A DNA stretch of 64,000 nt, from contig NZ_JADEVE010000336.1 in assembly GCF_016125955.1 (NCBI RefSeq), positions 186,001-250,000 on the forward strand. The letters run 5' to 3'. A program made the translations under genes and the position numbers. Shown one piece after another: positions 1 to 64,000 of this stretch; position 1 is the stretch's first letter, and every line of letters starts with the position of its first letter. The stretch comes from Acetomicrobium sp. S15 = DSM 107314. GTDB taxonomy: Bacteria > Synergistota > Synergistia > Synergistales > Thermosynergistaceae. Below the pieces are notes generated by a model, which saw only the letters and a list, made by a program, of their open reading frames with translations, made no database searches and had not been told where the DNA came from.

Positions 1-119
1 TTTTTCAGTGGTCTCAGATCAATCTAAGCTTATAATATCATGCTTGCACTTTGTTCTACAAGAATAAAATGACAAAAGGAGGCCCTTCCATATATGTAAA
101 GGTGCCGTTTACGCTTAAA

Positions 120-160
120 TCGAAAAGGCTGGGCACAACGGCGCCTCAGCCTTTTCATAG
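120..160 (-). terminator. Intrinsic terminator of the tig-clpP operon
   Basis: Nine-base arms (AAAAGGCTG at 123-131 and CAGCCTTTT at 147-155) form a hairpin immediately downstream of the clpP stop. On the minus strand the second arm ends in a short T-rich stretch. Bases 1-119 show no gene I can support. Confidence 0.6.
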
Positions 161-171
161 AGAAATAGCCC

Positions 172-753
172 TTACGATCTCTTCGCTATCACCTTGTCCA
201 CTATGCCATACTGTTGGGCTTCCTCAGCGGACATAAAGAAATCGCGATCTGTGTCCTTTGCCACAACCTCTATAGGCTGGTTCGTGTGCTTGGCGAGTAT
301 CTCGTTGAGCCTATCCCGTATGCGCATGATCTCCCGCGCATGTATTTGGATATCTACAGCTTGTCCCTGCGCTCCACCTATGGGTTGATGTATCATGATC
401 CGAGCATCTGGCAGGGCGATGCGCTTGCCAGGTGCTCCAGCTGCCAAGAGTACTGCGGCCATACTGGCTGCTTGCCCAACGCATATAGTCGAAACAGGAC
501 ACTTGATATATTGCATTGTATCGTAGATGGCTAACCCGGCAGTTACCAGGCCCCCAGGGCTGTTGATGTAAAGAAAGATATCCTTGTCGGGGTCTTCGCT
601 TTCGAGGAACAAAAGTTGTGCTATCACAAGGTTCGAAAGGTGGTCGTCTATCGGTTCGCCCACAAAGATTATTCTGTCCTTCAGGAGGCGACTATAGATG
701 TCATATGCCCTTTCACCTCGCCCGGTTTGCTCTATAACCATTGGGATCAACAT
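172..753 (-). CDS. clpP: ATP-dependent Clp protease proteolytic subunit ClpP
   Basis: Serine protease subunit that forms the tetradecameric barrel and degrades proteins fed by a Clp ATPase in the cytoplasm. Counting from the ATG at 753, the catalytic triad is S97 (GQAASMA), H122 (MIHQP) and D171, the canonical spacing, and the 193-residue length is normal. A GTG twelve bases upstream is too close to the AAGGAAG ribosome-binding site, so the ATG beginning MLIPMVIEQ is preferred. It lies just downstream of tig, a common pairing for protein quality control. No clpX is visible in the window. Confidence 0.97.
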
Positions 754-785
754 GGTTTCGTTCACCTTCCTTAAATTGACCGATA

Positions 786-2162
786 TTAACCGTTGTCTTC
801 CTCAGAGAGCACGTTGTTTTCTGGGGAAGAGGCAGAAGCGGAGTCCTCCCTTGCTTCTTTTACGGTAACTTGAGACATCAAATAATCCACCGCTTTCTCT
901 AAGCGGATATTATCGATAACGTTTCTGAACAATTCTCTGTCCCGCTCTATGCGAGCACGCAGCCGCTCGATTTTTTCTCCCTGCGATGAGGCAACCCTAG
1001 TTATCCATTCATCGATATCGCCCGAAGTGACCTCCACGCCGGCAAGTTTAGCCAAAGCATCTAAGACAAACGCCTGTTTCAATGCTCTTTGTGCCCTTTC
1101 CCTTATCAAGCGTTCGTATTCTTCTGCCGTTAAATTTTGCTCAGCTAAGTATGCTTCCAGCGACATGCCGCGTTTTTGCTGTATAGCCTCCGCGTCTCTT
1201 CTTTTAAGTGCTTCGGCTTCGCGATCTATCATAGAGGTCGGGATGTCAACATCTGAAAGCTCTATCAGCTTCTCTAAGGCTTTATTGCGAGCATCCAGTC
1301 GACTTCTGTTCTCCAGTTGTCTTGCTATTTTGGCCTTCAGCGCTTCTCTAAGATCTTCTATATTTTTTTCTTCTCCACCGGTCACCTGAGCTATGAACTC
1401 CTCGCTCAGCTCCGGAAGGATGGGCTCGATAATTTTTTTAATCTCGAAATTGCAGCGAACAGACTTGCCGGCGACGGTAGCGTCTGAATGCCCTTCTTCT
1501 ACGACCAGTTCTGCAATGACGTGCGACCCTACCTCCTTGGAAAGCAGAGCCTCCTTTATCTGCGGATGCAAATTGGGATGGGCCAGGTTTAGACTAACAT
1601 CTTCCGCTTTCTCTAAAACGCGCTCGCCTTCCTCGTCTTGAATTGTTGTAATATAATCAACTACCACTGTGTCGCCATCGCGCGAGGGGCGCCCTTCTAC
1701 GGGAAGGAGTTGGATGTGAAGCCTGCGCAGTTCCTCTATGGCCTCATCCACCATTTCATCCGTCACCTGAGGCAAGTTAATTTCCACCTCGATATCTTTC
1801 AGATCTGGTAGGACGGCCTCCGGACGCAGTTCAAGGGTAAATTCAAGATTTAGAGGCTCGCCTTCTTTTATTTCTTTCACGTTAACTGTCGGCTCTGTCG
1901 CGAGTTCTATCTCATAGTCCTCGACTATTTGGCTCAATGCTCTCGGCACAATCCTATCCAGCGCATCTTTATATATGGCATCTTTACCGAGATAGAGTTC
2001 CAAAACTCTGCGAGGTATGTGCCCTTTGCGAAAACCCTTTATGCTTATGCTTTGAGATAGCCTTCGAATGCTTTCGTTCACAGCCTTAGAAAAATCCGAT
2101 GCATCGACCTCCACTTTTATGGAAACCGAGTCCTTATCCTGTGATACAATTTCGGATCTCAC
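786..2162 (-). CDS. tig: Trigger factor, ribosome-bound chaperone
   Basis: Ribosome-associated folding chaperone, about 458 residues, full length. The N-terminal ribosome-binding signature is visible as [10 protein letters not shown] (family GFRKGxxP). A central FKBP-like PPIase domain (GDTVVVDY onward) and a long helical C-terminal substrate-cradling domain follow. I chose the GTG at 2162, which has GGAGGT eight bases upstream. An upstream TTG at 2171 overlaps that ribosome-binding site. The acidic C-terminal tail is typical. Probably co-transcribed with clpP, 32 bp downstream. Confidence 0.95.
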
Positions 2163-2205
2163 AAAAATCAACCTCCATTTATGCCTGCGACATCACAGTC
2201 CGTGC

Positions 2206-2234
2206 ATCATAAGCATTTTATTTTACTACGCCAA
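2206..2234 (-). promoter_or_regulatory. Putative sigma-70 promoter for tig-clpP
   Basis: On the minus strand TTGGCG (2229-2234) and TATGAT (2206-2211) are separated by 17 bp, about 45 bp upstream of the tig start. Seen in sequence; activity is inferred. Confidence 0.5.
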
Positions 2235-2290
2235 CGGCAATTTTGCTATCCCAACTGAAAATAATTCTACATAAAGCATGTCAAGCGCAG

Positions 2291-2320
2291 TAAAAATGCC
2301 TCGACGTCATGCGTCGAGGC
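2291..2320 (-). terminator. Intrinsic terminator after tRNA-Leu
   Basis: Perfect 9-bp hairpin (GCCTCGACG / CGTCGAGGC, 2298-2320) followed on the minus strand by ATTTTTA, six bases beyond the tRNA-Leu 3' end. It terminates the Arg-Lys-Leu tRNA transcript. Confidence 0.8.
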
Positions 2321-2325
2321 GAAAG

Positions 2326-2410
2326 TGGTGCGAGAGGGGGGACTCGAACCCCCACGGTCGAAACCACTGGATCCTAAGTCCAGCGTGTCTACCAGTTCCA
2401 CCACTCTCGC
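2326..2410 (-). tRNA. tRNA-Leu(TAG)
   Basis: 85-nt cloverleaf with a long variable arm as expected for leucine. The anticodon loop CTTAGGA gives TAG, the acceptor stem is GCGAGAG/CTCTCGC, and the CCA end is encoded. Third gene of a three-tRNA unit. Confidence 0.95.
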
Positions 2411-2426
2411 ACGCTTAAAGTCCTGT

Positions 2427-2502
2427 TGGTGGGCCGTACAGGAGTCGAACCTGTAACCCCAGGATTAAGAGTCCCGTGCTCTGCCAATTGAGCTAACGGC
2501 CC
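2427..2502 (-). tRNA. tRNA-Lys(CTT)
   Basis: 76-nt tRNA with acceptor GGGCCGT/ACGGCCC, anticodon loop CTCTTAA (CTT) and encoded CCA. Middle gene of the Arg-Lys-Leu cluster. Confidence 0.95.
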
Positions 2503-2517
2503 ACATAACACCCCAGC

Positions 2518-2593
2518 TGGCGCGCCCGGCAGGATTTGAACCCGCGACCAACGGATCCGAAGTCCGCCGCTCTGTCCACTGAGCTACGGGCGC
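2518..2593 (-). tRNA. tRNA-Arg(TCG)
   Basis: 76-nt tRNA with acceptor CGGGCGC pairing, anticodon loop CTTCGGA (TCG, read as ICG after A34 editing only if the base were A; here it is T) and encoded CCA. First gene of the three-tRNA cluster. Confidence 0.93.
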
Positions 2594-2623
2594 ATGCGAA
2601 GATTATCTCCGGCAGCAATAGGA

Positions 2624-2652
2624 AACTTATCATAGCTCGATGGATTAGTCAA
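2624..2652 (-). promoter_or_regulatory. Putative promoter of the tRNA-Arg/Lys/Leu cluster
   Basis: Minus-strand TTGACT (2647-2652), a 17-bp spacer and TAAGTT (2624-2629) end about 30 bp before the tRNA-Arg 5' end. Confidence 0.55.
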
Positions 2653-2791
2653 CAGGCATCAGACAACTTTTTGATGTAAGATTCTTTTGAAATCCTCTGG
2701 GCATCTCTTGTGGATTGTCCTGATCCTTTGGGAAAAGCAAGAGGTTAAAAGGTAAAGAAATCCTTGTACCGTATGGACTTATTGGTATTTT

Positions 2792-2868
2792 TGGGGTGGA
2801 CGAGGGGACTTGAACCCCCAGCCCCTGGAGCCACAGTCCAGTGCTCTGACCAGTTGAGCTACGTCCAC
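2792..2868 (-). tRNA. tRNA-His(GTG)
   Basis: Cloverleaf with acceptor GTGGACG/CGTCCAC, anticodon loop CTGTGGC (GTG), C at the discriminator position and encoded CCA. The base before position 1 (2869) encodes G, consistent with the extra G-1 of tRNA-His. About 200 bp separate it from the next tRNA, which has its own promoter. Confidence 0.94.
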
Positions 2869-3109
2869 CATGTCTATTCGCCGAACATCCAGTCTGCGCA
2901 AATACACTTATACCAAAGCGCCTTGCCACGGTGCACATTCGCGCATTCCCATCCGAATATGCTTCCTGCACGAATATGCTACACGCTCTTTCAGGAAAGG
3001 TCAAGAAGCCAATGGTAGTTATGACGATTGCCACAGGTGCACGGAGAGGATAAATCGGAGTTAGCAAATTCAAAAGCGCTATCTTTTAAAAAAATATGCA
3101 TGGGTGTTC

Positions 3110-3200
3110 TATAATTTGGACGGCGCTCGAGCATCGCAAGTTCGAGGGCGACGGGAATTTGCAGTTGGCATCTAAACGGCAAATGTAATTATCGCCCTCG
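3110..3200 (+). promoter_or_regulatory. Structured leader with -10 element upstream of a small ORF and the cyclase gene
   Basis: A TATAAT at 3110-3115 (no good -35 seen) is followed by nested inverted repeats: CGAGGGCGA 3143-3151 with TCGCCCTCG 3192-3200 (9 bp), and inside it ATTTGC 3157-3162 with GCAAAT 3179-3184. An upstream CTCGA (3126-3130) can compete for TCGAG at 3142-3146, so two exclusive folds are possible. It matches no riboswitch class I recognise. The rest of 2870-3241 holds no gene I can support. Confidence 0.45.
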
Positions 3201-3241
3201 CCTTTGATACAAGAGCAACTCATGGGAAGCAGAAGGAGGAT

Positions 3242-3322
3242 ATGTACAGTAACCCGAACAATCACACATTTACCAGGCTCTTTACCGGAGCAGCCGGGAT
3301 TTTTGCGATGAATACCTTGTAA
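3242..3322 (+). CDS. Possible 26-residue leader peptide
   Basis: ATG at 3242 is preceded by a very strong ribosome-binding site (AGAAGGAGGAT). The frame runs 26 codons, starts MYSNPNNHTF and ends FAMNTL before TAA. It lies between the structured leader and a hairpin ahead of the cyclase gene, as a leader peptide or a small membrane-associated peptide would. No family recognised. It may instead be a truncated relic; the strong ribosome-binding site is the main support. Confidence 0.35.
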   Translation: MYSNPNNHTFTRLFTGAAGIFAMNTL

Positions 3323-3325
3323 GGT

Positions 3326-3360
3326 AGACGAGTCCATAAATACATGTTCTCGTCTGTTTA
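3326..3360 (+). terminator. Hairpin between small ORF and cyclase gene, possible attenuator
   Basis: AGACGAG (3326-3332) pairs perfectly with CTCGTCT (3349-3355) around a 16-nt loop, followed by the T-rich GTTTAGTTT. It sits 37 bp upstream of the cyclase start. The loop is long for a simple terminator, so attenuation is only a suggestion. Confidence 0.35.
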
Positions 3361-3391
3361 GTTTAAAATATGATTCAGGAGGCGAGTTAAT

Positions 3392-4195
3392 ATGAGTGTA
3401 AACTGGGAACTGAAGAACTGGAAGAACGTGAAGATTTACGATCTCTCCATCCCGATTAGCCATTTAACCCCGCCATGGCCCACTTATGAACCGCTCCAGA
3501 TTAAGTTCTTCAAGCGCTTGGCGCCAAATGGCGCAAACGGACAACTTTTAACACACTCAAATCACGTGGGCACCCATCTGGACGGCCCATTGCACTTCTG
3601 CACCCACGGCAAGGACATTGCAAGTCTCGAACTGAAAGACTTTCTCGTGGGGCCAGGAGTTGTGGTAGACATCAGCGACATCGCCGAGGATTTCGGGATC
3701 TATACCAGCAAAGACATTGAGGAGCGGGCAGAGGTTCATGACGGAGACATCCTCATCATCAACACAGGTTACCATCGTTATGGTTGGGACCAACCAGAGG
3801 CTGACGAAGTCCGCTACATGGTTATGCACCCAGGCCCTACTAAAGAGTTCGCTCAGTGGTGTAAGAAAAGAAAGATTAAGTGGATCGGCGTCGATTGCGG
3901 CTCGGCGGATCACCCGATGAACACTAAGATCCGCGAGTGGATGCCTCATTACGCCAAGCTGGCTGATGAGCATCTTAAAAATAAATACGGCAAGGGGCTC
4001 GATGACTTCTTCCCGCCGGAGGATTACCAGCTTATGCATGTCGATCTTTTTCCCGATGATATCATACACGCAGAATGCGTTGGTGGAGATATAGATCTGC
4101 TCTCGGGCAAGCGCGCTACTATCGGATGCTTTCCCTGGAGGTTTGAAGGCGGAGAATCCTGCATCAGCCGGATAGTGGCCTTCGTGGAGGAATAA
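3392..4195 (+). CDS. Cyclase family protein (kynurenine-formamidase-like metal hydrolase)
   Basis: Belongs to the putative cyclase / kynurenine formamidase superfamily of metal-dependent hydrolases that open amide or lactam-like bonds. The hallmark HxGTHxDxPxH metal motif is present at residues 58-68 ([11 protein letters not shown]). The 267-residue length fits the family, and no signal peptide is seen, so it is cytoplasmic. The ATG has CAGGAGGCGAG just upstream. It stands alone on the plus strand behind a structured leader and ends at a GC-rich hairpin. The substrate cannot be told from sequence. Confidence 0.88.
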
Positions 4196-4206
4196 CGTTT
4201 CTTTAA

Positions 4207-4225
4207 GGGGGCCCCATCGGCCCCC
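4207..4225. terminator. GC-rich hairpin between cyclase gene and tRNA-Arg
   Basis: GGGGGCC (4207-4213) pairs with GGCCCCC (4219-4225) around a 5-nt loop. It lies between convergent transcripts and could end either, although neither side has a strong T run. Confidence 0.5.
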
Positions 4226-4237
4226 GAAATTCCATAT

Positions 4238-4314
<77 letters not shown>

Positions 4315-4317
4315 AAA

Positions 4318-4398
4318 TAAACTTGGAGCGGGAAACGGGATTCGAACCCGCGACCTACGGCTTGGAAGGCCGTCGCTCTAACCAGCTGAGCTATTCCC
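4318..4398. repeat. Left island repeat (attL-type), copy of tRNA-Gly
   Basis: 81 bp identical to 13426-13506 in the same orientation. Identity starts six bases before the CCA end of the tRNA and stops two bases short of its 5' end. Confidence 0.9.
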
Positions 4399-4400
4399 AA
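4324..4400 (-). pseudogene. Displaced tRNA-Gly(TCC) copy with altered 5' end
   Basis: Same sequence as the intact tRNA-Gly at 13432-13508 except that bases 1-2 read TT instead of GC. The acceptor stem therefore opens with a U-C mismatch and a U-G wobble. The anticodon TCC and CCA are unchanged. It is probably non-functional or poorly processed, but a promoter just upstream could still transcribe it. Confidence 0.75.
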
Positions 4401-4414
4401 CTACGACGCAGTTA

Positions 4415-4444
4415 ATATTAGCATAAATGCGAACTTTAGAGCAA
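4415..4444 (-). promoter_or_regulatory. Putative leftward promoter at the island's left end
   Basis: Minus-strand TTGCTC (4439-4444), an 18-bp spacer and TAATAT (4415-4420) point out of the island into the tRNA-Gly copy and tRNA-Arg(TCT). Its -10 box ends 14 bp before the tRNA-Gly copy. Confidence 0.45.
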
Positions 4445-4528
4445 CACTCCCAAGGCAAGACTTGCACAAAATCGACCGAGGCCGTTGCTCCTAAATTTTG
4501 CTCTCCCTCGAAATTATAAGACACAATC

Positions 4529-5476
4529 GTGAATGAAAGAGGCCATGTAGTTTTATTCCAGGAGAAGTTTCACTCATGGGATGATGCATTGGAAGCCTTC
4601 GCACTCTTCAGGAAGGCTGAGGGCTACTCGGAAAGGACCATCAAAGACTACCGCTATCACGTAACGCGCTTTTTCAAAGAATACCCGCAGGCTTGGAATC
4701 CTCAGGATGCCGGCAAAACAAGGATGGCTGTGCTTTCCTTCCTCGGCCAGGACGGTATCTCACCGGCAACGTTCAACATCAGGCGAAAGTATCTTAAAGC
4801 CTTCTTTTCATGGCTGATAGACGAGGGAGCTTGCACTAAAAACCCGCTCGACGGGATCGGGGCAAGGAAGGCCGAACCGAGGATCGTTCAGCACTCGGCG
4901 GAAGTCTTAGAAAAGCTCTTAAAGCTGCCGGATAGGTCAACTTACTGCGGCAAGCGAGACTACGCCTTGTTGTGCCTTTCCATAGACACAGCCATAAGGC
5001 CAGGTGAGGCACTGTCTCTGACCATTGAAGACGTCGACCTCAAAGACATGGTCGTTTTAGTCCGAGCTTCCGTGTCAAAGACCCGCAAGAGCAGGACGCT
5101 ACCCTTCTCCATAGAGACGACCAAGGCGATACAGGCTCTTGTCATGGCAAGGCCGAAGGAGTGGGAAACACCGCTGCTTTTCACCAACCACGAAGGCCAA
5201 AAATTTACGCTCTCAGGATGGACGCAGAGGTTAAAGAAACATTACGCACCCAAGCTCGGCTTAAAAAAGCTTTCTCCCTACGACCTGCGCCACGATGCGG
5301 CCTTGCACTTTTTGCGCAACGGCATGAACCCCTTTGCGCTCCAGGCGATCATGGGACACTCAAACCTCGAGACCACTAAGCACTACATAGCCCTCGTGGA
5401 GGCGGACATACGCGAGGCGCACGAAGCGGCCTCGCCGGTGAAGAAGCTCCTCGGGAGCAAAAAGCGGGTTAGATAA
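4529..5476 (+). CDS. Tyrosine recombinase / integrase of the island
   Basis: 315-residue XerC/D-like integrase: N-terminal SAM-like core-binding domain (about 15-110) and C-terminal catalytic domain. Catalytic residues visible are R157 (AIRPGEALSL), R254 and H255 in PYDLRH (with Y251 where many members have His), H277 in MGHSNL and the nucleophile Y286 (TTKHYI). The start is GTG at 4529 with a weak ribosome-binding site. It lies 130 bp inside the left repeat, on the side away from the intact tRNA. It is presumed to catalyse integration and excision at tRNA-Gly. A homologous C-terminal remnant lies at the opposite end. Confidence 0.93.
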   Translation: MNERGHVVLFQEKFHSWDDALEAFALFRKAEGYSERTIKDYRYHVTRFFKEYPQAWNPQDAGKTRMAVLSFLGQDGISPATFNIRRKYLKAFFSWLIDEGACTKNPLDGIGARKAEPRIVQHSAEVLEKLLKLPDRSTYCGKRDYALLCLSIDTAIRPGEALSLTIEDVDLKDMVVLVRASVSKTRKSRTLPFSIETTKAIQALVMARPKEWETPLLFTNHEGQKFTLSGWTQRLKKHYAPKLGLKKLSPYDLRHDAALHFLRNGMNPFALQAIMGHSNLETTKHYIALVEADIREAHEAASPVKKLLGSKKRVR

Positions 5477-5730
5477 GGTGAGGTGGGTTAGCCTTTGCTG
5501 AGGCCTTCTTAGATGATAGAATAGGAAAGAAAAATGTGACCAGGATGTATGCGTGAAACTATTGCAGGGATAAGGCGTGACACGAACACGGCCACCGCAA
5601 TCCATCTTAACTCAAGGTCACTTCTTTTTACGGGGAGCATAAGATGTAACTATTAAGTGATACTATGGAAATTAAAGATGTATAAAAGTTTAGTTTTTAA
5701 TAAAATTGTAATTATGTGGGAGATAATAAT

Positions 5731-6378
5731 ATGTATTGTCCAAACTGTGGAAAACAAGTAGATAATGAGAGCAACTTCTGTAGATATTGTGGTGCAAAGG
5801 TTTATAAAAGTGATATATGCGTTAGTGATAAAGAAATTCCACAAAATAGTGTACCAAATGGTGTGTCTTTGTATGATAGCCCTAAATTAATCACTGAAGA
5901 CATGTTTAAATTAAAAAAAGGAGAAAAAATGGTTTTTGAAACAAAACCATCAATAAAATGCTCGCTTTTGATGCCTGTGCTTTGTGGAATTATTACTGCT
6001 CTGATAGGACTGCCTTTCTTATATTTTCCACTTCTTGCATTGTTTCTTACATGGATGGGTATAGTTATAGAGTTAATTGCCTTGGGAATAATATTAATTC
6101 CCTATTTAGTATTTAAAAATATGATTTATGGATTAACAACTCATAGAATTATAAAAATTACTGGAATAATAGGTAAAGATATGTATGAATGTTCGCTTAA
6201 TAGAGTTCAAGACCTTAGATTTAGGATAAGCCCGTTACAGAAAATATTTAGTTGTGGAGATATATTGATATCCACCGCGGGCACAGCCGGGATTGAATGC
6301 ATATGGAGAAACATCGAAAATCCACAAGAAGTACAAAGGATTTTGAGATCTTTATTAGATGCAGTAAGAAAGAATTGA
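5731..6378 (+). CDS. Zinc-ribbon, two-TM, bacterial PH-domain membrane protein
   Basis: About 215 residues. An N-terminal zinc ribbon (CPNC near residue 3, CRYC near 19) is followed by a linker, two hydrophobic helices (about 80-130) and a bPH_2-like region beginning at TTHRIIKITGIIG, the arrangement of YdbS/YdbT-type envelope proteins. ATG at 5731 with GGGAG eight bases upstream is preferred over a GTG at 5716. The gene is strongly AT-rich and isolated within the island. Function unknown; probably bound to the inner membrane. Confidence 0.7.
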   Translation: MYCPNCGKQVDNESNFCRYCGAKVYKSDICVSDKEIPQNSVPNGVSLYDSPKLITEDMFKLKKGEKMVFETKPSIKCSLLMPVLCGIITALIGLPFLYFPLLALFLTWMGIVIELIALGIILIPYLVFKNMIYGLTTHRIIKITGIIGKDMYECSLNRVQDLRFRISPLQKIFSCGDILISTAGTAGIECIWRNIENPQEVQRILRSLLDAVRKN

Positions 6379-6483
6379 CGAATAATTAATAGTGAAGTGA
6401 GATAGACACCATTGTGTTCTGTGAAAGTTACGTATAATTGTAAAATTTAGGATGGCACTTTTCTAAAGTAATTTAAAAGGGCC

Positions 6484-6795
6484 ATGCCCTCTTATAGAAT
6501 AAAATTATCGCAAGCTCAAACTATCGAAGGGATGGAGATGATTCAATTTTATATTACCTTGTATGAGGAGGATTTACACCATCTATTTTCTAGCAATGAC
6601 GAAAGCTTAAAAAGTCATAGAACAATTTACCAATCAACTCCTGGAACAACAGCGTACGAAGCAGATCAATGCAAAGCCTTACTAGCGTACAGAGCAAAGA
6701 AGAGTGGAAGACGCAACAGATGCAGGGAAAGAAGGCTAATTACCAAAGCGAGAACCTTGGCATTGAAAGTACCACAGATAAGAGGAAATTACTAA
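6484..6795 (+). pseudogene. IS256 (mutator)-type transposase N-terminal remnant
   Basis: A 103-codon frame. Its ends resemble the start of IS256-family transposases: MIQFYITLYEEDLHHLF near the N terminus, and RNRCRERRLITKARTLALKV where intact members have RNGYRERxLxTRVGTLELxV. The catalytic DDE domain is absent and the frame stops soon after this region, so it is a truncated relic. No inverted repeats were found around it. Recognition is by eye, so moderate confidence. Confidence 0.55.
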
Positions 6796-6832
6796 AACAG
6801 CGAAGGTAAAAATAGAGAGAAGGGGGAGGCAA

Positions 6833-7168
6833 ATGAAAAGAAATAACACGGTATTGAGAACTTTACTGATAAGCCTGATTTTAGTAGTCATTTTTGTTTC
6901 GATAACTTCAGCGAGTACAAAGTATGTTACAAAAGGCGGTTATCCTTTTGCCACTACCAAAGAGTATCTCAAACAGGCTATTAGCTACATCATTAGCGGC
7001 GATAATGAAGCGCTTGCTAAGCTCATAGCGGCTGGCGTTGTAGGCATTCTTGAAGATGGGACGGTTGTTTACATGGAAGGCGCAACGTGGACACTAGTTG
7101 AATTTAGGTTTCCTGGAAAAACTAAGAAATTTTGGACGGTGATGGAAGCGTTGTCAGAAGTAAAATGA
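6833..7168 (+). CDS. Small secreted protein of unknown function
   Basis: 111 residues with a typical signal peptide (MKRNN, hydrophobic core, cleavage near TSAS) and a mature domain starting TKYVTKGG. The ribosome-binding site GGGGGAGG is strong. First of four consecutive exported or anchored proteins on the island. No family recognised. Cleaved size about 85 residues. Confidence 0.6.
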   Translation: MKRNNTVLRTLLISLILVVIFVSITSASTKYVTKGGYPFATTKEYLKQAISYIISGDNEALAKLIAAGVVGILEDGTVVYMEGATWTLVEFRFPGKTKKFWTVMEALSEVK

Positions 7169-7218
7169 GATTCAATACTATTAAAGAAAGAAGGCGAGAC
7201 AAAATGAAGGGGAAGCCT

Positions 7219-7905
7219 ATGAAGAGATGGTTAATTGGGTGTATTGTTTTTGTAATTATTCTGACGAGTAGTTCAGCCTACGCACAAAAACTTGTAACTT
7301 TCAGGCCAGACGCTGAATCTGGAGTTTTTATGGGCTTCAAGTGGAATGAAAACATAGCAACAATAAATAACCCATCTTATAGTGTAATTGAAACATATAC
7401 AACAGAACACCAAAACAGAGCAACAAACAAAGATGAACCTAAGATCATCCCAGGCCTTACGGCTGCGAATATTAAATCAATCCTTGAAAAAAGTTGGGGG
7501 TTAGTTTTTAGTGGGCCACAAAAAGGAAAATTACTTTTACATGATAGCGGCGAAGCGGTAGACTCTGACACTGGAATTCACTTAATGTGTGATATTTATG
7601 AAACATCACCGCAAAAAGTTCAGTGGGTAAATTTCATAGTTGATGCATCTTATGTTATGGGTTTAATTGAAATTGATCGGATAACCAAATTAGCGGAAAG
7701 ATATTTCAGTAGTTGTGTGACCATATCTTATGATGGAGCCAACCCAACGAAAGCAAAACAATGGGTTGCAAAAAATGTTTCCAAGGCAATTAAACCAGGA
7801 GAGCTTTCAATACAAATTGGCAAGGCAGAAATTAAACTGTTTGGTACTGAATATATGCGTACCTTACAAATTACTCCAATTGGAGGTGCTACACCTCTGT
7901 ATTGA
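7219..7905 (+). CDS. Secreted protein of unknown function
   Basis: About 228 residues from the ATG at 7219, which has AAGGGGAAG just upstream. Alternative starts lie at 7204 and 7132. The signal peptide MKRWLIGCIVFVIILTSSSAYA is cleaved before QKLV. The mature part is soluble, with no repeats or metal motifs that I recognise; it has Cys residues near ICDIYE-like and SSCVTI segments. It follows the previous secreted protein by 50 bp, so the two may share a transcript. Confidence 0.6.
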   Translation: MKRWLIGCIVFVIILTSSSAYAQKLVTFRPDAESGVFMGFKWNENIATINNPSYSVIETYTTEHQNRATNKDEPKIIPGLTAANIKSILEKSWGLVFSGPQKGKLLLHDSGEAVDSDTGIHLMCDIYETSPQKVQWVNFIVDASYVMGLIEIDRITKLAERYFSSCVTISYDGANPTKAKQWVAKNVSKAIKPGELSIQIGKAEIKLFGTEYMRTLQITPIGGATPLY

Positions 7906-7990
7906 CATTAGATTGATATTTAAGTCATGCTAGAAAGATATATAAATTAATTAATGAACAATCTTGTGATTCAATAGGGGGTAGGATTTT

Positions 7991-8557
7991 ATGCGAAAAT
8001 GCTGCCATTTGGGGTTTTTATTATTGTTATTGTTACTTCCCATGGTTGCTTACGCAGGAACTCGATTTGTTGAAGGATCAGCTACAGGTAGATATTACAA
8101 CAATGTATGGAAGACATGGAGCGAAGAACCTATTTATGTATATGTGGACGAAAAAGGCAACACTTACATTAAAGGTGGCGAGGGGCTTATATGTGCAAGA
8201 GGGATTATTTATGCAGGAGAGAGACAGAAATTTATAGAACTGCTAAGAAAAGGAATTAAATGGGCTGAAACTGCAAGGAAAGAACAATTAGAAATTACAA
8301 AAAATTTGGGTTCATTTATGAAAGAAGGATCATACGGTGACAAATATGGAATTAAACTTACATTCTTTTCCGCAAACAAAGGAAACCAAACTGATGTAAT
8401 TTTAGATATAGTCGACTTTGATAATATATTTAATACAATAACCCTTTATTTGAATCCATCACAAGTAAAAGAGCTAATTGAATTACTGGAAAAAGTACCT
8501 CAAACTCTAAAGGAACTCAAGGAACACGAAAAGAAATCTAAGACATTATTAAAATAA
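7991..8557 (+). CDS. Secreted protein with lysine-rich helical tail, unknown function
   Basis: 188 residues. The signal peptide has a run of leucines (residues 9-16) and a likely cleavage site after VAYA. The mature domain contains Y/W-rich segments (YVYVDEKGN), and the C-terminal 40 residues are charged and helical (LKELKEHEKKSKTLLK). GGGGGTAGG precedes the ATG. No family recognised. Confidence 0.6.
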   Translation: MRKCCHLGFLLLLLLLPMVAYAGTRFVEGSATGRYYNNVWKTWSEEPIYVYVDEKGNTYIKGGEGLICARGIIYAGERQKFIELLRKGIKWAETARKEQLEITKNLGSFMKEGSYGDKYGIKLTFFSANKGNQTDVILDIVDFDNIFNTITLYLNPSQVKELIELLEKVPQTLKELKEHEKKSKTLLK

Positions 8558-8605
8558 CAGTAGTTCAATGAGTTTGCTGAATTGTTCAATAACCAGGATA
8601 GCAGG

Positions 8606-9370
8606 ATGCAAAGTAAAATGAAAGAGAAGATATATAGGGTGGCATTGCTAATTGGATGCATTGCTCTTATGTTCGTTTTATTAACACACGATGAATCTCC
8701 AGAAAATGAATCATTGACTAAGTATCGCAAACGTGCTAATTCTGATGATGCCCAAACAGTAGAAGAAGCGATATTTCACGCAACTGCCCGTGACCTCATA
8801 ATTTCACATATAGAACCCAATAAACTAGGCATTAAAGGGCATGAATTCAGGGTAAAACGTAATCCAGTTGGTGAAGGCTGTTTTGTTTATGACCTCGCAC
8901 CAAATCCAATAATACAGACACAGAAAGACTATTTGGTTTGGTGGGTCCGTGACGACACCCATGCTTATGCGCTTAACGGTCCGAGCAAGATGGTGACACC
9001 AACTTTGCCTTATCCAAGAGAGGATTTGGGGGCAAAGTATAATGAGATAACCACAATAGTGGTTAACTATACATTTAGAAACGTTCCAATAATTTACTGG
9101 CCAGCAAGCGTCAGCACACCTCCTACTGAGACTTATACCGTTATGGAATACAAAATATACGACTATGTGATCAATGCATCCATGCCAGAAGAGAAAGCCA
9201 TACAGGAAATGGCCAAGCATTATAATATATCTACTGAGCAAGTAAAAGAGATATGCGATAAAGTCTCTAACATTCTTTACAAGAACAATTGGTTTGGAAT
9301 GTCATGTGAGCAATTGCTTAAACAGGCATCTGATTGCAATTGGCGCTATAAGTACATTTTATATAGTTAG
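8606..9370 (+). CDS. Membrane-anchored exported protein of unknown function
   Basis: About 254 residues from the ATG at 8606 (a TTG at 8582 is also possible). A single N-terminal hydrophobic segment (VALLIGCIALMFVLL) without a clear cleavage site suggests an anchor. The exported domain has Trp-rich and Pro-rich segments and ends with a helical region. No family recognised. Last of the plus-strand island genes; it converges on hxsC. Confidence 0.55.
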   Translation: MQSKMKEKIYRVALLIGCIALMFVLLTHDESPENESLTKYRKRANSDDAQTVEEAIFHATARDLIISHIEPNKLGIKGHEFRVKRNPVGEGCFVYDLAPNPIIQTQKDYLVWWVRDDTHAYALNGPSKMVTPTLPYPREDLGAKYNEITTIVVNYTFRNVPIIYWPASVSTPPTETYTVMEYKIYDYVINASMPEEKAIQEMAKHYNISTEQVKEICDKVSNILYKNNWFGMSCEQLLKQASDCNWRYKYILYS

Positions 9371-9515
9371 ACAGTTTAAATATCCAAAATTGCGCTATGT
9401 AACAGGTAGAAGATACGTACCCCAACAGCATTGTTGTCTTACCCTCACCCTAATAACTTATGCACTTCTTATCAGCTTTTGATAATTCTTGCACAGAATT
9501 TTGTTGTTTGCCTAT

Positions 9516-10652
9516 TTACTGTCCAAGAATAGGAGAAATATTTGGACTAACATGCACAGACGTTTCAAAAAGCCCGCAGCAATTTACCCTCTCTTCACAA
9601 GAAGAACAAAGATCTAAATAGGTTTTTTTCCATGTTGAAATGGAGTCTCTAGAAAATTCCCAAATATCACGAGGCAAAAGGCATCTTGGTACATTATAGA
9701 TTGATATATTCATTTCCCGCCTATGAAGTTGAAGTATTGCCTCTCTAAGAAGACCTGCATAATCAACGGGATCTATTCTGATCGACTCAAGATTCTTTGC
9801 CGCTTCCCCCGTATACTCCAGCCCCATAAAGGCAATATGCGAAACGAACGGAAGGTTTCGATAGACAAATTCAGCATAATAAGGTAAGCGCTCGTAATTT
9901 TGTCGCATAATAACAAAGCGCAGCTCTATTCTGCATCTAAAGCGAGCTAAATTATATAACCCTCGCATTACATGACCAAAGGCGGCCTCGGCTCCTACGA
10001 TCTCATCATGAACGTCATCAATGTCTCCGTTTAGAGAAATGCAAAAGAGAAGGAATTTGTTCCTTTGTTCAATAAGTTGTTTAGTTTTACTAAAATCAGC
10101 TAATGCAATTCCGTTTGTAAGAATAGCAAGATGTGCATTAGGCAATCTCTTTTTGCAAAAGACTAATAAATCTTTTAACTGTTCCATTTCTAACGTAGGT
10201 TCTCCGCCTGAAAAGCAGATGGAGTTTGTTTTTGAGCTGACCATAGAAAGAATCTCTTTATTCTCTTTCCAAAAAGACGATGATAAATTAGAGTTAGCAG
10301 GTTGTGGGCACATTATGCACCGGCAGTTACACTTATCTGTAACAAAAATCACATTTTGGAGAGATCCTTCTTCCCATACTCTAACAACATTTCCATTGGG
10401 ATAGATCTTAATAATGTCCCCCGTGCGCAATTCCGAAAGAGATTCAGGACTTATGCCTCCAATATAAGGCATTTTGCCATACAATCTTGGCAAACTCGTA
10501 CTCGAAGTTAAAAATGCTTTATGTCTTAAGCTCCAATGAAACTTTTCGGCCACAAGAACGGTTTTATGCCTACCAAACGACAAGGCCCTCCTTGAAACTT
10601 TTCCTATAAGTGGCTCTAAAATGTTATGTGAGGTTCCCTGAAGAGTTTTCAT
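9516..10652 (-). CDS. hxsC: His-Xaa-Ser system radical SAM maturase HxsC
   Basis: 378 residues. Radical SAM core with the [4Fe-4S]/SAM triad CNCRCIMC (CxxxCxxC) preceded by VIFVTDK, and a GGEP-type motif (CFSGGEPTLE). C-terminal cysteines (LCSSCEERVNCCG) suggest an extra cluster or metal site. Presumed role: SAM-dependent modification of the HxsA repeat peptide together with HxsB. Its ATG overlaps the hxsB stop (ATGA), indicating coupled translation. Assigned from the HxsC-like motif and the HxsA/HxsD/HxsB context. The chemistry of the family is, to my knowledge, not established. Confidence 0.87.
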   Translation of the reverse strand: MKTLQGTSHNILEPLIGKVSRRALSFGRHKTVLVAEKFHWSLRHKAFLTSSTSLPRLYGKMPYIGGISPESLSELRTGDIIKIYPNGNVVRVWEEGSLQNVIFVTDKCNCRCIMCPQPANSNLSSSFWKENKEILSMVSSKTNSICFSGGEPTLEMEQLKDLLVFCKKRLPNAHLAILTNGIALADFSKTKQLIEQRNKFLLFCISLNGDIDDVHDEIVGAEAAFGHVMRGLYNLARFRCRIELRFVIMRQNYERLPYYAEFVYRNLPFVSHIAFMGLEYTGEAAKNLESIRIDPVDYAGLLREAILQLHRREMNISIYNVPRCLLPRDIWEFSRDSISTWKKTYLDLCSSCEERVNCCGLFETSVHVSPNISPILGQ

Positions 10653-12046
10653 AAGCGTATTTCCTCTAATGGCCTATGAGTAATCCAAGACCAAAATACA
10701 TTCATTACCTGTTCATCATTTTCCAAGATATAATTAAACAGGAAATCCATGATACTCTTGTTTTTCCTACAGAAGTCACTGTGTGGGCTAAATCCTACTA
10801 CGTCTCCGGTTTCTACATAATTCCGGACGGGATCCGATCCACAATAAGTCTGATAAACGCAAGAAGAGCACTCTGGAAGTATTTCAACACAAGATTTAGA
10901 GGTAATTGATCTTAGTTTTTCGCCTCCAAATATTTCTTCATATGAATTTTTTTCAACGTTACCTAGGAGAAACCTTTTGTTTCCAGTTCTAGCAAGCATA
11001 CGAGCCTCATCTGTAGGATAAACGTCTCCGTTATAGTCATAAATTGCTCCACTGATACCAGCACCCGCCGGAGATTGCAGATCCATAAATCCAGTAGTAA
11101 ATGGAGTTAAAATCCTCGAAAGAAGAAGCGTAGCAAAGTACTCAGCAAAATACTCCCCGTTAAGATTTCTCTGTAAAATGTAACGAAAACCCTCCTTGTA
11201 GGTTTCGATGAACTCTTTCATTGAATAACCAAGCGTAGCAATGTCTTCCCTTGCAAAACCGTAAGGATTTAAAGATCTTAAAAAGATTCCTTTGAAACCA
11301 AGTCGCATATATTCATCAACAACTTCCCTAATCCTTCCTAAATGATCCCGCGTAATGGTTAGAAGTGGTGATATAGCTTCATCTCCCATAATACGACGTG
11401 CAAGTAGAAGATTTTCGACGAATTTATCATATGAGCTTGAGCCATTTCTCATCTTGCGATGCAGGTCATGCAGTTCCTTTGGGCCGTCTAAAGAGGTAGA
11501 AATTTGCACACCTTCTGCTTTTAGAAATTTTATTTTGCTCTCATCTAATAATGTCATATTGGTACAAACCACAAATTCTAACTTTTTATTTGCTTTCTTG
11601 TTATGTTTTTTGGCATAATGAACAATTCTTACCAGTGTTTCCCAATTGATAAGCGGTTCTCCTCCTTGAAACTCAATTTTGATCACTTTAGAAGGAGATA
11701 TAAAGATCATATCGACCACTGCATCTGCAATATCAGGACGCATATTTTGCGACATATGTCCTTTTATCAAATCAGAACTAGAGGCATGGCAATAATCACA
11801 ACGACCATTACAATGCCCTGTCAACACTATCATATGAAGAGAAGTAAAATTTTTTAGGAAGGCTTTTCGAGTTCTTAATTTTGTGGCAAGCATTTCAACT
11901 GATAGTTCCAAGTCATGATCTGTAATGAAGTTTTTACTTTTTAATAACGAAAATGTATGAGAATCAACAGTAAAAGGATTCTTCAAAAGAGTTTCGAATT
12001 CTTGAATCGAAATTACTGCATATTCTCCAGCATAGTTAACAAGCAA
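10649..12046 (-). CDS. hxsB: His-Xaa-Ser system radical SAM/SPASM maturase HxsB
   Basis: 465 residues from a TTG at 12046. Radical SAM triad CNGRCDYC, GGEP motif (EFQGGEPLIN), and a C-terminal SPASM-like domain with CVEILPECSSC, YC and DFC cysteines for auxiliary clusters. The HxsB-like N-terminal pattern LPFSFKFLG precedes LVNYAGEY but lies upstream of the TTG in the same open frame, and that extension has no ATG, GTG or TTG. The true N terminus may therefore arise by frameshift from hxsD or at a non-standard start. It probably modifies HxsA with HxsC. Confidence 0.87.
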   Translation of the reverse strand: MLVNYAGEYAVISIQEFETLLKNPFTVDSHTFSLLKSKNFITDHDLELSVEMLATKLRTRKAFLKNFTSLHMIVLTGHCNGRCDYCHASSSDLIKGHMSQNMRPDIADAVVDMIFISPSKVIKIEFQGGEPLINWETLVRIVHYAKKHNKKANKKLEFVVCTNMTLLDESKIKFLKAEGVQISTSLDGPKELHDLHRKMRNGSSSYDKFVENLLLARRIMGDEAISPLLTITRDHLGRIREVVDEYMRLGFKGIFLRSLNPYGFAREDIATLGYSMKEFIETYKEGFRYILQRNLNGEYFAEYFATLLLSRILTPFTTGFMDLQSPAGAGISGAIYDYNGDVYPTDEARMLARTGNKRFLLGNVEKNSYEEIFGGEKLRSITSKSCVEILPECSSCVYQTYCGSDPVRNYVETGDVVGFSPHSDFCRKNKSIMDFLFNYILENDEQVMNVFWSWITHRPLEEIRL

Positions 12047-12111
12047 AACATTCGTATTTCCTAAAAACTTAAAGGAGAATGGAAGGAAGGAAAACCATTG
12101 TTCAGTCGCTT

Positions 12112-12447
12112 TTAAGGATTTTTTTTTACCGGCGAAAAGGCATACTCCACAATAATATCTCTAACATGTCCAAACTCTCGTTCAAGATTAACACGAACCT
12201 GCTGATCCAAAGCCTCATTTATGAATAATTGGGCATCTTTCTCGACCTCTGCAAGGGTTCTGCCATTTTTAGGTTCAAATAGAACGCCAATCGATTCTTC
12301 ATCTATAGGGAATACTTTAATAACATTCTCACCTATAAAGTTATAGGCTGCTGAAAAAATGGCAGCCTGACTATAAAGCGACTTTTGAAGGCTAACTAAA
12401 TAACCTTTCTCCTGAGAAATAACAAAAGAATGTTTAAGATCAATCAT
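12112..12447 (-). CDS. hxsD: His-Xaa-Ser system protein HxsD
   Basis: 111 residues, the expected size of HxsD, a small conserved partner of the two maturases whose role is unknown. It ends with VEYAFSPVKKNP, in keeping with the family's C-terminal AFxP pattern as I know it. It lies 36 bp downstream of hxsA. Its last codons contain a run of nine A (minus strand; T run at 12119-12127), and the -1 frame there opens directly into hxsB. Confidence 0.8.
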   Translation of the reverse strand: MIDLKHSFVISQEKGYLVSLQKSLYSQAAIFSAAYNFIGENVIKVFPIDEESIGVLFEPKNGRTLAEVEKDAQLFINEALDQQVRVNLEREFGHVRDIIVEYAFSPVKKNP

Positions 12448-12483
12448 CTCTTCATATGATTAAAACATCATGAGATAAACTTG

Positions 12484-12747
12484 CTACTTGGACGAATAGT
12501 GCGAATAATGAGATCGGTGTGAATAATGAGATTGATGAGAGCTGTGCGAATAATGCTCTTGCGGGAGCTGTGTGATTACATTACTTTGAATGTCAGAATT
12601 CGCAAGCTCTAAGTAAACTGGTGTATCTTCTGAAATTCTCTCCAGCTTCTGTTTTTCCTGTGCTTGAGATATCTGCGAGAGGCCCAAAAACGAACTCCCA
12701 CCAACAAGAAGTCCTAAGACTGCGGAAATAATCGAATTCTTCTTCAT
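12484..12747 (-). CDS. hxsA: His-Xaa-Ser repeat precursor HxsA
   Basis: 87 residues from the ATG at 12747 (GGAGG eight bases upstream). The N-terminal 29 residues form a signal-like hydrophobic segment (SAVLGLLVGGSSFLGL). A linker follows, then seven uninterrupted His-Xaa-Ser triplets from H65 to S85 (HYS HSS HQS HYS HRS HYS) ending YSSK. This is the defining substrate-like protein of the Hxs system, a predicted ribosomally made, radical-SAM-modified peptide. The regular His spacing could bind metal. First gene of hxsA-D-B-C behind a near-consensus promoter. Confidence 0.9.
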   Translation of the reverse strand: MKKNSIISAVLGLLVGGSSFLGLSQISQAQEKQKLERISEDTPVYLELANSDIQSNVITQLPQEHYSHSSHQSHYSHRSHYSHYSSK

Positions 12748-12799
12748 AGCCAAGCCCTCCAAAGGCTAAATTATAACCTGGCTCCTACCTCAGTTATTT

Positions 12800-12827
12800 A
12801 TTATAGAAGTGGATTACTTTCTGTCAA
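12800..12827 (-). promoter_or_regulatory. Near-consensus sigma-70 promoter of hxsADBC
   Basis: Minus-strand TTGACA (12822-12827) and TATAAT (12800-12805), both perfect, with a 16-bp spacer. The expected start is about 45 bp before the hxsA ATG. The remaining bases up to 13013 show no gene. Confidence 0.8.
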
Positions 12828-13013
12828 GGCCTTTATCCCTTTCTCTTTGTTTATGCACGGCGTTTCGGGGATCAGGTCTTTGTTTTTTGGTGTTTCTTGG
12901 GCTACCATAGCTTCATAAAACGTCACAAGGGTATCTTTTATTGCTGTATTTTAGCACAGGCTTGCTGCCATACACAAACATAAGCCAACAAAAGCAGCTT
13001 AAGACCTAACCAT

Positions 13014-13220
13014 TTACTTTATCTTCCCCACCCTCCTTTTAGTGGGCACGAGCTTATTCACTGGCGAGGCGTGCGCATGCTGCTCTTTTATGTCGTCTTG
13101 TGTATATGCCACGTAGCGCTTGGTCATGGTTAAGTCTGTGTGTCCGAGGATGCGCTGCAGAGACAATGTGTTGCCGGAAGCAAGCTTGGGAGAGAGGCTG
13201 ATGTATTGAATGTTATTAAT
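13014..13220 (-). pseudogene. Vestigial tyrosine integrase, C-terminal fragment
   Basis: The minus-strand frame ending TAA at 13014-13016 encodes LQRILGHTDLTMTKRYV followed by HASPVNKLVPTKRRVGK. This matches, in order, the GHxxxxTTKxY box and the tail HEAASPVKKLLGSKKRVR of the island's intact integrase. The upstream HxLRH box and the N-terminal domains are gone. The boundary near 13220 is approximate. It faces inward from the right end, mirroring the intact gene on the left. Confidence 0.7.
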
Positions 13221-13307
13221 ATGTCTCTTAGGATATAATTGAGACGTTGGGGCATCTTCAAAATAGCCGTAAGTTAAAAACAGAAAACACAGCGAAAGGA
13301 GGCGAAA

Positions 13308-13324
13308 CTTATAATTCGAGGGAG
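13308..13324 (-). repeat. Mirrored integrase-leader sequence at the right end
   Basis: Minus-strand CTCCCTCGAATTATAAG differs by one base from CTCCCTCGAAATTATAAG at 4503-4520 (plus), which lies just upstream of the intact integrase. It supports the view that the right-end fragment once had the same leader. Confidence 0.55.
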
Positions 13325-13362
13325 TTTATTTTCAGTGTAGCTTAAGTTATGGCAAAAATGAG

Positions 13363-13381
13363 GAGGCCGTCGTTCCTAAAT
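13363..13381 (+). repeat. 19-bp imperfect direct repeat near island ends
   Basis: GAGGCCGTCGTTCCTAAAT matches GAGGCCGTTGCTCCTAAAT at 4478-4496 at 17 of 19 positions in the same orientation, 45 bp and 80 bp inside the respective terminal repeats. Possibly a recombinase arm site. Confidence 0.4.
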
Positions 13382-13387
13382 CGAGTA

Positions 13388-13426
13388 TAAAAAATTCCCG
13401 ACACAGCACAAAGCCGGTCGGGAACT
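13388..13426 (-). terminator. Intrinsic terminator of the tRNA-Ala/Pro/Gly transcript
   Basis: On the minus strand TTCCCGAC pairs with GTCGGGAA and is followed by TTTTTTA, five bases beyond the tRNA-Gly CCA end. The terminator is part of the island, so the insertion now ends the tRNA transcript. Confidence 0.75.
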
Positions 13427-13506
13427 AAACTTGGAGCGGGAAACGGGATTCGAACCCGCGACCTACGGCTTGGAAGGCCGTCGCTCTAACCAGCTGAGCT
13501 ATTCCC
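13426..13506. repeat. Right island repeat (attR-type) within intact tRNA-Gly
   Basis: 81 bp identical to 4318-4398. It contains the tRNA-Gly from base 3 through CCA. Confidence 0.9.
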
Positions 13507-13508
13507 GC
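13432..13508 (-). tRNA. tRNA-Gly(TCC), intact copy
   Basis: 77-nt tRNA with fully paired acceptor GCGGGAA/TTCCCGC, anticodon loop CTTCCAA (TCC) and encoded CCA. It is the integration target of the island; the element supplied a 3' part that restores the gene. Confidence 0.96.
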
Positions 13509-13536
13509 CTCTCTGCACTACCAAACTTATAGTTAG

Positions 13537-13615
13537 TGGTCGGGGCGAAAGGATTTGAACCTTCGACTCCCTGCTCCCAAAGCAGGTGCGCTAAACCAGA
13601 CTGCGCTACGCCCCG
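13537..13615 (-). tRNA. tRNA-Pro(TGG)
   Basis: 79-nt tRNA with acceptor CGGGGCG/CGCCCCG, anticodon loop TTTGGGA (TGG) and encoded CCA. Middle member of the Ala-Pro-Gly cluster. Confidence 0.95.
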
Positions 13616-13627
13616 ACTCCTTACGCT

Positions 13628-13702
13628 TGGTGGAGCTGGGGGGACTCGAACCCCCGACCTTTTCCGTGCGAAGGAAACGCGCTCCCTCTGCGCTACAGCC
13701 CC
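13628..13702 (-). tRNA. tRNA-Ala(CGC)
   Basis: 75-nt tRNA with acceptor GGGGCTG/CAGCTCC, anticodon loop TTCGCAC (CGC) and encoded CCA. First of the Ala-Pro-Gly cluster. Confidence 0.94.
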
Positions 13703-13720
13703 ATCTGCTTTCGCGCAATC

Positions 13721-13749
13721 ATTGTATTTGTAGGGCCTGGCTTTGTCAA
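13721..13749 (-). promoter_or_regulatory. Promoter of the tRNA-Ala/Pro/Gly cluster
   Basis: Minus-strand TTGACA (13744-13749), a 17-bp spacer and TACAAT (13721-13726), about 19 bp ahead of tRNA-Ala. Confidence 0.75.
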
Positions 13750-13805
13750 GGTGACAGGGGCTATATGTTAGTAATAGCAATCTCAAGTTCAATAATTTTG
13801 TGTGG

Positions 13806-13870
13806 GTTAAAAATCAACGCATTATTTTTGCTATTTTGAAGCAACCCCCTGCATGTCAAAGCAATGCGTT
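13806..13870 (-). terminator. Probable terminator after guaB
   Basis: AACGCATT (13816-13823) and AATGCGTT (13863-13870) can pair. On the minus strand the hairpin is followed by GATTTTTAA. The 39-nt loop is large, so confidence is moderate. Confidence 0.45.
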
Positions 13871-15358
<1,488 letters not shown>

Positions 15359-15365
15359 TCACTCC

Positions 15366-16769
15366 TCAATGCCTCCAATCTCGTTCGAGGCGCAAAAGCG
15401 CCTCGTCGCGTCCTAAGCTCCACAATACAAGGGCGACGGAAGATCCGTCTCTTGTGCCTGTGAGCATTATTCGCAAGAGATGATAAAAGTCTTTGCTCTT
15501 TATCTCCTTTTCGCGGCAAAAGGATCTGAGGGCTTCCCCAATTTCCTCGGCGTTCCACTCCTTCAAGTTGCGCATGACCTGAACCAGCTCCGAAACCCAC
15601 GGCGGAGACTCTTCACATTTTTGAGGGCGCTGGAAAAGCCAAACGATCTTTTGAGTTATCTCAACGAGCGTGGCACAATCTCCTCGGACGTCATCGATGA
15701 GAGCCAAAAACGCTCTTTCGTCGACGGGCTTAAAGTTACCTCCAACACAAGCTATGACTTTTTCGGCAAGCCACGTGAGATCGGCCTTTTTTATGGCTAA
15801 TTTTCCCCAATAGCGCAGCCTTTCTTCGTCATGGATGGGAGGGGAAGAACTGACTTGATCAAGCGAAAATCTCTCGACCAGATCGTAGAGTGTGGGCACG
15901 GTGTCACTTACTTCAATAGACCAACTCAACGTCGCTAAATATGCCACGAGAGCCTTTGGCAGATATCCGAGACTACGATAATGGGCTATGCTTACAGCCC
16001 CTAATCTCTTGCTGAGCTTTCGCTTCTCTGCGTCGAGGATTGTAGGGATATGGGCGAAAATTGGTCTCTCCCATCCCAGTGCATCGTATATTAAGATTTG
16101 CCTGGCTGCGTTATCTAAATGCTCGTCACCTCGGATTATGTGAGTTATATTCATCAAGTGGTCGTCCACGGCGGCTGCAAATATATACGTTGGCCAGCCA
16201 TCCGGCCGCATGATGATAAAGTCGCTCAAATCGTCCAAATCGTAAACTCTACGACCATGTATCGCGTCCTCAAAGTCGAGCCTCATGCCCTTTGGGGTGG
16301 CAAAACGCAGACTCGGCCTTCTCCCTTCTTTTTCCATGCTTAAACGTTCCGCTTCGGTTAGATGACGACAACGCCCCGAATAGCGGGGTGGTTTGCCTGC
16401 AGAAATTTGACTCGACCTCTCCGCCTCGAGCTCTTCTTTCGTGCAGTAACATGGATACGCTCGCTCGAGCGATTCCAAGCGTTTTGCAGCTTCTTGATAT
16501 ATAGAGAGTCGCTCGCTCTGGCGATATGGAGAGTAAGCCCCGCCCACGTCAGGCCCCTCGTCCCAATCGAGCCCGAGCCAGCGCAGGTCTTCCATTATGT
16601 TGCGCTCGTAGATTGTGCTCGACCGCGACTGATCGGTATCTTCTATCCGCAATACGAAAGCACCCCCACGATTGCGCGCCCAAAGCCAATTAAAGAGTGC
16701 AGTCCTGGCTCCCCCTATGTGAAGTTCACCAGTAGGGGAAGGAGCGAAGCGCGTTCTCACGCTCTTCAT
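15366..16769 (-). CDS. gltX: Glutamyl-tRNA synthetase
   Basis: Class I synthetase charging tRNA-Glu. 467 residues. The HIGH-type motif is HIGGARTALFNWLW near residue 17; the KMSKS-type motif is KRKLSKRLGA in the middle. A cysteine-rich insertion (YPCYCTKEEL ... RCRH) resembles the zinc-binding pear domain. Two bases separate it from ispDF upstream, so it is co-transcribed. Whether it also acts on tRNA-Gln cannot be told here, since gatCAB is outside the window. Confidence 0.96.
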   Translation of the reverse strand: MKSVRTRFAPSPTGELHIGGARTALFNWLWARNRGGAFVLRIEDTDQSRSSTIYERNIMEDLRWLGLDWDEGPDVGGAYSPYRQSERLSIYQEAAKRLESLERAYPCYCTKEELEAERSSQISAGKPPRYSGRCRHLTEAERLSMEKEGRRPSLRFATPKGMRLDFEDAIHGRRVYDLDDLSDFIIMRPDGWPTYIFAAAVDDHLMNITHIIRGDEHLDNAARQILIYDALGWERPIFAHIPTILDAEKRKLSKRLGAVSIAHYRSLGYLPKALVAYLATLSWSIEVSDTVPTLYDLVERFSLDQVSSSPPIHDEERLRYWGKLAIKKADLTWLAEKVIACVGGNFKPVDERAFLALIDDVRGDCATLVEITQKIVWLFQRPQKCEESPPWVSELVQVMRNLKEWNAEEIGEALRSFCREKEIKSKDFYHLLRIMLTGTRDGSSVALVLWSLGRDEALLRLERDWRH

Positions 16770-16771
16770 GG

Positions 16772-17959
16772 TCAGGATTCACTGCTCCAGCCGAGAGGTC
16801 GCCTCGCAACCGTGGCAGTGGCGTGACATACAAGACATTCACCTCTACCGACGCTTCCCACAGACTCGCCGGACTTCACTTTAATGTTGGCCACGCGCCC
16901 CGAGCGCCTCTGGCCTAACTGCAAGACCGACTCCAGGCTTCGTCGGATCGCTTCTATTTTGTCCGCCAATCGCGGGATCTGCGCTTGTAGCGTGGCGTCT
17001 ACCCATTCTATAGACCAACCCTCGCTCGAGATCAAATCCACCACCTGTTTCAGAAGTTCCATGCTGTTGGCTCCTCTATACGTATCGTCATCGGCTGGGA
17101 AAAGTGTTCCTATGTCGGATTCCCCGGCAGCTCCGAGCAGGGCATCGGCCACGGCATGGGCTACGACATCGGCGTCGGAGTGCCCATGTAATCCGAGTGG
17201 AGCGTCTGGTATCTCAATGCCGCCCAAACGCAACCTGCGACCCGGCACCAACGGATGGACATCAAACCCGTTCCCTACGCGCATTACCTCCCCGCCCTCG
17301 ACGATCGCGCTGGCGAGCTCCCAATCCTGTGCGTCTGTGATTTTAAAATTCAGCTTGGCGCCTCTTACGGGAACGAGCTCCTTGCCGGCCATGATCCAAG
17401 CTTCGGCCTCATCTCTGAAGCCGTCTTGATGTTCATCGAATGCGCGTAGCAGTTCTTCTCTGGGGAAAACTTGAGGTGTCTGAGTAGCCAGCAAATCCTC
17501 TCTTGGCACAATGGTCATTTTGCCATCTGGAAGGACCCTTTTAAGCGCGTCGGCCACAGGTATGACTGGTATTGCCCCTTTGCCGTCCGTCACCGCCTCC
17601 ATGAGGCGACGGCAGAGTCCCGGCTTCACGAAAGGCCTAACGGCATCGTGCACGAGACACCCCCATGAGTTGGAGGCCAAAAGGCCGGCATGCACGGAAT
17701 CGGATCTGCGCGGACCTCCAGTTATTACGGTCACTGGAAGCTCAAAATTTTGCGCTTGGTTCTTAACCTCTTCCTCCATCCCAGCTGGGACGACCAAAAT
17801 TAGCTCTTCTACGAGACCCTGCTTATATAATTCCTCAGCCACCACAGCGCTCCAACACCATACAGGACGCCCTCCGAGTATGCGAAATTGCTTGAGCTCG
17901 CCGCCGAGACGGGTTCCCTTTCCGGCGGCAACTATTATGAACGACCATGTCTTCATCAA
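16772..17959 (-). CDS. ispDF: Bifunctional IspD/IspF isoprenoid enzyme
   Basis: 395-residue fusion of two MEP-pathway enzymes. Residues 1-230 are 2-C-methyl-D-erythritol 4-phosphate cytidylyltransferase (IIVAAGKGTRLGGELKQF, then HDAVRPFV). Residues 231-395 are 2-C-methyl-D-erythritol 2,4-cyclodiphosphate synthase (GNGFDVHPL metal-binding DxH, GHSDADVVAHAVADALLGA, and C-terminal IKVKSGESVG). Its ATG overlaps the upstream PIN-TRAM stop (ATGA). ispE lies far away at 61.7 kb. Confidence 0.96.
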   Translation of the reverse strand: MMKTWSFIIVAAGKGTRLGGELKQFRILGGRPVWCWSAVVAEELYKQGLVEELILVVPAGMEEEVKNQAQNFELPVTVITGGPRRSDSVHAGLLASNSWGCLVHDAVRPFVKPGLCRRLMEAVTDGKGAIPVIPVADALKRVLPDGKMTIVPREDLLATQTPQVFPREELLRAFDEHQDGFRDEAEAWIMAGKELVPVRGAKLNFKITDAQDWELASAIVEGGEVMRVGNGFDVHPLVPGRRLRLGGIEIPDAPLGLHGHSDADVVAHAVADALLGAAGESDIGTLFPADDDTYRGANSMELLKQVVDLISSEGWSIEWVDATLQAQIPRLADKIEAIRRSLESVLQLGQRRSGRVANIKVKSGESVGSVGRGECLVCHATATVARRPLGWSSES

Positions 17960-19113
17960 CGTACCTCCCGTCGCATCCGTCCGAAGATCATTCTGCCCGC
18001 CGAGGTTTGAAGTATCGAGGTGACGGTCACTTCTACTCGCTTGCCGATATAAGCTTCCCCATCTTCCACGACGAGCATCGTGCCGTCGTCAAGATATCCA
18101 ACTCCCTGGTCGGGCTCTTTTCCTTCGCGGATTATATCGACTACGACCGTCTCTCCTGGCAGGAGGATCGGCTTCATGGCATTAGCTAAGTCATTCACGT
18201 TCATAACTTGAACACCTTGAATTTGAGCGATCTTGTTCAGATTATAGTCGGTAGTGAGGATAGCGGCGTTCTCTCTCCTTGCCAAGGCCAAAAGGCCGTC
18301 ATCGACGCTTTCTACGCCAAGCTCTCTGAGAGATATATCGACAATATTAAGCGTTATTACAGAAACTTCTTGTAACTCCCTGACAATGTCGAGCCCTCTC
18401 CTGCCTTTAGTTCGCCTTGTGGGATCCGACGAATCAGCTATAGCCTGAAGCTCGGCAAGCACGAACTGAGGCAACAAGAAAACGCCCTCTAAAAAACCAG
18501 TCCTGGCTATATCCAAGATCCTGCCGTCGATTATGACGCTCGTATCGAGGATTTTCTTTGGACAAGTTCCCTTCTTTTCTGCAGACCCTTCGTGACCTTC
18601 GACCGCGCCCTCCGGTTGCCTTCCCTTCCTCAGGGTGAGGTGTTCCTTCAGTGTCCCGAAACTGCTCCACCAGCTCATTATCTCGTCCTTGCGCCGCAAG
18701 AAGAGATGGATTCCCAAATAGCCGAGCGTTATGTTCAATACGACAGCTAAATAAATACCTATCCCAGGCAGATCCACGAAGGGGAGGGCCAGAAGATTTG
18801 CGATGATGAGCCCTATTATGAGACCCGCCAGGGCCATAGATATATCTTGCCAGCTCAATGATTGAAGGTTATGCTCTAAAAATAGGCCAATAAAGCCGAC
18901 CAACCTGATAAAAAGAGGCGCTATCACAAAATAGCCTATTAAGGCAAGGACCAACACGAGGCCGGAAAAGATGGCCAACTTTTGCGGCAACCCAGTCCAG
19001 GGAAGCCATTGGTTCTGCTGTATATATTGAGCGATCTGGTAACCGGCCAATCCACCCAGCAAGGCAAAGAGTGCTTTCGCTATGCCTTGGAGTACGCCCT
19101 TTTCCTCATGCAT
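17956..19113 (-). CDS. Membrane-associated PIN/TRAM domain protein (putative RNase)
   Basis: About 385 residues. An N-terminal region with several hydrophobic segments (GIAKALFALLGGLAG, then two more pairs) precedes a PIN nuclease domain with acidic residues in ILDTSVIIDGRI, ADSSDPTRR, SVDDGLLALA and LTTDYNLNK. A C-terminal TRAM domain (about 320-385) likely binds RNA. The arrangement is that of the YacL family. The ATG at 19113 has AAAGGAAG upstream; an ATG at 19155 overlapping the recR stop is the alternative. Probably an RNA-acting nuclease at the inner membrane. Confidence 0.88.
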   Translation of the reverse strand: MHEEKGVLQGIAKALFALLGGLAGYQIAQYIQQNQWLPWTGLPQKLAIFSGLVLVLALIGYFVIAPLFIRLVGFIGLFLEHNLQSLSWQDISMALAGLIIGLIIANLLALPFVDLPGIGIYLAVVLNITLGYLGIHLFLRRKDEIMSWWSSFGTLKEHLTLRKGRQPEGAVEGHEGSAEKKGTCPKKILDTSVIIDGRILDIARTGFLEGVFLLPQFVLAELQAIADSSDPTRRTKGRRGLDIVRELQEVSVITLNIVDISLRELGVESVDDGLLALARRENAAILTTDYNLNKIAQIQGVQVMNVNDLANAMKPILLPGETVVVDIIREGKEPDQGVGYLDDGTMLVVEDGEAYIGKRVEVTVTSILQTSAGRMIFGRMRREVR

Positions 19114-19151
19114 GTCATCACTTCCTTTCAAAATTTGAATTTCAACTTCGA

Positions 19152-19784
19152 TCATGGTTCATCTTTTATGGTGGTGCGCGATTCCATCGCGGCGTGAAGC
19201 GTGGCGCGATCGGCGAAGCTTATGCTGCCGCCCAGCGGCAGACCGTAGGACAAGCGCGAGATTTTTACCTTTAGGCCAGACAATGCCGATAGCACTGACT
19301 GCGCAGTGAGTTCACCCTCTACTTGAGGGTCTAATGCCAGTATTATTTCTCTCACTCCTAATTCTTCCACCCGCCTCCTCAGGCGATCCAACGAAGACGG
19401 ATCGATGTCTTCGCCATCTAAAGGAGAAACCCTACCGCCTAAAACATGATATATCCCCTGATGGATCCCATGCTCCTCCAAAACGAGAAGGTCTTCAGCG
19501 GTCTCAACCACGCAGAGAGATACGCGGTTTCGTAAAGGGTCTGCGCAGATATCGCATACTTCCCTTTCGGTGAGGTTGCCGCACTCGGGGCACGGATGAA
19601 GGTTCATTCTACATGATAAAATGGCTTCCGCCAACTCTTGAGCGAAGGACGGAGGCTGCTGCAGTATAAAAAACGCCAAACGGCGCGCACTCTTCTCTCC
19701 AATTCCAGGAAGGCGAAAGAGCAATTTTAATAATCGTTCAAGGGACCCGGTCGATGACAACGCCAATCCTCCCCATTTGGTCAA
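19152..19784 (-). CDS. recR: Recombination mediator RecR
   Basis: DNA-repair protein of the RecFOR pathway. About 200 residues after a short leader from TTG. Helix-hairpin-helix (LFRLPGIGEKSARRLAFFIL), C4 zinc finger (CRMNLHPCPECGN ... CDIC), Toprim domain (VVETAEDLLVLEEHG) and C-terminal LSYGLPLGGSISFAD. The exact start is uncertain, because several TTG codons surround GGGGAGGA. It directly follows ebfC, the usual ebfC-recR pairing; dnaX is not in the window. Confidence 0.95.
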   Translation of the reverse strand: MTKWGGLALSSTGSLERLLKLLFRLPGIGEKSARRLAFFILQQPPSFAQELAEAILSCRMNLHPCPECGNLTEREVCDICADPLRNRVSLCVVETAEDLLVLEEHGIHQGIYHVLGGRVSPLDGEDIDPSSLDRLRRRVEELGVREIILALDPQVEGELTAQSVLSALSGLKVKISRLSYGLPLGGSISFADRATLHAAMESRTTIKDEP

Positions 19785-19785
19785 T

Positions 19786-20088
19786 CTAAAAGAGACTGCC
19801 CATACCGCCTGTCAACTGGGCCATCTGCTCGTCCGCCAACTCCTTGCTCTTGCGCAATGCATCGCTGATCGCTGCAAGGACTAAATCTTCGAGCATTTCG
19901 ACGTCATCAGGATCAACTACGTCCGGAGATATTTTTATGGAGACAATTTCACCTTGACCGTTAGATATCACCCTCACGGCACCGCCACCCGCTGCGCCCT
20001 CCACCTCCTTCGCTTTCAGTTCTTCCTGGATTTTCATCATCTGAGCCTGCATCCTTTGAGCCTGTTTTAAGATCTTGTCCATCTTCAC
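19786..20088 (-). CDS. ebfC: YbaB/EbfC family nucleoid-associated protein
   Basis: About 100 residues. Small DNA-binding protein usually encoded with recR. It has the family pattern: a helical N terminus (KQAQRMQAQMMKIQEEL), a glycine-rich GAAGGGAV, and a C-terminal GMGSLF. GTG at 20088 with GGAGGTG upstream is preferred. Role in recombination or nucleoid structure is inferred from the family. Confidence 0.93.
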   Translation of the reverse strand: MKMDKILKQAQRMQAQMMKIQEELKAKEVEGAAGGGAVRVISNGQGEIVSIKISPDVVDPDDVEMLEDLVLAAISDALRKSKELADEQMAQLTGGMGSLF

Positions 20089-20139
20089 CGGCAACACCTC
20101 CCATTTCTTATAAAATCATAGCCCTTCTTCGTCGAAACT

Positions 20140-20772
20140 TCATCGTTGGAAATACGGTCTCGATGTAATAGACTTTTTTATCAGGAAATGTTCGTACCTC
20201 TCTCTATCCCCTAAAATCTCACCAATCCGCTTCACCTCTTCAGTCAACGCAGGAAGGACCGTATGTTGAAGAGTGTTTATCTTAATCTGCGTGCGGCGCA
20301 GTTCGGTTTCCAAAGCCTTGAGCTTAGCTTGCAGGTTTATAAATTGCCAAAGCAACCCCTCCACTTTGTTTAAGGCCTCCAACAAGTCTTCTACGTATAG
20401 AGAAGTTAAAATGGGATTAAAAACGGCTTCGCCCCTTCTCTTAGATTCATCGATCGCCTCAACGAATTCCGGATATTTGCAGCCGGCGATGGCATGGTCG
20501 CGTTCGCGCAGCTTGAGCACCTTTACCCCGACCTCGAGCAGTTTTATCGCCGCATCCCCCTCGAAGAGTCTGACTAGCGAATAAGCGAGATAGACCTGCC
20601 TGTAACTTTCGCTGAAGGCAGATCGCATGGTTCTGTAAGCCCTGCGATCTGCCTCGATGGCCCTCATTATAGCGTCCCTTTTCTTCTCCAGCAGTCGCTT
20701 GCTGTGCTCTACTGTAGATATGCGGCGCTTGAGGTCTATGAGTTGGCTTCGCGTAGGGGGAGAGTTATTCAA
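20140..20772 (-). CDS. atpD: V-type ATPase subunit D (central stalk)
   Basis: 210 residues from the TTG at 20772, which has GGAGGT seven bases upstream. Two long coiled-coil helices form the rotor shaft; the N terminus (PPTRSQLIDLKRRI ... LLEKKRDAI) matches subunit D. It starts eight bases before the end of the B-subunit gene, implying coupled translation. Last gene of the V-ATPase operon. Confidence 0.93.
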   Translation of the reverse strand: MNNSPPTRSQLIDLKRRISTVEHSKRLLEKKRDAIMRAIEADRRAYRTMRSAFSESYRQVYLAYSLVRLFEGDAAIKLLEVGVKVLKLRERDHAIAGCKYPEFVEAIDESKRRGEAVFNPILTSLYVEDLLEALNKVEGLLWQFINLQAKLKALETELRRTQIKINTLQHTVLPALTEEVKRIGEILGDRERYEHFLIKKSITSRPYFQR

Positions 20773-22153
20773 CTGCTTTACCTCCACGTCTCTGCGTCGC
20801 CTCAGTGGGAAGGCGGTATAGTTCAGTGGACGGCAGCGTTTCGAGACATTGCCAGGCGACGTTTATCGATTCCTCCAGAGAACGATACGTCTCACCTTGG
20901 TTTATAAATTTCCCCTCAAAACGATCGCCGAAGGAAAGATACTCCTTCTCAAGGGCGGATAACCCCTCCTCGCCCACGATCATTTTAAGCCTGCGCAGCT
21001 CCCTTGACCTCGCATAGGCAGCGTAAAGGGAATCTGCCATGACCCCGTGTATCGGATCAGTCTTGCCTTTTCCGATCCCCTTGCCCATCAATCTGCTGAG
21101 GCTCGGAAGGACATCGATCGGGGGAAATATACTTCGCTCGTGAAGCCCCCTGTCTAACACAATTTGCCCCTCCGTTATGTAACCTGAAAGGTCGACTACG
21201 GGATGTGTCATGTCATCGTCTGGCATAGTGAGTATCGGCAGTTGTGTTATGCTACCTTCATTTCCCCTGACACACCCCGCTCTCTCATAAATGCTGGCGA
21301 GATCTGAGTACATGTATCCAGGATATCCCCTTCTTCCTGGAGCCTCTTCGCGCGCGGCACTGACTTCTCTCAATGCCTCGCAATAGTACAGCATGTCGGT
21401 GAGTATCACGAGGACGTCATACCCTTTTTCTAAGGCCAAGTGTTCAGCTACGGTGAGCGCCAAGCGGGGCGTCAAGAGCCTTTCCACCGGAGAGTCACTC
21501 GCCAGATTGATGAAGAACACGCCGTGATAAAGAGCCCCGGTATCGCGGAATGCGTTCAGAAAATAAGATGCCTCTCTCCATGTAACGCCCATGGCGGCGA
21601 AGATCACCACAAAGCGCGACTCCTCCCCGGGAACGCGCGCTTGCCGGGCGATTTGGACAGCGATCCGAGAGGCCGGAAGACCTGCTCCAGAGAATATAGG
21701 AAGCTTCTGCCCCTTGATCAAAGTGTTCATGAGGTCGATGGCGGATATGCCTGTCTCCAGATAGGCATGCGGAGCCAGTCTCCTGACCGGGTTTATGGGG
21801 AGTCCAGCCACAGGAAGCTCTCCCTCAGCGCAATTTTCAACAGGAGGACCGCCATCAATAGGCTCTCCATGGCCGTTCAAGATTCGCCCGATGAGAGAAA
21901 GCCCCACGGGCATGCGAAAAATGTCCCTCTCAATCCACACGACGCTCTTGCCGGGGTCTATATCGATGTTCGATTCAAAGAGCTGAACGAGGCAAATATC
22001 ACCATCTACCTGTAGAATCTGGCCTATTCGCGCCTCTCGGCCGGTTTCCACGGTAACGAGCTCACCGAAACCGGCCCCCTTTACTTTGTTTACGAAGACA
22101 AGGGGGCCGGAGATGCTATCGATTGCCCTGGAACCTTCTCGAAAAAGTCTCAT
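20765..22153 (-). CDS. atpB: V-type ATPase subunit B (regulatory)
   Basis: 462 residues. Non-catalytic nucleotide-binding homologue that alternates with A subunits in the A3B3 head. Motifs include GPLVFVNKVKG, LPIFSGAGLPAS (the P-loop equivalent, degenerate as expected) and MPDDDMTHPVVDLSGYITEGQI. The ATG at 22153 overlaps the A-subunit stop (ATGA). Confidence 0.96.
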   Translation of the reverse strand: MRLFREGSRAIDSISGPLVFVNKVKGAGFGELVTVETGREARIGQILQVDGDICLVQLFESNIDIDPGKSVVWIERDIFRMPVGLSLIGRILNGHGEPIDGGPPVENCAEGELPVAGLPINPVRRLAPHAYLETGISAIDLMNTLIKGQKLPIFSGAGLPASRIAVQIARQARVPGEESRFVVIFAAMGVTWREASYFLNAFRDTGALYHGVFFINLASDSPVERLLTPRLALTVAEHLALEKGYDVLVILTDMLYYCEALREVSAAREEAPGRRGYPGYMYSDLASIYERAGCVRGNEGSITQLPILTMPDDDMTHPVVDLSGYITEGQIVLDRGLHERSIFPPIDVLPSLSRLMGKGIGKGKTDPIHGVMADSLYAAYARSRELRRLKMIVGEEGLSALEKEYLSFGDRFEGKFINQGETYRSLEESINVAWQCLETLPSTELYRLPTEATQRRGGKAVE

Positions 22154-23898
22154 CGCCCAAGGTCTCCTAAACGTATTGAGTCGATCCAATGCTTTGCCTC
22201 CACTTCAAAATCCTCAACGGGGAGCGAGCGCAACCTTAAGAGCTCCTGTTTAATCGGCAACGCTTCGATTTGCTCGTAAATCGTACCTCCCGATAGACTG
22301 GCTCTGACCTTCTCATCTAAAGATCGCAAAAGTGCAAGCATCGCTTTTTGTTTGCTCAGGGGGCAATAGGCATCCGCTGGGTCGAAGGCGTTTTGCTGTA
22401 GGTAAACGGTTTGGAGCAGTTCGGCGAACAAAAGGAGCCATCTATCCTCATCTGCGAGGGCATCACGTCCCACGAGCTGAACAATTTCCAATGCCTCCTG
22501 TCCCCTTTCCAGTGTTTCGTTCAGGAACATCTTAAGCTCAAGCCATTCTCTCCCCAGAAGCTGAACGAAATGATCACGCAGGTCCTCCTCGTAAAGGGTG
22601 TAACTCTGGCGCCAATTTATGGCTGGAAAGTGCCTTTGCTGAGCGAGGGATTTGTCCAAAGCCCAAAAGGCGCCAGATAGGCGAAGGCTCGCTTGGGTCA
22701 CCGGTTCCGAAAAATCTCCCCCGGCAGGGGAGACGGCATTGATCACCGTTACGGATCCCTCTCTCAGTGGTTCACCCAACGGCACTGCACGTCCCGCCCT
22801 CTCGTAATATTGGGCAAGGCGACTACCGAGATAAGCTGGATAACCCTCTTCGCCCGGCATTTCGCCCAGACGACCGGATATCTCTCGCAACGCTTCGGCC
22901 CAACGCGATGTGGAATCGGCTATAATAGCTACGTTTTTCCCCATGTCTCTGAAATACTCTGCAATTGTCATGCCGAGGTACACGCTGGCTTCCCTTGCGG
23001 CCACCGGCATGTTGGATGTATTGGCTATCAAAACTGTGCGGTCCATCAGCGGCAGGCCGCTTTTGGGGTCAGCGAGTCTTGGGAACTCCTCCAAAACCTC
23101 GGTCATCTCGTTGCCCCGTTCGCCGCACCCAATGTAGACAATGATGTCGGCATTGCAGTATTTGGCAAGCTGTTGCTGGGTGACCGTCTTTCCTGTCCCG
23201 AACCCCCCCGGTATGACCGCGCTGCCTCCCAAGGCAATCGGAAACAGCGTGTCCAATACGCGCTGGCCTGCCAAAAAGGAAATTTCAAGCCCGAGCTTCC
23301 TTGCCACTGGGCGAGGTTCTCTGACATGCCATCGGCTTACCATGGTAAGTTCGATACCGTTGGATAACCTGCATATCTGGTCAAAGGCGCGATATTCCCC
23401 CTCTGGGGCTATCCACGCGATCTCGCTCTGGATTTCGGGGACGAAGGGAACCATGACCATATGGATAAACCCTTCCTTTTCCGCCACGTTGCCCAACACC
23501 GTGCCTGGCATTGCTATGTCTCCCACCTTGAGTCGCGGCTTAAACGGCCACTTTTTGTCCGTTGGTATGGGGCTTTCCCTCCATCCCCTGCCGATGTAAA
23601 CCTCCCTGTCGGCCAAGAGGGCGAGAGGGCGACCTATGCCGTCCAAGACGCTCCCCAACAAGCCTGGCCCTAAATCGACAGACAGCAATTCACCGGAGAA
23701 GTATACAGGCTCGCCGGCTCTCACTCCATCGGTGGCCTCGTATACTTGGACATCCGCTGAGCCTTTCGAAATGCGGATCGCCTCTCCCAAGAGGCGATCG
23801 TGCCCCACATAAGCCACCTCGTATGGTCTGACTGGGAAGGGAAACCTCGCCCTCACCACCGGGCCGGATATGGCTGTAACCGTTCCAACCCTATCCAT
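22150..23898 (-). CDS. atpA: V-type ATPase catalytic subunit A
   Basis: 582 residues, normal length. Catalytic subunit with Walker A GGFGTGKTVTQQQ, the catalytic-Glu region YIGCGERGNEMTEVL and Walker B-type VAIIADSTSRWAEALREIS. The V-type-specific insertion follows the N-terminal barrel. It drives, or is driven by, ion flow through I/K. Four bases follow the F-subunit gene. Whether H+ or Na+ is moved depends on subunit K. Confidence 0.97.
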   Translation of the reverse strand: MDRVGTVTAISGPVVRARFPFPVRPYEVAYVGHDRLLGEAIRISKGSADVQVYEATDGVRAGEPVYFSGELLSVDLGPGLLGSVLDGIGRPLALLADREVYIGRGWRESPIPTDKKWPFKPRLKVGDIAMPGTVLGNVAEKEGFIHMVMVPFVPEIQSEIAWIAPEGEYRAFDQICRLSNGIELTMVSRWHVREPRPVARKLGLEISFLAGQRVLDTLFPIALGGSAVIPGGFGTGKTVTQQQLAKYCNADIIVYIGCGERGNEMTEVLEEFPRLADPKSGLPLMDRTVLIANTSNMPVAAREASVYLGMTIAEYFRDMGKNVAIIADSTSRWAEALREISGRLGEMPGEEGYPAYLGSRLAQYYERAGRAVPLGEPLREGSVTVINAVSPAGGDFSEPVTQASLRLSGAFWALDKSLAQQRHFPAINWRQSYTLYEEDLRDHFVQLLGREWLELKMFLNETLERGQEALEIVQLVGRDALADEDRWLLLFAELLQTVYLQQNAFDPADAYCPLSKQKAMLALLRSLDEKVRASLSGGTIYEQIEALPIKQELLRLRSLPVEDFEVEAKHWIDSIRLGDLGR

Positions 23899-23901
23899 GC
23901 T

Positions 23902-24168
23902 TTACAAGTTCGGCGCTTCCATACCTGGAAGCAACACCCATACAGGATGAATCGAACGCAATGCGATCTTCTTAACGCGCTCCGGCATTTTTTTAAACCA
24001 CTCCTCCTCAACCAGTACTACGCCTATATCTGCATCCATAACCCTTAATGTGCCCTCCACATCCAGAGGGTCTTCGCAAGTTATAGGCTCAAAGCCCAAG
24101 AGGGCCCACATGTCGACAAAGAGCCCTCTGCCGATTGCTGCAGCTCGCACACATAAAAATTCCTCCAT
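23902..24168 (-). CDS. atpF: V-type ATPase subunit F
   Basis: 88 residues, slightly short for the family. The Rossmann-like pattern of subunit F is visible: an N-terminal strand, MDADIGVVLVEEEW in the middle and a C-terminal HPVWVLLPG. The ATG at 24168 is preceded by GGAG at a good distance, in preference to a longer frame reaching 24261 inside subunit C. It sits between C and A, the usual position for F. Confidence 0.85.
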   Translation of the reverse strand: MEEFLCVRAAAIGRGLFVDMWALLGFEPITCEDPLDVEGTLRVMDADIGVVLVEEEWFKKMPERVKKIALRSIHPVWVLLPGMEAPNL

Positions 24169-24173
24169 GATCT

Positions 24174-25208
24174 TCACTCCAGGGGAATCAGGCTCTGTGT
24201 AATCTGTTCGGGTCTTAGGCCGAGCGAAAGCCCTACAGCCAAGGCGGTCAAATTTTGCCACTCAACTATCTGCCATGTCGAAAAGCCCATGGCCACCTCT
24301 ATTCCTAAAGGATCTTTTCTGAGCTGCTTGGCCTGCCAGCGCCAAAATTCCACATTGAGGGCTCGGTAAAACTCGTGATGAGATGGTGCAGATATTCGCC
24401 TGGTTACGCTTTGCCATGGAGTTTCAGACACCGCTACTCCCACCACTTCGGCTTCCTCCAAGCGGCGGGGATCTATCCAGGCTCCGCCCGTCAGATACTC
24501 CACCCCTGTGAGCCCCCTGCCGTAGCCCGACCGTTTTCGTATCCAAAGCCCTAAGTTCCATAAGTCCACGAGTCTCCCCAAAAACTCAAGCACCAATCGC
24601 CCGTTTTTGGTGGGGAACTTTATTGCTATTCCTCTTTGAATTTCAAGGAAGCGCACCAAAAAAATCCCTTCGGCTGCGAGCAGGTTGCGATCTGCTTCGA
24701 GTTGTCGCAGCGCCTCCGCTATGGGCACCACGAAAGGGTGGTTGAACGAAAGGGCGCGCTCTACGGCCTCCATGGGGGATGAGCAATCAAAAAGCGATTT
24801 GTAGAAAGATCTGGGAAGACTGCCATAGAGATGCCATAGCGGTTCCTTCATATGTCCTCCTGAAACTGCGAATGACCGCAAAAGCAGTCTGAAGTTATAG
24901 AGGTCGGCACGAGCCAACAACACGGAGAGTAACGCTTTGGGTTCGCCCGACGCATGGGCCAAAAGCCATGAAAGCTGCCGGGTTGATTCATATGCCAGAG
25001 CCGTTTCTATCCGCTTGAGTGCCGATGGTTCGGCCGTGACGAGCTGGTATCGATAACTCTCTCCATATCTCCCGCTCAGGATAGCCCCCTCCAAGCCCGC
25101 GAGGCTTCCCTTGGCCAACGAGACCAACTCCTCCCATCTGAAGAATAACGAGAGGCGGGAGCGAATTAACGCATTCAGGTAAGCATAATTTTCAGCCGGA
25201 CCGACCAA
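24174..25208 (-). CDS. atpC: V-type ATPase subunit C (AC39/d type)
   Basis: About 344 residues linking the central stalk to the membrane ring. Recognised by NYAYLNALIRSR at the N terminus and the all-helical domain with RADLYNFRLLLRS. The start is unclear. The frame is open to 25319 without an ATG or GTG in the overlap with subunit E. A TTG at 25208, right after GGAGGAGA, is the most plausible but places the ribosome-binding site unusually close. Confidence 0.88.
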   Translation of the reverse strand: MVGPAENYAYLNALIRSRLSLFFRWEELVSLAKGSLAGLEGAILSGRYGESYRYQLVTAEPSALKRIETALAYESTRQLSWLLAHASGEPKALLSVLLARADLYNFRLLLRSFAVSGGHMKEPLWHLYGSLPRSFYKSLFDCSSPMEAVERALSFNHPFVVPIAEALRQLEADRNLLAAEGIFLVRFLEIQRGIAIKFPTKNGRLVLEFLGRLVDLWNLGLWIRKRSGYGRGLTGVEYLTGGAWIDPRRLEEAEVVGVAVSETPWQSVTRRISAPSHHEFYRALNVEFWRWQAKQLRKDPLGIEVAMGFSTWQIVEWQNLTALAVGLSLGLRPEQITQSLIPLE

Positions 25209-25833
25209 TCTCCTCCATAAGAGGCCAAAGCGCGGCTGAAATGCGCCTAACGATCGATTTCTTGACCCTCTTTCGTCGTCCTTCAAACGTGTTGTCGACA
25301 ATCCTCTCTCCCTCTGCATCCGTCACCGTGCATCCTCCTAAAGGTATGTCCTCCTCGTGCACGGCCGACACCCTATCGCACTGAGACAAAAACCTTCCGT
25401 CGCCTCTTCCCACGATCGCAACCGCCATCCCGTCTATTTCTATCAGCGCTTCATCTAAGAGTGTCCTCATTACCCTTGTATAGTGCTCTTCATCTTGTCT
25501 TATCGTCGCCAATGTCTTCGTTATGCGCTCTTCGGCTGACCGTAGCAATTCATCGGAAAATGCGAGGAGTCTCTCTCTTCCCAATTTTTGCGTGCGTCTT
25601 GCAATCAGCTTAAGGTTTTCGTCGTAGCGCCTATTCAGATCTTGCTGGATAGCGACGACCTTTTTTTCTACCGCCAAGCGAGAGCTCGCAATCAGCTCCT
25701 CCAGTTCTCTTTCGAGGCGTTTCTCCAAATCGGAGATCTTGCGCTCATATTCTTCGTTTAGAGAACGCTTGAACGCCTCGATCTCTTCTTCGGTCGCCGC
25801 AAAGCGCGGTAAATCCGGCATCTCGTTACGCAA
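25192..25833 (-). CDS. atpE: V-type ATPase subunit E (peripheral stalk)
   Basis: 213 residues. The long N-terminal coiled coil (about 20-110, EIEAFKRSLNEEYERKISD and onward) pairs with subunit G/H to make the stator, and the C-terminal globular domain binds the A3B3 head. It overlaps the subunit K stop by a few bases. Confidence 0.88.
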   Translation of the reverse strand: MRNEMPDLPRFAATEEEIEAFKRSLNEEYERKISDLEKRLERELEELIASSRLAVEKKVVAIQQDLNRRYDENLKLIARRTQKLGRERLLAFSDELLRSAEERITKTLATIRQDEEHYTRVMRTLLDEALIEIDGMAVAIVGRGDGRFLSQCDRVSAVHEEDIPLGGCTVTDAEGERIVDNTFEGRRKRVKKSIVRRISAALWPLMEEIGRSG

Positions 25834-26044
25834 ACTGGAGGATGAGCATAATTGCTACAACGAAGCCCAAAATGACCATCGTCTCGGGAATAGCTTCAAG
25901 AATGATCATTGTGCCCGCTGTTTCCGGTTTTTCTGCCACTGTGCCAGCTCCTGCGCTTCCGATCCTCGCTTGCGCGTAAGCCGTCGCTAAAGCCGGAATG
26001 CTCACTGCGAGAGCTGCTGCCAAAGCTATTAACGCCTTTTCCAC
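25826..26044 (-). CDS. atpK: V-type ATPase subunit K (c-ring proteolipid)
   Basis: 72 residues from the GTG at 26044, with GGGGGAG four bases upstream. A longer open frame to 26425 is spurious because it overlaps subunit I. Two transmembrane helices form a hairpin: IALAAALAVSIPALATAYAQARIG and the second with the ion-binding Glu in MIILEAIPETMVILGFVVA. The proteolipid is a single hairpin, half the size of duplicated forms. It overlaps the end of subunit I by 16 bp. Confidence 0.92.
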   Translation of the reverse strand: MEKALIALAAALAVSIPALATAYAQARIGSAGAGTVAEKPETAGTMIILEAIPETMVILGFVVAIMLILQFA

Positions 26045-27942
26045 ACGAGGCTCCCCCTTTTCCTTGCGAATGGTTTGTATTCCTTCCCGCCGCCCTTGTA
26101 GAACTTCCCCAGAAATTCCACATAGTGCAAGCGGGCTGCGTGCAGGCCAGATCCAGCTACCGCTAAAATCAGATTCAGGAGATGGATGGAAAGTGCCAGG
26201 AAGATGCCGAGGAAAGACACCCCTAAGGCATCGACGAAACGAGATGCTACAACGGCCAAGATGGCCGACGAGAGCCCTATAGCGGCTATGCGCACGTAGC
26301 TTAAAATGTTTCCCACAGCTCCTATGGTCTCTACGAGACCCCCGAGGAAGCCGACCTTGAGGAGAAGGAGCAGTCCTACGATGGTAATTGAGACTGAAAG
26401 AGTGAAAAACGACTTCGGGAGCCATCCCTTAACGTGCACCAAAACGATTATCAGTGCTGTTATGAGCAATATGTTGGCCAAGCGTTCCATCCACATATGT
26501 TTATCCCTGTGCCTGAGACCGCGCAAAAAACCGACGAATAACCCCAAAAGCACATGTACGGCGCCAAGGCCTACAGTAAAAGAAATCACGGGCAAGACTG
26601 CCTGGCTGCGTTCCACCCATAAAGGTTCCATATGAATGAGGCGATGCCCGAGATCCCCGAAAAATTCGCCGAAGGCGACTCCCCAGAAGGCACTCCAACA
26701 AGCCATGTGAACGATCACAGACCCAATGTCGCGCCACAGCTCTCTTTTGCACTTGCGCCGCAAGAGCCACCCCAGCACGCCCATAATTATTGCGTAGCCG
26801 ATATCTCCAACCATGCACCCCGCAAAGAAAGGGAAAAAGATGGCGATCAAAGCGGTGGGGTCCATCTCGTTGTAACGAGGTACCGGAAGGAGTTTGAGGA
26901 AGACCTCAAAGGGTTTAAATTGCGAGGGATTGTCCAACGCGGTAGGGACCTCGTGCCATTCCTCGCTTGAGGGGTAACGCCATTGTATTAAAATTCTACC
27001 GTCAAAGCGCTCTTTTAGCCTTGTGATAAGAGCTTCAAGTGCTTCCGCCGGTATCCATCCCTCGATGACAAATATGCCTCCGTTTTCTTTGACCGCGAGC
27101 TGCTTGACTGTCAGTTGGTCTAATTTTTCTTCAACCAAAAAATAGAGCGCAGCCAAATGAGGGCCCCATTCCTCTTTGCACTTCTCAAGCTCCTCGTCTA
27201 TGGATTTTAGTCTTTTAGGAACCCAAGAGAGCTTATCTTCAAGCGCCTCAATGGATTTGAGGAGACTTTCTCCCCTCGTCTCGTCCGGCGGATGCCACGG
27301 TATCCCACCGGTTAAACGCATGAAATCCTCCGCTATTTTTTCGCCTTGCGGATCCACGCTTATGGCCAAAATCGTCTCGTCGTCCTTAAGCCGCACACTG
27401 TGATGCGAAAGGTAAGGCCTCTCTTTCGGCGAAGTGACAACCTTGAGACGCGACCTCAATTGGGAAAGCGCTCTGGCATGAGATTTGTGATCGAGCCGCC
27501 ATATGGATACACACTTACCCTTGGACATTTCCTCCTCGAGGAAGGTTTGGAAATGATACGCGACTTGATGACTCATCCTCAGAGATCTTAACATCTCCAT
27601 CAAGGATGAGCGCTCTTCGAGGAGGAGGTGCAGCCTCCTTTTGAACTCTTCCAAGCTCTTCGCTATTTCGTCTACAACTTCCGGGTTTTCAAATTGGATC
27701 TTTCCTCTGATCCTTAAGAGGGCTTCATTGCTGATTCTGTCCCACTCTTTCCAGCCTAAGGCTTCTACCATGCCCAGAATTGTCGCGCCGAGCAGGCGTA
27801 ATCCTTTGAGTTCCTCGCTAGCAAGCGGCGGAGCGCTCGGAATATCGAGGTGTAGCACACCCAACTCCTGAAGTTCCTCTACAATTGCATCCTTTTCGCT
27901 GCCGATTCCCCATACGGCGACGCGAACCATCTCCACTATCAC
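26029..27942 (-). CDS. atpI: V-type ATPase subunit I (a-subunit homologue)
   Basis: About 637 residues. The N-terminal half is cytoplasmic with coiled coils; the C-terminal half has about seven transmembrane helices forming the ion half-channels (FFPFFAGCMVGDIGYAI and FGEFFGDLGHRL are typical; the essential Arg-type region precedes LLNLILAVAG). GTG at 27942 follows GGAGGGG; an ATG at 27930 is the alternative. Confidence 0.93.
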   Translation of the reverse strand: MIVEMVRVAVWGIGSEKDAIVEELQELGVLHLDIPSAPPLASEELKGLRLLGATILGMVEALGWKEWDRISNEALLRIRGKIQFENPEVVDEIAKSLEEFKRRLHLLLEERSSLMEMLRSLRMSHQVAYHFQTFLEEEMSKGKCVSIWRLDHKSHARALSQLRSRLKVVTSPKERPYLSHHSVRLKDDETILAISVDPQGEKIAEDFMRLTGGIPWHPPDETRGESLLKSIEALEDKLSWVPKRLKSIDEELEKCKEEWGPHLAALYFLVEEKLDQLTVKQLAVKENGGIFVIEGWIPAEALEALITRLKERFDGRILIQWRYPSSEEWHEVPTALDNPSQFKPFEVFLKLLPVPRYNEMDPTALIAIFFPFFAGCMVGDIGYAIIMGVLGWLLRRKCKRELWRDIGSVIVHMACWSAFWGVAFGEFFGDLGHRLIHMEPLWVERSQAVLPVISFTVGLGAVHVLLGLFVGFLRGLRHRDKHMWMERLANILLITALIIVLVHVKGWLPKSFFTLSVSITIVGLLLLLKVGFLGGLVETIGAVGNILSYVRIAAIGLSSAILAVVASRFVDALGVSFLGIFLALSIHLLNLILAVAGSGLHAARLHYVEFLGKFYKGGGKEYKPFARKRGSLVWKRR

Positions 27943-27946
27943 GCTT

Positions 27947-28288
27947 TTATATCCCCTCCACAGACTCACCGAGGATTGTGCTCACAGCGAAGTCGACGAT
28001 CTCACCGAGAAGGGCATTTCGATCTATTGTATCGGTTAGACGCCGACATTTTTCCTCTATTTCTGTTTTTAACCTATCTTCCTCTTGGACGAGGTCAGCT
28101 TCGAACTCTTTCCACTTTTCCATGGCTCGCTTAAGAGAGAGTTCCTCCAGTTCTCTTAGGCGCTCAAGCGCCTCAAGGCGCCGTTTTTCTAAGGCTTTTC
28201 GCTTAGCCTCAAGCTCTTCTTCCAACTGTAATCTATAGCGCTCAAGCTCAGCCTCCACGTTCCGGGTTGCGCTATGGTCTTCCTTCAT
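27947..28288 (-). CDS. V-type ATPase subunit G/H-like peripheral stalk coiled coil
   Basis: 113 residues, almost all charged helix with heptad character (about 10-85: RYRLQLEEELEAKRKALE and onward). First ATPase gene in the operon. Length, coiled coil and position ahead of subunit I fit the G/H stator partner of subunit E. Sequence alone is low-complexity, so the call leans on context. Confidence 0.7.
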   Translation of the reverse strand: MKEDHSATRNVEAELERYRLQLEEELEAKRKALEKRRLEALERLRELEELSLKRAMEKWKEFEADLVQEEDRLKTEIEEKCRRLTDTIDRNALLGEIVDFAVSTILGESVEGI

Positions 28289-28736
28289 GGGCCTCCTCCA
28301 TTAGAAATTCGCAAAAGGCGCCGCGGTCTATGATACCGAGAAGCCTCCCTTCTTTCACTACAGGGAGGCGTTTTATCCTCTTCCGTATCATCAAATCTGC
28401 CACAGTCATAAGGCTGACCTCTGGCTCGACGCATATCGGATCTCGGTTCATGAATTCCCCTACCGCCTTATGTCCCAGCCTGCCAAGACGTTCTATGAGA
28501 TTTCCTTCCGAATTGTCTAAGAAGCCGTTCTGGGCTAATATCTCCAAATAAGTTGGCAGAGCAAACCTTAGAATGTCGCTTTCCGAGAGAAAGCCTACCA
28601 GTATCCAATCATCCCTTACAACTGGCAAGCCAGAAAGGCGCTGCATGTATAAGATGCGCACCGCATCGAGCACCAAGTCATCCTCTGCAACCGCAGTGAG
28701 ATCTCGGTGCATTAGGTCTTTTGCGGTTATAGTCAC
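28272..28736 (-). CDS. CBS-pair domain protein
   Basis: About 154 residues, essentially two CBS modules. Starts TITAKDLMHRDLTAV and VGEFMNRDPICVEPEVSLMTV mark them, and each ends with a VVxxxxLxGIIDR-type segment. CBS pairs bind adenosine nucleotides or SAM and usually regulate a partner. GTG at 28736 overlaps the upstream gene's stop (GTGA). It sits directly before the V-ATPase genes; a sensory link to energy state is only a suggestion. Confidence 0.88.
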   Translation of the reverse strand: MTITAKDLMHRDLTAVAEDDLVLDAVRILYMQRLSGLPVVRDDWILVGFLSESDILRFALPTYLEILAQNGFLDNSEGNLIERLGRLGHKAVGEFMNRDPICVEPEVSLMTVADLMIRKRIKRLPVVKEGRLLGIIDRGAFCEFLMEEAHEGRP

Positions 28737-30463
28737 GGTTCCTCCCTCCACCTATCTATACCCAGGCACGTCATTATGACTAATATCGCGAAGATGGGCA
28801 AGCGACTGACGCGTTTTATCCTCCATGGCTCCTGGACAGTTCTGTATAGCCACTCGAGCCCCATCCTTTGCCAAAGAATAGGAGCCCTTTTCAGGCGTCC
28901 CGACAACACGTCGAAACTCCCCCCCACGCCCACGCTGACTATGCCGTTCAAACCTTTCAAGTTCCGATCGATCCAGATCTCCTGTTTAGGGGAACCCATG
29001 CCGACAAAGAGCAACCGCGCGCCGGAGTTTCGGATCTCTTCGCATATTAAGACATCTTGAGCCTCATTGAAGTAACCGTCATGGACACCGGCCACGACGA
29101 GACCCGGATATCTTGCAGATAACTTACAAGCCGCCTCTTCGGCCACGCCGGGTTTGCCGCCCAACAAATACACAGGCCACCCTTGCGCTGCGGCGACTCT
29201 GCAAAGTTGATCCATAAACTCTACGCCGGCTATCCGTTCCTGCACTCTATATCCAAGGCATCTCAAACCCCAGATCAATCCCACCCCGTCGGGCAAGACC
29301 ATATCGGCGGCTCTGACGATTCGTCGATAATTCGCATCGGTGCGACTCCTATAGGCAGCCAACGCATCGGGCGTAACCACATAGCGCGCAAGGTCTCCGG
29401 ATTCGATCCATCCGCAGACCTTGGAGAGGACATAGGTGAGTGATACGTTATCCACTCGTATACCCCACAATACGGGCCATCGCATGTCGCTTTTAGGTAG
29501 GAGCTTCCTGGTGCTGCCCAGCACAACTGCTATGCCGGCGCCCAAAAAGGCCATCGTGAGAGGGCGCGAAGCCCAGCCCAACGGTAGCTCGGAAGAAGCG
29601 ACAGCGCCGCCGAGGCACATACACACCAAAGCAACCAACCTTATCGCCTTGGGATGATCGATGCCCATCGATATAAAGCGGCGATACAGCGATGGAAAGC
29701 GAGTCAAATCTACGGCAAAGGCTCGGCTTGCCACATAGAGCGATGTTTCTAAAATGGGGAGGGCGAAAAGCCCCAAAGGTAAGAATAGCAATACGGTGAA
29801 CGTTACTCCCTTGCTCACCCCCAGGATTGAAGTGCCAGCTATGAGAACCCCCCACATCCCGGCAAGCGGTTCCCCTAAGCGACGGAAGGGGTGTCCATGG
29901 CGGCTCCAAAACACGGCCGTAAAGGCCAATCCCGCCGCCGAAAGCCAGACGGCGTCCGGCGTATGCTGCGGAAGTACGAATGTTACTATAGACATCAACA
30001 ACCATACGACCGCTAACAGATGGCCCATGAGGCCAGGAGTTTGGTCCAGTTCCTGGAGTAGAAGGGGAAAGAGCGTCATCCAAATTGTGGTCACCATTAC
30101 CGAGGCCCACGGTGAGAAATAGTAATACTCCCCTCGAGGCAGGCTCATGAAGGATATCCTGGGGCCAAAAGCGCAAAAAGCCATGCCGATAAGTATGTAT
30201 GCAAGAGACCAAAGTCGATGAGGGTAATATTTGCGCGCTATGCCGACCACTAAGGCCAGAACAGCAAAAGCTACCACGACCTGGGCAGATCTGGAACCCA
30301 TCGCTATTGCGAGCAGGGCTATGCTACCGATCAGCGTGAGATCGCGCACATAATCCCTCTGATCGGGCAAAAGGACTCTCTTTAGGTTTTTATGAATCAA
30401 AAGACAGGCGATCGCTGTGATCATTACTATAGCAATTTGGCCCCATACAAAGCTGCTTATCAC
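28733..30463 (-). CDS. Degenerate WecA-like membrane domain fused to WecG/TagA glycosyltransferase
   Basis: 576 residues. The first ~320 are multi-pass membrane and resemble a polyprenyl-phosphate sugar-1-P transferase (LPILETSLYVASR and RFISMGIDHPKAIRL match the family's C-terminal PILDT and LxxLGLSHRQA). The catalytic motifs are lost: the DGxDGL-type segment reads QELDQTPGL (137-145) and the MGDxGS-type segment reads LGEPLAG (196-202). Residues ~335-550 are a WecG/TagA/CpsF domain (VTPDALAAYRS, LPDGVGLIW, YLLGGKPGVAE, FVGMGSPKQEIWI). Presumably transfers a ManNAc-type sugar to a lipid carrier. Confidence 0.8.
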   Translation of the reverse strand: MISSFVWGQIAIVMITAIACLLIHKNLKRVLLPDQRDYVRDLTLIGSIALLAIAMGSRSAQVVVAFAVLALVVGIARKYYPHRLWSLAYILIGMAFCAFGPRISFMSLPRGEYYYFSPWASVMVTTIWMTLFPLLLQELDQTPGLMGHLLAVVWLLMSIVTFVLPQHTPDAVWLSAAGLAFTAVFWSRHGHPFRRLGEPLAGMWGVLIAGTSILGVSKGVTFTVLLFLPLGLFALPILETSLYVASRAFAVDLTRFPSLYRRFISMGIDHPKAIRLVALVCMCLGGAVASSELPLGWASRPLTMAFLGAGIAVVLGSTRKLLPKSDMRWPVLWGIRVDNVSLTYVLSKVCGWIESGDLARYVVTPDALAAYRSRTDANYRRIVRAADMVLPDGVGLIWGLRCLGYRVQERIAGVEFMDQLCRVAAAQGWPVYLLGGKPGVAEEAACKLSARYPGLVVAGVHDGYFNEAQDVLICEEIRNSGARLLFVGMGSPKQEIWIDRNLKGLNGIVSVGVGGSFDVLSGRLKRAPILWQRMGLEWLYRTVQEPWRIKRVSRLPIFAILVIMTCLGIDRWREEP

Positions 30464-30590
30464 CGTCGGGCCTCCCTTCGAGGCAAGGTATGATAGCTAT
30501 AAGGTCAAAGTTATTGTATCATACCCATGTGCGACGAGGCTATGATCATGCAAAGTGTATCTTGGATCGAAAAAGGAGAGAGGGCGTATA

Positions 30591-33131
<2,541 letters not shown>

Positions 33132-33164
33132 GTTTTCACACTCCCTTATCGACAAACTCTTGAT

Positions 33165-34409
33165 TCAACCGATAAAATCGCGAATGTGCAAAAGGTGGCC
33201 CAATTTATCTTGCTTAGTCCTGAGGTAATTTTGGTTGTAAGAGTTGGGTGGTATTTCGATGGGAACCCTGTCCACCACCTCGAGTCCATACCCTCTTAGA
33301 CCAACGATCTTTTTGGGGTTGTTCGTCATCAAGCGAATCTTGCGCAACCCCAGATGAACGAGGATCTGAGCGCCTATCCCGTAATCTCGCAAATCGGGAG
33401 GGTAACCCAATGCCAGGTTTGCCTCCACTGTATCGAGCCCCTTCTCCTGAAGCTCGTAGGCCTTCAACTTTTGAAGCAGGCCTATGCCCCTACCCTCTTG
33501 GCGCATGTAAAGGAGTACTCCCATGCCCTCTTTTTCAATAAGTTCCATGGCCTTATGGAGTTGTTGGCCGCAATCGCACTTGAGAGAGCCGAAAACCTCT
33601 CCCGTGAGGCATTCGGAGTGCACTCTGACCAATACCGGCATCTCTGTCGTCAGATCTCCTTTGACGAGCGCTATATGGAGCCGCTCCGGCGATTCGTCAA
33701 GTATAAAGCGGTATGCGTGAGCAATAAAATCGCCATAAATCGTGGGCAGATGAACGCTTGAAACCCTTTCAACCAGGCACTCCCTCTCATGACGATAGCG
33801 TATCAGCGCAGCAATGGTAAGTATTTTAAGCCCATGTTTTTCTGCAAATTGGATCAGATCGGGGACCCTCGCCATAGTGCCGTCGTCATTCATTATCTCA
33901 CATATGACGCCGGCGGGCTGCAAGCCGGCGAGACGTGCCAAGTCTACCGCAGCCTCCGTGTGCCCAGCTCGCTTCAGTACCCCGCCCTTTCTGGCTACGA
34001 GCGGGAAAACGTGGCCAGGACGGCGAAAGTCGTCCGGACCGGCAGATGGATCGGCCAAGGACCGGCACGTCAATGCTCGTTCGGCCGCCGAAATACCTGT
34101 GGTTGTCCCTTTAGCGGCATCGACCGTAATTGTGAAAGCTGTCCCATGGCGATCCGTATTGCGCGGCACCATGAAGTCGAGCTGAAGCTCGTGCGCCCTC
34201 TCTTGAGTTATCGGGGCACATATTAAGCCTCTGCCATATTTGGCCATGAAGTTTATATCCTCAGGCCTCACTTTTTCTGCTGCCATGAGCAGGTCGCCCT
34301 CGTTCTCTCTCTCTTCATCATCCACCACGATTATCATCTTTCCCTGGCGGATATCTTCGAGGGCCTCTTCCACGCTACAAAATGTGCCCGTCGATGACGT
34401 TAGCGTCAA
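33165..34409 (-). CDS. ribBA: Bifunctional DHBP synthase / GTP cyclohydrolase II
   Basis: 414 residues from the TTG at 34409 (AAGGGGGGAAGG upstream). Residues ~10-205 are RibB ([18 protein letters not shown], the acidic loop, and RPGHVFPL). The rest is RibA with the zinc-binding [18 protein letters not shown] and the RQEGRGIGL motif. It provides both entry substrates of riboflavin synthesis. Confidence 0.97.
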
Positions 34410-34432
34410 AATCCTTCCCCCCTTGCAAATTA

Positions 34433-35074
34433 TCATATCCAGCCGTAGCGAGAAAGCTTCTCCCACGTGAGATGAGAACCGCTTTCGCTGCTGTGGAGGA
34501 AGCGTTCGATATATCTGCCGAGGATATCCGTTTCGATGTTGACCTGATCTCCCTCCCTCGCCTTACCGAGCGTGGTGCTTTCGAGTGTCGCCGGTATGAG
34601 GCCTACAGAAAAGGTGCTTCCTTCTATCTCTATCACGGTGAGACTGACGCCATCTACAGCGATCGATCCCTTCGGCACGATATATCGAGAGATCTCTTCT
34701 TCCGTTTTTATCCACATAGTCTTTGTGCGCTTGCCGCTCGCTACCTTTGAGATAACCCCCACGCCCTCCACATGTCCTTGGACTATGTGCCCATCGAGGC
34801 GAGAAGAAGGTTTCAATGACCTCTCGAGATTCAGAAGATCTCCGGGGCGCAGGAAGGAAAGTTTCGTCTTCTTAGCTGTCTCTTCCATCATCTCCGCTAT
34901 AAAGATACCCCCCCTAATTCCCACAACCGTAAGGCATGCCCCCGAGACAGCTACAGAACTGCCCAGTGCCATATCCTTTGAAACTAAGGGAGCTTCAACC
35001 TCGAGTGTTATCGTCTCTCCCTCTCGCCTTATTGACTTGAGTTTTCCTATCTCTTCTACAATGCCGGTGAACAT
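34433..35074 (-). CDS. ribE: Riboflavin synthase, alpha chain
   Basis: 213 residues made of two similar barrels, each beginning with the family pattern ([12 protein letters not shown] at the N terminus; the second near [14 protein letters not shown]). Catalyses dismutation of lumazine to riboflavin. Start at ATG 35074 with GGAGGTAAGG upstream; it overlaps the ribD end by 19 bp. Confidence 0.96.
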
Positions 35075-36165
35075 TTCGGCCTTACCTCCAACCACAGATC
35101 CCCGTCGAGGTTTTTTACCTCCTTTATCTCTCCTTCAAAAGCCCTCTCTATTGCTACCGTTTCCAGATAGCCCAAGACTGGAAGGCCAACGCCAAGAAAT
35201 TTCGGAGCCACGAAGATCTCGAACAAATCGACGAACCCTTCTCTGGCGAAAGAGCTCGCTATGGACGGCCCTCCCTCAATCAGGAGGTAGCAGACCCCTC
35301 TGTCTGATAGAAAATTGAGCACATCGCTCAAGTTTGGGTGTCCTCTTTCGTCACGCGGCAGGATTACGACCTCGCCACCGGCATCCTCGAGCGCTCGTAT
35401 GCGTGCGCTGTCGCATCCTTCGGCCGCTATTATCACACAGCTTCCGCCGTCGAGTACCTTAGCCCTTATGGGGGTGCGAAGATTGCTGTCGAGCACGACC
35501 TTCAAGGGGTTTCGCCCCTCCACATGGCGGACTGATAGCTCTGGGTCGTCTGATATCACTGTATTAACACCCACGACTACGGCATCGCTTTCGCTTCTCA
35601 AGAGGTGAGCCACGCTTCTCGAGCGCAAATTCGTTACCCATCGGCTCTCGCCGTTTTTTAGCGCAACCATGCCGTCCAAACTCACGGCGCACTTGAGCAC
35701 GACCCAGGGGCGGCGCAGCTCTGTCATCCTGAAGAAGCCACGGTTTGCCCACTTCGCTTCTTCTTCTAAAACACCGACGGCGGTGCGAAGGCCCGACGTT
35801 TCGAGGATTTTCATACCGGAGCCGCTCACTGCGGGATTCGGATCGATTACAGCTGCCACCACTTCTGTCACGCCAGCTTCTACCAGGCGAGGCGCGCATG
35901 GTGGCGTCTTGCCCCAGTGGGAGCACGGTTCAAGGCTGACGTAGGCCGTGCTACCGGAGGCGTTCTTCCCGGCCATATCGAGGGCCATGACCTCTGCGTG
36001 TGGACCCCCAAAAGATTTGTGGTAGCCCCATCCTACCACAGACCCTTCTTTCACCAAAACACATCCTACCTTGGGGTTGGGGCTGACAAAGCCTGTACCC
36101 CTTTCTGCCAGACTCAAAGCCATGCGCATGAAGTGCTCGTCAAGGCGTCTTCGAGAGTTCGGCAT
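35056..36165 (-). CDS. ribD: Bifunctional riboflavin deaminase/reductase
   Basis: 369 residues. N-terminal deaminase (1-145) with the zinc motif HAEV and PCSHWGKTPPCAPRLV; C-terminal reductase (about 150-369) with SLDGMVALKNGESRWV and the LLIEGGPSIASSF loop. It overlaps the end of uvrC by 26 bp, so the rib genes are read from the uvrC transcript. I saw no FMN riboswitch upstream. Confidence 0.95.
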   Translation of the reverse strand: MPNSRRRLDEHFMRMALSLAERGTGFVSPNPKVGCVLVKEGSVVGWGYHKSFGGPHAEVMALDMAGKNASGSTAYVSLEPCSHWGKTPPCAPRLVEAGVTEVVAAVIDPNPAVSGSGMKILETSGLRTAVGVLEEEAKWANRGFFRMTELRRPWVVLKCAVSLDGMVALKNGESRWVTNLRSRSVAHLLRSESDAVVVGVNTVISDDPELSVRHVEGRNPLKVVLDSNLRTPIRAKVLDGGSCVIIAAEGCDSARIRALEDAGGEVVILPRDERGHPNLSDVLNFLSDRGVCYLLIEGGPSIASSFAREGFVDLFEIFVAPKFLGVGLPVLGYLETVAIERAFEGEIKEVKNLDGDLWLEVRPKCSPAL

Positions 36166-37636
36166 CCTTACCCTCCCTAAGTGTATTTATTATACGCTTG
36201 GCTAATGAGGGGCCAACGCCTGGCACGGCAGTCAATTGCTCGGGCTCGAGGTCCGATATCCTGGCGACGCTTCCGAACATCGCCAAGAGCGCGGCGGCTC
36301 GCCTTTTGCCCACGCCAGGGATCTCTTCGAGCGCAGACCGCCGATATCGCTGATCTCGTCCGCGTCTATGGCTGCTTACGGCAAAGCGGTGGGCTTCATC
36401 GCGCACGCGTTGCAGCAGCTTAAGGCCCGGGTCTTCGCGCGAAAGCTTCAGGGGAGACCTCTTCCCTGGCAGGTAAAGTGCCTCTTCTTCCTTTGCCAGC
36501 GCCACAACCGGCAAGTCCTCGAGGCCCAGTTTGTGCAGGGCCTGAAGCGCAAACTGTAACTGCACTGCTCCTCCATCCACCAAAAGGAGCTGTGGCAGCG
36601 CTTCTTCCTCGTCGAGAAGGCGCCTATATCGCCTGTAAACCACTTCTTCTATGCACCTGAAGTCGTCCACGCCCTCGACGGTACGAATTCGAAACTTGCG
36701 GTACAGCGATGGATTTGCCACTCCCTGTTCGAAGACTACAAAGACGCCGTACGATTCGCGCCCGCTCAGATGAGATATGTCACAGCCGTCTATCCTCCAC
36801 GGCAAAGCGGCGAGCCCCAAACGGCTTTGCAGAGCGGTCATTGCGCACCATGTGTCTTTGTCGAGGTCTTCCGATAGAGAGTAGGATACTTTTTGTCGGC
36901 TCAACCGCCAAACAGCCCTAATCGCGTCACGCATTCGTGCCGCTTCCTCGAAGGCTAAGGCTTCCGCGGCCTTTTCCATTTTTGCTCTTAGTCTTTCGAC
37001 CAACGGCAAGGCTTGACCGCGGAGGAGCATGATGATCTCATCCACTCTATCACGATAATCGGACTCAGAGCAAGCACCGGTACACGGTGCCAGACACTTG
37101 CCGAGAAAATGGCGCAGACATGGCCTCTCTCGCGCAGGGATCTTTTCAAGCGTCGCGCTGCAGCTCCTCAAAGGAAAGTAGCGCTCTACTAAGCGCAACA
37201 CCTGCCTCAATTCCGATACGCGCGTGTACGGGCCTATATAAATAGACCCGTCGTCTTCCTTGTGCCTGGTTATTACTAACCTTGGGAAGCGTTCGTTGGT
37301 TATTTTTACATAAGGGTAACGCTCCCCCATCTTCAGCTCCACGTTGAAAAACGGCTGATATTGTTTTATCAGCTTCGCTTCGACTACAAGCGCCTCGGCC
37401 TCCGTCTCCGTCCGTATGAACGATATATCGCTTATACTGTGGATCAGCTTACGCAACCGGGGCGAAGCTATTTGGGCATGGCGAAAGTAAGAAAGGACGC
37501 GCTTCTTCAAAGACCTCGCCTTCCCCACGTATATGACCCGTCCTGTCTCGTCGTGCATTATATAAACGCCAGGACGATCGGGAAATCGCCTCACTTTATC
37601 CCTGAGCGCCTCCGGCGTAGGTGGCTTCGTTTCCAT
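36140..37636 (-). CDS. uvrC: Excinuclease ABC subunit C
   Basis: 498 residues, about 100 shorter than most UvrC. GIY-YIG nuclease at the N terminus (RPGVYIMHDETGRVIYVGKA), a cysteine cluster (RPCLRHFLGKCLAPC), the UVR domain near 205-240, an RNase H-like endonuclease (DISHLSGRESYGVFVVFEQG; LLVDGGAVQLQ) and C-terminal helix-hairpin-helix pairs (EEIPGVGKRRAAALL; VPGVGPSLAKRI). All domains needed for both incisions are present. First gene of the uvrC-rib-serS operon, divergent from cysS. Confidence 0.95.
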   Translation of the reverse strand: METKPPTPEALRDKVRRFPDRPGVYIMHDETGRVIYVGKARSLKKRVLSYFRHAQIASPRLRKLIHSISDISFIRTETEAEALVVEAKLIKQYQPFFNVELKMGERYPYVKITNERFPRLVITRHKEDDGSIYIGPYTRVSELRQVLRLVERYFPLRSCSATLEKIPARERPCLRHFLGKCLAPCTGACSESDYRDRVDEIIMLLRGQALPLVERLRAKMEKAAEALAFEEAARMRDAIRAVWRLSRQKVSYSLSEDLDKDTWCAMTALQSRLGLAALPWRIDGCDISHLSGRESYGVFVVFEQGVANPSLYRKFRIRTVEGVDDFRCIEEVVYRRYRRLLDEEEALPQLLLVDGGAVQLQFALQALHKLGLEDLPVVALAKEEEALYLPGKRSPLKLSREDPGLKLLQRVRDEAHRFAVSSHRRGRDQRYRRSALEEIPGVGKRRAAALLAMFGSVARISDLEPEQLTAVPGVGPSLAKRIINTLREGKDAELSKTP

Positions 37637-37659
37637 AACACAAGTCTCTCCCTTCTGGT

Positions 37660-37672
37660 ATCATTATAATCC
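37660..37672. promoter_or_regulatory. Shared -10 region between uvrC and cysS
   Basis: CATTATAATCCC contains ATTATAAT, which reads as a -10 box on both strands in the 60-bp divergent gap. No clear -35 is seen for either direction. Confidence 0.35.
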
Positions 37673-37697
37673 CTGACGCAAAAAGGAGGTGCGACTC

Positions 37698-39116
37698 ATG
37701 TCGCTGTCTTTATACAATGACTTGACGCATCAAAAGGAAATTTTTACTCCGCTCGAAGAGCGGAAGGTGCGTTTTTACGTATGCGGTCCCACCGTCTACG
37801 ATTACATCCACGTGGGAAACGCCAGGCCGTTTATCTTGTTCGACATACTGAGGCGCCATATGGAAGACATGGGATACGAGGTGGTCTATGTACAGAACTT
37901 CACGGACATAGACGACAAGATGATAAACAAGGCGCGTAACTTAGGGATAAGCGTGGACGAGTTGGCAGAGCGCTTCATAACCGCTTATTTTGAGGACGCC
38001 GATGCGCTCGGCATACAGCGCGCCACAGCGCATCCAAGGGCCACGCATTATATCCCACAAATAATAAAACTCGTGGAGAGATTGATAGAAAGAGGGCATG
38101 CTTACGTAATCGACGGCGATGTATATTTTGATGTCTTGAGCTTCCCGGGATACGGAAGGCTGTCGAAGCAAAGCCTCGAAGAACTCCTCTCGGGAGCGCG
38201 CGTAGAAATTGACCCTAAGAAGAAACATCCGCTGGACTTCGCTCTGTGGAAGGCACAAAAACTGGGTGAGCCGGCTTGGAACAGCCCTTGGGGAATGGGT
38301 CGCCCGGGCTGGCACATAGAGTGCAGTGCCATGGCCATCAACATATTAGGAGAGACGATAGACATACACGCGGGCGGAAGCGATCTGCTCTTTCCTCACC
38401 ACGAAAACGAAATAGCGCAGGCCGAAGCGGCTACGGGGAAGACATTCGTCCGCTATTGGATACATAACGGCTATCTGCTCATAGAGGAAGAAAAAATGTC
38501 TAAATCGTTAGGAAATATAGTGTCCGTACGGGAAGCGATGAAGCTCTATTCGCCCATCGCCGTACGCCTGTTCATGCTCAGCGCTCATTACCGTTCGCCT
38601 TTGAACTTCAGCGGCGAAGCCTTAAACCATGCCGTAGGCGCCGCGGAGAGACTGCAAAACGGCTGGAAAGAGCTCTCTTTCGCTCTGCGGCACAGACCGA
38701 GAAAAAAAGAGAGAGATGACGCCTTGAGAGAGACTATAGAGGCAACAGAAGCGCGTTACGAGGAGGAGTTGAACGATGACTTCAACACCGCCGGTGCGTT
38801 GGGTGCGGCATTTGAGTGCGTGCGCGCTGTAAATACATATCTCGCTCAACATGAAGAAGTGGACGAAGAATCTCTGATGGAGGCTGAGCGTTTTTTGGCA
38901 CGCGTCGACCGGGTGATGGGGATAATAGGCATAGAGCGTTTAAACGACATCGATGATCTGATGACGAGCGAAATAGAAAGGCTCGTCTCCGAGAGAGAAA
39001 AGGCCCGCAAGGAAAAAGATTTCAAAAAAGCCGATGCAATCAGAGAGGAGCTGGCAAAAAAGGGAATAATCCTTGAGGATACACCACACGGCACGAGGTG
39101 GAGCAAGGCAATGTAG
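37698..39116 (+). CDS. cysS: Cysteinyl-tRNA synthetase
   Basis: 472 residues. HIGH-type motif HVGNARPF after CGPTVYDYI (first zinc cysteine), zinc ligands continued in WHIECSAMA and GGSDLLFPHHENE, and KMSKSLGN. The ATG at 37698 follows AAGGAGGT; an earlier GTG overlaps the ribosome-binding site. Monocistronic and divergent from uvrC. Confidence 0.97.
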   Translation: MSLSLYNDLTHQKEIFTPLEERKVRFYVCGPTVYDYIHVGNARPFILFDILRRHMEDMGYEVVYVQNFTDIDDKMINKARNLGISVDELAERFITAYFEDADALGIQRATAHPRATHYIPQIIKLVERLIERGHAYVIDGDVYFDVLSFPGYGRLSKQSLEELLSGARVEIDPKKKHPLDFALWKAQKLGEPAWNSPWGMGRPGWHIECSAMAINILGETIDIHAGGSDLLFPHHENEIAQAEAATGKTFVRYWIHNGYLLIEEEKMSKSLGNIVSVREAMKLYSPIAVRLFMLSAHYRSPLNFSGEALNHAVGAAERLQNGWKELSFALRHRPRKKERDDALRETIEATEARYEEELNDDFNTAGALGAAFECVRAVNTYLAQHEEVDEESLMEAERFLARVDRVMGIIGIERLNDIDDLMTSEIERLVSEREKARKEKDFKKADAIREELAKKGIILEDTPHGTRWSKAM

Positions 39117-39122
39117 CTCATA

Positions 39123-40268
39123 TCAAAGTGGAACGACGAGCGTGACGATCGTACCTCTCGATGGCGCGCTTTCGACAGAGATCTCTCCCCCCAAGATCTG
39201 CGCTCTGTCGAGCATGCTGCGCAAACCCCACGCCTCTTTCTCGGCGACATCAAGCGCTTTTCTAACGTCGAAGCCCACTCCGTCATCTACCACTTTGACT
39301 CGCAGGGCATCTTCGCCACCACTTACCATAATTTTTATCTCCTTAGCGCGCGCGTGCCTTGCAGCGTTGATCGTGGCTTCTTGTATAATATAAAACAAGT
39401 GTGCGAGCAGGATTTTTCTCAGCGAGGGCATCTTGCCCTCAAAAGATACCTTTACAGGAACGCCGTAGGTAACCTCGGTGCGGTGAGCGAGATTGCGTAT
39501 GGCACCCTCAAGCGTGTCTTCCGGTTCTAAGGTTTTTAGCCCTTGAATAAAGTTGCGCATGCTCGTCATTGTGCCCTGAAGTTGAGCCTTGGCCTCTTTC
39601 AGGCAACTTACGACTTCATCAAATTTTCCCTCGGCACAGAACCGATCTAATAGCTCCAAGGAGAGCAAAAGCGATGCACATTCCTGAATCGGACCATCGT
39701 GCAGATCTCTCGATAGACGGCGTCTCTCCCTCTCGATCAACTCAAGCGCTATTGCCAAAGCCCTAAAGTCCGCGCCCTCGAGCAAAGAAGAGATATCGTC
39801 CGCTTGAGAGAGGAGAAGCTGTAATGCGAGCTCTAGCTTATGAAGCATTTGGTCGCTCTGCTTCAGCGTCTCCTCGAGTCTTGCTATCTCGCGCTCGAGG
39901 TCATTTCTCCTTCGCCTCAGATGAGCCTCTCTCTCTTCGAGTCTTCCTTTTTGCTGAAGGAGGTATTCAGCCTCGTGATACGCCTGCCATTCGGCTGCTT
40001 CGTCCTTTGATTTCGTCGCTTCGACAAGACGACGCCTTGCAGCAGCATATGCCCTTTGCGTGGTCTCGTGTTCTGCTATTGTGACCTCCATCTTGCTTTG
40101 AATCTCTCCAAACTCCTGCCTTACGATCTTCAAGCGATCCACAGTGCCGCTTCTGATCTTTTGAACCTCGGCGCATCCCTCTTCAAGCGCTTGGGCCACC
40201 TTGTCCAATACCTCTTGCAGTTTGCCGAGGAAAGCACCTTTATCTTCGGCCATTTGACCCCCATCCAC
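39123..40268 (-). CDS. Soluble NarL-type sensor histidine kinase, orphan
   Basis: 381 residues with no transmembrane segment. The first ~180 residues are coiled coil. A HisKA_3 dimerisation domain has the phospho-acceptor His in RRLSRDLHDGPIQE, and the C-terminal HATPase has the N box (IIQEATINAARHA) and G box (VVDDGVGFDV). This layout resembles DegS-type cytoplasmic kinases. No response regulator is encoded in the window. It converges on cysS, separated by six bases. Confidence 0.9.
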   Translation of the reverse strand: MDGGQMAEDKGAFLGKLQEVLDKVAQALEEGCAEVQKIRSGTVDRLKIVRQEFGEIQSKMEVTIAEHETTQRAYAAARRRLVEATKSKDEAAEWQAYHEAEYLLQQKGRLEEREAHLRRRRNDLEREIARLEETLKQSDQMLHKLELALQLLLSQADDISSLLEGADFRALAIALELIERERRRLSRDLHDGPIQECASLLLSLELLDRFCAEGKFDEVVSCLKEAKAQLQGTMTSMRNFIQGLKTLEPEDTLEGAIRNLAHRTEVTYGVPVKVSFEGKMPSLRKILLAHLFYIIQEATINAARHARAKEIKIMVSGGEDALRVKVVDDGVGFDVRKALDVAEKEAWGLRSMLDRAQILGGEISVESAPSRGTIVTLVVPL

Positions 40269-40355
40269 ACCTCATGCTTGGACTATGCGATGTATTTCAT
40301 CTTACACCTTAAGAGTCAAAGTAGGTAGCTGTTATTATTATGTGGGGGGGCAGAC

Positions 40356-41096
40356 ATGATGACGAAGAGAGGAAAATCCTGGGTCGGAACCTCGGGGTGG
40401 TCGTATGTGCACTGGGTTGGGCCGTTTTATGCGCCTGAACTGCGACCCGGTGAGTTTCTCAAGTATTATGTGGAGCGCTTCAATACGGTCGAAATAAACA
40501 GCACCTTTTACAAGCTCCCGAAGGCGGAAACCGTGCGGCGCTGGCGCGCCTTGGCCCCATCCTGCTTTCTCTATGCGGTAAAAGCGAGTCGCCAGATAAC
40601 CCACGTCAAGAGGTTGATAGATCCTAAGGACACAATTCCACCCTTTCTGGAACGAGTGAGCTTGCTCAAAGAGAAACTCGGTCCTATACTCTTTCAGCTT
40701 CCTCCCAGCATGAAGCTCGATCCGGAAAGGCTCGGCACTTTTCTGGATAACTTGGATAGGTCCCACTTGTGGGCCTTTGAGCTGAGAAACAAGTCTTGGT
40801 TTGATGATCGCATCTTCGACCTCCTCAAGCGCCACAATGCAGCCATGTGCCTCTATGATTTTGAAGGCTTGCGTCCGCCTGAAGTCGTAACGGCCAATTT
40901 CATTTACATAAGGCTACACGGCCCCGCGGTGAGGTACAGAGGGTCATACTCACAGCAGTTCATAGAGTCATTGGCCAACAAGATATATCGCTGGACCAGC
41001 AACGGCTACGACATCTTCTGTTACTTCGACAACGACGAGGCTGGGTATGCTGCCATAAACGCCTTGCAGCTCTCCCAGCTCGTCATGAAACAGTAA
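40356..41096 (+). CDS. DUF72 (YecE-like) family protein
   Basis: 246 residues. TIM-barrel-like DUF72 protein of unknown function. Typical motifs are GTSGWSYVHWVGPFYAP, VEINSTFYKLP, ELRNKSW and YIRLHGP followed by YCYFDNDEAGYA-type residues. The start at 40356 is the first of two methionines. No ligand is known from the sequence. Confidence 0.9.
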   Translation: MMTKRGKSWVGTSGWSYVHWVGPFYAPELRPGEFLKYYVERFNTVEINSTFYKLPKAETVRRWRALAPSCFLYAVKASRQITHVKRLIDPKDTIPPFLERVSLLKEKLGPILFQLPPSMKLDPERLGTFLDNLDRSHLWAFELRNKSWFDDRIFDLLKRHNAAMCLYDFEGLRPPEVVTANFIYIRLHGPAVRYRGSYSQQFIESLANKIYRWTSNGYDIFCYFDNDEAGYAAINALQLSQLVMKQ

Positions 41097-41102
41097 TTTT
41101 TT

Positions 41103-42386
41103 CTACGCTTTGAAGCCCAACAGAGAAAGGGCGCCTATCGCCATTACTTTTGTGGCTTTGACGAGATGTTCTACTTCTACATATTCGTCGCTTTTATGAG
41201 CCAGGCTCAGAGGGCCAGGACCGTAGACTATACACTGATCTATGCCAGCTTTGTGGACCACGTATTTTTGGTCGTCGCTGCCAGGGCTTACGGAGAAATC
41301 TGGTTCCCTTCCCAATACTGTCTTGCCCGCTGCGAGAAAAGCCTTGACCACGCTCGTGTCGGTGGGAACGATGGTCGGCTCTGTCTCCATGATTTTGCTT
41401 ACCTCATACTGAAATGTGGGATCGCTTCCTTTGATCTCTTCCAGACAGGACAGGAGCTCCGCATATGAATTTGATACATCCTGCTCCGGCACAAGCCGCC
41501 AATCGAATTGGGCCGTGCACTCATCTGGCACTACATTCACCTTAGCGCCTCCATTGATCACCGTAACGGTCAAGCTGGATTGCCGCGCCTCGGGCGGCAT
41601 CACGGGATAGGCTGTATTTATGGCTTCTATTTTGGGCCTTATTTTTGCGTTAAACGCGTTTATTACAGTTACCATCTTTTCTATAGCGTTTATGCCCAAG
41701 ACCGGCATGCTCCCGTGGCACATCTTCCCTTTGGTCTTGACCTCAAACCAGAGCGTGCCGCGGTGGCCTATGCATATCTTGTCATAGTCCAAACACTCTG
41801 TAATGACGCAATAATCGCTCTTGTCCTTGGAAATGACCCCTTGCTCTACCAAGTACCCTACGCCGGCCTGGCCGCCGCTCTCCTCGTCTGGAGTCGCGCT
41901 CGATTCAACCGTTCCCAACAGGGATATGCCTTCTCTCCTTATCGCCTCTATCGCGAATACTTGTGCCGCTATACCCGACTTCTGGTCCGAGGCTCCTCGC
42001 CCATAAATCTTGCCATCTTTCACCACTCCGCCGAAGGGGTCGACGGTCCAATTGCCCCCCGCCGGAACTACATCGTAGTGACCGTTGAAATGGAGCAGAG
42101 GCTTTTCTTTTTCTCCCTTTATGCGCCCTACGACGTTTACCCTCGGGAGGCCGTTCCCATGAGGAGCCAGCTCATGAAGCCTTTCTGGTGGGACCTCCAC
42201 GTAATTGACTTCATGACCAAACTCGCGCATCTTTTCGCCTATGAGTTGAGCGCACTCCTTATAGTATCGACCGGGCGGGTTTTCTGTGGGCACTTTCACC
42301 ATATCGCTCAAAAAAGTCACAAGCTCATCTCTCATCTCATCGACTCTGCGAGATATCCTATCTACGATATTAGCGGGTACATCCAT
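41103..42386 (-). CDS. M20 family metallopeptidase (ArgE/DapE/CPG2-like)
   Basis: 427 residues. Di-metal hydrolase of the ArgE/DapE group. Metal-binding residues appear in FNGHYDVVPAG, GRGASDQKSGIA, the catalytic PDEESGG and ITECLD, and a dimerisation domain lies near 200-310. Its gene is divergent from an M42 aminopeptidase across a 120-bp gap. The natural substrate (acylated amino acid or dipeptide) cannot be told. Confidence 0.9.
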   Translation of the reverse strand: MDVPANIVDRISRRVDEMRDELVTFLSDMVKVPTENPPGRYYKECAQLIGEKMREFGHEVNYVEVPPERLHELAPHGNGLPRVNVVGRIKGEKEKPLLHFNGHYDVVPAGGNWTVDPFGGVVKDGKIYGRGASDQKSGIAAQVFAIEAIRREGISLLGTVESSATPDEESGGQAGVGYLVEQGVISKDKSDYCVITECLDYDKICIGHRGTLWFEVKTKGKMCHGSMPVLGINAIEKMVTVINAFNAKIRPKIEAINTAYPVMPPEARQSSLTVTVINGGAKVNVVPDECTAQFDWRLVPEQDVSNSYAELLSCLEEIKGSDPTFQYEVSKIMETEPTIVPTDTSVVKAFLAAGKTVLGREPDFSVSPGSDDQKYVVHKAGIDQCIVYGPGPLSLAHKSDEYVEVEHLVKATKVMAIGALSLLGFKA

Positions 42387-42514
42387 CAGTTGGGCCTCCT
42401 TCTTGAAATAATTTCTAAAGCGGCCAAAGTATCATACCCTATTTTGAGTCACTTTTGAAGATGACAAAAAGCATCTGCGGAATATGACCGGCACGCCTAA
42501 ATGCCTTTATGTTC

Positions 42515-42520
42515 TATAAT
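42515..42520 (+). promoter_or_regulatory. Possible -10 box of the M42 peptidase gene
   Basis: Perfect TATAAT within the M20/M42 divergent gap; no convincing -35. If used, translation must start downstream of it, which argues against the first ATG at 42509. Confidence 0.35.
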
Positions 42521-42568
42521 GGGACTTTACATAAAGGTGAGCACATCACGGTGAAGGGAAGTGTAAGC

Positions 42569-43594
42569 TTGATAAGCAAACTCCTTTTTGAGGCAGTACA
42601 GATTCCCGGCCCGTCCGGCCACGAAGGACGCGTAGCGGCGTGGATGGAGGTGAAACTGAGCCCCCATGTGGATGAGGTCTGGCGCGACGGAGCGGGCAAC
42701 GTCGTTGGGAAAAAGAAAGGCAAAAATTCCCAAAACAGCCTGATGCTCGCCGCTCATATGGACGAAGTCAGCCTCGTCGTAAGATCTGTAAGCGATGTCG
42801 TGCGCTTCGAGGTAGTCGGGTGGATAGATCCAAGGACGCTCCTCGGTTCGCCGGCCCTCATCCTTGCCAGGGGCGAAGACATTCCAGGCGTAATCCGCTC
42901 TACGAGCGCTCACCTTGCGGAAGCCGGAGGAGAAGTAGAGCTTTGGGTCGACGCGGGAAGCCGCACATCTGACGTGAGGATCGGCGATCCCATCGTGTTT
43001 GCCACAAATCCGAGATGGCTCAGCCCAGATGAGAGAATACTAGCGAGTCATGCCATAGATGACAGGATCGGTCTGTGCGTCCTCATCGAGGTGGCCAAAA
43101 AGCTGACGGAACAACCCGAGTACGACATATACTATGTAGCCACGGTCCAGGAGGAGGTCGGGGGGCATGGGGCAGTATTCGCCGCCGGAGAGATAAAACC
43201 CACCTGGGCTGTTGCAATAGACACGGCCTTCGCCTCCGACCCCGCTCTACCCGAAAACCCTCGTTTGGACTCTGGCCCAGTAGTGCGACGTTTTGTGATG
43301 TCTCAACCAAAAGGGCCGCTCTATCCGCCATCAGTTCTCTTTTCGAGCGCTCTCTTAGGCGATGCGATGATGGAAAGCGCTAGAAAGCAAAGTCTCCCCG
43401 TAAACGAGGACATAAACTGCCGCACATTCACAGATGCATGCCGAATCTTCGATGCCCACCCCGATATAGCTTGTTTGCCCTTCCTAATTCCGCGCCGTTA
43501 CTCTCATTCGCCATACGAGGTGGTGGATGTGCGCAACGCAGATATCACCGCACAAATCATCCTTGGTGCTTTACCGCTCATATTCGCCTCATAG
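42569..43594 (+). CDS. M42 family metalloaminopeptidase
   Basis: About 341 residues from the TTG at 42569 (GAAGGGAAG seven bases upstream); GTG at 42551 is an alternative. Tetrahedral aminopeptidase/endoglucanase-M type enzyme: metal ligands in AAHMDEV, SHAIDDRIG, catalytic QEEVGGHGA, AIDTAFASD and C-terminal YSHSPYEVVD. Cytoplasmic peptide breakdown, consistent with an amino-acid-using anaerobe. Confidence 0.92.
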   Translation: MISKLLFEAVQIPGPSGHEGRVAAWMEVKLSPHVDEVWRDGAGNVVGKKKGKNSQNSLMLAAHMDEVSLVVRSVSDVVRFEVVGWIDPRTLLGSPALILARGEDIPGVIRSTSAHLAEAGGEVELWVDAGSRTSDVRIGDPIVFATNPRWLSPDERILASHAIDDRIGLCVLIEVAKKLTEQPEYDIYYVATVQEEVGGHGAVFAAGEIKPTWAVAIDTAFASDPALPENPRLDSGPVVRRFVMSQPKGPLYPPSVLFSSALLGDAMMESARKQSLPVNEDINCRTFTDACRIFDAHPDIACLPFLIPRRYSHSPYEVVDVRNADITAQIILGALPLIFAS

Positions 43595-43738
43595 TCAGAG
43601 CGAGCCCTTGCCAAACGAAGACGGGCCTGTAATTAGAAACATTACCCTTTGTATTTTACCGAAAAAGCGCGGATTGGGTCGACAGGGGTCCTGGCATGTC
43701 TTTTGAAAAACTGAGTAAAAATTCGCGCCTCAAACCTA

Positions 43739-43766
43739 TTGTATTTCGTCCAAAGCCGAGTATAAT
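43739..43766 (+). promoter_or_regulatory. Promoter upstream of the ATP-grasp operon
   Basis: TTGTAT (43739-43744), a 16-bp spacer and perfect TATAAT (43761-43766). The expected start near 43773 gives an untranslated leader of about 250 nt. The stretch 43595-43738 holds nothing I can name. Confidence 0.6.
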
Positions 43767-43795
43767 CCGCAAATAAAAGACGTCGAATACAAACG

Positions 43796-43995
43796 ATCTT
43801 TCGACATTGCAAGCGAGAAAGCGCGTGGATTATGTGAGTGTGTGCCCCCTGACGGCTATGCGAATGATGCTTTGGGACCGCGATGCCGGTATCACAGGAA
43901 GGTCTTGTAGCGTGTCGAAAGATAAATGGAGGTGACGTGAATCGAAGGACTGGAATGGTAGACTTCCGGCCTTAGCTTCACTTCCCGCAAGGGAA
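43796..43995 (+). ncRNA. Putative structured 5' leader RNA
   Basis: A perfect 11-bp stem (43796-43806 with 43913-43923) encloses 106 nt. Downstream, a small GGAA/TTCC hairpin (near 43952-43966) and a TTCCC-GCAA-GGGAA hairpin with a GNRA tetraloop (43982-43995) precede the start codon at 44026. It matches no class I recognise. Confidence 0.4.
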
Positions 43996-44025
43996 TAACT
44001 CTTAATTTCGGGGGGCGTAGTTGTA

Positions 44026-45120
44026 ATGATGGAAAAGGAGGATCCTGGACCATCGCATGTAAATGAAAAAGCGGAAGTCAGAGTTATAGGCATCGCTTAT
44101 AATCTGCGGCGCTGCGCCGCTGGCGATGAACCTGACGACCGCTATGAAGAATATGATTGCATAGAGACAGTTAGGTCACTTAAAGACACAATAGAGGCAT
44201 TTGGGTTTAAAGTCGTTCTGCTGGAGCAGAACGACTTCTTCTTTGACGCCCTCAGGCAAACCAAGCCGGACTTCGTCGTAAACATTGCCGAAGGCTTGGG
44301 AGTCATGAGAGGGCGCGAATCGCAAGTGCCGGCAATTCTTGAAAGTCTTGGAATTCCCTATGCAGGCTCAGACTCCGTAGCTTGCGCCCTTGCGTTAGAC
44401 AAGTGGCTCACACATCATATGCTCGTATCTGCCGGGCTGCCGGTGCCGACGCTCTTCATGTTCTCTGAGGAGGGTGACCTCTGGACACACGGACAGATTT
44501 TTTTGCATCACAGGGAATATATAGTGAAACCACGTTGGGAAGGTTCGTCCAAGGGCATATTTGCCGATTCTGTAGTGAGGACTCACACCGAGCTCACCGA
44601 AAAGGTGAGGAGGATTTGGGAACGCTACAGGCAGCCGGCCATCGTCGAGGAATACCTTCCAGGAATCGAGATCACCGTCGGTGTGCTTGGCAATAGGCCA
44701 CCGCAAGTAATAGGCATGATGGCAGTCAACCCGGAACCCACCGACGATGGCCACAGCTTCTACACGCTTGAGCACAAGAGAAATTGGGAGCAAAAGGTCC
44801 ATTATGCGCCTCCTGAGACCTTGAGCGAAGAGATTCGCCTATCGATCTCAAGAGATGCCATAAGATGCTTTCAATTCTTAGAGCTCAAGGACATCGCACG
44901 CATAGATTTCAAGCTTGATAGGTGGGGCGTTCCTAAGATCATAGACGTAAATCCATTGCCAGGCCTTTCTGAAGTTTACAGCGATCTTCCGATCCTCTAT
45001 AGGCTCAGCGGTGGAAGGTACGAAGACCTCATACGAGGCTTCCTGAGTGAGTCTTTCGCTCGATATGGCCTGTCTTGGCCATATTTAGTCGAGGTGAAGG
45101 TCCCCTATGCCGAGTATTAA
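44026..45120 (+). CDS. D-Ala-D-Ala ligase-like ATP-grasp protein 1
   Basis: 364 residues. ATP-grasp ligase of the Ddl family: N-terminal domain with VVNIAEGL and GIPYAGSDSVACALALDKWLTHHML, ATP-binding YIVKPRWEGSSKGI, and metal-binding RIDFKLDRWGVPKIIDVNPLPGLS. It would join a carboxylate to an amine with ATP. The very close paralogue directly downstream and a GNAT suggest a dedicated pathway rather than peptidoglycan D-Ala-D-Ala synthesis. Start ATG at 44026 after GGGGGG. Confidence 0.85.
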   Translation: MMEKEDPGPSHVNEKAEVRVIGIAYNLRRCAAGDEPDDRYEEYDCIETVRSLKDTIEAFGFKVVLLEQNDFFFDALRQTKPDFVVNIAEGLGVMRGRESQVPAILESLGIPYAGSDSVACALALDKWLTHHMLVSAGLPVPTLFMFSEEGDLWTHGQIFLHHREYIVKPRWEGSSKGIFADSVVRTHTELTEKVRRIWERYRQPAIVEEYLPGIEITVGVLGNRPPQVIGMMAVNPEPTDDGHSFYTLEHKRNWEQKVHYAPPETLSEEIRLSISRDAIRCFQFLELKDIARIDFKLDRWGVPKIIDVNPLPGLSEVYSDLPILYRLSGGRYEDLIRGFLSESFARYGLSWPYLVEVKVPYAEY

Positions 45121-46198
45121 TGATCGTCGCATAGTCGTAGTCGTGGGGCGCGAAGAGACCGATAGGGAAGACGTTTTGGACGTCTTGCGATGTCGCAATT
45201 CGGTAATGGAAGCATTGGAAAAGTCGGGTTATGAAGCCATCCCTGCAGATATAACGAGGGAAGATTTTTGCTCATACGAAAGCTTGATGATGAAAATCTT
45301 ACAGTATGAGCCGGCATGTGTTTTTAACTTATTTGAGGGGTTTTCGAATTCGCCTTTCATGGAGGCGCAGTTCGCAGCTTTGCTCGAATCCCTGGGCATA
45401 CCATTTACAGGCAATGGATCTCGTGCACTGGCAAACTGCCTCGACAAGGCTATCGCTCGTGAGATGCTTCGCAGGGCTGGGCTTCCGATAGCGCCTGGAG
45501 TTTGTATCGCCTCTGAAAGGGATTTACACAAAGTCTCAAGATTGAGGTTTCCTCTCTTCTTGAAGCCACGCTTAGAAGATGGCAGCGTCGGCATAGATGG
45601 TGACTCCATCGTCTACGACAAAGTCGATCTTTGGCACCTGTTGAAAGAAAGACTGCAACTCTTCCCCCATGGCGTCATTGTGGAAGAATACCTCGACGGA
45701 CCTGAATACAGCGCTGCCCTCATGGGGGTGCAACCCTTTGAGTTTGTGGCGGCAGCGCGCGTGGAGTACAGGAAAGACCTTGGCACCAGCACATACCGCG
45801 GTTTCGATTCCAAATGGCGCCCTGAAAGTATCGATTATCAAAAGATCGTAACGGTCATAGAAAAAGGGATACAGCCGCAGCGTCGCAGGGAAATCGAGCA
45901 ACTATGCAGAAAAGCAGGTTCCGTCATGGGCTGTCAGGGGTATTTCAGGGTCGATCTGCGAGAAGGAGCGGATGGACTCTATATCCTTGAGGTCAATCCA
46001 AACCCGGATATCAACGTCGACAGCGGCTTTACAAAGGAGAGCGAACATAGAGGGTATGATTATAGTTCTATGGTAGCGAGACTTGTCGAAATGGCCATGA
46101 ATGGGAGGCTTGGATATGTCAAGCTACGCAAAGGATTTAGTAGCACAGTGCATCGATATAGCTCATCGGACGAATGCCTTCTCGGAAGCCGAAATTGA
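45107..46198 (+). CDS. D-Ala-D-Ala ligase-like ATP-grasp protein 2
   Basis: 363 residues, overlapping gene 1 by 14 bp. Same fold: VFNLFEGFSNSPFMEAQFAALLE, GIPFTGNGSRALANCLDKAIAREML, FLKPRLEDGSVGI, and YFRVDLREGADGLYILEVNPNPDINV. It differs from its neighbour by the substrate-facing loops. Its last 27 codons overlap the GNAT gene. Function beyond ATP-dependent ligation is unknown. Confidence 0.85.
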   Translation: MPSINDRRIVVVVGREETDREDVLDVLRCRNSVMEALEKSGYEAIPADITREDFCSYESLMMKILQYEPACVFNLFEGFSNSPFMEAQFAALLESLGIPFTGNGSRALANCLDKAIAREMLRRAGLPIAPGVCIASERDLHKVSRLRFPLFLKPRLEDGSVGIDGDSIVYDKVDLWHLLKERLQLFPHGVIVEEYLDGPEYSAALMGVQPFEFVAAARVEYRKDLGTSTYRGFDSKWRPESIDYQKIVTVIEKGIQPQRRREIEQLCRKAGSVMGCQGYFRVDLREGADGLYILEVNPNPDINVDSGFTKESEHRGYDYSSMVARLVEMAMNGRLGYVKLRKGFSSTVHRYSSSDECLLGSRN

Positions 46199-46589
46199 TG
46201 TTCTCGAGGAGGTTCTACGCGACTGGGCTGTTTCTAAGGGGAAAGAATATCGCTTGCGTCTCTTTTTCGACGATCAAAAGGTCGGCGGGTTTGTCATCTT
46301 TGGGATGACCCCCATGACGAAATACGCCTGGGATGTATATTGGATAGCTGTGGATCCGGAGTTGCAAGGCAAGGGTATCGGGAAATCGCTGATGGCGCAG
46401 GTGGAACGAGAAGCTGTTGGACAGGCAGGACAGGCGATCCTAAGGATTGAAACCTCAGGTAAGTCCACTTACACAAGACAGAGGTCATTTTATAAGTCTT
46501 GCGGTTTTGAAGAAAAGGGGCGAATTGAGGATTTCTATCAGCTCGGAGACGATTTGGTGATTTACGCAAAGAAGATCTCGCGCGCTTGA
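46116..46589 (+). CDS. GNAT family N-acetyltransferase
   Basis: 157 residues from the ATG at 46116 (GGGAGG upstream). Acetyl-CoA-binding motif A is visible as VDPELQGKGIGKSLMAQVE, and the fold is complete. Third gene of the ATP-grasp operon, so it may acetylate the product or precursor of the two ligases. It overlaps the preceding gene by 83 bp in another frame. Confidence 0.9.
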   Translation: MSSYAKDLVAQCIDIAHRTNAFSEAEIDVLEEVLRDWAVSKGKEYRLRLFFDDQKVGGFVIFGMTPMTKYAWDVYWIAVDPELQGKGIGKSLMAQVEREAVGQAGQAILRIETSGKSTYTRQRSFYKSCGFEEKGRIEDFYQLGDDLVIYAKKISRA

Positions 46590-46614
46590 CCTGAGGACCT
46601 CGTCCAGCTAAAAT
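46586..46614 (+). promoter_or_regulatory. Promoter of tRNA-Pro(GGG)
   Basis: TTGACC (46586-46591, overlapping the GNAT stop codon), a 17-bp spacer and TAAAAT (46609-46614), 14 bp before the tRNA 5' end. Confidence 0.7.
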
Positions 46615-46627
46615 ATACGCATAAGCG

Positions 46628-46706
46628 CGGGACGTGGCGCAGCCTGGCTTAGCGCACCTGCATGGGGCGCAGGTGGTCGGAGGTTCAAATCCTCTCGTCC
46701 CGACCA
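46628..46706 (+). tRNA. tRNA-Pro(GGG)
   Basis: 79-nt tRNA with acceptor CGGGACG/CGTCCCG, anticodon loop ATGGGGC (GGG) and encoded CCA. Second proline isoacceptor in the window. Confidence 0.95.
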
Positions 46707-46713
46707 GAAATCT

Positions 46714-46746
46714 AAGCGGGAAGCCGAAAAAGCTTCCCGCTTTCTT
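46714..46746 (+). terminator. Intrinsic terminator between tRNA-Pro and rsmA
   Basis: Perfect 11-bp stem (46714-46724 with 46732-46742), 7-nt loop, then TCTTAATT. It ends only 17 bp before the rsmA start, so rsmA depends on read-through or an overlapping promoter. Confidence 0.75.
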
Positions 46747-46762
46747 AATTCAAAAGAAGGAT

Positions 46763-47599
46763 ATGGCCAGAAGACTTCATTCGACGAAGAGCAAGCTCGG
46801 ACAAAATTTCCTCGTAGACAAGAATATCCTCGACCAGATCGTGAAATTCGCCGAGGTCAACCAAGACGATGTAATATTAGAAATCGGAGCTGGGGAAGGT
46901 AACCTTACAAGGCTCCTCTTGGAGACGGGTTGTAGCCGCTTATATGCCGTAGAGATTGACACAGACCTGAAGCCTTTCCTAAAAACGCTTGAAGGGCCAC
47001 GCCTTGAGCTCATTTTTGGGGATGCCGTGAAGTTGGATTTTACCGCTCTCGCCCCCGCGCCGAACAAGGTAGTGGCCAACATACCTTACCACATAACTAC
47101 ACCGCTTTTGTGGCATATTCTGGAGGATTTGGCTCCAAAGGGGCTCTGTAGGATCATCGTCATGGTGCAACAAGAGGTCGCACGGCGACTTCAAGCCCAG
47201 CCACACTCTAAAGAGCGTTCTCCTTTGGGGATTACGCTTCAGGCTATGGGAAACGTGAGGACATTGCGCTCAGTGCCGCCTACAGCCTTTCGCCCTATGC
47301 CTAAGGTCAACTCAGCAATCGTTGAAATGAATATAAGCAGATGGATCGGGTTGGCCAATGACAGGCTATGGAGGCGTGTCCTACGCGCGAGCTTTTCTAA
47401 AAGGCGTAAAACCTTGGTTAACGCGTTAAGTTCTTGCCTTCCAATCGAAAAAAAGGTTCTCGAGGAGCTATTAAAGAGACAAAACTTAAGTCCTCTCGTT
47501 CGTCCGGAGGACCTGAGCATTGAAGACTGGCTTTATCTTCGAGACAAGCTTGAAGATCTCTTGCTTGGGGGTGAGAGGAAACCCACCCCCGATAATTAA
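46763..47599 (+). CDS. rsmA: 16S rRNA dimethyladenosine methyltransferase RsmA (KsgA)
   Basis: 278 residues. Methylates two adjacent adenosines at the 3' end of 16S rRNA during ribosome assembly. Motifs: GQNFLVDKNILDQI, SAM-binding LEIGAGEGNLTRLLLE, catalytic NIPYHITTPLLW. The ATG at 46763 has AAGAAGG upstream; a longer frame to 46634 only reads through the tRNA. Confidence 0.96.
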   Translation: MARRLHSTKSKLGQNFLVDKNILDQIVKFAEVNQDDVILEIGAGEGNLTRLLLETGCSRLYAVEIDTDLKPFLKTLEGPRLELIFGDAVKLDFTALAPAPNKVVANIPYHITTPLLWHILEDLAPKGLCRIIVMVQQEVARRLQAQPHSKERSPLGITLQAMGNVRTLRSVPPTAFRPMPKVNSAIVEMNISRWIGLANDRLWRRVLRASFSKRRKTLVNALSSCLPIEKKVLEELLKRQNLSPLVRPEDLSIEDWLYLRDKLEDLLLGGERKPTPDN

Positions 47600-47614
47600 G
47601 AAAACGCAATACCG

Positions 47615-47893
47615 CTATTTGTCCACTGCCTCCCTGAGGGCTTTGCCTGGCCTGAACGCCGGAACCGCCTTTGCCGGAATCTTAATGACCTGGCTGGGGT
47701 TCTGGGGATTGCGTCCTTGGCGAGCAGCGCGATTGCGCACCTCGAAGGTGCCAAAACCCACAAGTTGCACCTTTTCGCCCTTGGCGAGAGCAGACGATAT
47801 AGCGTCGAACACAGCTTCTACCGCCTCTCCGGATGCCTTTTTGCTAAGTCCAGTAGCCTTGGATACCGCATCGATCAAATCCACCTTCGTCAT
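47615..47893 (-). CDS. hup: HU-family DNA-binding protein
   Basis: 92 residues. Nucleoid protein that bends DNA. Begins [17 protein letters not shown] and contains the arm signature [21 protein letters not shown] at 47893 follows AGGAGGTG; an upstream ATG at 47914 overlaps that site. Confidence 0.97.
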
Positions 47894-47954
47894 CAAGTAC
47901 ACCTCCTCACTCATGTTTTAGCTTACTTGTAGCAAGTACGCTCACTGGCTCCCA

Positions 47955-47983
47955 TTATTACCTGTTCATTCCTGTCAAGTCAA
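47955..47983 (-). promoter_or_regulatory. Promoter of hup
   Basis: Minus-strand TTGACT (47978-47983), 17-bp spacer, TAATAA (47955-47960), directly after the der stop. Confidence 0.6.
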
Positions 47984-47988
47984 GTCCT

Positions 47989-49311
47989 TTACCGCAATTT
48001 CGACCGCCTGCTGGCTTTTCTCCAGAAAAAGCGCAGAGGCGTTCCCTCAAATTCCCAAGCCTTTCTAAATAATTTATCTATATGACGTTCAAAGGTCTTG
48101 GGAACGAGATCGACATCGTTGACCGAAAAAGCGAACGTGGGAGGAGCTGTGCTCACCTGAGTGCATTTGACGATCTTAAGCTCCTTCCCCACCTTACTCG
48201 GAAGCGTCTGGAAAGTCAGAAGATCTCGTAACGTTTGATTCAGCTCTGCTGAAGGGATCTTCCTTTGCCAATTCTCGTGAATTTCTACAATGGCTGGATA
48301 AATTTTGTGGACGTTCATCCCGGTCTTAGCGGAGATAAAGAGCAATGGTGCGTAATCAACAAATTGCATGGCATCCCTGACTTCAGCAGTTAGATGGTCC
48401 AATGTCGTTCCATCTATCAGGTCGCATTTATTGACGATTAAGATGAGGCCCTTGCCCTTCTCTACAATCTGCCCCGCGATGCGTTTGTCCTGGTCTGTGG
48501 CATGCTCTGTGGCATCCATTACCAGGCAGACTACATGAGCTTTGTCTATAGCTCTCTGCGCTCTGAGCGTCGAATAAAACTCCACCGGAGAGTCTATATT
48601 GCTCCTTCGTCTGATGCCGGCGGTGTCTATAAAGCGAAAACGCCTGCCGCCGAAGACGATAGCGCTGTCGATCGCGTCTCTGGTGGTACCAGGAGATTCG
48701 CAGACCAATGATCTTTCCTGGCCGACAATGAGATTTAACAGACTGGACTTGCCCACATTGGGACGGCCCAATATGGCCACGGCGATCTCTTCATCTTCTC
48801 TGCCCTCTGCATATTTGTCCTCTGGCAGAAGCGAGATTATGACATCCAAAAGCTCACCGAGATTCCTGCTGTGTTCTGCGCTTATCCCTACTACATGCTC
48901 AAAACCGAGGTTTGAGGCTTCATATAAGGCTGAGTCATGCTTTGGATCGTCTAACTTATTGACGACCAATACGACGGGACGCCCTGTCTTCCTCAATAGG
49001 AGGGCGATGTCTCTGTCATCCCACGTGATACCTTGACGACCGTCGATGACGAAGAGGAACAGCTCGCTTTCTTCCATTGTGCGCATGACCTGCCTTTTAA
49101 TCCCTTCGACAAGCGGTTCGTCTGGATGCGTAGACAGCCCTCCTGTATCGACTATCTGAAAGCGCTCCCCCCTCCACTCTACATCGACATAAAGCCTGTC
49201 TCGTGTGACGCCAGGCGTGCTGTCTACTATGGATATGCGCCTTCCCGCGATCTTGTTGAATAGCGTGGACTTGCCCACATTGGGACGGCCCACTATGGCA
49301 ACGATTCTCAA
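47989..49311 (-). CDS. der: Ribosome-associated GTPase Der (EngA)
   Basis: 440 residues with two tandem G domains (GRPNVGKSTLF near the N terminus and GRPNVGKSSLL near 180; DTGG and DTAG switch II; NKLD and NKCD) and a C-terminal KH-like domain. Acts in 50S ribosome assembly. The TTG at 49311 gives the family's usual length; a longer frame overlaps priA. Confidence 0.96.
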   Translation of the reverse strand: MRIVAIVGRPNVGKSTLFNKIAGRRISIVDSTPGVTRDRLYVDVEWRGERFQIVDTGGLSTHPDEPLVEGIKRQVMRTMEESELFLFVIDGRQGITWDDRDIALLLRKTGRPVVLVVNKLDDPKHDSALYEASNLGFEHVVGISAEHSRNLGELLDVIISLLPEDKYAEGREDEEIAVAILGRPNVGKSSLLNLIVGQERSLVCESPGTTRDAIDSAIVFGGRRFRFIDTAGIRRRSNIDSPVEFYSTLRAQRAIDKAHVVCLVMDATEHATDQDKRIAGQIVEKGKGLILIVNKCDLIDGTTLDHLTAEVRDAMQFVDYAPLLFISAKTGMNVHKIYPAIVEIHENWQRKIPSAELNQTLRDLLTFQTLPSKVGKELKIVKCTQVSTAPPTFAFSVNDVDLVPKTFERHIDKLFRKAWEFEGTPLRFFWRKASRRSKLR

Positions 49312-49318
49312 GATTCCT

Positions 49319-51112
49319 TCACTCCCGCCGTATCTCGATCTTTGGGAAACCATTTCTCGACTGACCGATATGCATAAATGGCCGCAAAACCTCCCGCAAG
49401 CGACACAGTTGCTCAACCTTGACCCATAAGATGTCCTTGTCGGCTTCAGGATCATACACCGTTAAAGCCGCTTTCTTCAAGGTTGCCTCCAACTCTTTCT
49501 TGCGGCCGCGAGGGGAAGAGATCTCGACCAGATACACATATGGAGGCAAAGAAAGCTCTCGCCGCTCTTTGAGTTCGTCATCCCAAAAGACCTTCCATCC
49601 CCTGACAAGCCCTCTCTGCCATCCCTTACCGGGAATACGACTTTGGACTATCACTTCCCTCTCGTCGGGTTCGATCCCGCGCCAACATGAATCCCAAATC
49701 ATCCTGAAGGCTTGGAATTTAGCGTCGTAAGAGGGCCTGGAAGCCTCAGCATCCGCGTTCATCCACCCGATCAAAGAAACCTTGTGTATATCCAACAGAG
49801 AGAGGGCCAATCTCGAACCCACTATAAGGCCTCCATCCTTAAGGGCCGTGAGCATCTCAGTCAGCTTACGCTGCCTCTGTAGTTCTTTGTGCCACAAAAA
49901 CGTCGGGTGGCTTCCGCCCAATAAGGCATTTGCCGTATGGAAGAGGATATCCAGTCCCGGTCGGCGCCCCAAAATCAGCGAACTCCTGCACCGCGGGCAG
50001 AAGTCAGGCAGAGCGAGCCTCTCGCCGCACAACGGACAAAGCAGTTGCTCTCCCCTCTCACCCAACCTCATAGCAGCGCCGCATTTGGAACAAAAGAAAG
50101 ACCATCCACACTCCTCGCAAAACGCCTCCATGGCATATCCCTTGCGATCCAAAACCCATAAAACCGTCCGCTTTGCCTTTACCTCTTCCAGTGTGCGTCG
50201 GATGAGCAACTGATTTATCGGCAATGCGTCGGCAATGCCCGGATGATCAAATAGATGGGCTCTTTGAATTGAAACGAGACGGACTTTTCCCTTTGAAAGC
50301 TTCAGAGGTAGGGGCGAATGCCTCGCGTAGATCGCGCTGGATGGCATGCGCCCACCCAAGACGAAAGATGCCCCTGTGAGATCTGCTCTTTTGGCGACGA
50401 TATGCCTCGAATTGAAGTACGGCGCCATCTGCCACGTATGGGCGCCGCTGCATTCGTCGTCGATCACGATCAGATCGAGTGAGGGAAAGGGAGCGAAGGT
50501 CGCCGATGGAGATCCCACGACCAGCGAAACCTTTCCCAGCCGGACAGAAAGCCACGTTTCCCACGCCTTCTTACCGCCTCCGGCGGGCCAAAGCAATCCC
50601 TTTTCTTTTAACTCCGCCGGCAAGGCTTTCCAGAAGAGGTGAGCCTGTATTTGCTCTGGGAACAAAATCAGGGCATTGCCCCCGGCTTTTTCTAAAAGTT
50701 CGACATACTGCCCCCATCTGGTGACATCTCTCGGGGCATAGCGAAATGCCAGTTTGCCGCGGGTTGCCTTTGGCGCCACTTGGATGGACGTGCCCACAAG
50801 TTCTCCCTTCATGAGCGGTGCCGGTGACATTAGTTTGAGCACTCTTCCCAAGCTGCATAGATATGAAGCCGAAGCCCATTTGGCCAATTCCCAGAGCTCG
50901 AGGCCCAATGGTGGCGCGTCGTCCAAAACGGCCTCGACTTCGCGTATTTCACCCTCAGGAGGATGATCGGCCATCGATACCACAAAGCCTACTCGCTTTG
51001 TCTTTCTCAAGGGCACTACGACCCTGCAACCGGGATCTATCGGGCGCTCTGTGCGGTAGGTAAGGTTGTTCCACCAAAGACCTAAAAGGGCCACGTCCAC
51101 AAATGAACTCAT
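49319..51112 (-). CDS. priA: PriA-like primosomal protein lacking helicase motifs
   Basis: 597 residues. N-terminal DNA-binding part (VDVALLGLWWNNLTYRT) and the eight zinc cysteines (CEEC, CSKC, CPLC, CPRC, about 332-374) are conserved. The Walker A GxTGSGKTE is absent: the region before ALILFP has no GKT. The DEEH box reads DDEC (218-221), and the QVAGRAGR motif VI reads roughly IWDSCWRGIEP. It likely cannot hydrolyse ATP. Replication-restart scaffold is the best guess. ATG overlaps the coaBC stop (ATGA). Confidence 0.85.
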   Translation of the reverse strand: MSSFVDVALLGLWWNNLTYRTERPIDPGCRVVVPLRKTKRVGFVVSMADHPPEGEIREVEAVLDDAPPLGLELWELAKWASASYLCSLGRVLKLMSPAPLMKGELVGTSIQVAPKATRGKLAFRYAPRDVTRWGQYVELLEKAGGNALILFPEQIQAHLFWKALPAELKEKGLLWPAGGGKKAWETWLSVRLGKVSLVVGSPSATFAPFPSLDLIVIDDECSGAHTWQMAPYFNSRHIVAKRADLTGASFVLGGRMPSSAIYARHSPLPLKLSKGKVRLVSIQRAHLFDHPGIADALPINQLLIRRTLEEVKAKRTVLWVLDRKGYAMEAFCEECGWSFFCSKCGAAMRLGERGEQLLCPLCGERLALPDFCPRCRSSLILGRRPGLDILFHTANALLGGSHPTFLWHKELQRQRKLTEMLTALKDGGLIVGSRLALSLLDIHKVSLIGWMNADAEASRPSYDAKFQAFRMIWDSCWRGIEPDEREVIVQSRIPGKGWQRGLVRGWKVFWDDELKERRELSLPPYVYLVEISSPRGRKKELEATLKKAALTVYDPEADKDILWVKVEQLCRLREVLRPFMHIGQSRNGFPKIEIRRE

Positions 51113-52332
51113 CGCGCATAAGGAAGCCGCGTTGACGCTATCTCCCAAACGGAGTCTGCCACAGCTTCCTTGCTCCCACTAAGCTCCGCTATCACGCCTT
51201 TTATATCCAAAACTTTGACGACGTTGGTGTCCGAAGCAAAACCAGCTCCGGGCGCCGTGATATCGTTTACGACGATCATGTCGAGGCCTTTGCGGGTCAT
51301 CTTGGACCGTGCGTTCTCCAGAAAGTTCTCGCTCTCCGCAGCAAAGCCGATCAGCAGTTGATCCTGTCTCTTGTTTAAGCCCACCGCAGCGGCGATATCA
51401 GGATTTTGCACGAGTTTTAATTCGAGCTTCTCTTTCTCCTGACGCTTTATCTTTTGAGATTTTCTCTCTTCTGCTTTAAAATCACTTACAGCTGCTGCCT
51501 TTACAATCACATCTGCCCACGAGAGATGTTCCATCACCGCTCGGCCCATTTCTTCAGCAGAAGTGACCGAGACAAAGTGCGCCCAGTGAGGCTGAGGCAA
51601 ATTGACTGGACCAGAGATGAGCACTACCTCTGCCCCCCTATACCAAGCGGTCCTGGCCATGGCGTATCCCATCTTGCCGCTGCTCGGATTACTCAAAAAC
51701 CGCACGGGATCGATGAATTCCCATGTGGGGCCAGCGGTCACAAGGACGTGTTTGCCCTTCAAATCCTTTTGGGGGCAAAGGGATCGCCATGTCTCTTCCA
51801 AGACCACATCAATGCCGGGCAATCGCCCTTTGCCCTCGTACCCACAGGCCAGCTCTCCCTCCTCCGGCTCAAAGACGAAATACCCTAGCTCTCGCAACCG
51901 CCTGACGTGCTCCTGAGTGGCTTCATGTTCCCACATATGTACATTCATCGCCGGAAAGATGAGAACGGGAGCACGCGTGGCCAACAGCGCAGCGCCAAGG
52001 AGGGTTTCGGCTTCGCCCAGGGCGGCACGGCGCAATACGTTGGCAGTGGCGGGCGCCACAAGGGTCACTTCAGCCCAATCGGCCAATTTGATGTGAGGAA
52101 TTTTCCACCCTTCCTCCGGATTCAAAAAGTCCGATTGGCGCCAAACCTTCCTTTCCGCCAATGTTGACAGGACCAAGGGAGCGACGAATCCCTCTGCCGC
52201 TTCAGTTAAGATTACCTCTACTTCGCAGTTGTAACTTTTAAGCGCCCTCACAATCTGAGGTGCCTTATACGCTGATATCCCACCCGATATGCCGAGGAGC
52301 ACGCGGCGATTACTCTTCCACAGTGCCGCCAC
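51109..52332 (-). CDS. coaBC: Bifunctional phosphopantothenoylcysteine decarboxylase/synthase
   Basis: 407 residues. CoaC half: flavoprotein with [16 protein letters not shown] and [10 protein letters not shown]. CoaB half (from about 190): [21 protein letters not shown] and [10 protein letters not shown]. Catalyses two steps of coenzyme A synthesis. Start GTG at 52332, overlapping rpoZ. Confidence 0.96.
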
Positions 52333-52582
52333 TGGGAATGCCGCCTCCTTCGTTCACTGGGCCTGGGTTGAGCGCAAACATGGGGATTCTGAAGGTGACC
52401 CTTCCTTCTGCCACTTCTTTGAGCGCCATGGAAATCAACTTTCTTCTCTCGTACTCTCCCGTCAAGATTTTGTCTTTCCTCGCGCTCAACTGATGGGCTC
52501 GCTTGGCTACGACGAGGGCGAGAATATATTTATTAGGTATCCTCCGCTCCCTGCATATTTTTCTCAAATCACAATAGATCAT
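52310..52582 (-). CDS. rpoZ: RNA polymerase omega subunit
   Basis: 90 residues. Contains the omega signature (NKYILALVVAKRAHQLSAR and KLISMALKEVAEGRV). Assists beta-prime folding. Located between gmk and coaBC, the usual order. Confidence 0.9.
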   Translation of the reverse strand: MIYCDLRKICRERRIPNKYILALVVAKRAHQLSARKDKILTGEYERRKLISMALKEVAEGRVTFRIPMFALNPGPVNEGGGIPSGGTVEE

Positions 52583-52588
52583 GCGTCT

Positions 52589-53164
52589 TCACCTCTCGTG
52601 TTTTCTATATTGTGCTATTATGCTTGCAAGCTTATCAACGGCTTTATTTATATCGTCATTTACTATGATATGGTCATAAGTAGCCGCGCTAGCTATTTCC
52701 TTTTGGGCATTATCCAAACGCACCTTTATGGCCTCCGGGGCCTCTGATCCGCGAGATAAGAGGCGCTCTTCCAAGGCGGTTTCAGAAGGTGGCATGACGA
52801 AGATCAACACTGACTCTGGCATCTGCTTTTTGACCTGAGAAGCCCCCTGAACGTCTATCTCCAATATAACATCGCAACCATCTTCCAAAGCCTTCTCCAC
52901 GTCTTCCCGGTTTGTGCCATATAGATTTCCGTGAACCTGAGCCCACTCGAGAAATTTCCCCTCTCGCAAGAGCTTTCTGAATTTGTCCTCGTCCACGAAG
53001 CGGTAATCCCAGCCCTCCCTCTCGCCTGGGCGCGGAAGGCGCGTGGTGTAAGAAACCGAGTAGACGAGGTCGGGGAAGCGCTCCAAGAGCTTCTTCCTGA
53101 GCGTACTCTTACCGGCACCGCTAGGGCCGGAAATGATGAAAAGGTGCCCTCTCCTTCGTTCCAT
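52589..53164 (-). CDS. gmk: Guanylate kinase
   Basis: 191 residues from the ATG at 53164 (GAAGGAG upstream). P-loop ISGPSGAGKSTLRKKL, GMP-binding VSYTTRLPRPGEREGWDYRF. Converts GMP to GDP. It overlaps remA by 44 bp. Confidence 0.96.
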   Translation of the reverse strand: MERRRGHLFIISGPSGAGKSTLRKKLLERFPDLVYSVSYTTRLPRPGEREGWDYRFVDEDKFRKLLREGKFLEWAQVHGNLYGTNREDVEKALEDGCDVILEIDVQGASQVKKQMPESVLIFVMPPSETALEERLLSRGSEAPEAIKVRLDNAQKEIASAATYDHIIVNDDINKAVDKLASIIAQYRKHER

Positions 53165-53408
53165 CCGTTTCTCCTTCAAATCGACGAGCGATTGTCTCCG
53201 GTAAAATCGCCGAGAGGACAACGTAGCCACTATCCGTTACTATCAGGGCTCGAGTCCTCCTTCCCTGGGTAGCATCCACAAGGCGCCCCTTCATCTTGGC
53301 TTCCTCCTTTAGTTTCTTAGCAGGGGCGGAATCGGCATGGATGATAGCTATTACGCGCTCAGCCATGACGACATTCCCAAAACCGATGTGGATCAGTCTG
53401 TATTCCAT
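53121..53408 (-). CDS. remA: RemA/DUF370 family regulator
   Basis: 95 residues. Begins with the family motif around HIGFGNVVMAERVIAI and continues KGRLVDATQGRRTRALIVTDSGYVVLSA. In Bacillus RemA is a DNA-binding activator of matrix genes; here it sits in the yicC-remA-gmk-rpoZ block, its common position. The C-terminal 15 residues overlap gmk. Confidence 0.93.
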   Translation of the reverse strand: MEYRLIHIGFGNVVMAERVIAIIHADSAPAKKLKEEAKMKGRLVDATQGRRTRALIVTDSGYVVLSAILPETIARRFEGETDGTKERAPFHHFRP

Positions 53409-53411
53409 GGC

Positions 53412-54305
53412 CTACTCCACATTCTGAACCTGTTCCCTCAGCTTCTCTAAGGCAGTCTTAGCCTCTACGACGAGCCAACGGATCTCCGCGTCTCTCACCT
53501 TAGAGGCCATAGCGTTGACCTCCCTGTTCATCTCCTGGATGAGGAAGTCGAGTTTGCGCCCCACTTCCTCATCCCCGTCGACGGAAGCTCGAAATCTCTC
53601 CGCATGGCTGCGACAGCGACTCAGCTCCTCTTCGATGTCCCAACGATCTGCCAAGAGCGCGACCTCCTGACTCAGGCGACCTTCATCTAAAACTTCAAGC
53701 CCTTCCACGACTTGACGCAAACGACTTTTCATGGCATCGATGGTCGAATCCTTAGCAATGGGCCACCGTTTTTTAATAATAGCAATAATTTCTTCGAATC
53801 TTTCTAAATGCTTCAAGAGATCTCGATAGATGTTTCTACCCTCTGCCAACCGCATTTCCTGCCATCGCAATACAGCTACTCTTGTTAAGCCTTCGACAGC
53901 CTTCTGGATCTCTTCCTTCCGCGCCTCCTCCTCTTTAGAGGAGACGACTACCACTCCTGGCAGGTTTACGAGTTGTTCAAGACGAATCTCCTCCAGCAGC
54001 TTGAGCCGGTAGTGCACCTCGCTGAGATGGCGGTAATATTTCTCAAGCACTTCATCGTCGATTTTGGCGAGCTCAAAAGCCGGTGCCCAGACGACCGCCA
54101 GGCGAACCTGTGCTCTCCCTCGCTTAAAGAAGCCGCGAACAATATCCTGAATGATATATTCTAAATGAGAAAGCTCCTTCGGCAGGCTGACCGATATTTC
54201 TTTGTGACGGGCGTTCGTGCTCGAGATCGTGATTGTGGCCGAACCCCAATCGTGCTCCTCCGAAGCGCTTCCAAAACCTGTCATGCTCGACAGCATCGAT
54301 CTCAC
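53412..54305 (-). CDS. YicC/YloC-family endoribonuclease
   Basis: 297 residues. SMTGFGSASEE at the N terminus and the C-terminal GRKLDFLIQEMNREVNAMASK motif define the family, whose members are endoribonucleases. Start probably at one of the first methionines (SMTGFGS). In the remA-gmk operon. Confidence 0.92.
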   Translation of the reverse strand: MRSMLSSMTGFGSASEEHDWGSATITISSTNARHKEISVSLPKELSHLEYIIQDIVRGFFKRGRAQVRLAVVWAPAFELAKIDDEVLEKYYRHLSEVHYRLKLLEEIRLEQLVNLPGVVVVSSKEEEARKEEIQKAVEGLTRVAVLRWQEMRLAEGRNIYRDLLKHLERFEEIIAIIKKRWPIAKDSTIDAMKSRLRQVVEGLEVLDEGRLSQEVALLADRWDIEEELSRCRSHAERFRASVDGDEEVGRKLDFLIQEMNREVNAMASKVRDAEIRWLVVEAKTALEKLREQVQNVE

Positions 54306-54310
54306 CTGCT

Positions 54311-55456
54311 TTAACTGGATTTTACGAACAGCCTTTCGTGGAGATAGCTCACTTCCTCCTCGATGGCATCGAGAAGCGAGGGGATATTATCACCCCTAAG
54401 GGCGCTGATGGGAATAACCCTTTCTCCTTCGGCCACAAGGCGATTTACGATCTTGAGCGTCTCATCCCGAGAGAGCGCATCTACCTTGTTAAGTGCGATC
54501 ATCCGAGGGATTTTAGCAGCTCCTATAGCTGCTAATGTTTCGTCTATCACCTTAAGTGTCTCGGCCCATCTATCATCGGTTCCGTCCAACACCACGAGGA
54601 GAATATCCGCATTTTTTAACTCTTCTAATGTAGCCTGAAATGCAGCGATCAGGTCAGGAGGCAGTTTTCTGATAAAGCCAACCGTGTCGGAAAAGAGGAC
54701 ACTCGTCCCGTGCGGCAAGACAATTTTGCGCACTGTAGTATCTAACGTGGAGAACAACTGATCGGCCACCAATATGCTTTTATCACCGCTCAGTCTCTTG
54801 AGGAGCGTAGACTTACCGCTGTTGGTGTAACCCACCAACGATACGGTCGGAAGCCCAACCCTCTTTCGCCTCTTCCGTCGGTCCTCTCTCTGCCTGCGCA
54901 TGTTTTCTAATGTAGCGCGGATATTGTGCGTCCGTCGCATCAGCTTTCGGCGGTGGCGCTCAAACTCCGTTTCACCAGGTCCTCTCGTGCCTATGCCTCC
55001 CCCGGGGCGGGACATCTGCAACCCCAAACCCTTCAGACGCGGTATCTCGTACCGGCAACGAGCCAATTCTACCTGCAATTTCGCCTCAGCGGAGCGAGCT
55101 CTTGCTTCGAAGATCTTCATGATCACGAGGTGACGATCCCAAACCTCTAAACCGGTCAATTCGCCGATATTGCTCATCTGGCTTGGAGTGAGAGGGTCGT
55201 CGCAAACCAAGAGATTTGCGTCCATCGCCTCGGCTAAAACTTTAGCCTCTTCAACCTTGCCTCGACCCAAAAAATAGGCAGGATCTGGAGACCGCCGTTC
55301 TTGCAAAATTCGCCCCACTGGCGTGATGCCTAAATTCTTCAATAGCAGTTCCAACTCGCCGGCGAGCAGTTCGGCTTCTCGATCCTCTTGCGATCCCAAA
55401 ATTAGCAATAATGCCCTTTTGCTGTCTTTGTCTTGGATTTCCACAGGTCTTTTCAC
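54311..55456 (-). CDS. hflX: GTPase HflX
   Basis: 381 residues. N-terminal HflX domain with the glycine-rich GPGETEFERHRRKL, then the G domain: GYTNSGKSTLLKRL, FSDTVGFIRKLP, ALNKVDAL. Ribosome-splitting GTPase used in stress. It overlaps plsC by four bases. Confidence 0.95.
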   Translation of the reverse strand: MKRPVEIQDKDSKRALLLILGSQEDREAELLAGELELLLKNLGITPVGRILQERRSPDPAYFLGRGKVEEAKVLAEAMDANLLVCDDPLTPSQMSNIGELTGLEVWDRHLVIMKIFEARARSAEAKLQVELARCRYEIPRLKGLGLQMSRPGGGIGTRGPGETEFERHRRKLMRRTHNIRATLENMRRQREDRRKRRKRVGLPTVSLVGYTNSGKSTLLKRLSGDKSILVADQLFSTLDTTVRKIVLPHGTSVLFSDTVGFIRKLPPDLIAAFQATLEELKNADILLVVLDGTDDRWAETLKVIDETLAAIGAAKIPRMIALNKVDALSRDETLKIVNRLVAEGERVIPISALRGDNIPSLLDAIEEEVSYLHERLFVKSS

Positions 55457-56082
55457 ATTTCACCTCCTAACGTTTTAAGCTCTTTTATCAATTGCTCAAG
55501 TAAACGTCGTCTCGCCTCATTCGGCGAAAGGCTTAAAAAATTTAGGGGATCTAAAAGAGGGCCGAAGGAGACGGACATGCGAACCGGTTTAATGCGGCTG
55601 CTCCCGGGAGGCATGGCCAGATGGCTACCCCTCACGTATGCGGGCACAATCGGCACGCAACACTTGATAGCCAAATATGCCACCCCAGCTTCCAGTGGTT
55701 GAAGTTTGCCATCTTGCGAGCGCCCCCCTTCAGGGAAAATCAGGACACTTTGACCATCTTGTAAGAACTCTATAAATTTCTTGAGAACTGCGGCGCGCTT
55801 TAGACTATCATCCCTGCTAACCGGTACAGCACCTAAGGCCCTTATGATAGACCCCAAGACAGGAATGCTGAACAGTTCTCCTTTGGCGAGGTATCGCAGC
55901 CTCCGCGGAAAGGCAACGCCTACCAACACGGGGTCCAAATTGCTGCAGTGATTAGACGCCACGATTACGGGCCCTTCTGGCAGCTTTGGAGGGTTGCCGC
56001 AATTCAGGCGGTTATACAGCTTGAAAAATGTCCAACAAAGCGCTTTCGAAAAGCCGTAAAAAACTCTATCCATCGCCGCCAT
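55453..56082 (-). CDS. plsC: 1-acyl-sn-glycerol-3-phosphate acyltransferase
   Basis: 209 residues. Motif I NHCSNLDPV (HxxxxD), motif III FPEGGRSQDGKL, motif IV VPIVPAYVRG. Makes phosphatidic acid at the inner membrane. It follows cmk with a 17-bp overlap; the cmk-plsC order is common. Confidence 0.94.
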   Translation of the reverse strand: MAAMDRVFYGFSKALCWTFFKLYNRLNCGNPPKLPEGPVIVASNHCSNLDPVLVGVAFPRRLRYLAKGELFSIPVLGSIIRALGAVPVSRDDSLKRAAVLKKFIEFLQDGQSVLIFPEGGRSQDGKLQPLEAGVAYLAIKCCVPIVPAYVRGSHLAMPPGSSRIKPVRMSVSFGPLLDPLNFLSLSPNEARRRLLEQLIKELKTLGGEM

Positions 56083-56746
56083 CGTTTTGTTTTAAATTCT
56101 CCACAAGCTCTATTATTTGATCTACCACCTCATCTACAGAAAGGCCGGTGGTGTCGATTACGCAAGCATCTCGGGCAGCCCTGAGAGGCGAGAGGGAACG
56201 ACCGGAATCGAAGGCGTCGCGTTCTCTTATTCCCTTTAAGATCTCCTCGTATGTGAGTCCTCCTTTGTCGGACGATTCAAGCCATCGACGCCTGGCGCGT
56301 TCTTCGGGCGAGGCCGTCAGGAAAACTTTTATTTGAGCCTCAGGAAAAACTACTGTGCCCATGTCTCTACCGTCTGCCACCAAGCCTTTGCAGTTGACTT
56401 GGGCTCTCTGAATGGAAAACAAGCACTCTCGAACAGTTGGAAGTGCCGAATAGGCTGAAACTACGGCGTCGACTCGCGACGAACGAATGGCTTCGGTCAC
56501 ATCACAACCGTCGACGTAAACCTTGTCGCCTTTAATCTTAATGCGCAACCTCCTTAGCTCTTCTCTAAGGCACTCTGATTCCTCAGGCGGCACGCCATGT
56601 TTATCCAACCACAGAGCTACCGCACGATATAAGGCACCTGTATCCAGATAATCTATGCCTAACCTTTGGGCCACCGCTTTGGCCACAGTGCTTTTACCCG
56701 AACCGGCTGGCCCATCGATCGCTATTATCAGGCAACCAGCGCTCAT
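56066..56746 (-). CDS. cmk: Cytidylate kinase
   Basis: 226 residues. P-loop IDGPAGSGKSTVAK, YLDTGALYRAVAL, and the VADGRDMGTVVFP motif. Phosphorylates CMP/dCMP. Its start overlaps the HDOD gene stop (ATGA-type). Confidence 0.96.
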   Translation of the reverse strand: MSAGCLIIAIDGPAGSGKSTVAKAVAQRLGIDYLDTGALYRAVALWLDKHGVPPEESECLREELRRLRIKIKGDKVYVDGCDVTEAIRSSRVDAVVSAYSALPTVRECLFSIQRAQVNCKGLVADGRDMGTVVFPEAQIKVFLTASPEERARRRWLESSDKGGLTYEEILKGIRERDAFDSGRSLSPLRAARDACVIDTTGLSVDEVVDQIIELVENLKQNDGGDG

Positions 56747-57615
56747 TCCAACTTTATCTCCTCGTCTAACGCTGTAAGTATTTCCACGGCCTCAGACATA
56801 ACGGGTTCAAGATCTTTAATGCCCATGCGCTCCAATACACCGGGGGCAACTGGGTATTGCAACCCGTCTACGCCTAAGCCAAAACCGAGCATCAAACAGA
56901 TGACGTTGGCCAAATGGACCCTGTCCACGATCGATCTATACTCCGCCTCGTCATGCGGCAAGGCCTCCGGCTCGTGATGAAAGCGGGCAGCGCAAGCGTA
57001 GGCCTCGGGAAGATTCCACTGCGTGATAACGAGCCCTCCTACCTCCGCATGGTCGAAACCCAAGATGGTGCGCTCCGCCTCCATAAAGGGCACACGTTCT
57101 TCTTCCGTGAGCTTGGCAATCAGGCTATATCCGAATCGCACGTATTCGTTCAGCACAATCTTTCCCACGTCATGAAGCATTCCGCCCACATACGATTCCT
57201 CGGGGTCTCCGTTGCCCACCTTCTGAGCCAAAAAGCGCGAAACATATGCCACCCCCAAAGAATGGCGCCACAGCTCTCCCCTGTCCAGGGCGTAACCGCT
57301 AAAATTCCCCCCTACGAATGGGTAAACTGATGCGGCAAGCAGTATCCCCCTTATAGCTTTAAAGCCGAGCAAGGCAACCGCTTCGGTAACGCTCGAGACC
57401 TTGCGGGGCAAACCATAAAAAGCTGAGTTGGCCAATTTCAAAACACGCATAACGAGACCTTCGTCTTTCGCAAGCGAAGCCGCAATATCGGAAGCACTCG
57501 TGCTCGGATCGTCAAGTTTTTTAAGCGTTTCGATGACAAATTGTGGTAACGAAGGGACGTCTTTAATCCGCTTCAGCACTCGTACCTGTATCAATTCTCG
57601 GGTTCGTTCATCCAT
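56743..57615 (-). CDS. HDOD-domain signalling protein
   Basis: 290 residues, an HDOD domain throughout: LPSLPQFVIETLKKL-type start, LKLANSAFYGLPRKVSSVTEAVALLG, and GGMLHDVGKIVLNEYV with an HD pair retained. HDOD proteins serve in signalling and stress control, often without phosphodiesterase activity. No partner domain is present. Confidence 0.88.
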   Translation of the reverse strand: MDERTRELIQVRVLKRIKDVPSLPQFVIETLKKLDDPSTSASDIAASLAKDEGLVMRVLKLANSAFYGLPRKVSSVTEAVALLGFKAIRGILLAASVYPFVGGNFSGYALDRGELWRHSLGVAYVSRFLAQKVGNGDPEESYVGGMLHDVGKIVLNEYVRFGYSLIAKLTEEERVPFMEAERTILGFDHAEVGGLVITQWNLPEAYACAARFHHEPEALPHDEAEYRSIVDRVHLANVICLMLGFGLGVDGLQYPVAPGVLERMGIKDLEPVMSEAVEILTALDEEIKLE

Positions 57616-57647
57616 GACAAGTCTTCACCTCCGGAGTTCCAATTCTC

Positions 57648-58403
57648 TCACACTGAGCCTCCATCCACGATCATGCGCCATAACGAGTCCTTGGACTTTA
57701 TTGCCGTTTCTCCAGGCGCAATACTTTCTAAAGTCAGGCGGCCGATGCGCCTCCTGATCAGCCGCAGGATAGAATATCCGAGCACTTCGACCATCTTGCG
57801 AACCTCTCGGTTTAAACCCTCTCCCAGGGTTACAGAAACCCATTGTCCCTCCGGATCTCTATCGATCGATGTAACCCGCACGGGACGTCGCATTGACTCA
57901 TCAACCCATAACCCGCTCATCCACCGTAGCATGTCTTTTTTCTCCAAGGGCCGATCGAGCAAGGCTTCATATTCTTTCAAGATGCCGAAACGCGGATGGG
58001 CGACGCGGAAAGCAAAATCCCCGTCGTTCGTAAGGATTAACAATCCCTCGCTCTCCTTATCGAGCCTCCCAACCGGAAATGGTCTCAATACCTTGACGTC
58101 AACTGGGAGGAGGTCCAAAACCGTCTTATTCCACTTGTCAGAGGCGGCGCAGATGATCCCTCGCGGCTTATGCATGACCGCATACAACAAACCTGTAGGG
58201 TGGACGACCAAGCCGTCTACAGTTACTACATCTCCGGGGAGAACCTTGAGCGCCAGCGAAGTCACCCTCTCTCCGTTTACGCACACGCGGCCTCGAAAGA
58301 GCAAACTTTCCACTTTCCTGCGCGACCCAAGGCCGCAGCGCGCCAGATAGCGGTTTATTCTCATAGCCTCATCCGAGGATCTGTCTTTAAGAGAGTTTTT
58401 CAT
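57648..58403 (-). CDS. rluB: RluB-type ribosomal large-subunit pseudouridine synthase
   Basis: 251 residues. N-terminal S4 RNA-binding domain (RINRYLARCGLGSRRKVESL), catalytic GRLDKESEGLLILTNDGD with the essential Asp, and C-terminal EGLNREVRKM. Modifies 23S rRNA. It overlaps scpB by 17 bp; scpA-scpB-rluB is a classic order. Confidence 0.94.
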   Translation of the reverse strand: MKNSLKDRSSDEAMRINRYLARCGLGSRRKVESLLFRGRVCVNGERVTSLALKVLPGDVVTVDGLVVHPTGLLYAVMHKPRGIICAASDKWNKTVLDLLPVDVKVLRPFPVGRLDKESEGLLILTNDGDFAFRVAHPRFGILKEYEALLDRPLEKKDMLRWMSGLWVDESMRRPVRVTSIDRDPEGQWVSVTLGEGLNREVRKMVEVLGYSILRLIRRRIGRLTLESIAPGETAIKSKDSLWRMIVDGGSV

Positions 58404-58959
58404 CCAATTCCCCTACCTCAATACCGCTGTCATATTCGCTCAAGGGAGGTAGATCCCCTATGGAATTGAGGCCGAAAAGATCGAGAAACAGGTCCGTGGT
58501 TCGGTATAGAATCGGAGCTCCAGCCTCTTTTTTCCTTCCCGCTGATCTTATGAGACCACACCTCAAAAGCGTATCAATAACACGGTCGCTTCGAACGCCG
58601 CGAATCTCCTCTATCTCAGGACGAGTGACTGGTTGATTGTAGGCTATTATAGCCAGGCATTCCAAGGCTGCCCTGCTCAGGCGCAGACGTTCGGCGTTCA
58701 CTTGAAATCCGCCTACCACCTCGCATAAATCTGGGGCTGTAGTCATCTGCCAACCACCAGCCGAACGCAAGAGCGACAAGCCATGATCTGCAGCATAGTG
58801 TTCGGTCAATCCCTCAAGGGCAGATTCAACCTCACCGAGTGGAAAGCCCAAGAACGAGGCGAGCTCCCGGGTTGAAACAGGCTGTGGCGACATGAATAAC
58901 AAGGCTTCGATTTTTCTCGTCAAGTTGCGCCTTTCGTCATCGCAAGGCGATGGCCACAT
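58387..58959 (-). CDS. scpB: Segregation and condensation protein B
   Basis: 190 residues. Two winged-helix domains: KIEALLFMSPQPVSTRELA and LECLAIIAYNQPVTRPEIEEIRGV. Kite subunit of the SMC-ScpAB complex. Overlaps scpA. Confidence 0.95.
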   Translation of the reverse strand: MWPSPCDDERRNLTRKIEALLFMSPQPVSTRELASFLGFPLGEVESALEGLTEHYAADHGLSLLRSAGGWQMTTAPDLCEVVGGFQVNAERLRLSRAALECLAIIAYNQPVTRPEIEEIRGVRSDRVIDTLLRCGLIRSAGRKKEAGAPILYRTTDLFLDLFGLNSIGDLPPLSEYDSGIEVGELDEKLS

Positions 58960-59656
58960 CGCTCCAACGGCCCTCCTGACTCAAGCTTATTCGACCCAAG
59001 CGGCATAGTTCCAGCAGTGCGAGCAACGTTACCACGAGATACGAGCGGCTACGCCTGCCCGCCAATAAATCGCCTAAAAAAAGCCTCCCCTTTTCCTTCA
59101 GGATAGAGCAAACCTCGGCAATGCGCTTTTCCACTTGCTCCTCCTCTGGAATCGGCATGGGAATACCTTCCCACCCCTCTTTATCCTCTACACGGCAGGC
59201 CAAGTGGTTCTTTTCCGCATATAATCCCCACCACATAGCCGATAATAAGTATACGTCTCCCACTTCAAATACGGGAGAGCCCTCTTCGGGCGGGCGGTTA
59301 AAGAACCTCTGACGCTCCGCAAACTTCTTAGCGAGAAGATCAACTGCTATGCGATAAGGAAGGAGGCTCTCCGTCGGAGGCAATGTATTTTCTTCCTCTT
59401 CTTCGATTACGGCATCGCTAACTGGGGGGATTAAAGCTTTGGCCTTGCTCAGTAAAAGATGCGCTGCCAAGATGAGAAACTCCGCGATCGCATCAAGAGA
59501 AGTGCGTCCGCTTTTATGGAGAAATTGCCAGTAAGCGGATACTATCTCTCTCGCATTGATGAGAGAAGCATCAAGTTCTCCGCTCTCGAGAAGAGAGCAA
59601 AGTAGCTCAAGCGGACCAGAAAATCCCTCAATTTCTACCTCAAATACATCCATCAC
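58937..59656 (-). CDS. scpA: Segregation and condensation protein A
   Basis: 239 residues. Kleisin subunit: FSGPLELLCSLLESGELD at the N terminus, FLILAAHLLLSKAKALIP, and a C-terminal winged helix (LVVTLLALLELCRLGRISLSQ). Bridges SMC heads. Its ATG overlaps the trpS stop. Confidence 0.95.
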   Translation of the reverse strand: MMDVFEVEIEGFSGPLELLCSLLESGELDASLINAREIVSAYWQFLHKSGRTSLDAIAEFLILAAHLLLSKAKALIPPVSDAVIEEEEENTLPPTESLLPYRIAVDLLAKKFAERQRFFNRPPEEGSPVFEVGDVYLLSAMWWGLYAEKNHLACRVEDKEGWEGIPMPIPEEEQVEKRIAEVCSILKEKGRLFLGDLLAGRRSRSYLVVTLLALLELCRLGRISLSQEGRWSDVAIALR

Positions 59657-60642
59657 AGCACGAGGCCAACCGATGCTTTAACCTCCTCCATGACGTTTTC
59701 TGCCACGCTCTTTGCCCTCTTAGCACCATCATACAATATATCCAGGAATTCTTCCCTGTGAGCTTCGTAATAGCGCCTTTTGTCTTGAATCGGGTAAAGA
59801 GCGCTCTTGATGTTCTCGAACAAAACCTTTTTGCAATCTATACAACCGATCCCAGCAGTGCGGCAACCCCGATCCAATTCCTTTCTCTTGTCCAGGTCCT
59901 GCGTGAAGACCTTATGTAGATCCCAGACCGGACATTTATCCGGGTCTCCTGGGTCAGTGCGACGGTAGCGAGCTGGGTCAGTAACCATCGTCCTGAGCTT
60001 CTCCCATATGAGATCGAAAGGGTCCGAGATGTTTATGGCATTCCCGTAAGACTTGCTCATCTTCCGTCCGTCTGTGCCGGGGACCCTCGGTGTGGGCGTA
60101 AGGAGCATTTGCGGTTCGGGGAAGACCTCTCCAAAGAAGCCGTTAAACCGCCTCGCGATCTCCCTGGTTATTTCCAGGTGGGCAGACTGGTCTTCACCCA
60201 CAGGGACCACTTCTGCCTTGTAGAGCAAAATGTCTGCGGCCATTAGTACAGGATAACCCAAGAAGGCATAAGTGCCGAGATCCTTGTTTTGCATGTTTAA
60301 AATCTGTTCTTTATATGTAGGATTCCTCTCCAGCCAGCCCAAAGGCGTGATCATGGAGAGGGCCAAATGCAATTCAGCGTGTTCTGGCACATGAGATTGC
60401 ATGAAGACTACTGAACGCCTCGGATCGATACCGACAGATAGCCAATCGAGCAAGACTTCAATGCAATTTTCTTTAATCATCTTACTATCGGCATATTCTG
60501 ACATTAAGCCATGCCAGTCAACGATACAGAAGAAGCATTCGTATTCATTCTGAAGGCGTACCCAATTAGTGAGGGCGCCAGCCAGATGTCCCAGATGTAG
60601 TTTGCCAGTTGGTCGCATTCCGCTGAAAATACGCTTCATCAT
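59653..60642 (-). CDS. trpS: Tryptophanyl-tRNA synthetase
   Basis: 329 residues. HIGH-type GKLHLGHLAGALTNWV and KMSKSYGNAI. A cysteine pattern (CRTAGIGCIDCKK) near residue 280 suggests the iron-sulfur-binding tRNA-anticodon type of TrpS known in some thermophiles. Two ATG codons at the start. Confidence 0.96.
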   Translation of the reverse strand: MMKRIFSGMRPTGKLHLGHLAGALTNWVRLQNEYECFFCIVDWHGLMSEYADSKMIKENCIEVLLDWLSVGIDPRRSVVFMQSHVPEHAELHLALSMITPLGWLERNPTYKEQILNMQNKDLGTYAFLGYPVLMAADILLYKAEVVPVGEDQSAHLEITREIARRFNGFFGEVFPEPQMLLTPTPRVPGTDGRKMSKSYGNAINISDPFDLIWEKLRTMVTDPARYRRTDPGDPDKCPVWDLHKVFTQDLDKRKELDRGCRTAGIGCIDCKKVLFENIKSALYPIQDKRRYYEAHREEFLDILYDGAKRAKSVAENVMEEVKASVGLVL

Positions 60643-60664
60643 AAAGATGTCACCTCATCTATCG

Positions 60665-61084
60665 TTAAAATGCCGACATAGCAGCTCTTGCCGCATCCAG
60701 CGTCTCGTTCGCCCAGCAATCGGCCTCGAAGTTTTCCTCCCGGGGCACATGAGCCACGCAATACGAATCAAAGCGGGATAACAGCGACATCGCTTCCTCA
60801 TGAAGGTGCTTTAAACGGGCTGACCGCACCGCATATCTCCCTCTGATCTGCCTTATCAATAACTCACTATCGGAGAAAAGAGCAAAGCTCTCGACTCCTC
60901 TCTTTAGGATGTAGCGCAAGGCCGCCACCAATGCCACATATTCGGCCACGTTGTTCGTGGTCCTGCCTAAATACAAGCCCATGTGATCGACGCGTCCGTC
61001 AGGCCAATATACCACAAAAGCGGCGGCAGCAGCTCCGGGATTGCCCCGAGATGCCCCATCCGTATATACCTTCACATCACCCAA
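60665..61084 (-). CDS. RNase HI-like protein
   Basis: 139 residues. Four acidic catalytic residues are in place: D in VYTDGASRGNPG, E in NNVAEYVALVAAL, D in LFSDSELLIRQI and D in EENFEADCWAN. Cleaves RNA in RNA-DNA hybrids. Resembles the compact archaeal/Sto-type RNase HI without an extra domain. Confidence 0.92.
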   Translation of the reverse strand: MGDVKVYTDGASRGNPGAAAAAFVVYWPDGRVDHMGLYLGRTTNNVAEYVALVAALRYILKRGVESFALFSDSELLIRQIRGRYAVRSARLKHLHEEAMSLLSRFDSYCVAHVPREENFEADCWANETLDAARAAMSAF

Positions 61085-61158
61085 TGCGCCCTACCTCCGC
61101 TCGATAAAGAAAAGCCACCAAACCAGAGGTAGGTGGCCTTCATTGAATGAACCAAAAA

Positions 61159-61233
61159 TGGTGGGCCCACCTGGACTCGAACCAGGAACCTTCCGGTTAT
61201 GAGCCGGTGGCTCTACCATTGAGCTATGGGCCC
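61159..61233 (-). tRNA. tRNA with CAT anticodon (elongator Met likely)
   Basis: 75-nt tRNA, acceptor GGGCCCA/TGGGCCC, anticodon loop CTCATAA (CAT), encoded CCA. Fully paired position 1-72 rules against initiator Met. tRNA-Ile2 (lysidine type) remains possible. Confidence 0.9.
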
Positions 61234-61240
61234 CATCGAA

Positions 61241-61268
61241 ATTATATACGAAGACTCGACAAAAGCAA
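61241..61268 (-). promoter_or_regulatory. Promoter of the CAT tRNA
   Basis: Minus-strand TTGCTT (61263-61268), 16-bp spacer, perfect TATAAT (61241-61246), eight bases before the tRNA. Confidence 0.65.
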
Positions 61269-61285
61269 GCGGCGGGACACGATAT

Positions 61286-61477
61286 TTACTCTTTGTCCTC
61301 CTCGACTTTTATGCAAGAGACCGGACAACTATCCGCCGCCTCTTTTGCGCACTCCGCCCCTGCGGGCCTGATGACTTTGGCCTTGCCGGCATCTTCGTCA
61401 AGTTCGAAGACATCGGGACATATCTGTGCGCAGACGCCACACCCTATGCAATCGTCACGGTTAAGTTTAACTTGCAC
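61286..61477 (-). CDS. [4Fe-4S] ferredoxin
   Basis: 63 residues from GTG after AGGAGGTGA. One cluster: CIGCGVCAQIC plus the remote CP in DSCPVSCI. The second cluster's cysteines are lost (single 4Fe-4S type, with ADSCPVSCI giving one ligand and a possible disulfide). Small soluble electron carrier, as found in Thermotoga-like anaerobes. Confidence 0.94.
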   Translation of the reverse strand: MQVKLNRDDCIGCGVCAQICPDVFELDEDAGKAKVIRPAGAECAKEAADSCPVSCIKVEEDKE

Positions 61478-61497
61478 GCAAGTTCACCTCCTGTCAA

Positions 61498-61668
61498 TTA
61501 CGTGGGATTGTAGCGCAAAAGATAAAGGTGGTCAAATTTCAGAGTTTGAGGTTCGCGCGCAGCCTGAGAGCCCTCGGGGAATATCTTAATCTCGGGCCGG
61601 ATAGCATAAAACGGGAGAAGGGCCTTAACCAGCACAGGAACGATTCGCCGCCTTCTCGCGAGGGGCAC
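61498..61668 (-). CDS. Possible 56-residue protein between ispE and ferredoxin
   Basis: Open frame from GTG at 61668 to TAA, filling the gap between ispE (stop 61680) and the ferredoxin start with 20 bp to spare. Starts VPLARRRRIVPVLVKAL and contains IRPEIKIFPEGSQ. No family recognised. Tight fit between co-directional genes is the main support; it could be chance. Confidence 0.4.
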   Translation of the reverse strand: MPLARRRRIVPVLVKALLPFYAIRPEIKIFPEGSQAAREPQTLKFDHLYLLRYNPT

Positions 61669-61679
61669 GCGCGCCTCGC

Positions 61680-62555
61680 TCAGGCAAAGACCATTATTTG
61701 ATCTACCAGACTACAAGAGGAGAGCTTTTGCTTCGATCTTTGCGCCTCGCATGTGTCCTCGAATATAGCGAATGCCGCTGCGCCGCTGCCGCTCAAACCC
61801 CAAGCCAATGCACCGGTCTTTTCAATAGAGCAAAAAATTTCTTTATAAGCATCGTTATGCTCTGCTAAGGCAGGAAGGAAGTCGTTTGGTAAAAGACCGA
61901 CTCTATCGCCTCTTTTGAGCCTGTTCAACAGCTTCAATGTCTCATCAATAGCCGCGTCTTCGTCCATCGGCCATCCTGAGCTGGCATAGTATCGGTCCAG
62001 CTTGCCGAAAGCATAAACTGTCGGAACCCTCCAATTGGGGATCAGGAATAGAAAGGCATATCCTTCAGGGGGTTCAATCGGCATGAAATCGTCTCCGATT
62101 TTACGAACAAGCGCTGCGCGATGACCGCTGAAAAGAAACGGCACGTCGGCTCCTATGACGCTCGTTTCCATAGGGGCAACATCGCCACCCCATCTGTTCT
62201 TCGCCCAACGAAGGATCGACGCAGCATTGCCGCTTCCCCCGCCGAGCCCGCTCCCCGGGGGTATCCGTTTCCAAACCTTCACTTCGAGCGGAGGTATCGG
62301 CAGATTCCTCTTCCTAAGAAAAGAGATGGCGGAGTTGATCAAGTTTTCGCCGTCAATACGAGCGTTGTAAGTTTGAACCACATCTTTTCCATTGCCATTG
62401 CAGATGTCACGAAATCTTACGGAAACCTCTTCAACTCCATCTATCCTTACGAATGTAGAGACGAGATCGTGATAGCCGTCAGCCCGCTTGGATACAATCC
62501 TCAGCGTGATATTCACTTTGGCTGGGCTGGGTAAAACGCACTCTTGTTCAGGCAT
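61680..62555 (-). CDS. ispE: 4-diphosphocytidyl-2-C-methyl-D-erythritol kinase
   Basis: 291 residues, GHMP kinase of the MEP pathway. Motifs: PSPAKVNITLRIVSKRADGYHDL, the phosphate loop IPPGSGLGGGSGNAAS, and GLSGSGAAAFAIF. Works between the IspD and IspF activities encoded at 17 kb. Start ATG at 62555. Confidence 0.95.
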   Translation of the reverse strand: MPEQECVLPSPAKVNITLRIVSKRADGYHDLVSTFVRIDGVEEVSVRFRDICNGNGKDVVQTYNARIDGENLINSAISFLRKRNLPIPPLEVKVWKRIPPGSGLGGGSGNAASILRWAKNRWGGDVAPMETSVIGADVPFLFSGHRAALVRKIGDDFMPIEPPEGYAFLFLIPNWRVPTVYAFGKLDRYYASSGWPMDEDAAIDETLKLLNRLKRGDRVGLLPNDFLPALAEHNDAYKEIFCSIEKTGALAWGLSGSGAAAFAIFEDTCEAQRSKQKLSSCSLVDQIMVFA

Positions 62556-62615
62556 CTCTCGCTTTCGCTCCCACGATCGAACAAGATCGTCAAGATCAAC
62601 TCAATATGGTGAAAT

Positions 62616-62861
62616 TCATATGGTCACTTCAGGGGCAGATAGAAGTTCTATTTCCACCTCATGGGTGAGCAAATCGGTATACCTGAAAGAAACCGTACTG
62701 TTTTGAGATTCGACGAACATAGTAAAAAGCCGCGGATAGGCTTCCAATATGACGCCTTGTTTGATTTCGACCTTCCTGCGACTCCTGAGTTCTCGACAGC
62801 GCACCTTTGCCCCCTTGTGGAGCGTCACCCATTCTCTGATATTCACTAGGTTCGAAGGCAT
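62616..62861 (-). CDS. veg: Veg family protein
   Basis: 81 residues. Recognised by NIREWVTLHKGAKVRCRE and VILEAYPRLFTMFVE, as in Bacillus Veg, a small protein linked to biofilm and spore germination. ATG at 62861 with GGGAGTGAGG upstream. Usually next to ispE, as here. Confidence 0.88.
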   Translation of the reverse strand: MPSNLVNIREWVTLHKGAKVRCRELRSRRKVEIKQGVILEAYPRLFTMFVESQNSTVSFRYTDLLTHEVEIELLSAPEVTI

Positions 62862-62890
62862 GGTCCTCACTCCCGAAAATTGATGCATAA

Positions 62891-62919
62891 ATTATACTAT
62901 TATTCTCATTTATATACAA
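62891..62919 (-). promoter_or_regulatory. Promoter of veg-ispE
   Basis: Minus-strand TTGTAT (62914-62919), 17-bp spacer, perfect TATAAT (62891-62896), about 30 bp before the veg start. Confidence 0.7.
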
Positions 62920-62943
62920 GACCCCTTCATCTTATTATAATGC

Positions 62944-64000
62944 TCAATTCAACTTTTGATTTTTTAGCAATATACGTTTATTGCCAGCTCGACGCGTTAT
63001 CCCTTTTGCATCCATGTATTCCAATAAAGGAAGGAGGTACTTTCTGCTTGCATTAGTCGAATCTCTCACCGACGAAATCGTTATCTCCTCCAACCCTCGA
63101 AGGAGCCTCACAAACTCTTCCTCAATTTGGCGCACAAGGACGAATTCTCCGCCGACGAACTGCAATGCTCCTCCTTCTTTCAACATCTCCAACGCTTCCG
63201 TCAGTTTTTCTTCTTTAGCGCCCACTCTCTCAGCGAGTTCGCCAACCGTCGGCAATTGAAAACCACGCCCAAGGCAGAAGCTGATGATCTGATCACATAT
63301 CTTCTGAAGATTCTCGTCGACAGAAGGGGAAAATTTCGCAAGTCGCAGCTTGTCATCTGACTCAATTGTAATCCCTCCTCTGCCTTGCATTTCTTTGACA
63401 ATGGCTCGCAACAGGTTTGCACCTAACTTAAAAGAGAGCCTCGCCGCTGTCTCTTCGAGCGAAATGCCGCGAAGGTGTGGATTTTCTCCGTGGAAGTCTT
63501 CCATAATCTGTTTAAGTTCATCCTCGAGTTGATCAAAGGCCGAGATAGAAAGAAACAAACCTCCCCCTTCCCCGAAGAAGTACAACTTGCCCTTTCTCTG
63601 TAGCTTTTCGCCGACGGAAGTTATTTTCTCCCCATCTTCCTGTGCCAGAATAGCCAGTTCCTCAAGGCGTACAGACTTGAGAGACTCTACGATGGCTAAA
63701 ACTCGCCCTTCTATGCTGGTGTCCGCCTTCAACTGCTCAAGAAATTGCAGTGTCTTGAGACGACCGACCTTCCCCTTCGGCCTCTTGCCATAGGGAAATA
63801 GGATTACGCCGCCTCCGATGGTCCTCAAAGGGCTGTAAGATCGGATGACGAACCTCTGCCCAATTTTAACCGCCACGTCGTCCTCTAAGAGGAGCTGGGC
63901 GAAGGTTTCGTCTCCAGGATGTATTTCAACCTTAGAAAGAAGAGAAACGCGGGCCAGGAGATCTGATGTGCCAACATGGAGCCTCACCCGTTGCCAGTGC
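62944..64000 (-). CDS. selB: Selenocysteine-specific elongation factor SelB (C-terminal part)
   Basis: 352 codons visible; the frame runs past the right edge (HWQRVRLHVGTSDLL continues upstream), so the GTPase domain is outside. Seen here are the domain III part (LHVGTSDLLARVSLLSK and IRSYSPLRTIGGGVIL) and the four winged helices that bind the SECIS hairpin, ending GITRRAGNKRILLKN. It shows that the organism makes selenoproteins. Confidence 0.92.
   Translation of the reverse strand, partial: HWQRVRLHVGTSDLLARVSLLSKVEIHPGDETFAQLLLEDDVAVKIGQRFVIRSYSPLRTIGGGVILFPYGKRPKGKVGRLKTLQFLEQLKADTSIEGRVLAIVESLKSVRLEELAILAQEDGEKITSVGEKLQRKGKLYFFGEGGGLFLSISAFDQLEDELKQIMEDFHGENPHLRGISLEETAARLSFKLGANLLRAIVKEMQGRGGITIESDDKLRLAKFSPSVDENLQKICDQIISFCLGRGFQLPTVGELAERVGAKEEKLTEALEMLKEGGALQFVGGEFVLVRQIEEEFVRLLRGLEEITISSVRDSTNASRKYLLPLLEYMDAKGITRRAGNKRILLKNQKLN

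Follow-up and report, generated by a model that had tools for sequence, protein, structure and literature searches.

The DNA analysed here, a 64-kb stretch referred to below as the window, carries a His-Xaa-Ser (Hxs) cassette in which the reading frames of hxsD and hxsB meet at a run of nine As (A9), one base out of phase with each other. The question raised by this locus is whether hxsD and hxsB are two genes or one and, if one, how the fused protein would be produced. The relevant features, in the direction of transcription, are the following.

12800-12827, minus strand: promoter TTGACA-16-TATAAT, full consensus match (12/12), spacer 16 bp
12484-12747, minus strand: hxsA, ATG start (alternative TTG at 12762), 87-aa precursor; signal peptide, [ST]P-V/L-YL motif and seven HxS triplets assigned from the family alignment
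12112-12447, minus strand: hxsD, 111 aa without slippage, N-terminal part of the HxsD-HxsB reading unit
12119-12127, minus strand: A9 tract at the hxsD/hxsB junction, with ten As (A10) at the same position in the relative G033
10649-12118, minus strand: hxsB reading frame extended to take in the conserved LPFSF N-terminus, based on profile score, alignment, start-codon check and CteB-like fold
10649-12046, minus strand: hxsB as the listed ORF, whose first start codon is TTG
9516-10652, minus strand: hxsC, second radical SAM protein, with matches to TIGR03977 and PF04055

An earlier note on this DNA had identified the locus as an Hxs cassette, and the identification is borne out. HxsD (62.4 bits against TIGR03976, cut-off 50), HxsB in the form of the listed ORF (553.9 bits against TIGR03978, cut-off 370) and HxsC (321.4 bits against TIGR03977, cut-off 267.9) all exceed their NCBIfam cut-offs, and their genes form one unit with that of an HxS-repeat precursor, as in the Hxs system defined by these models and TIGR03979. 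The minus-strand ORFs and the seven triplets that the note described are present at the positions given above, the triplets following one another without interruption at the C-terminal end of HxsA (HYS HSS HQS HYS HRS HYS HYS SK). What it called a near-consensus promoter is a perfect TTGACA-16/18-TATAAT, and the window has no other. The model search that it had proposed was thus positive for three of the proteins and negative for HxsA, which scores 32.9 bits against a cut-off of 121.65 with TIGR03979, a model of 190 positions compared to the 87 residues of the window protein. Relatedness of this HxsA to the family is nonetheless clear from the repeat and from the family alignment; since the short HxsA proteins of other lineages look alike, the locus can still be filed under the Hxs system, but HxsA does not earn the equivalog label. 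The claim that failed is that the locus is a standard hxsA-D-B-C set whose four genes are separate: in the usual form of the system hxsD and hxsB are separate and have their own starts, while in the window they form a single reading unit across the A tract. Gene order differs as well, being A-DB-C in the window and D-B-C-A in most relatives from other lineages; hxsA also comes first in the hxsA2 types found on plasmids. The hxsC and hxsB sequences overlap by four bases (ATGA). Elsewhere, one hxs cassette is flanked by two hxsA-like genes on opposite strands (L012:5072-5467, plus strand, and L012:10469-10762, minus strand).

Upstream of the TTG at 12046, the hxsB frame remains open back through the A9 tract at the end of hxsD. 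Inclusion of this extension raises the TIGR03978 score from 553.9 to 568.4 bits (+14.5) and brings the match to position 2 of the profile. The added stretch encodes LPFSF, corresponding to a conserved [LM]P-x-x-[FY] motif that opens HxsB in relatives of many lineages and is encoded upstream of the point equivalent to the TTG in 12 of 12 aligned relatives. The 24 codons that separate the A9 tract from the TTG include no in-frame ATG, GTG, TTG, CTG, ATT, ATC or ATA. In G033, which has A10 at the collinear position, hxsD and hxsB make up one ORF of 598 residues. The LPFSFK segment is identical in the two genomes and its four nucleotide differences are all synonymous third-position changes; dS is saturated, making dN/dS unusable. 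A window transcript with A10 would encode 599 residues, and with A9 the 111-residue HxsD; conversely, G033 with A9 would give a 110-residue HxsD. The A9 frame stops within two codons past the tract in both cases. It follows from these predicted products that whether HxsD or HxsD-HxsB is encoded depends, in both genomes, on the number of As. Given a conserved N-terminus that lacks a start codon and the fusion in G033, the window cassette, as judged from its sequence, is of the A-(D-B)-C type, with the D-B fusion off by one A. The fused architecture appears well supported, the comparison being one of draft genomes with a single relative carrying the fusion.

The predicted structures bear on where HxsB begins. 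The HxsB model (mean pLDDT 80) comprises three N-terminal strands, helices, a radical SAM core and a C-terminal part, with residues 12-17 and 21-26 forming the first two strands of the three-strand N-terminal unit. A protein begun at the TTG would lack the first of these strands and have the second truncated. A start at TTG 12046 was rejected because the conserved N-terminal strand would be lost. The best fold match of HxsB is the SCIFF maturase CteB (5wgg/5why, over 462-474 columns), which is also its best sequence match and is built of an N-terminal domain, a radical SAM core and a SPASM domain; we take the N-terminal part of CteB to be a leader-binding domain. HxsD is modelled (pLDDT 86) as beta-beta-alpha-beta-beta-long alpha, an order that, in the model, does not look like that of an RRE. 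Foldseek found no PDB match to it at E <= 0.001 and a profile search was likewise empty, so its fold is left unclaimed.

The fusion is rare among the genomes surveyed. Among 183 genomes from the order, seven have HxsB, and the window genome and G033 are alone in having it in this form. In the other five, HxsB is 31-34% identical to the G033 protein and no fused hxsD-hxsB frame was found; nor was a fusion present in any of 31 distinct HxsD-bearing genomes from other groups. Several apparent cases were dismissed. The 428-aa HxsD frame of G1173 is a chance open frame, hxsB being read in another one. On a Paraburkholderia plasmid the two genes are in the same frame, with a TAG stop between them. 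The best-matching plasmids yielded a single match spanning HxsD and HxsB, and on examination no fusion. Hxs cassettes occur on 410 of 72,556 plasmid records, 316 of them from Klebsiella, and the plasmids bearing them are mostly predicted to be conjugative. No relative was found among the viral contigs searched. HxsB relatives were seen in a Leptospira phage, accompanied by hxsC (KF114877.1, 80081-81511), and in an unannotated human-gut phage contig (MT837156.1, 3652-5031).

The cassette had also been placed on a genomic island, a claim that the surrounding sequence confirms. The island spans about 9.1 kb with 39% GC, as against 52% around it, and is bounded by these features:

4324-4400, minus strand: tRNA-Gly(TCC), left copy (ARAGORN)
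4529-5476, plus strand: complete tyrosine recombinase, at the island's left end (PF00589, 1.3e-29)
13014-13166, minus strand: right-end remnant of another tyrosine recombinase, C-terminal part, reading LQRILGHTDLTMTKRYV (PF00589, 15.1 bits, below the cut-off)
13432-13508, minus strand: tRNA-Gly(TCC), right copy (ARAGORN); the empty site of the congener G001 has only one copy

The two tRNA-Gly genes are identical and lie in an 81-bp exact repeat. In G001, the one congener compared, the genes for tRNA-Arg, tRNA-Gly, tRNA-Pro and tRNA-Ala follow each other uninterrupted, with one tRNA-Gly marking the empty site; its flanks are 92-95% identical to the window and the island sequence has no match in that genome. 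The duplicated tRNA gene, the integrase and the empty site in a relative, hallmarks of islands integrated at tRNA genes, are thus all found here. G033 also has a recombinase, 48% identical to that of the window, about 1.5 kb from its hxs genes. The GC contrast, the tRNA-Gly repeats, the recombinases, the empty site and the proximity of a recombinase in G033 make mobile cargo the most likely status of the Hxs cassette. Other cargo (5716-9370, plus strand), convergent with hxs, encodes a zinc-ribbon and bPH_2 protein alongside several unknown proteins whose Pfam matches are negligible or absent and some of which appear to carry signal peptides; it is not seen beside hxs in G033. Overall, we consider it rather probable that the window carries a horizontally acquired hxsA-(hxsD-hxsB)-hxsC cassette, in which D and B are one fused protein by descent and the A tract introduces a phase break at the domain junction.

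Since the D and B halves are out of frame at the A9 run, the Hxs machinery may depend on slippage at this site. Slippage would yield a minority of HxsD-HxsB fusion beside free 111-aa HxsD; the slipping agent would be RNA polymerase, or less likely the ribosome, and translation of HxsC could be coupled to that of hxsB through the ATGA overlap. The number of As in the mRNA (or in the DNA, by phase variation) would then determine whether free HxsD or the fusion is made, and so set the dose of the maturase, an idea that we advance tentatively and rate somewhat below an even chance. To our knowledge, such a way of setting dosage is undescribed for RiPP maturases. A precedent for the tract itself is found in Thermus thermophilus dnaX, in which nine As in the coding frame likewise give rise to two protein lengths through transcriptional slippage, with a 50% yield (PMC1088944); in dnaX, however, slippage was shown experimentally and the slipped product is the shorter one, whereas in the window slippage is inferred and its product would be longer.

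The local signals are mixed. Slippage genes are expected to have at least nine A/T at the frame junction, which is the case in both genomes, and conservation of tract length is considered a mark of purposeful slippage (PMC1088944), which is not what we find: the tract has nine bases in the window and ten in G033, the only two homologues compared, both from draft genomes. The -1 frameshift heptamer A_AAA_AAA is present, without significant downstream structure. No significant stimulatory RNA structure was detected (z -0.60 in the window, +1.29 for a stretch of G033 containing the tract), and the idea of a hairpin stimulating ribosomal frameshifting was dropped. A GGAG lies 17 bases upstream in the window, at the edge of the active range reported in PMC4066793, and is missing from G033. 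A9 is the only A/T run of at least eight bases in the window and one of three A9 runs in the 2.44-Mb genome; the second appears as a T-run after a gene, and the third (L053:297-305, contig C273) falls on the WLKKK frameshift site of a degenerate IS3-type element. A strong depletion of A9 as a sign of selection lost weight once A7 runs were counted. Run counts fall about 10-fold per added base from A7 to A9 genome-wide (the A8 count being estimated from a listed sample), and the rarity of A9 is for this reason not specific and suggestive only.

A simpler account of the phase break is that the true sequence is A10, encoding an ordinary in-frame fusion, and that one A was lost through a sequencing or assembly error. 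We give this a substantial chance, though short of an even one. Homopolymers are the commonest error sites, the window genome is a draft in 438 contigs, and G033 has exactly A10 together with an intact fusion. Short-read drafts usually get nine-base runs right, however, and with nothing else broken in hxsB or hxsC the local sequence shows no mark of poor quality. The base count could also be wrong in G033, whose assembly contains Ns and a stretch of poly-A junk; the long poly-A runs on one of its contigs (L058, C2:2511-2846) are probably an assembly artefact. A real difference in tract length could alternatively reflect phase variation by replication slippage, cells with A10 producing the fusion and cells with A9 only HxsD, so that modification is switched on or off. 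Tract lengths one base apart in the two genomes, and the end of the A9 frame so close to the tract in both, fit this scheme; differing tract lengths are compatible with replication slippage, and variation of run length within a population is the mark of the mechanism (Baranov et al., PMC1088944), but one sequence per species was available, and we regard phase variation as unlikely.

The lost A might also be a recent disabling frameshift, leaving HxsB no longer properly made. The frame is indeed broken, and HxsB made from the TTG would be without the first strand of its N-terminal domain; yet hxsB and hxsC are fully open downstream, with strong family scores, intact cysteine motifs and no second lesion, and inactivation seems to us improbable. 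Very doubtful, finally, is the view that the cassette comprises four separate genes with HxsB translated from the TTG at 12046, a codon preceded 12 bases upstream by a weak Shine-Dalgarno-like AGGA. Translation from there would drop the LPFxF segment, which is conserved in every aligned relative and only synonymously changed relative to G033, where it is part of a fusion. The likelihoods given to these alternatives overlap with that of the fused architecture because they mainly concern the mode of expression.

As for the chemistry, the HxsA family alignment brings out the HxS repeat together with a signal peptide and a motif close to [ST]P[LV]YL. By analogy with RiPP enzymes, an RRE-like domain at the start of HxsB might bind the S/T-P-L/V-Y-L motif; HxsB might then cross-link the His and Ser of every HxS triplet while HxsA is still in the cytoplasm, with export by means of its signal peptide coming afterwards, and HxsC would perform a second step. 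Formation of a His-Ser cross-link by HxsB is conceivable, if somewhat less than probable, and draws on the triceptide enzymes. In HaaB and YhhB products, the C2 of His is bonded to a beta carbon two residues further on (i+2), a position at which MscB uses Ser (PMC11002830). The i, i+2 spacing recurs in the HxS repeat, and a short motif whose first residue is aromatic is likewise shared. Triceptide systems have one radical SAM enzyme as opposed to two in Hxs. The 3-CyFE family models YhhB (81.7 against 445), FxsB (64.8 against 370), GrrM and AmcB all score far below cut-off with HxsB, so that the comparison is a working analogy. By score, the closest named relatives of HxsB are not the triceptide enzymes but PapB and SCIFF-type thioether enzymes; CteB makes Cys thioethers, while the HxS repeat in the window contains no Cys. 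The signal peptides found across the family, together with an HxsA relative that has three C-terminal PG_binding_1 domains (L009:8565-9419), lend indirect support to an envelope role of the product, and the latter protein points to the cell wall as a possible destination. No evidence was found in this analysis for the metal binding suggested in the earlier note.

The gene set was already known; in the window, its D-B reading unit is split by a one-base phase difference. Automatic annotation of the locus would yield a truncated HxsB, which might then misleadingly fail in experiments. Hxs cassettes are widespread, as the plasmid records indicate, and our literature search returned no paper reporting an Hxs product. 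For reconstitution, the fusion offers an enzyme in a single polypeptide. If slippage does operate, it would represent a new way to set the stoichiometry of RiPP enzymes. A natural HxsD-HxsB fusion indicates, moreover, that HxsD works on or beside HxsB, which opens a direct test of what this small unclassified protein does.
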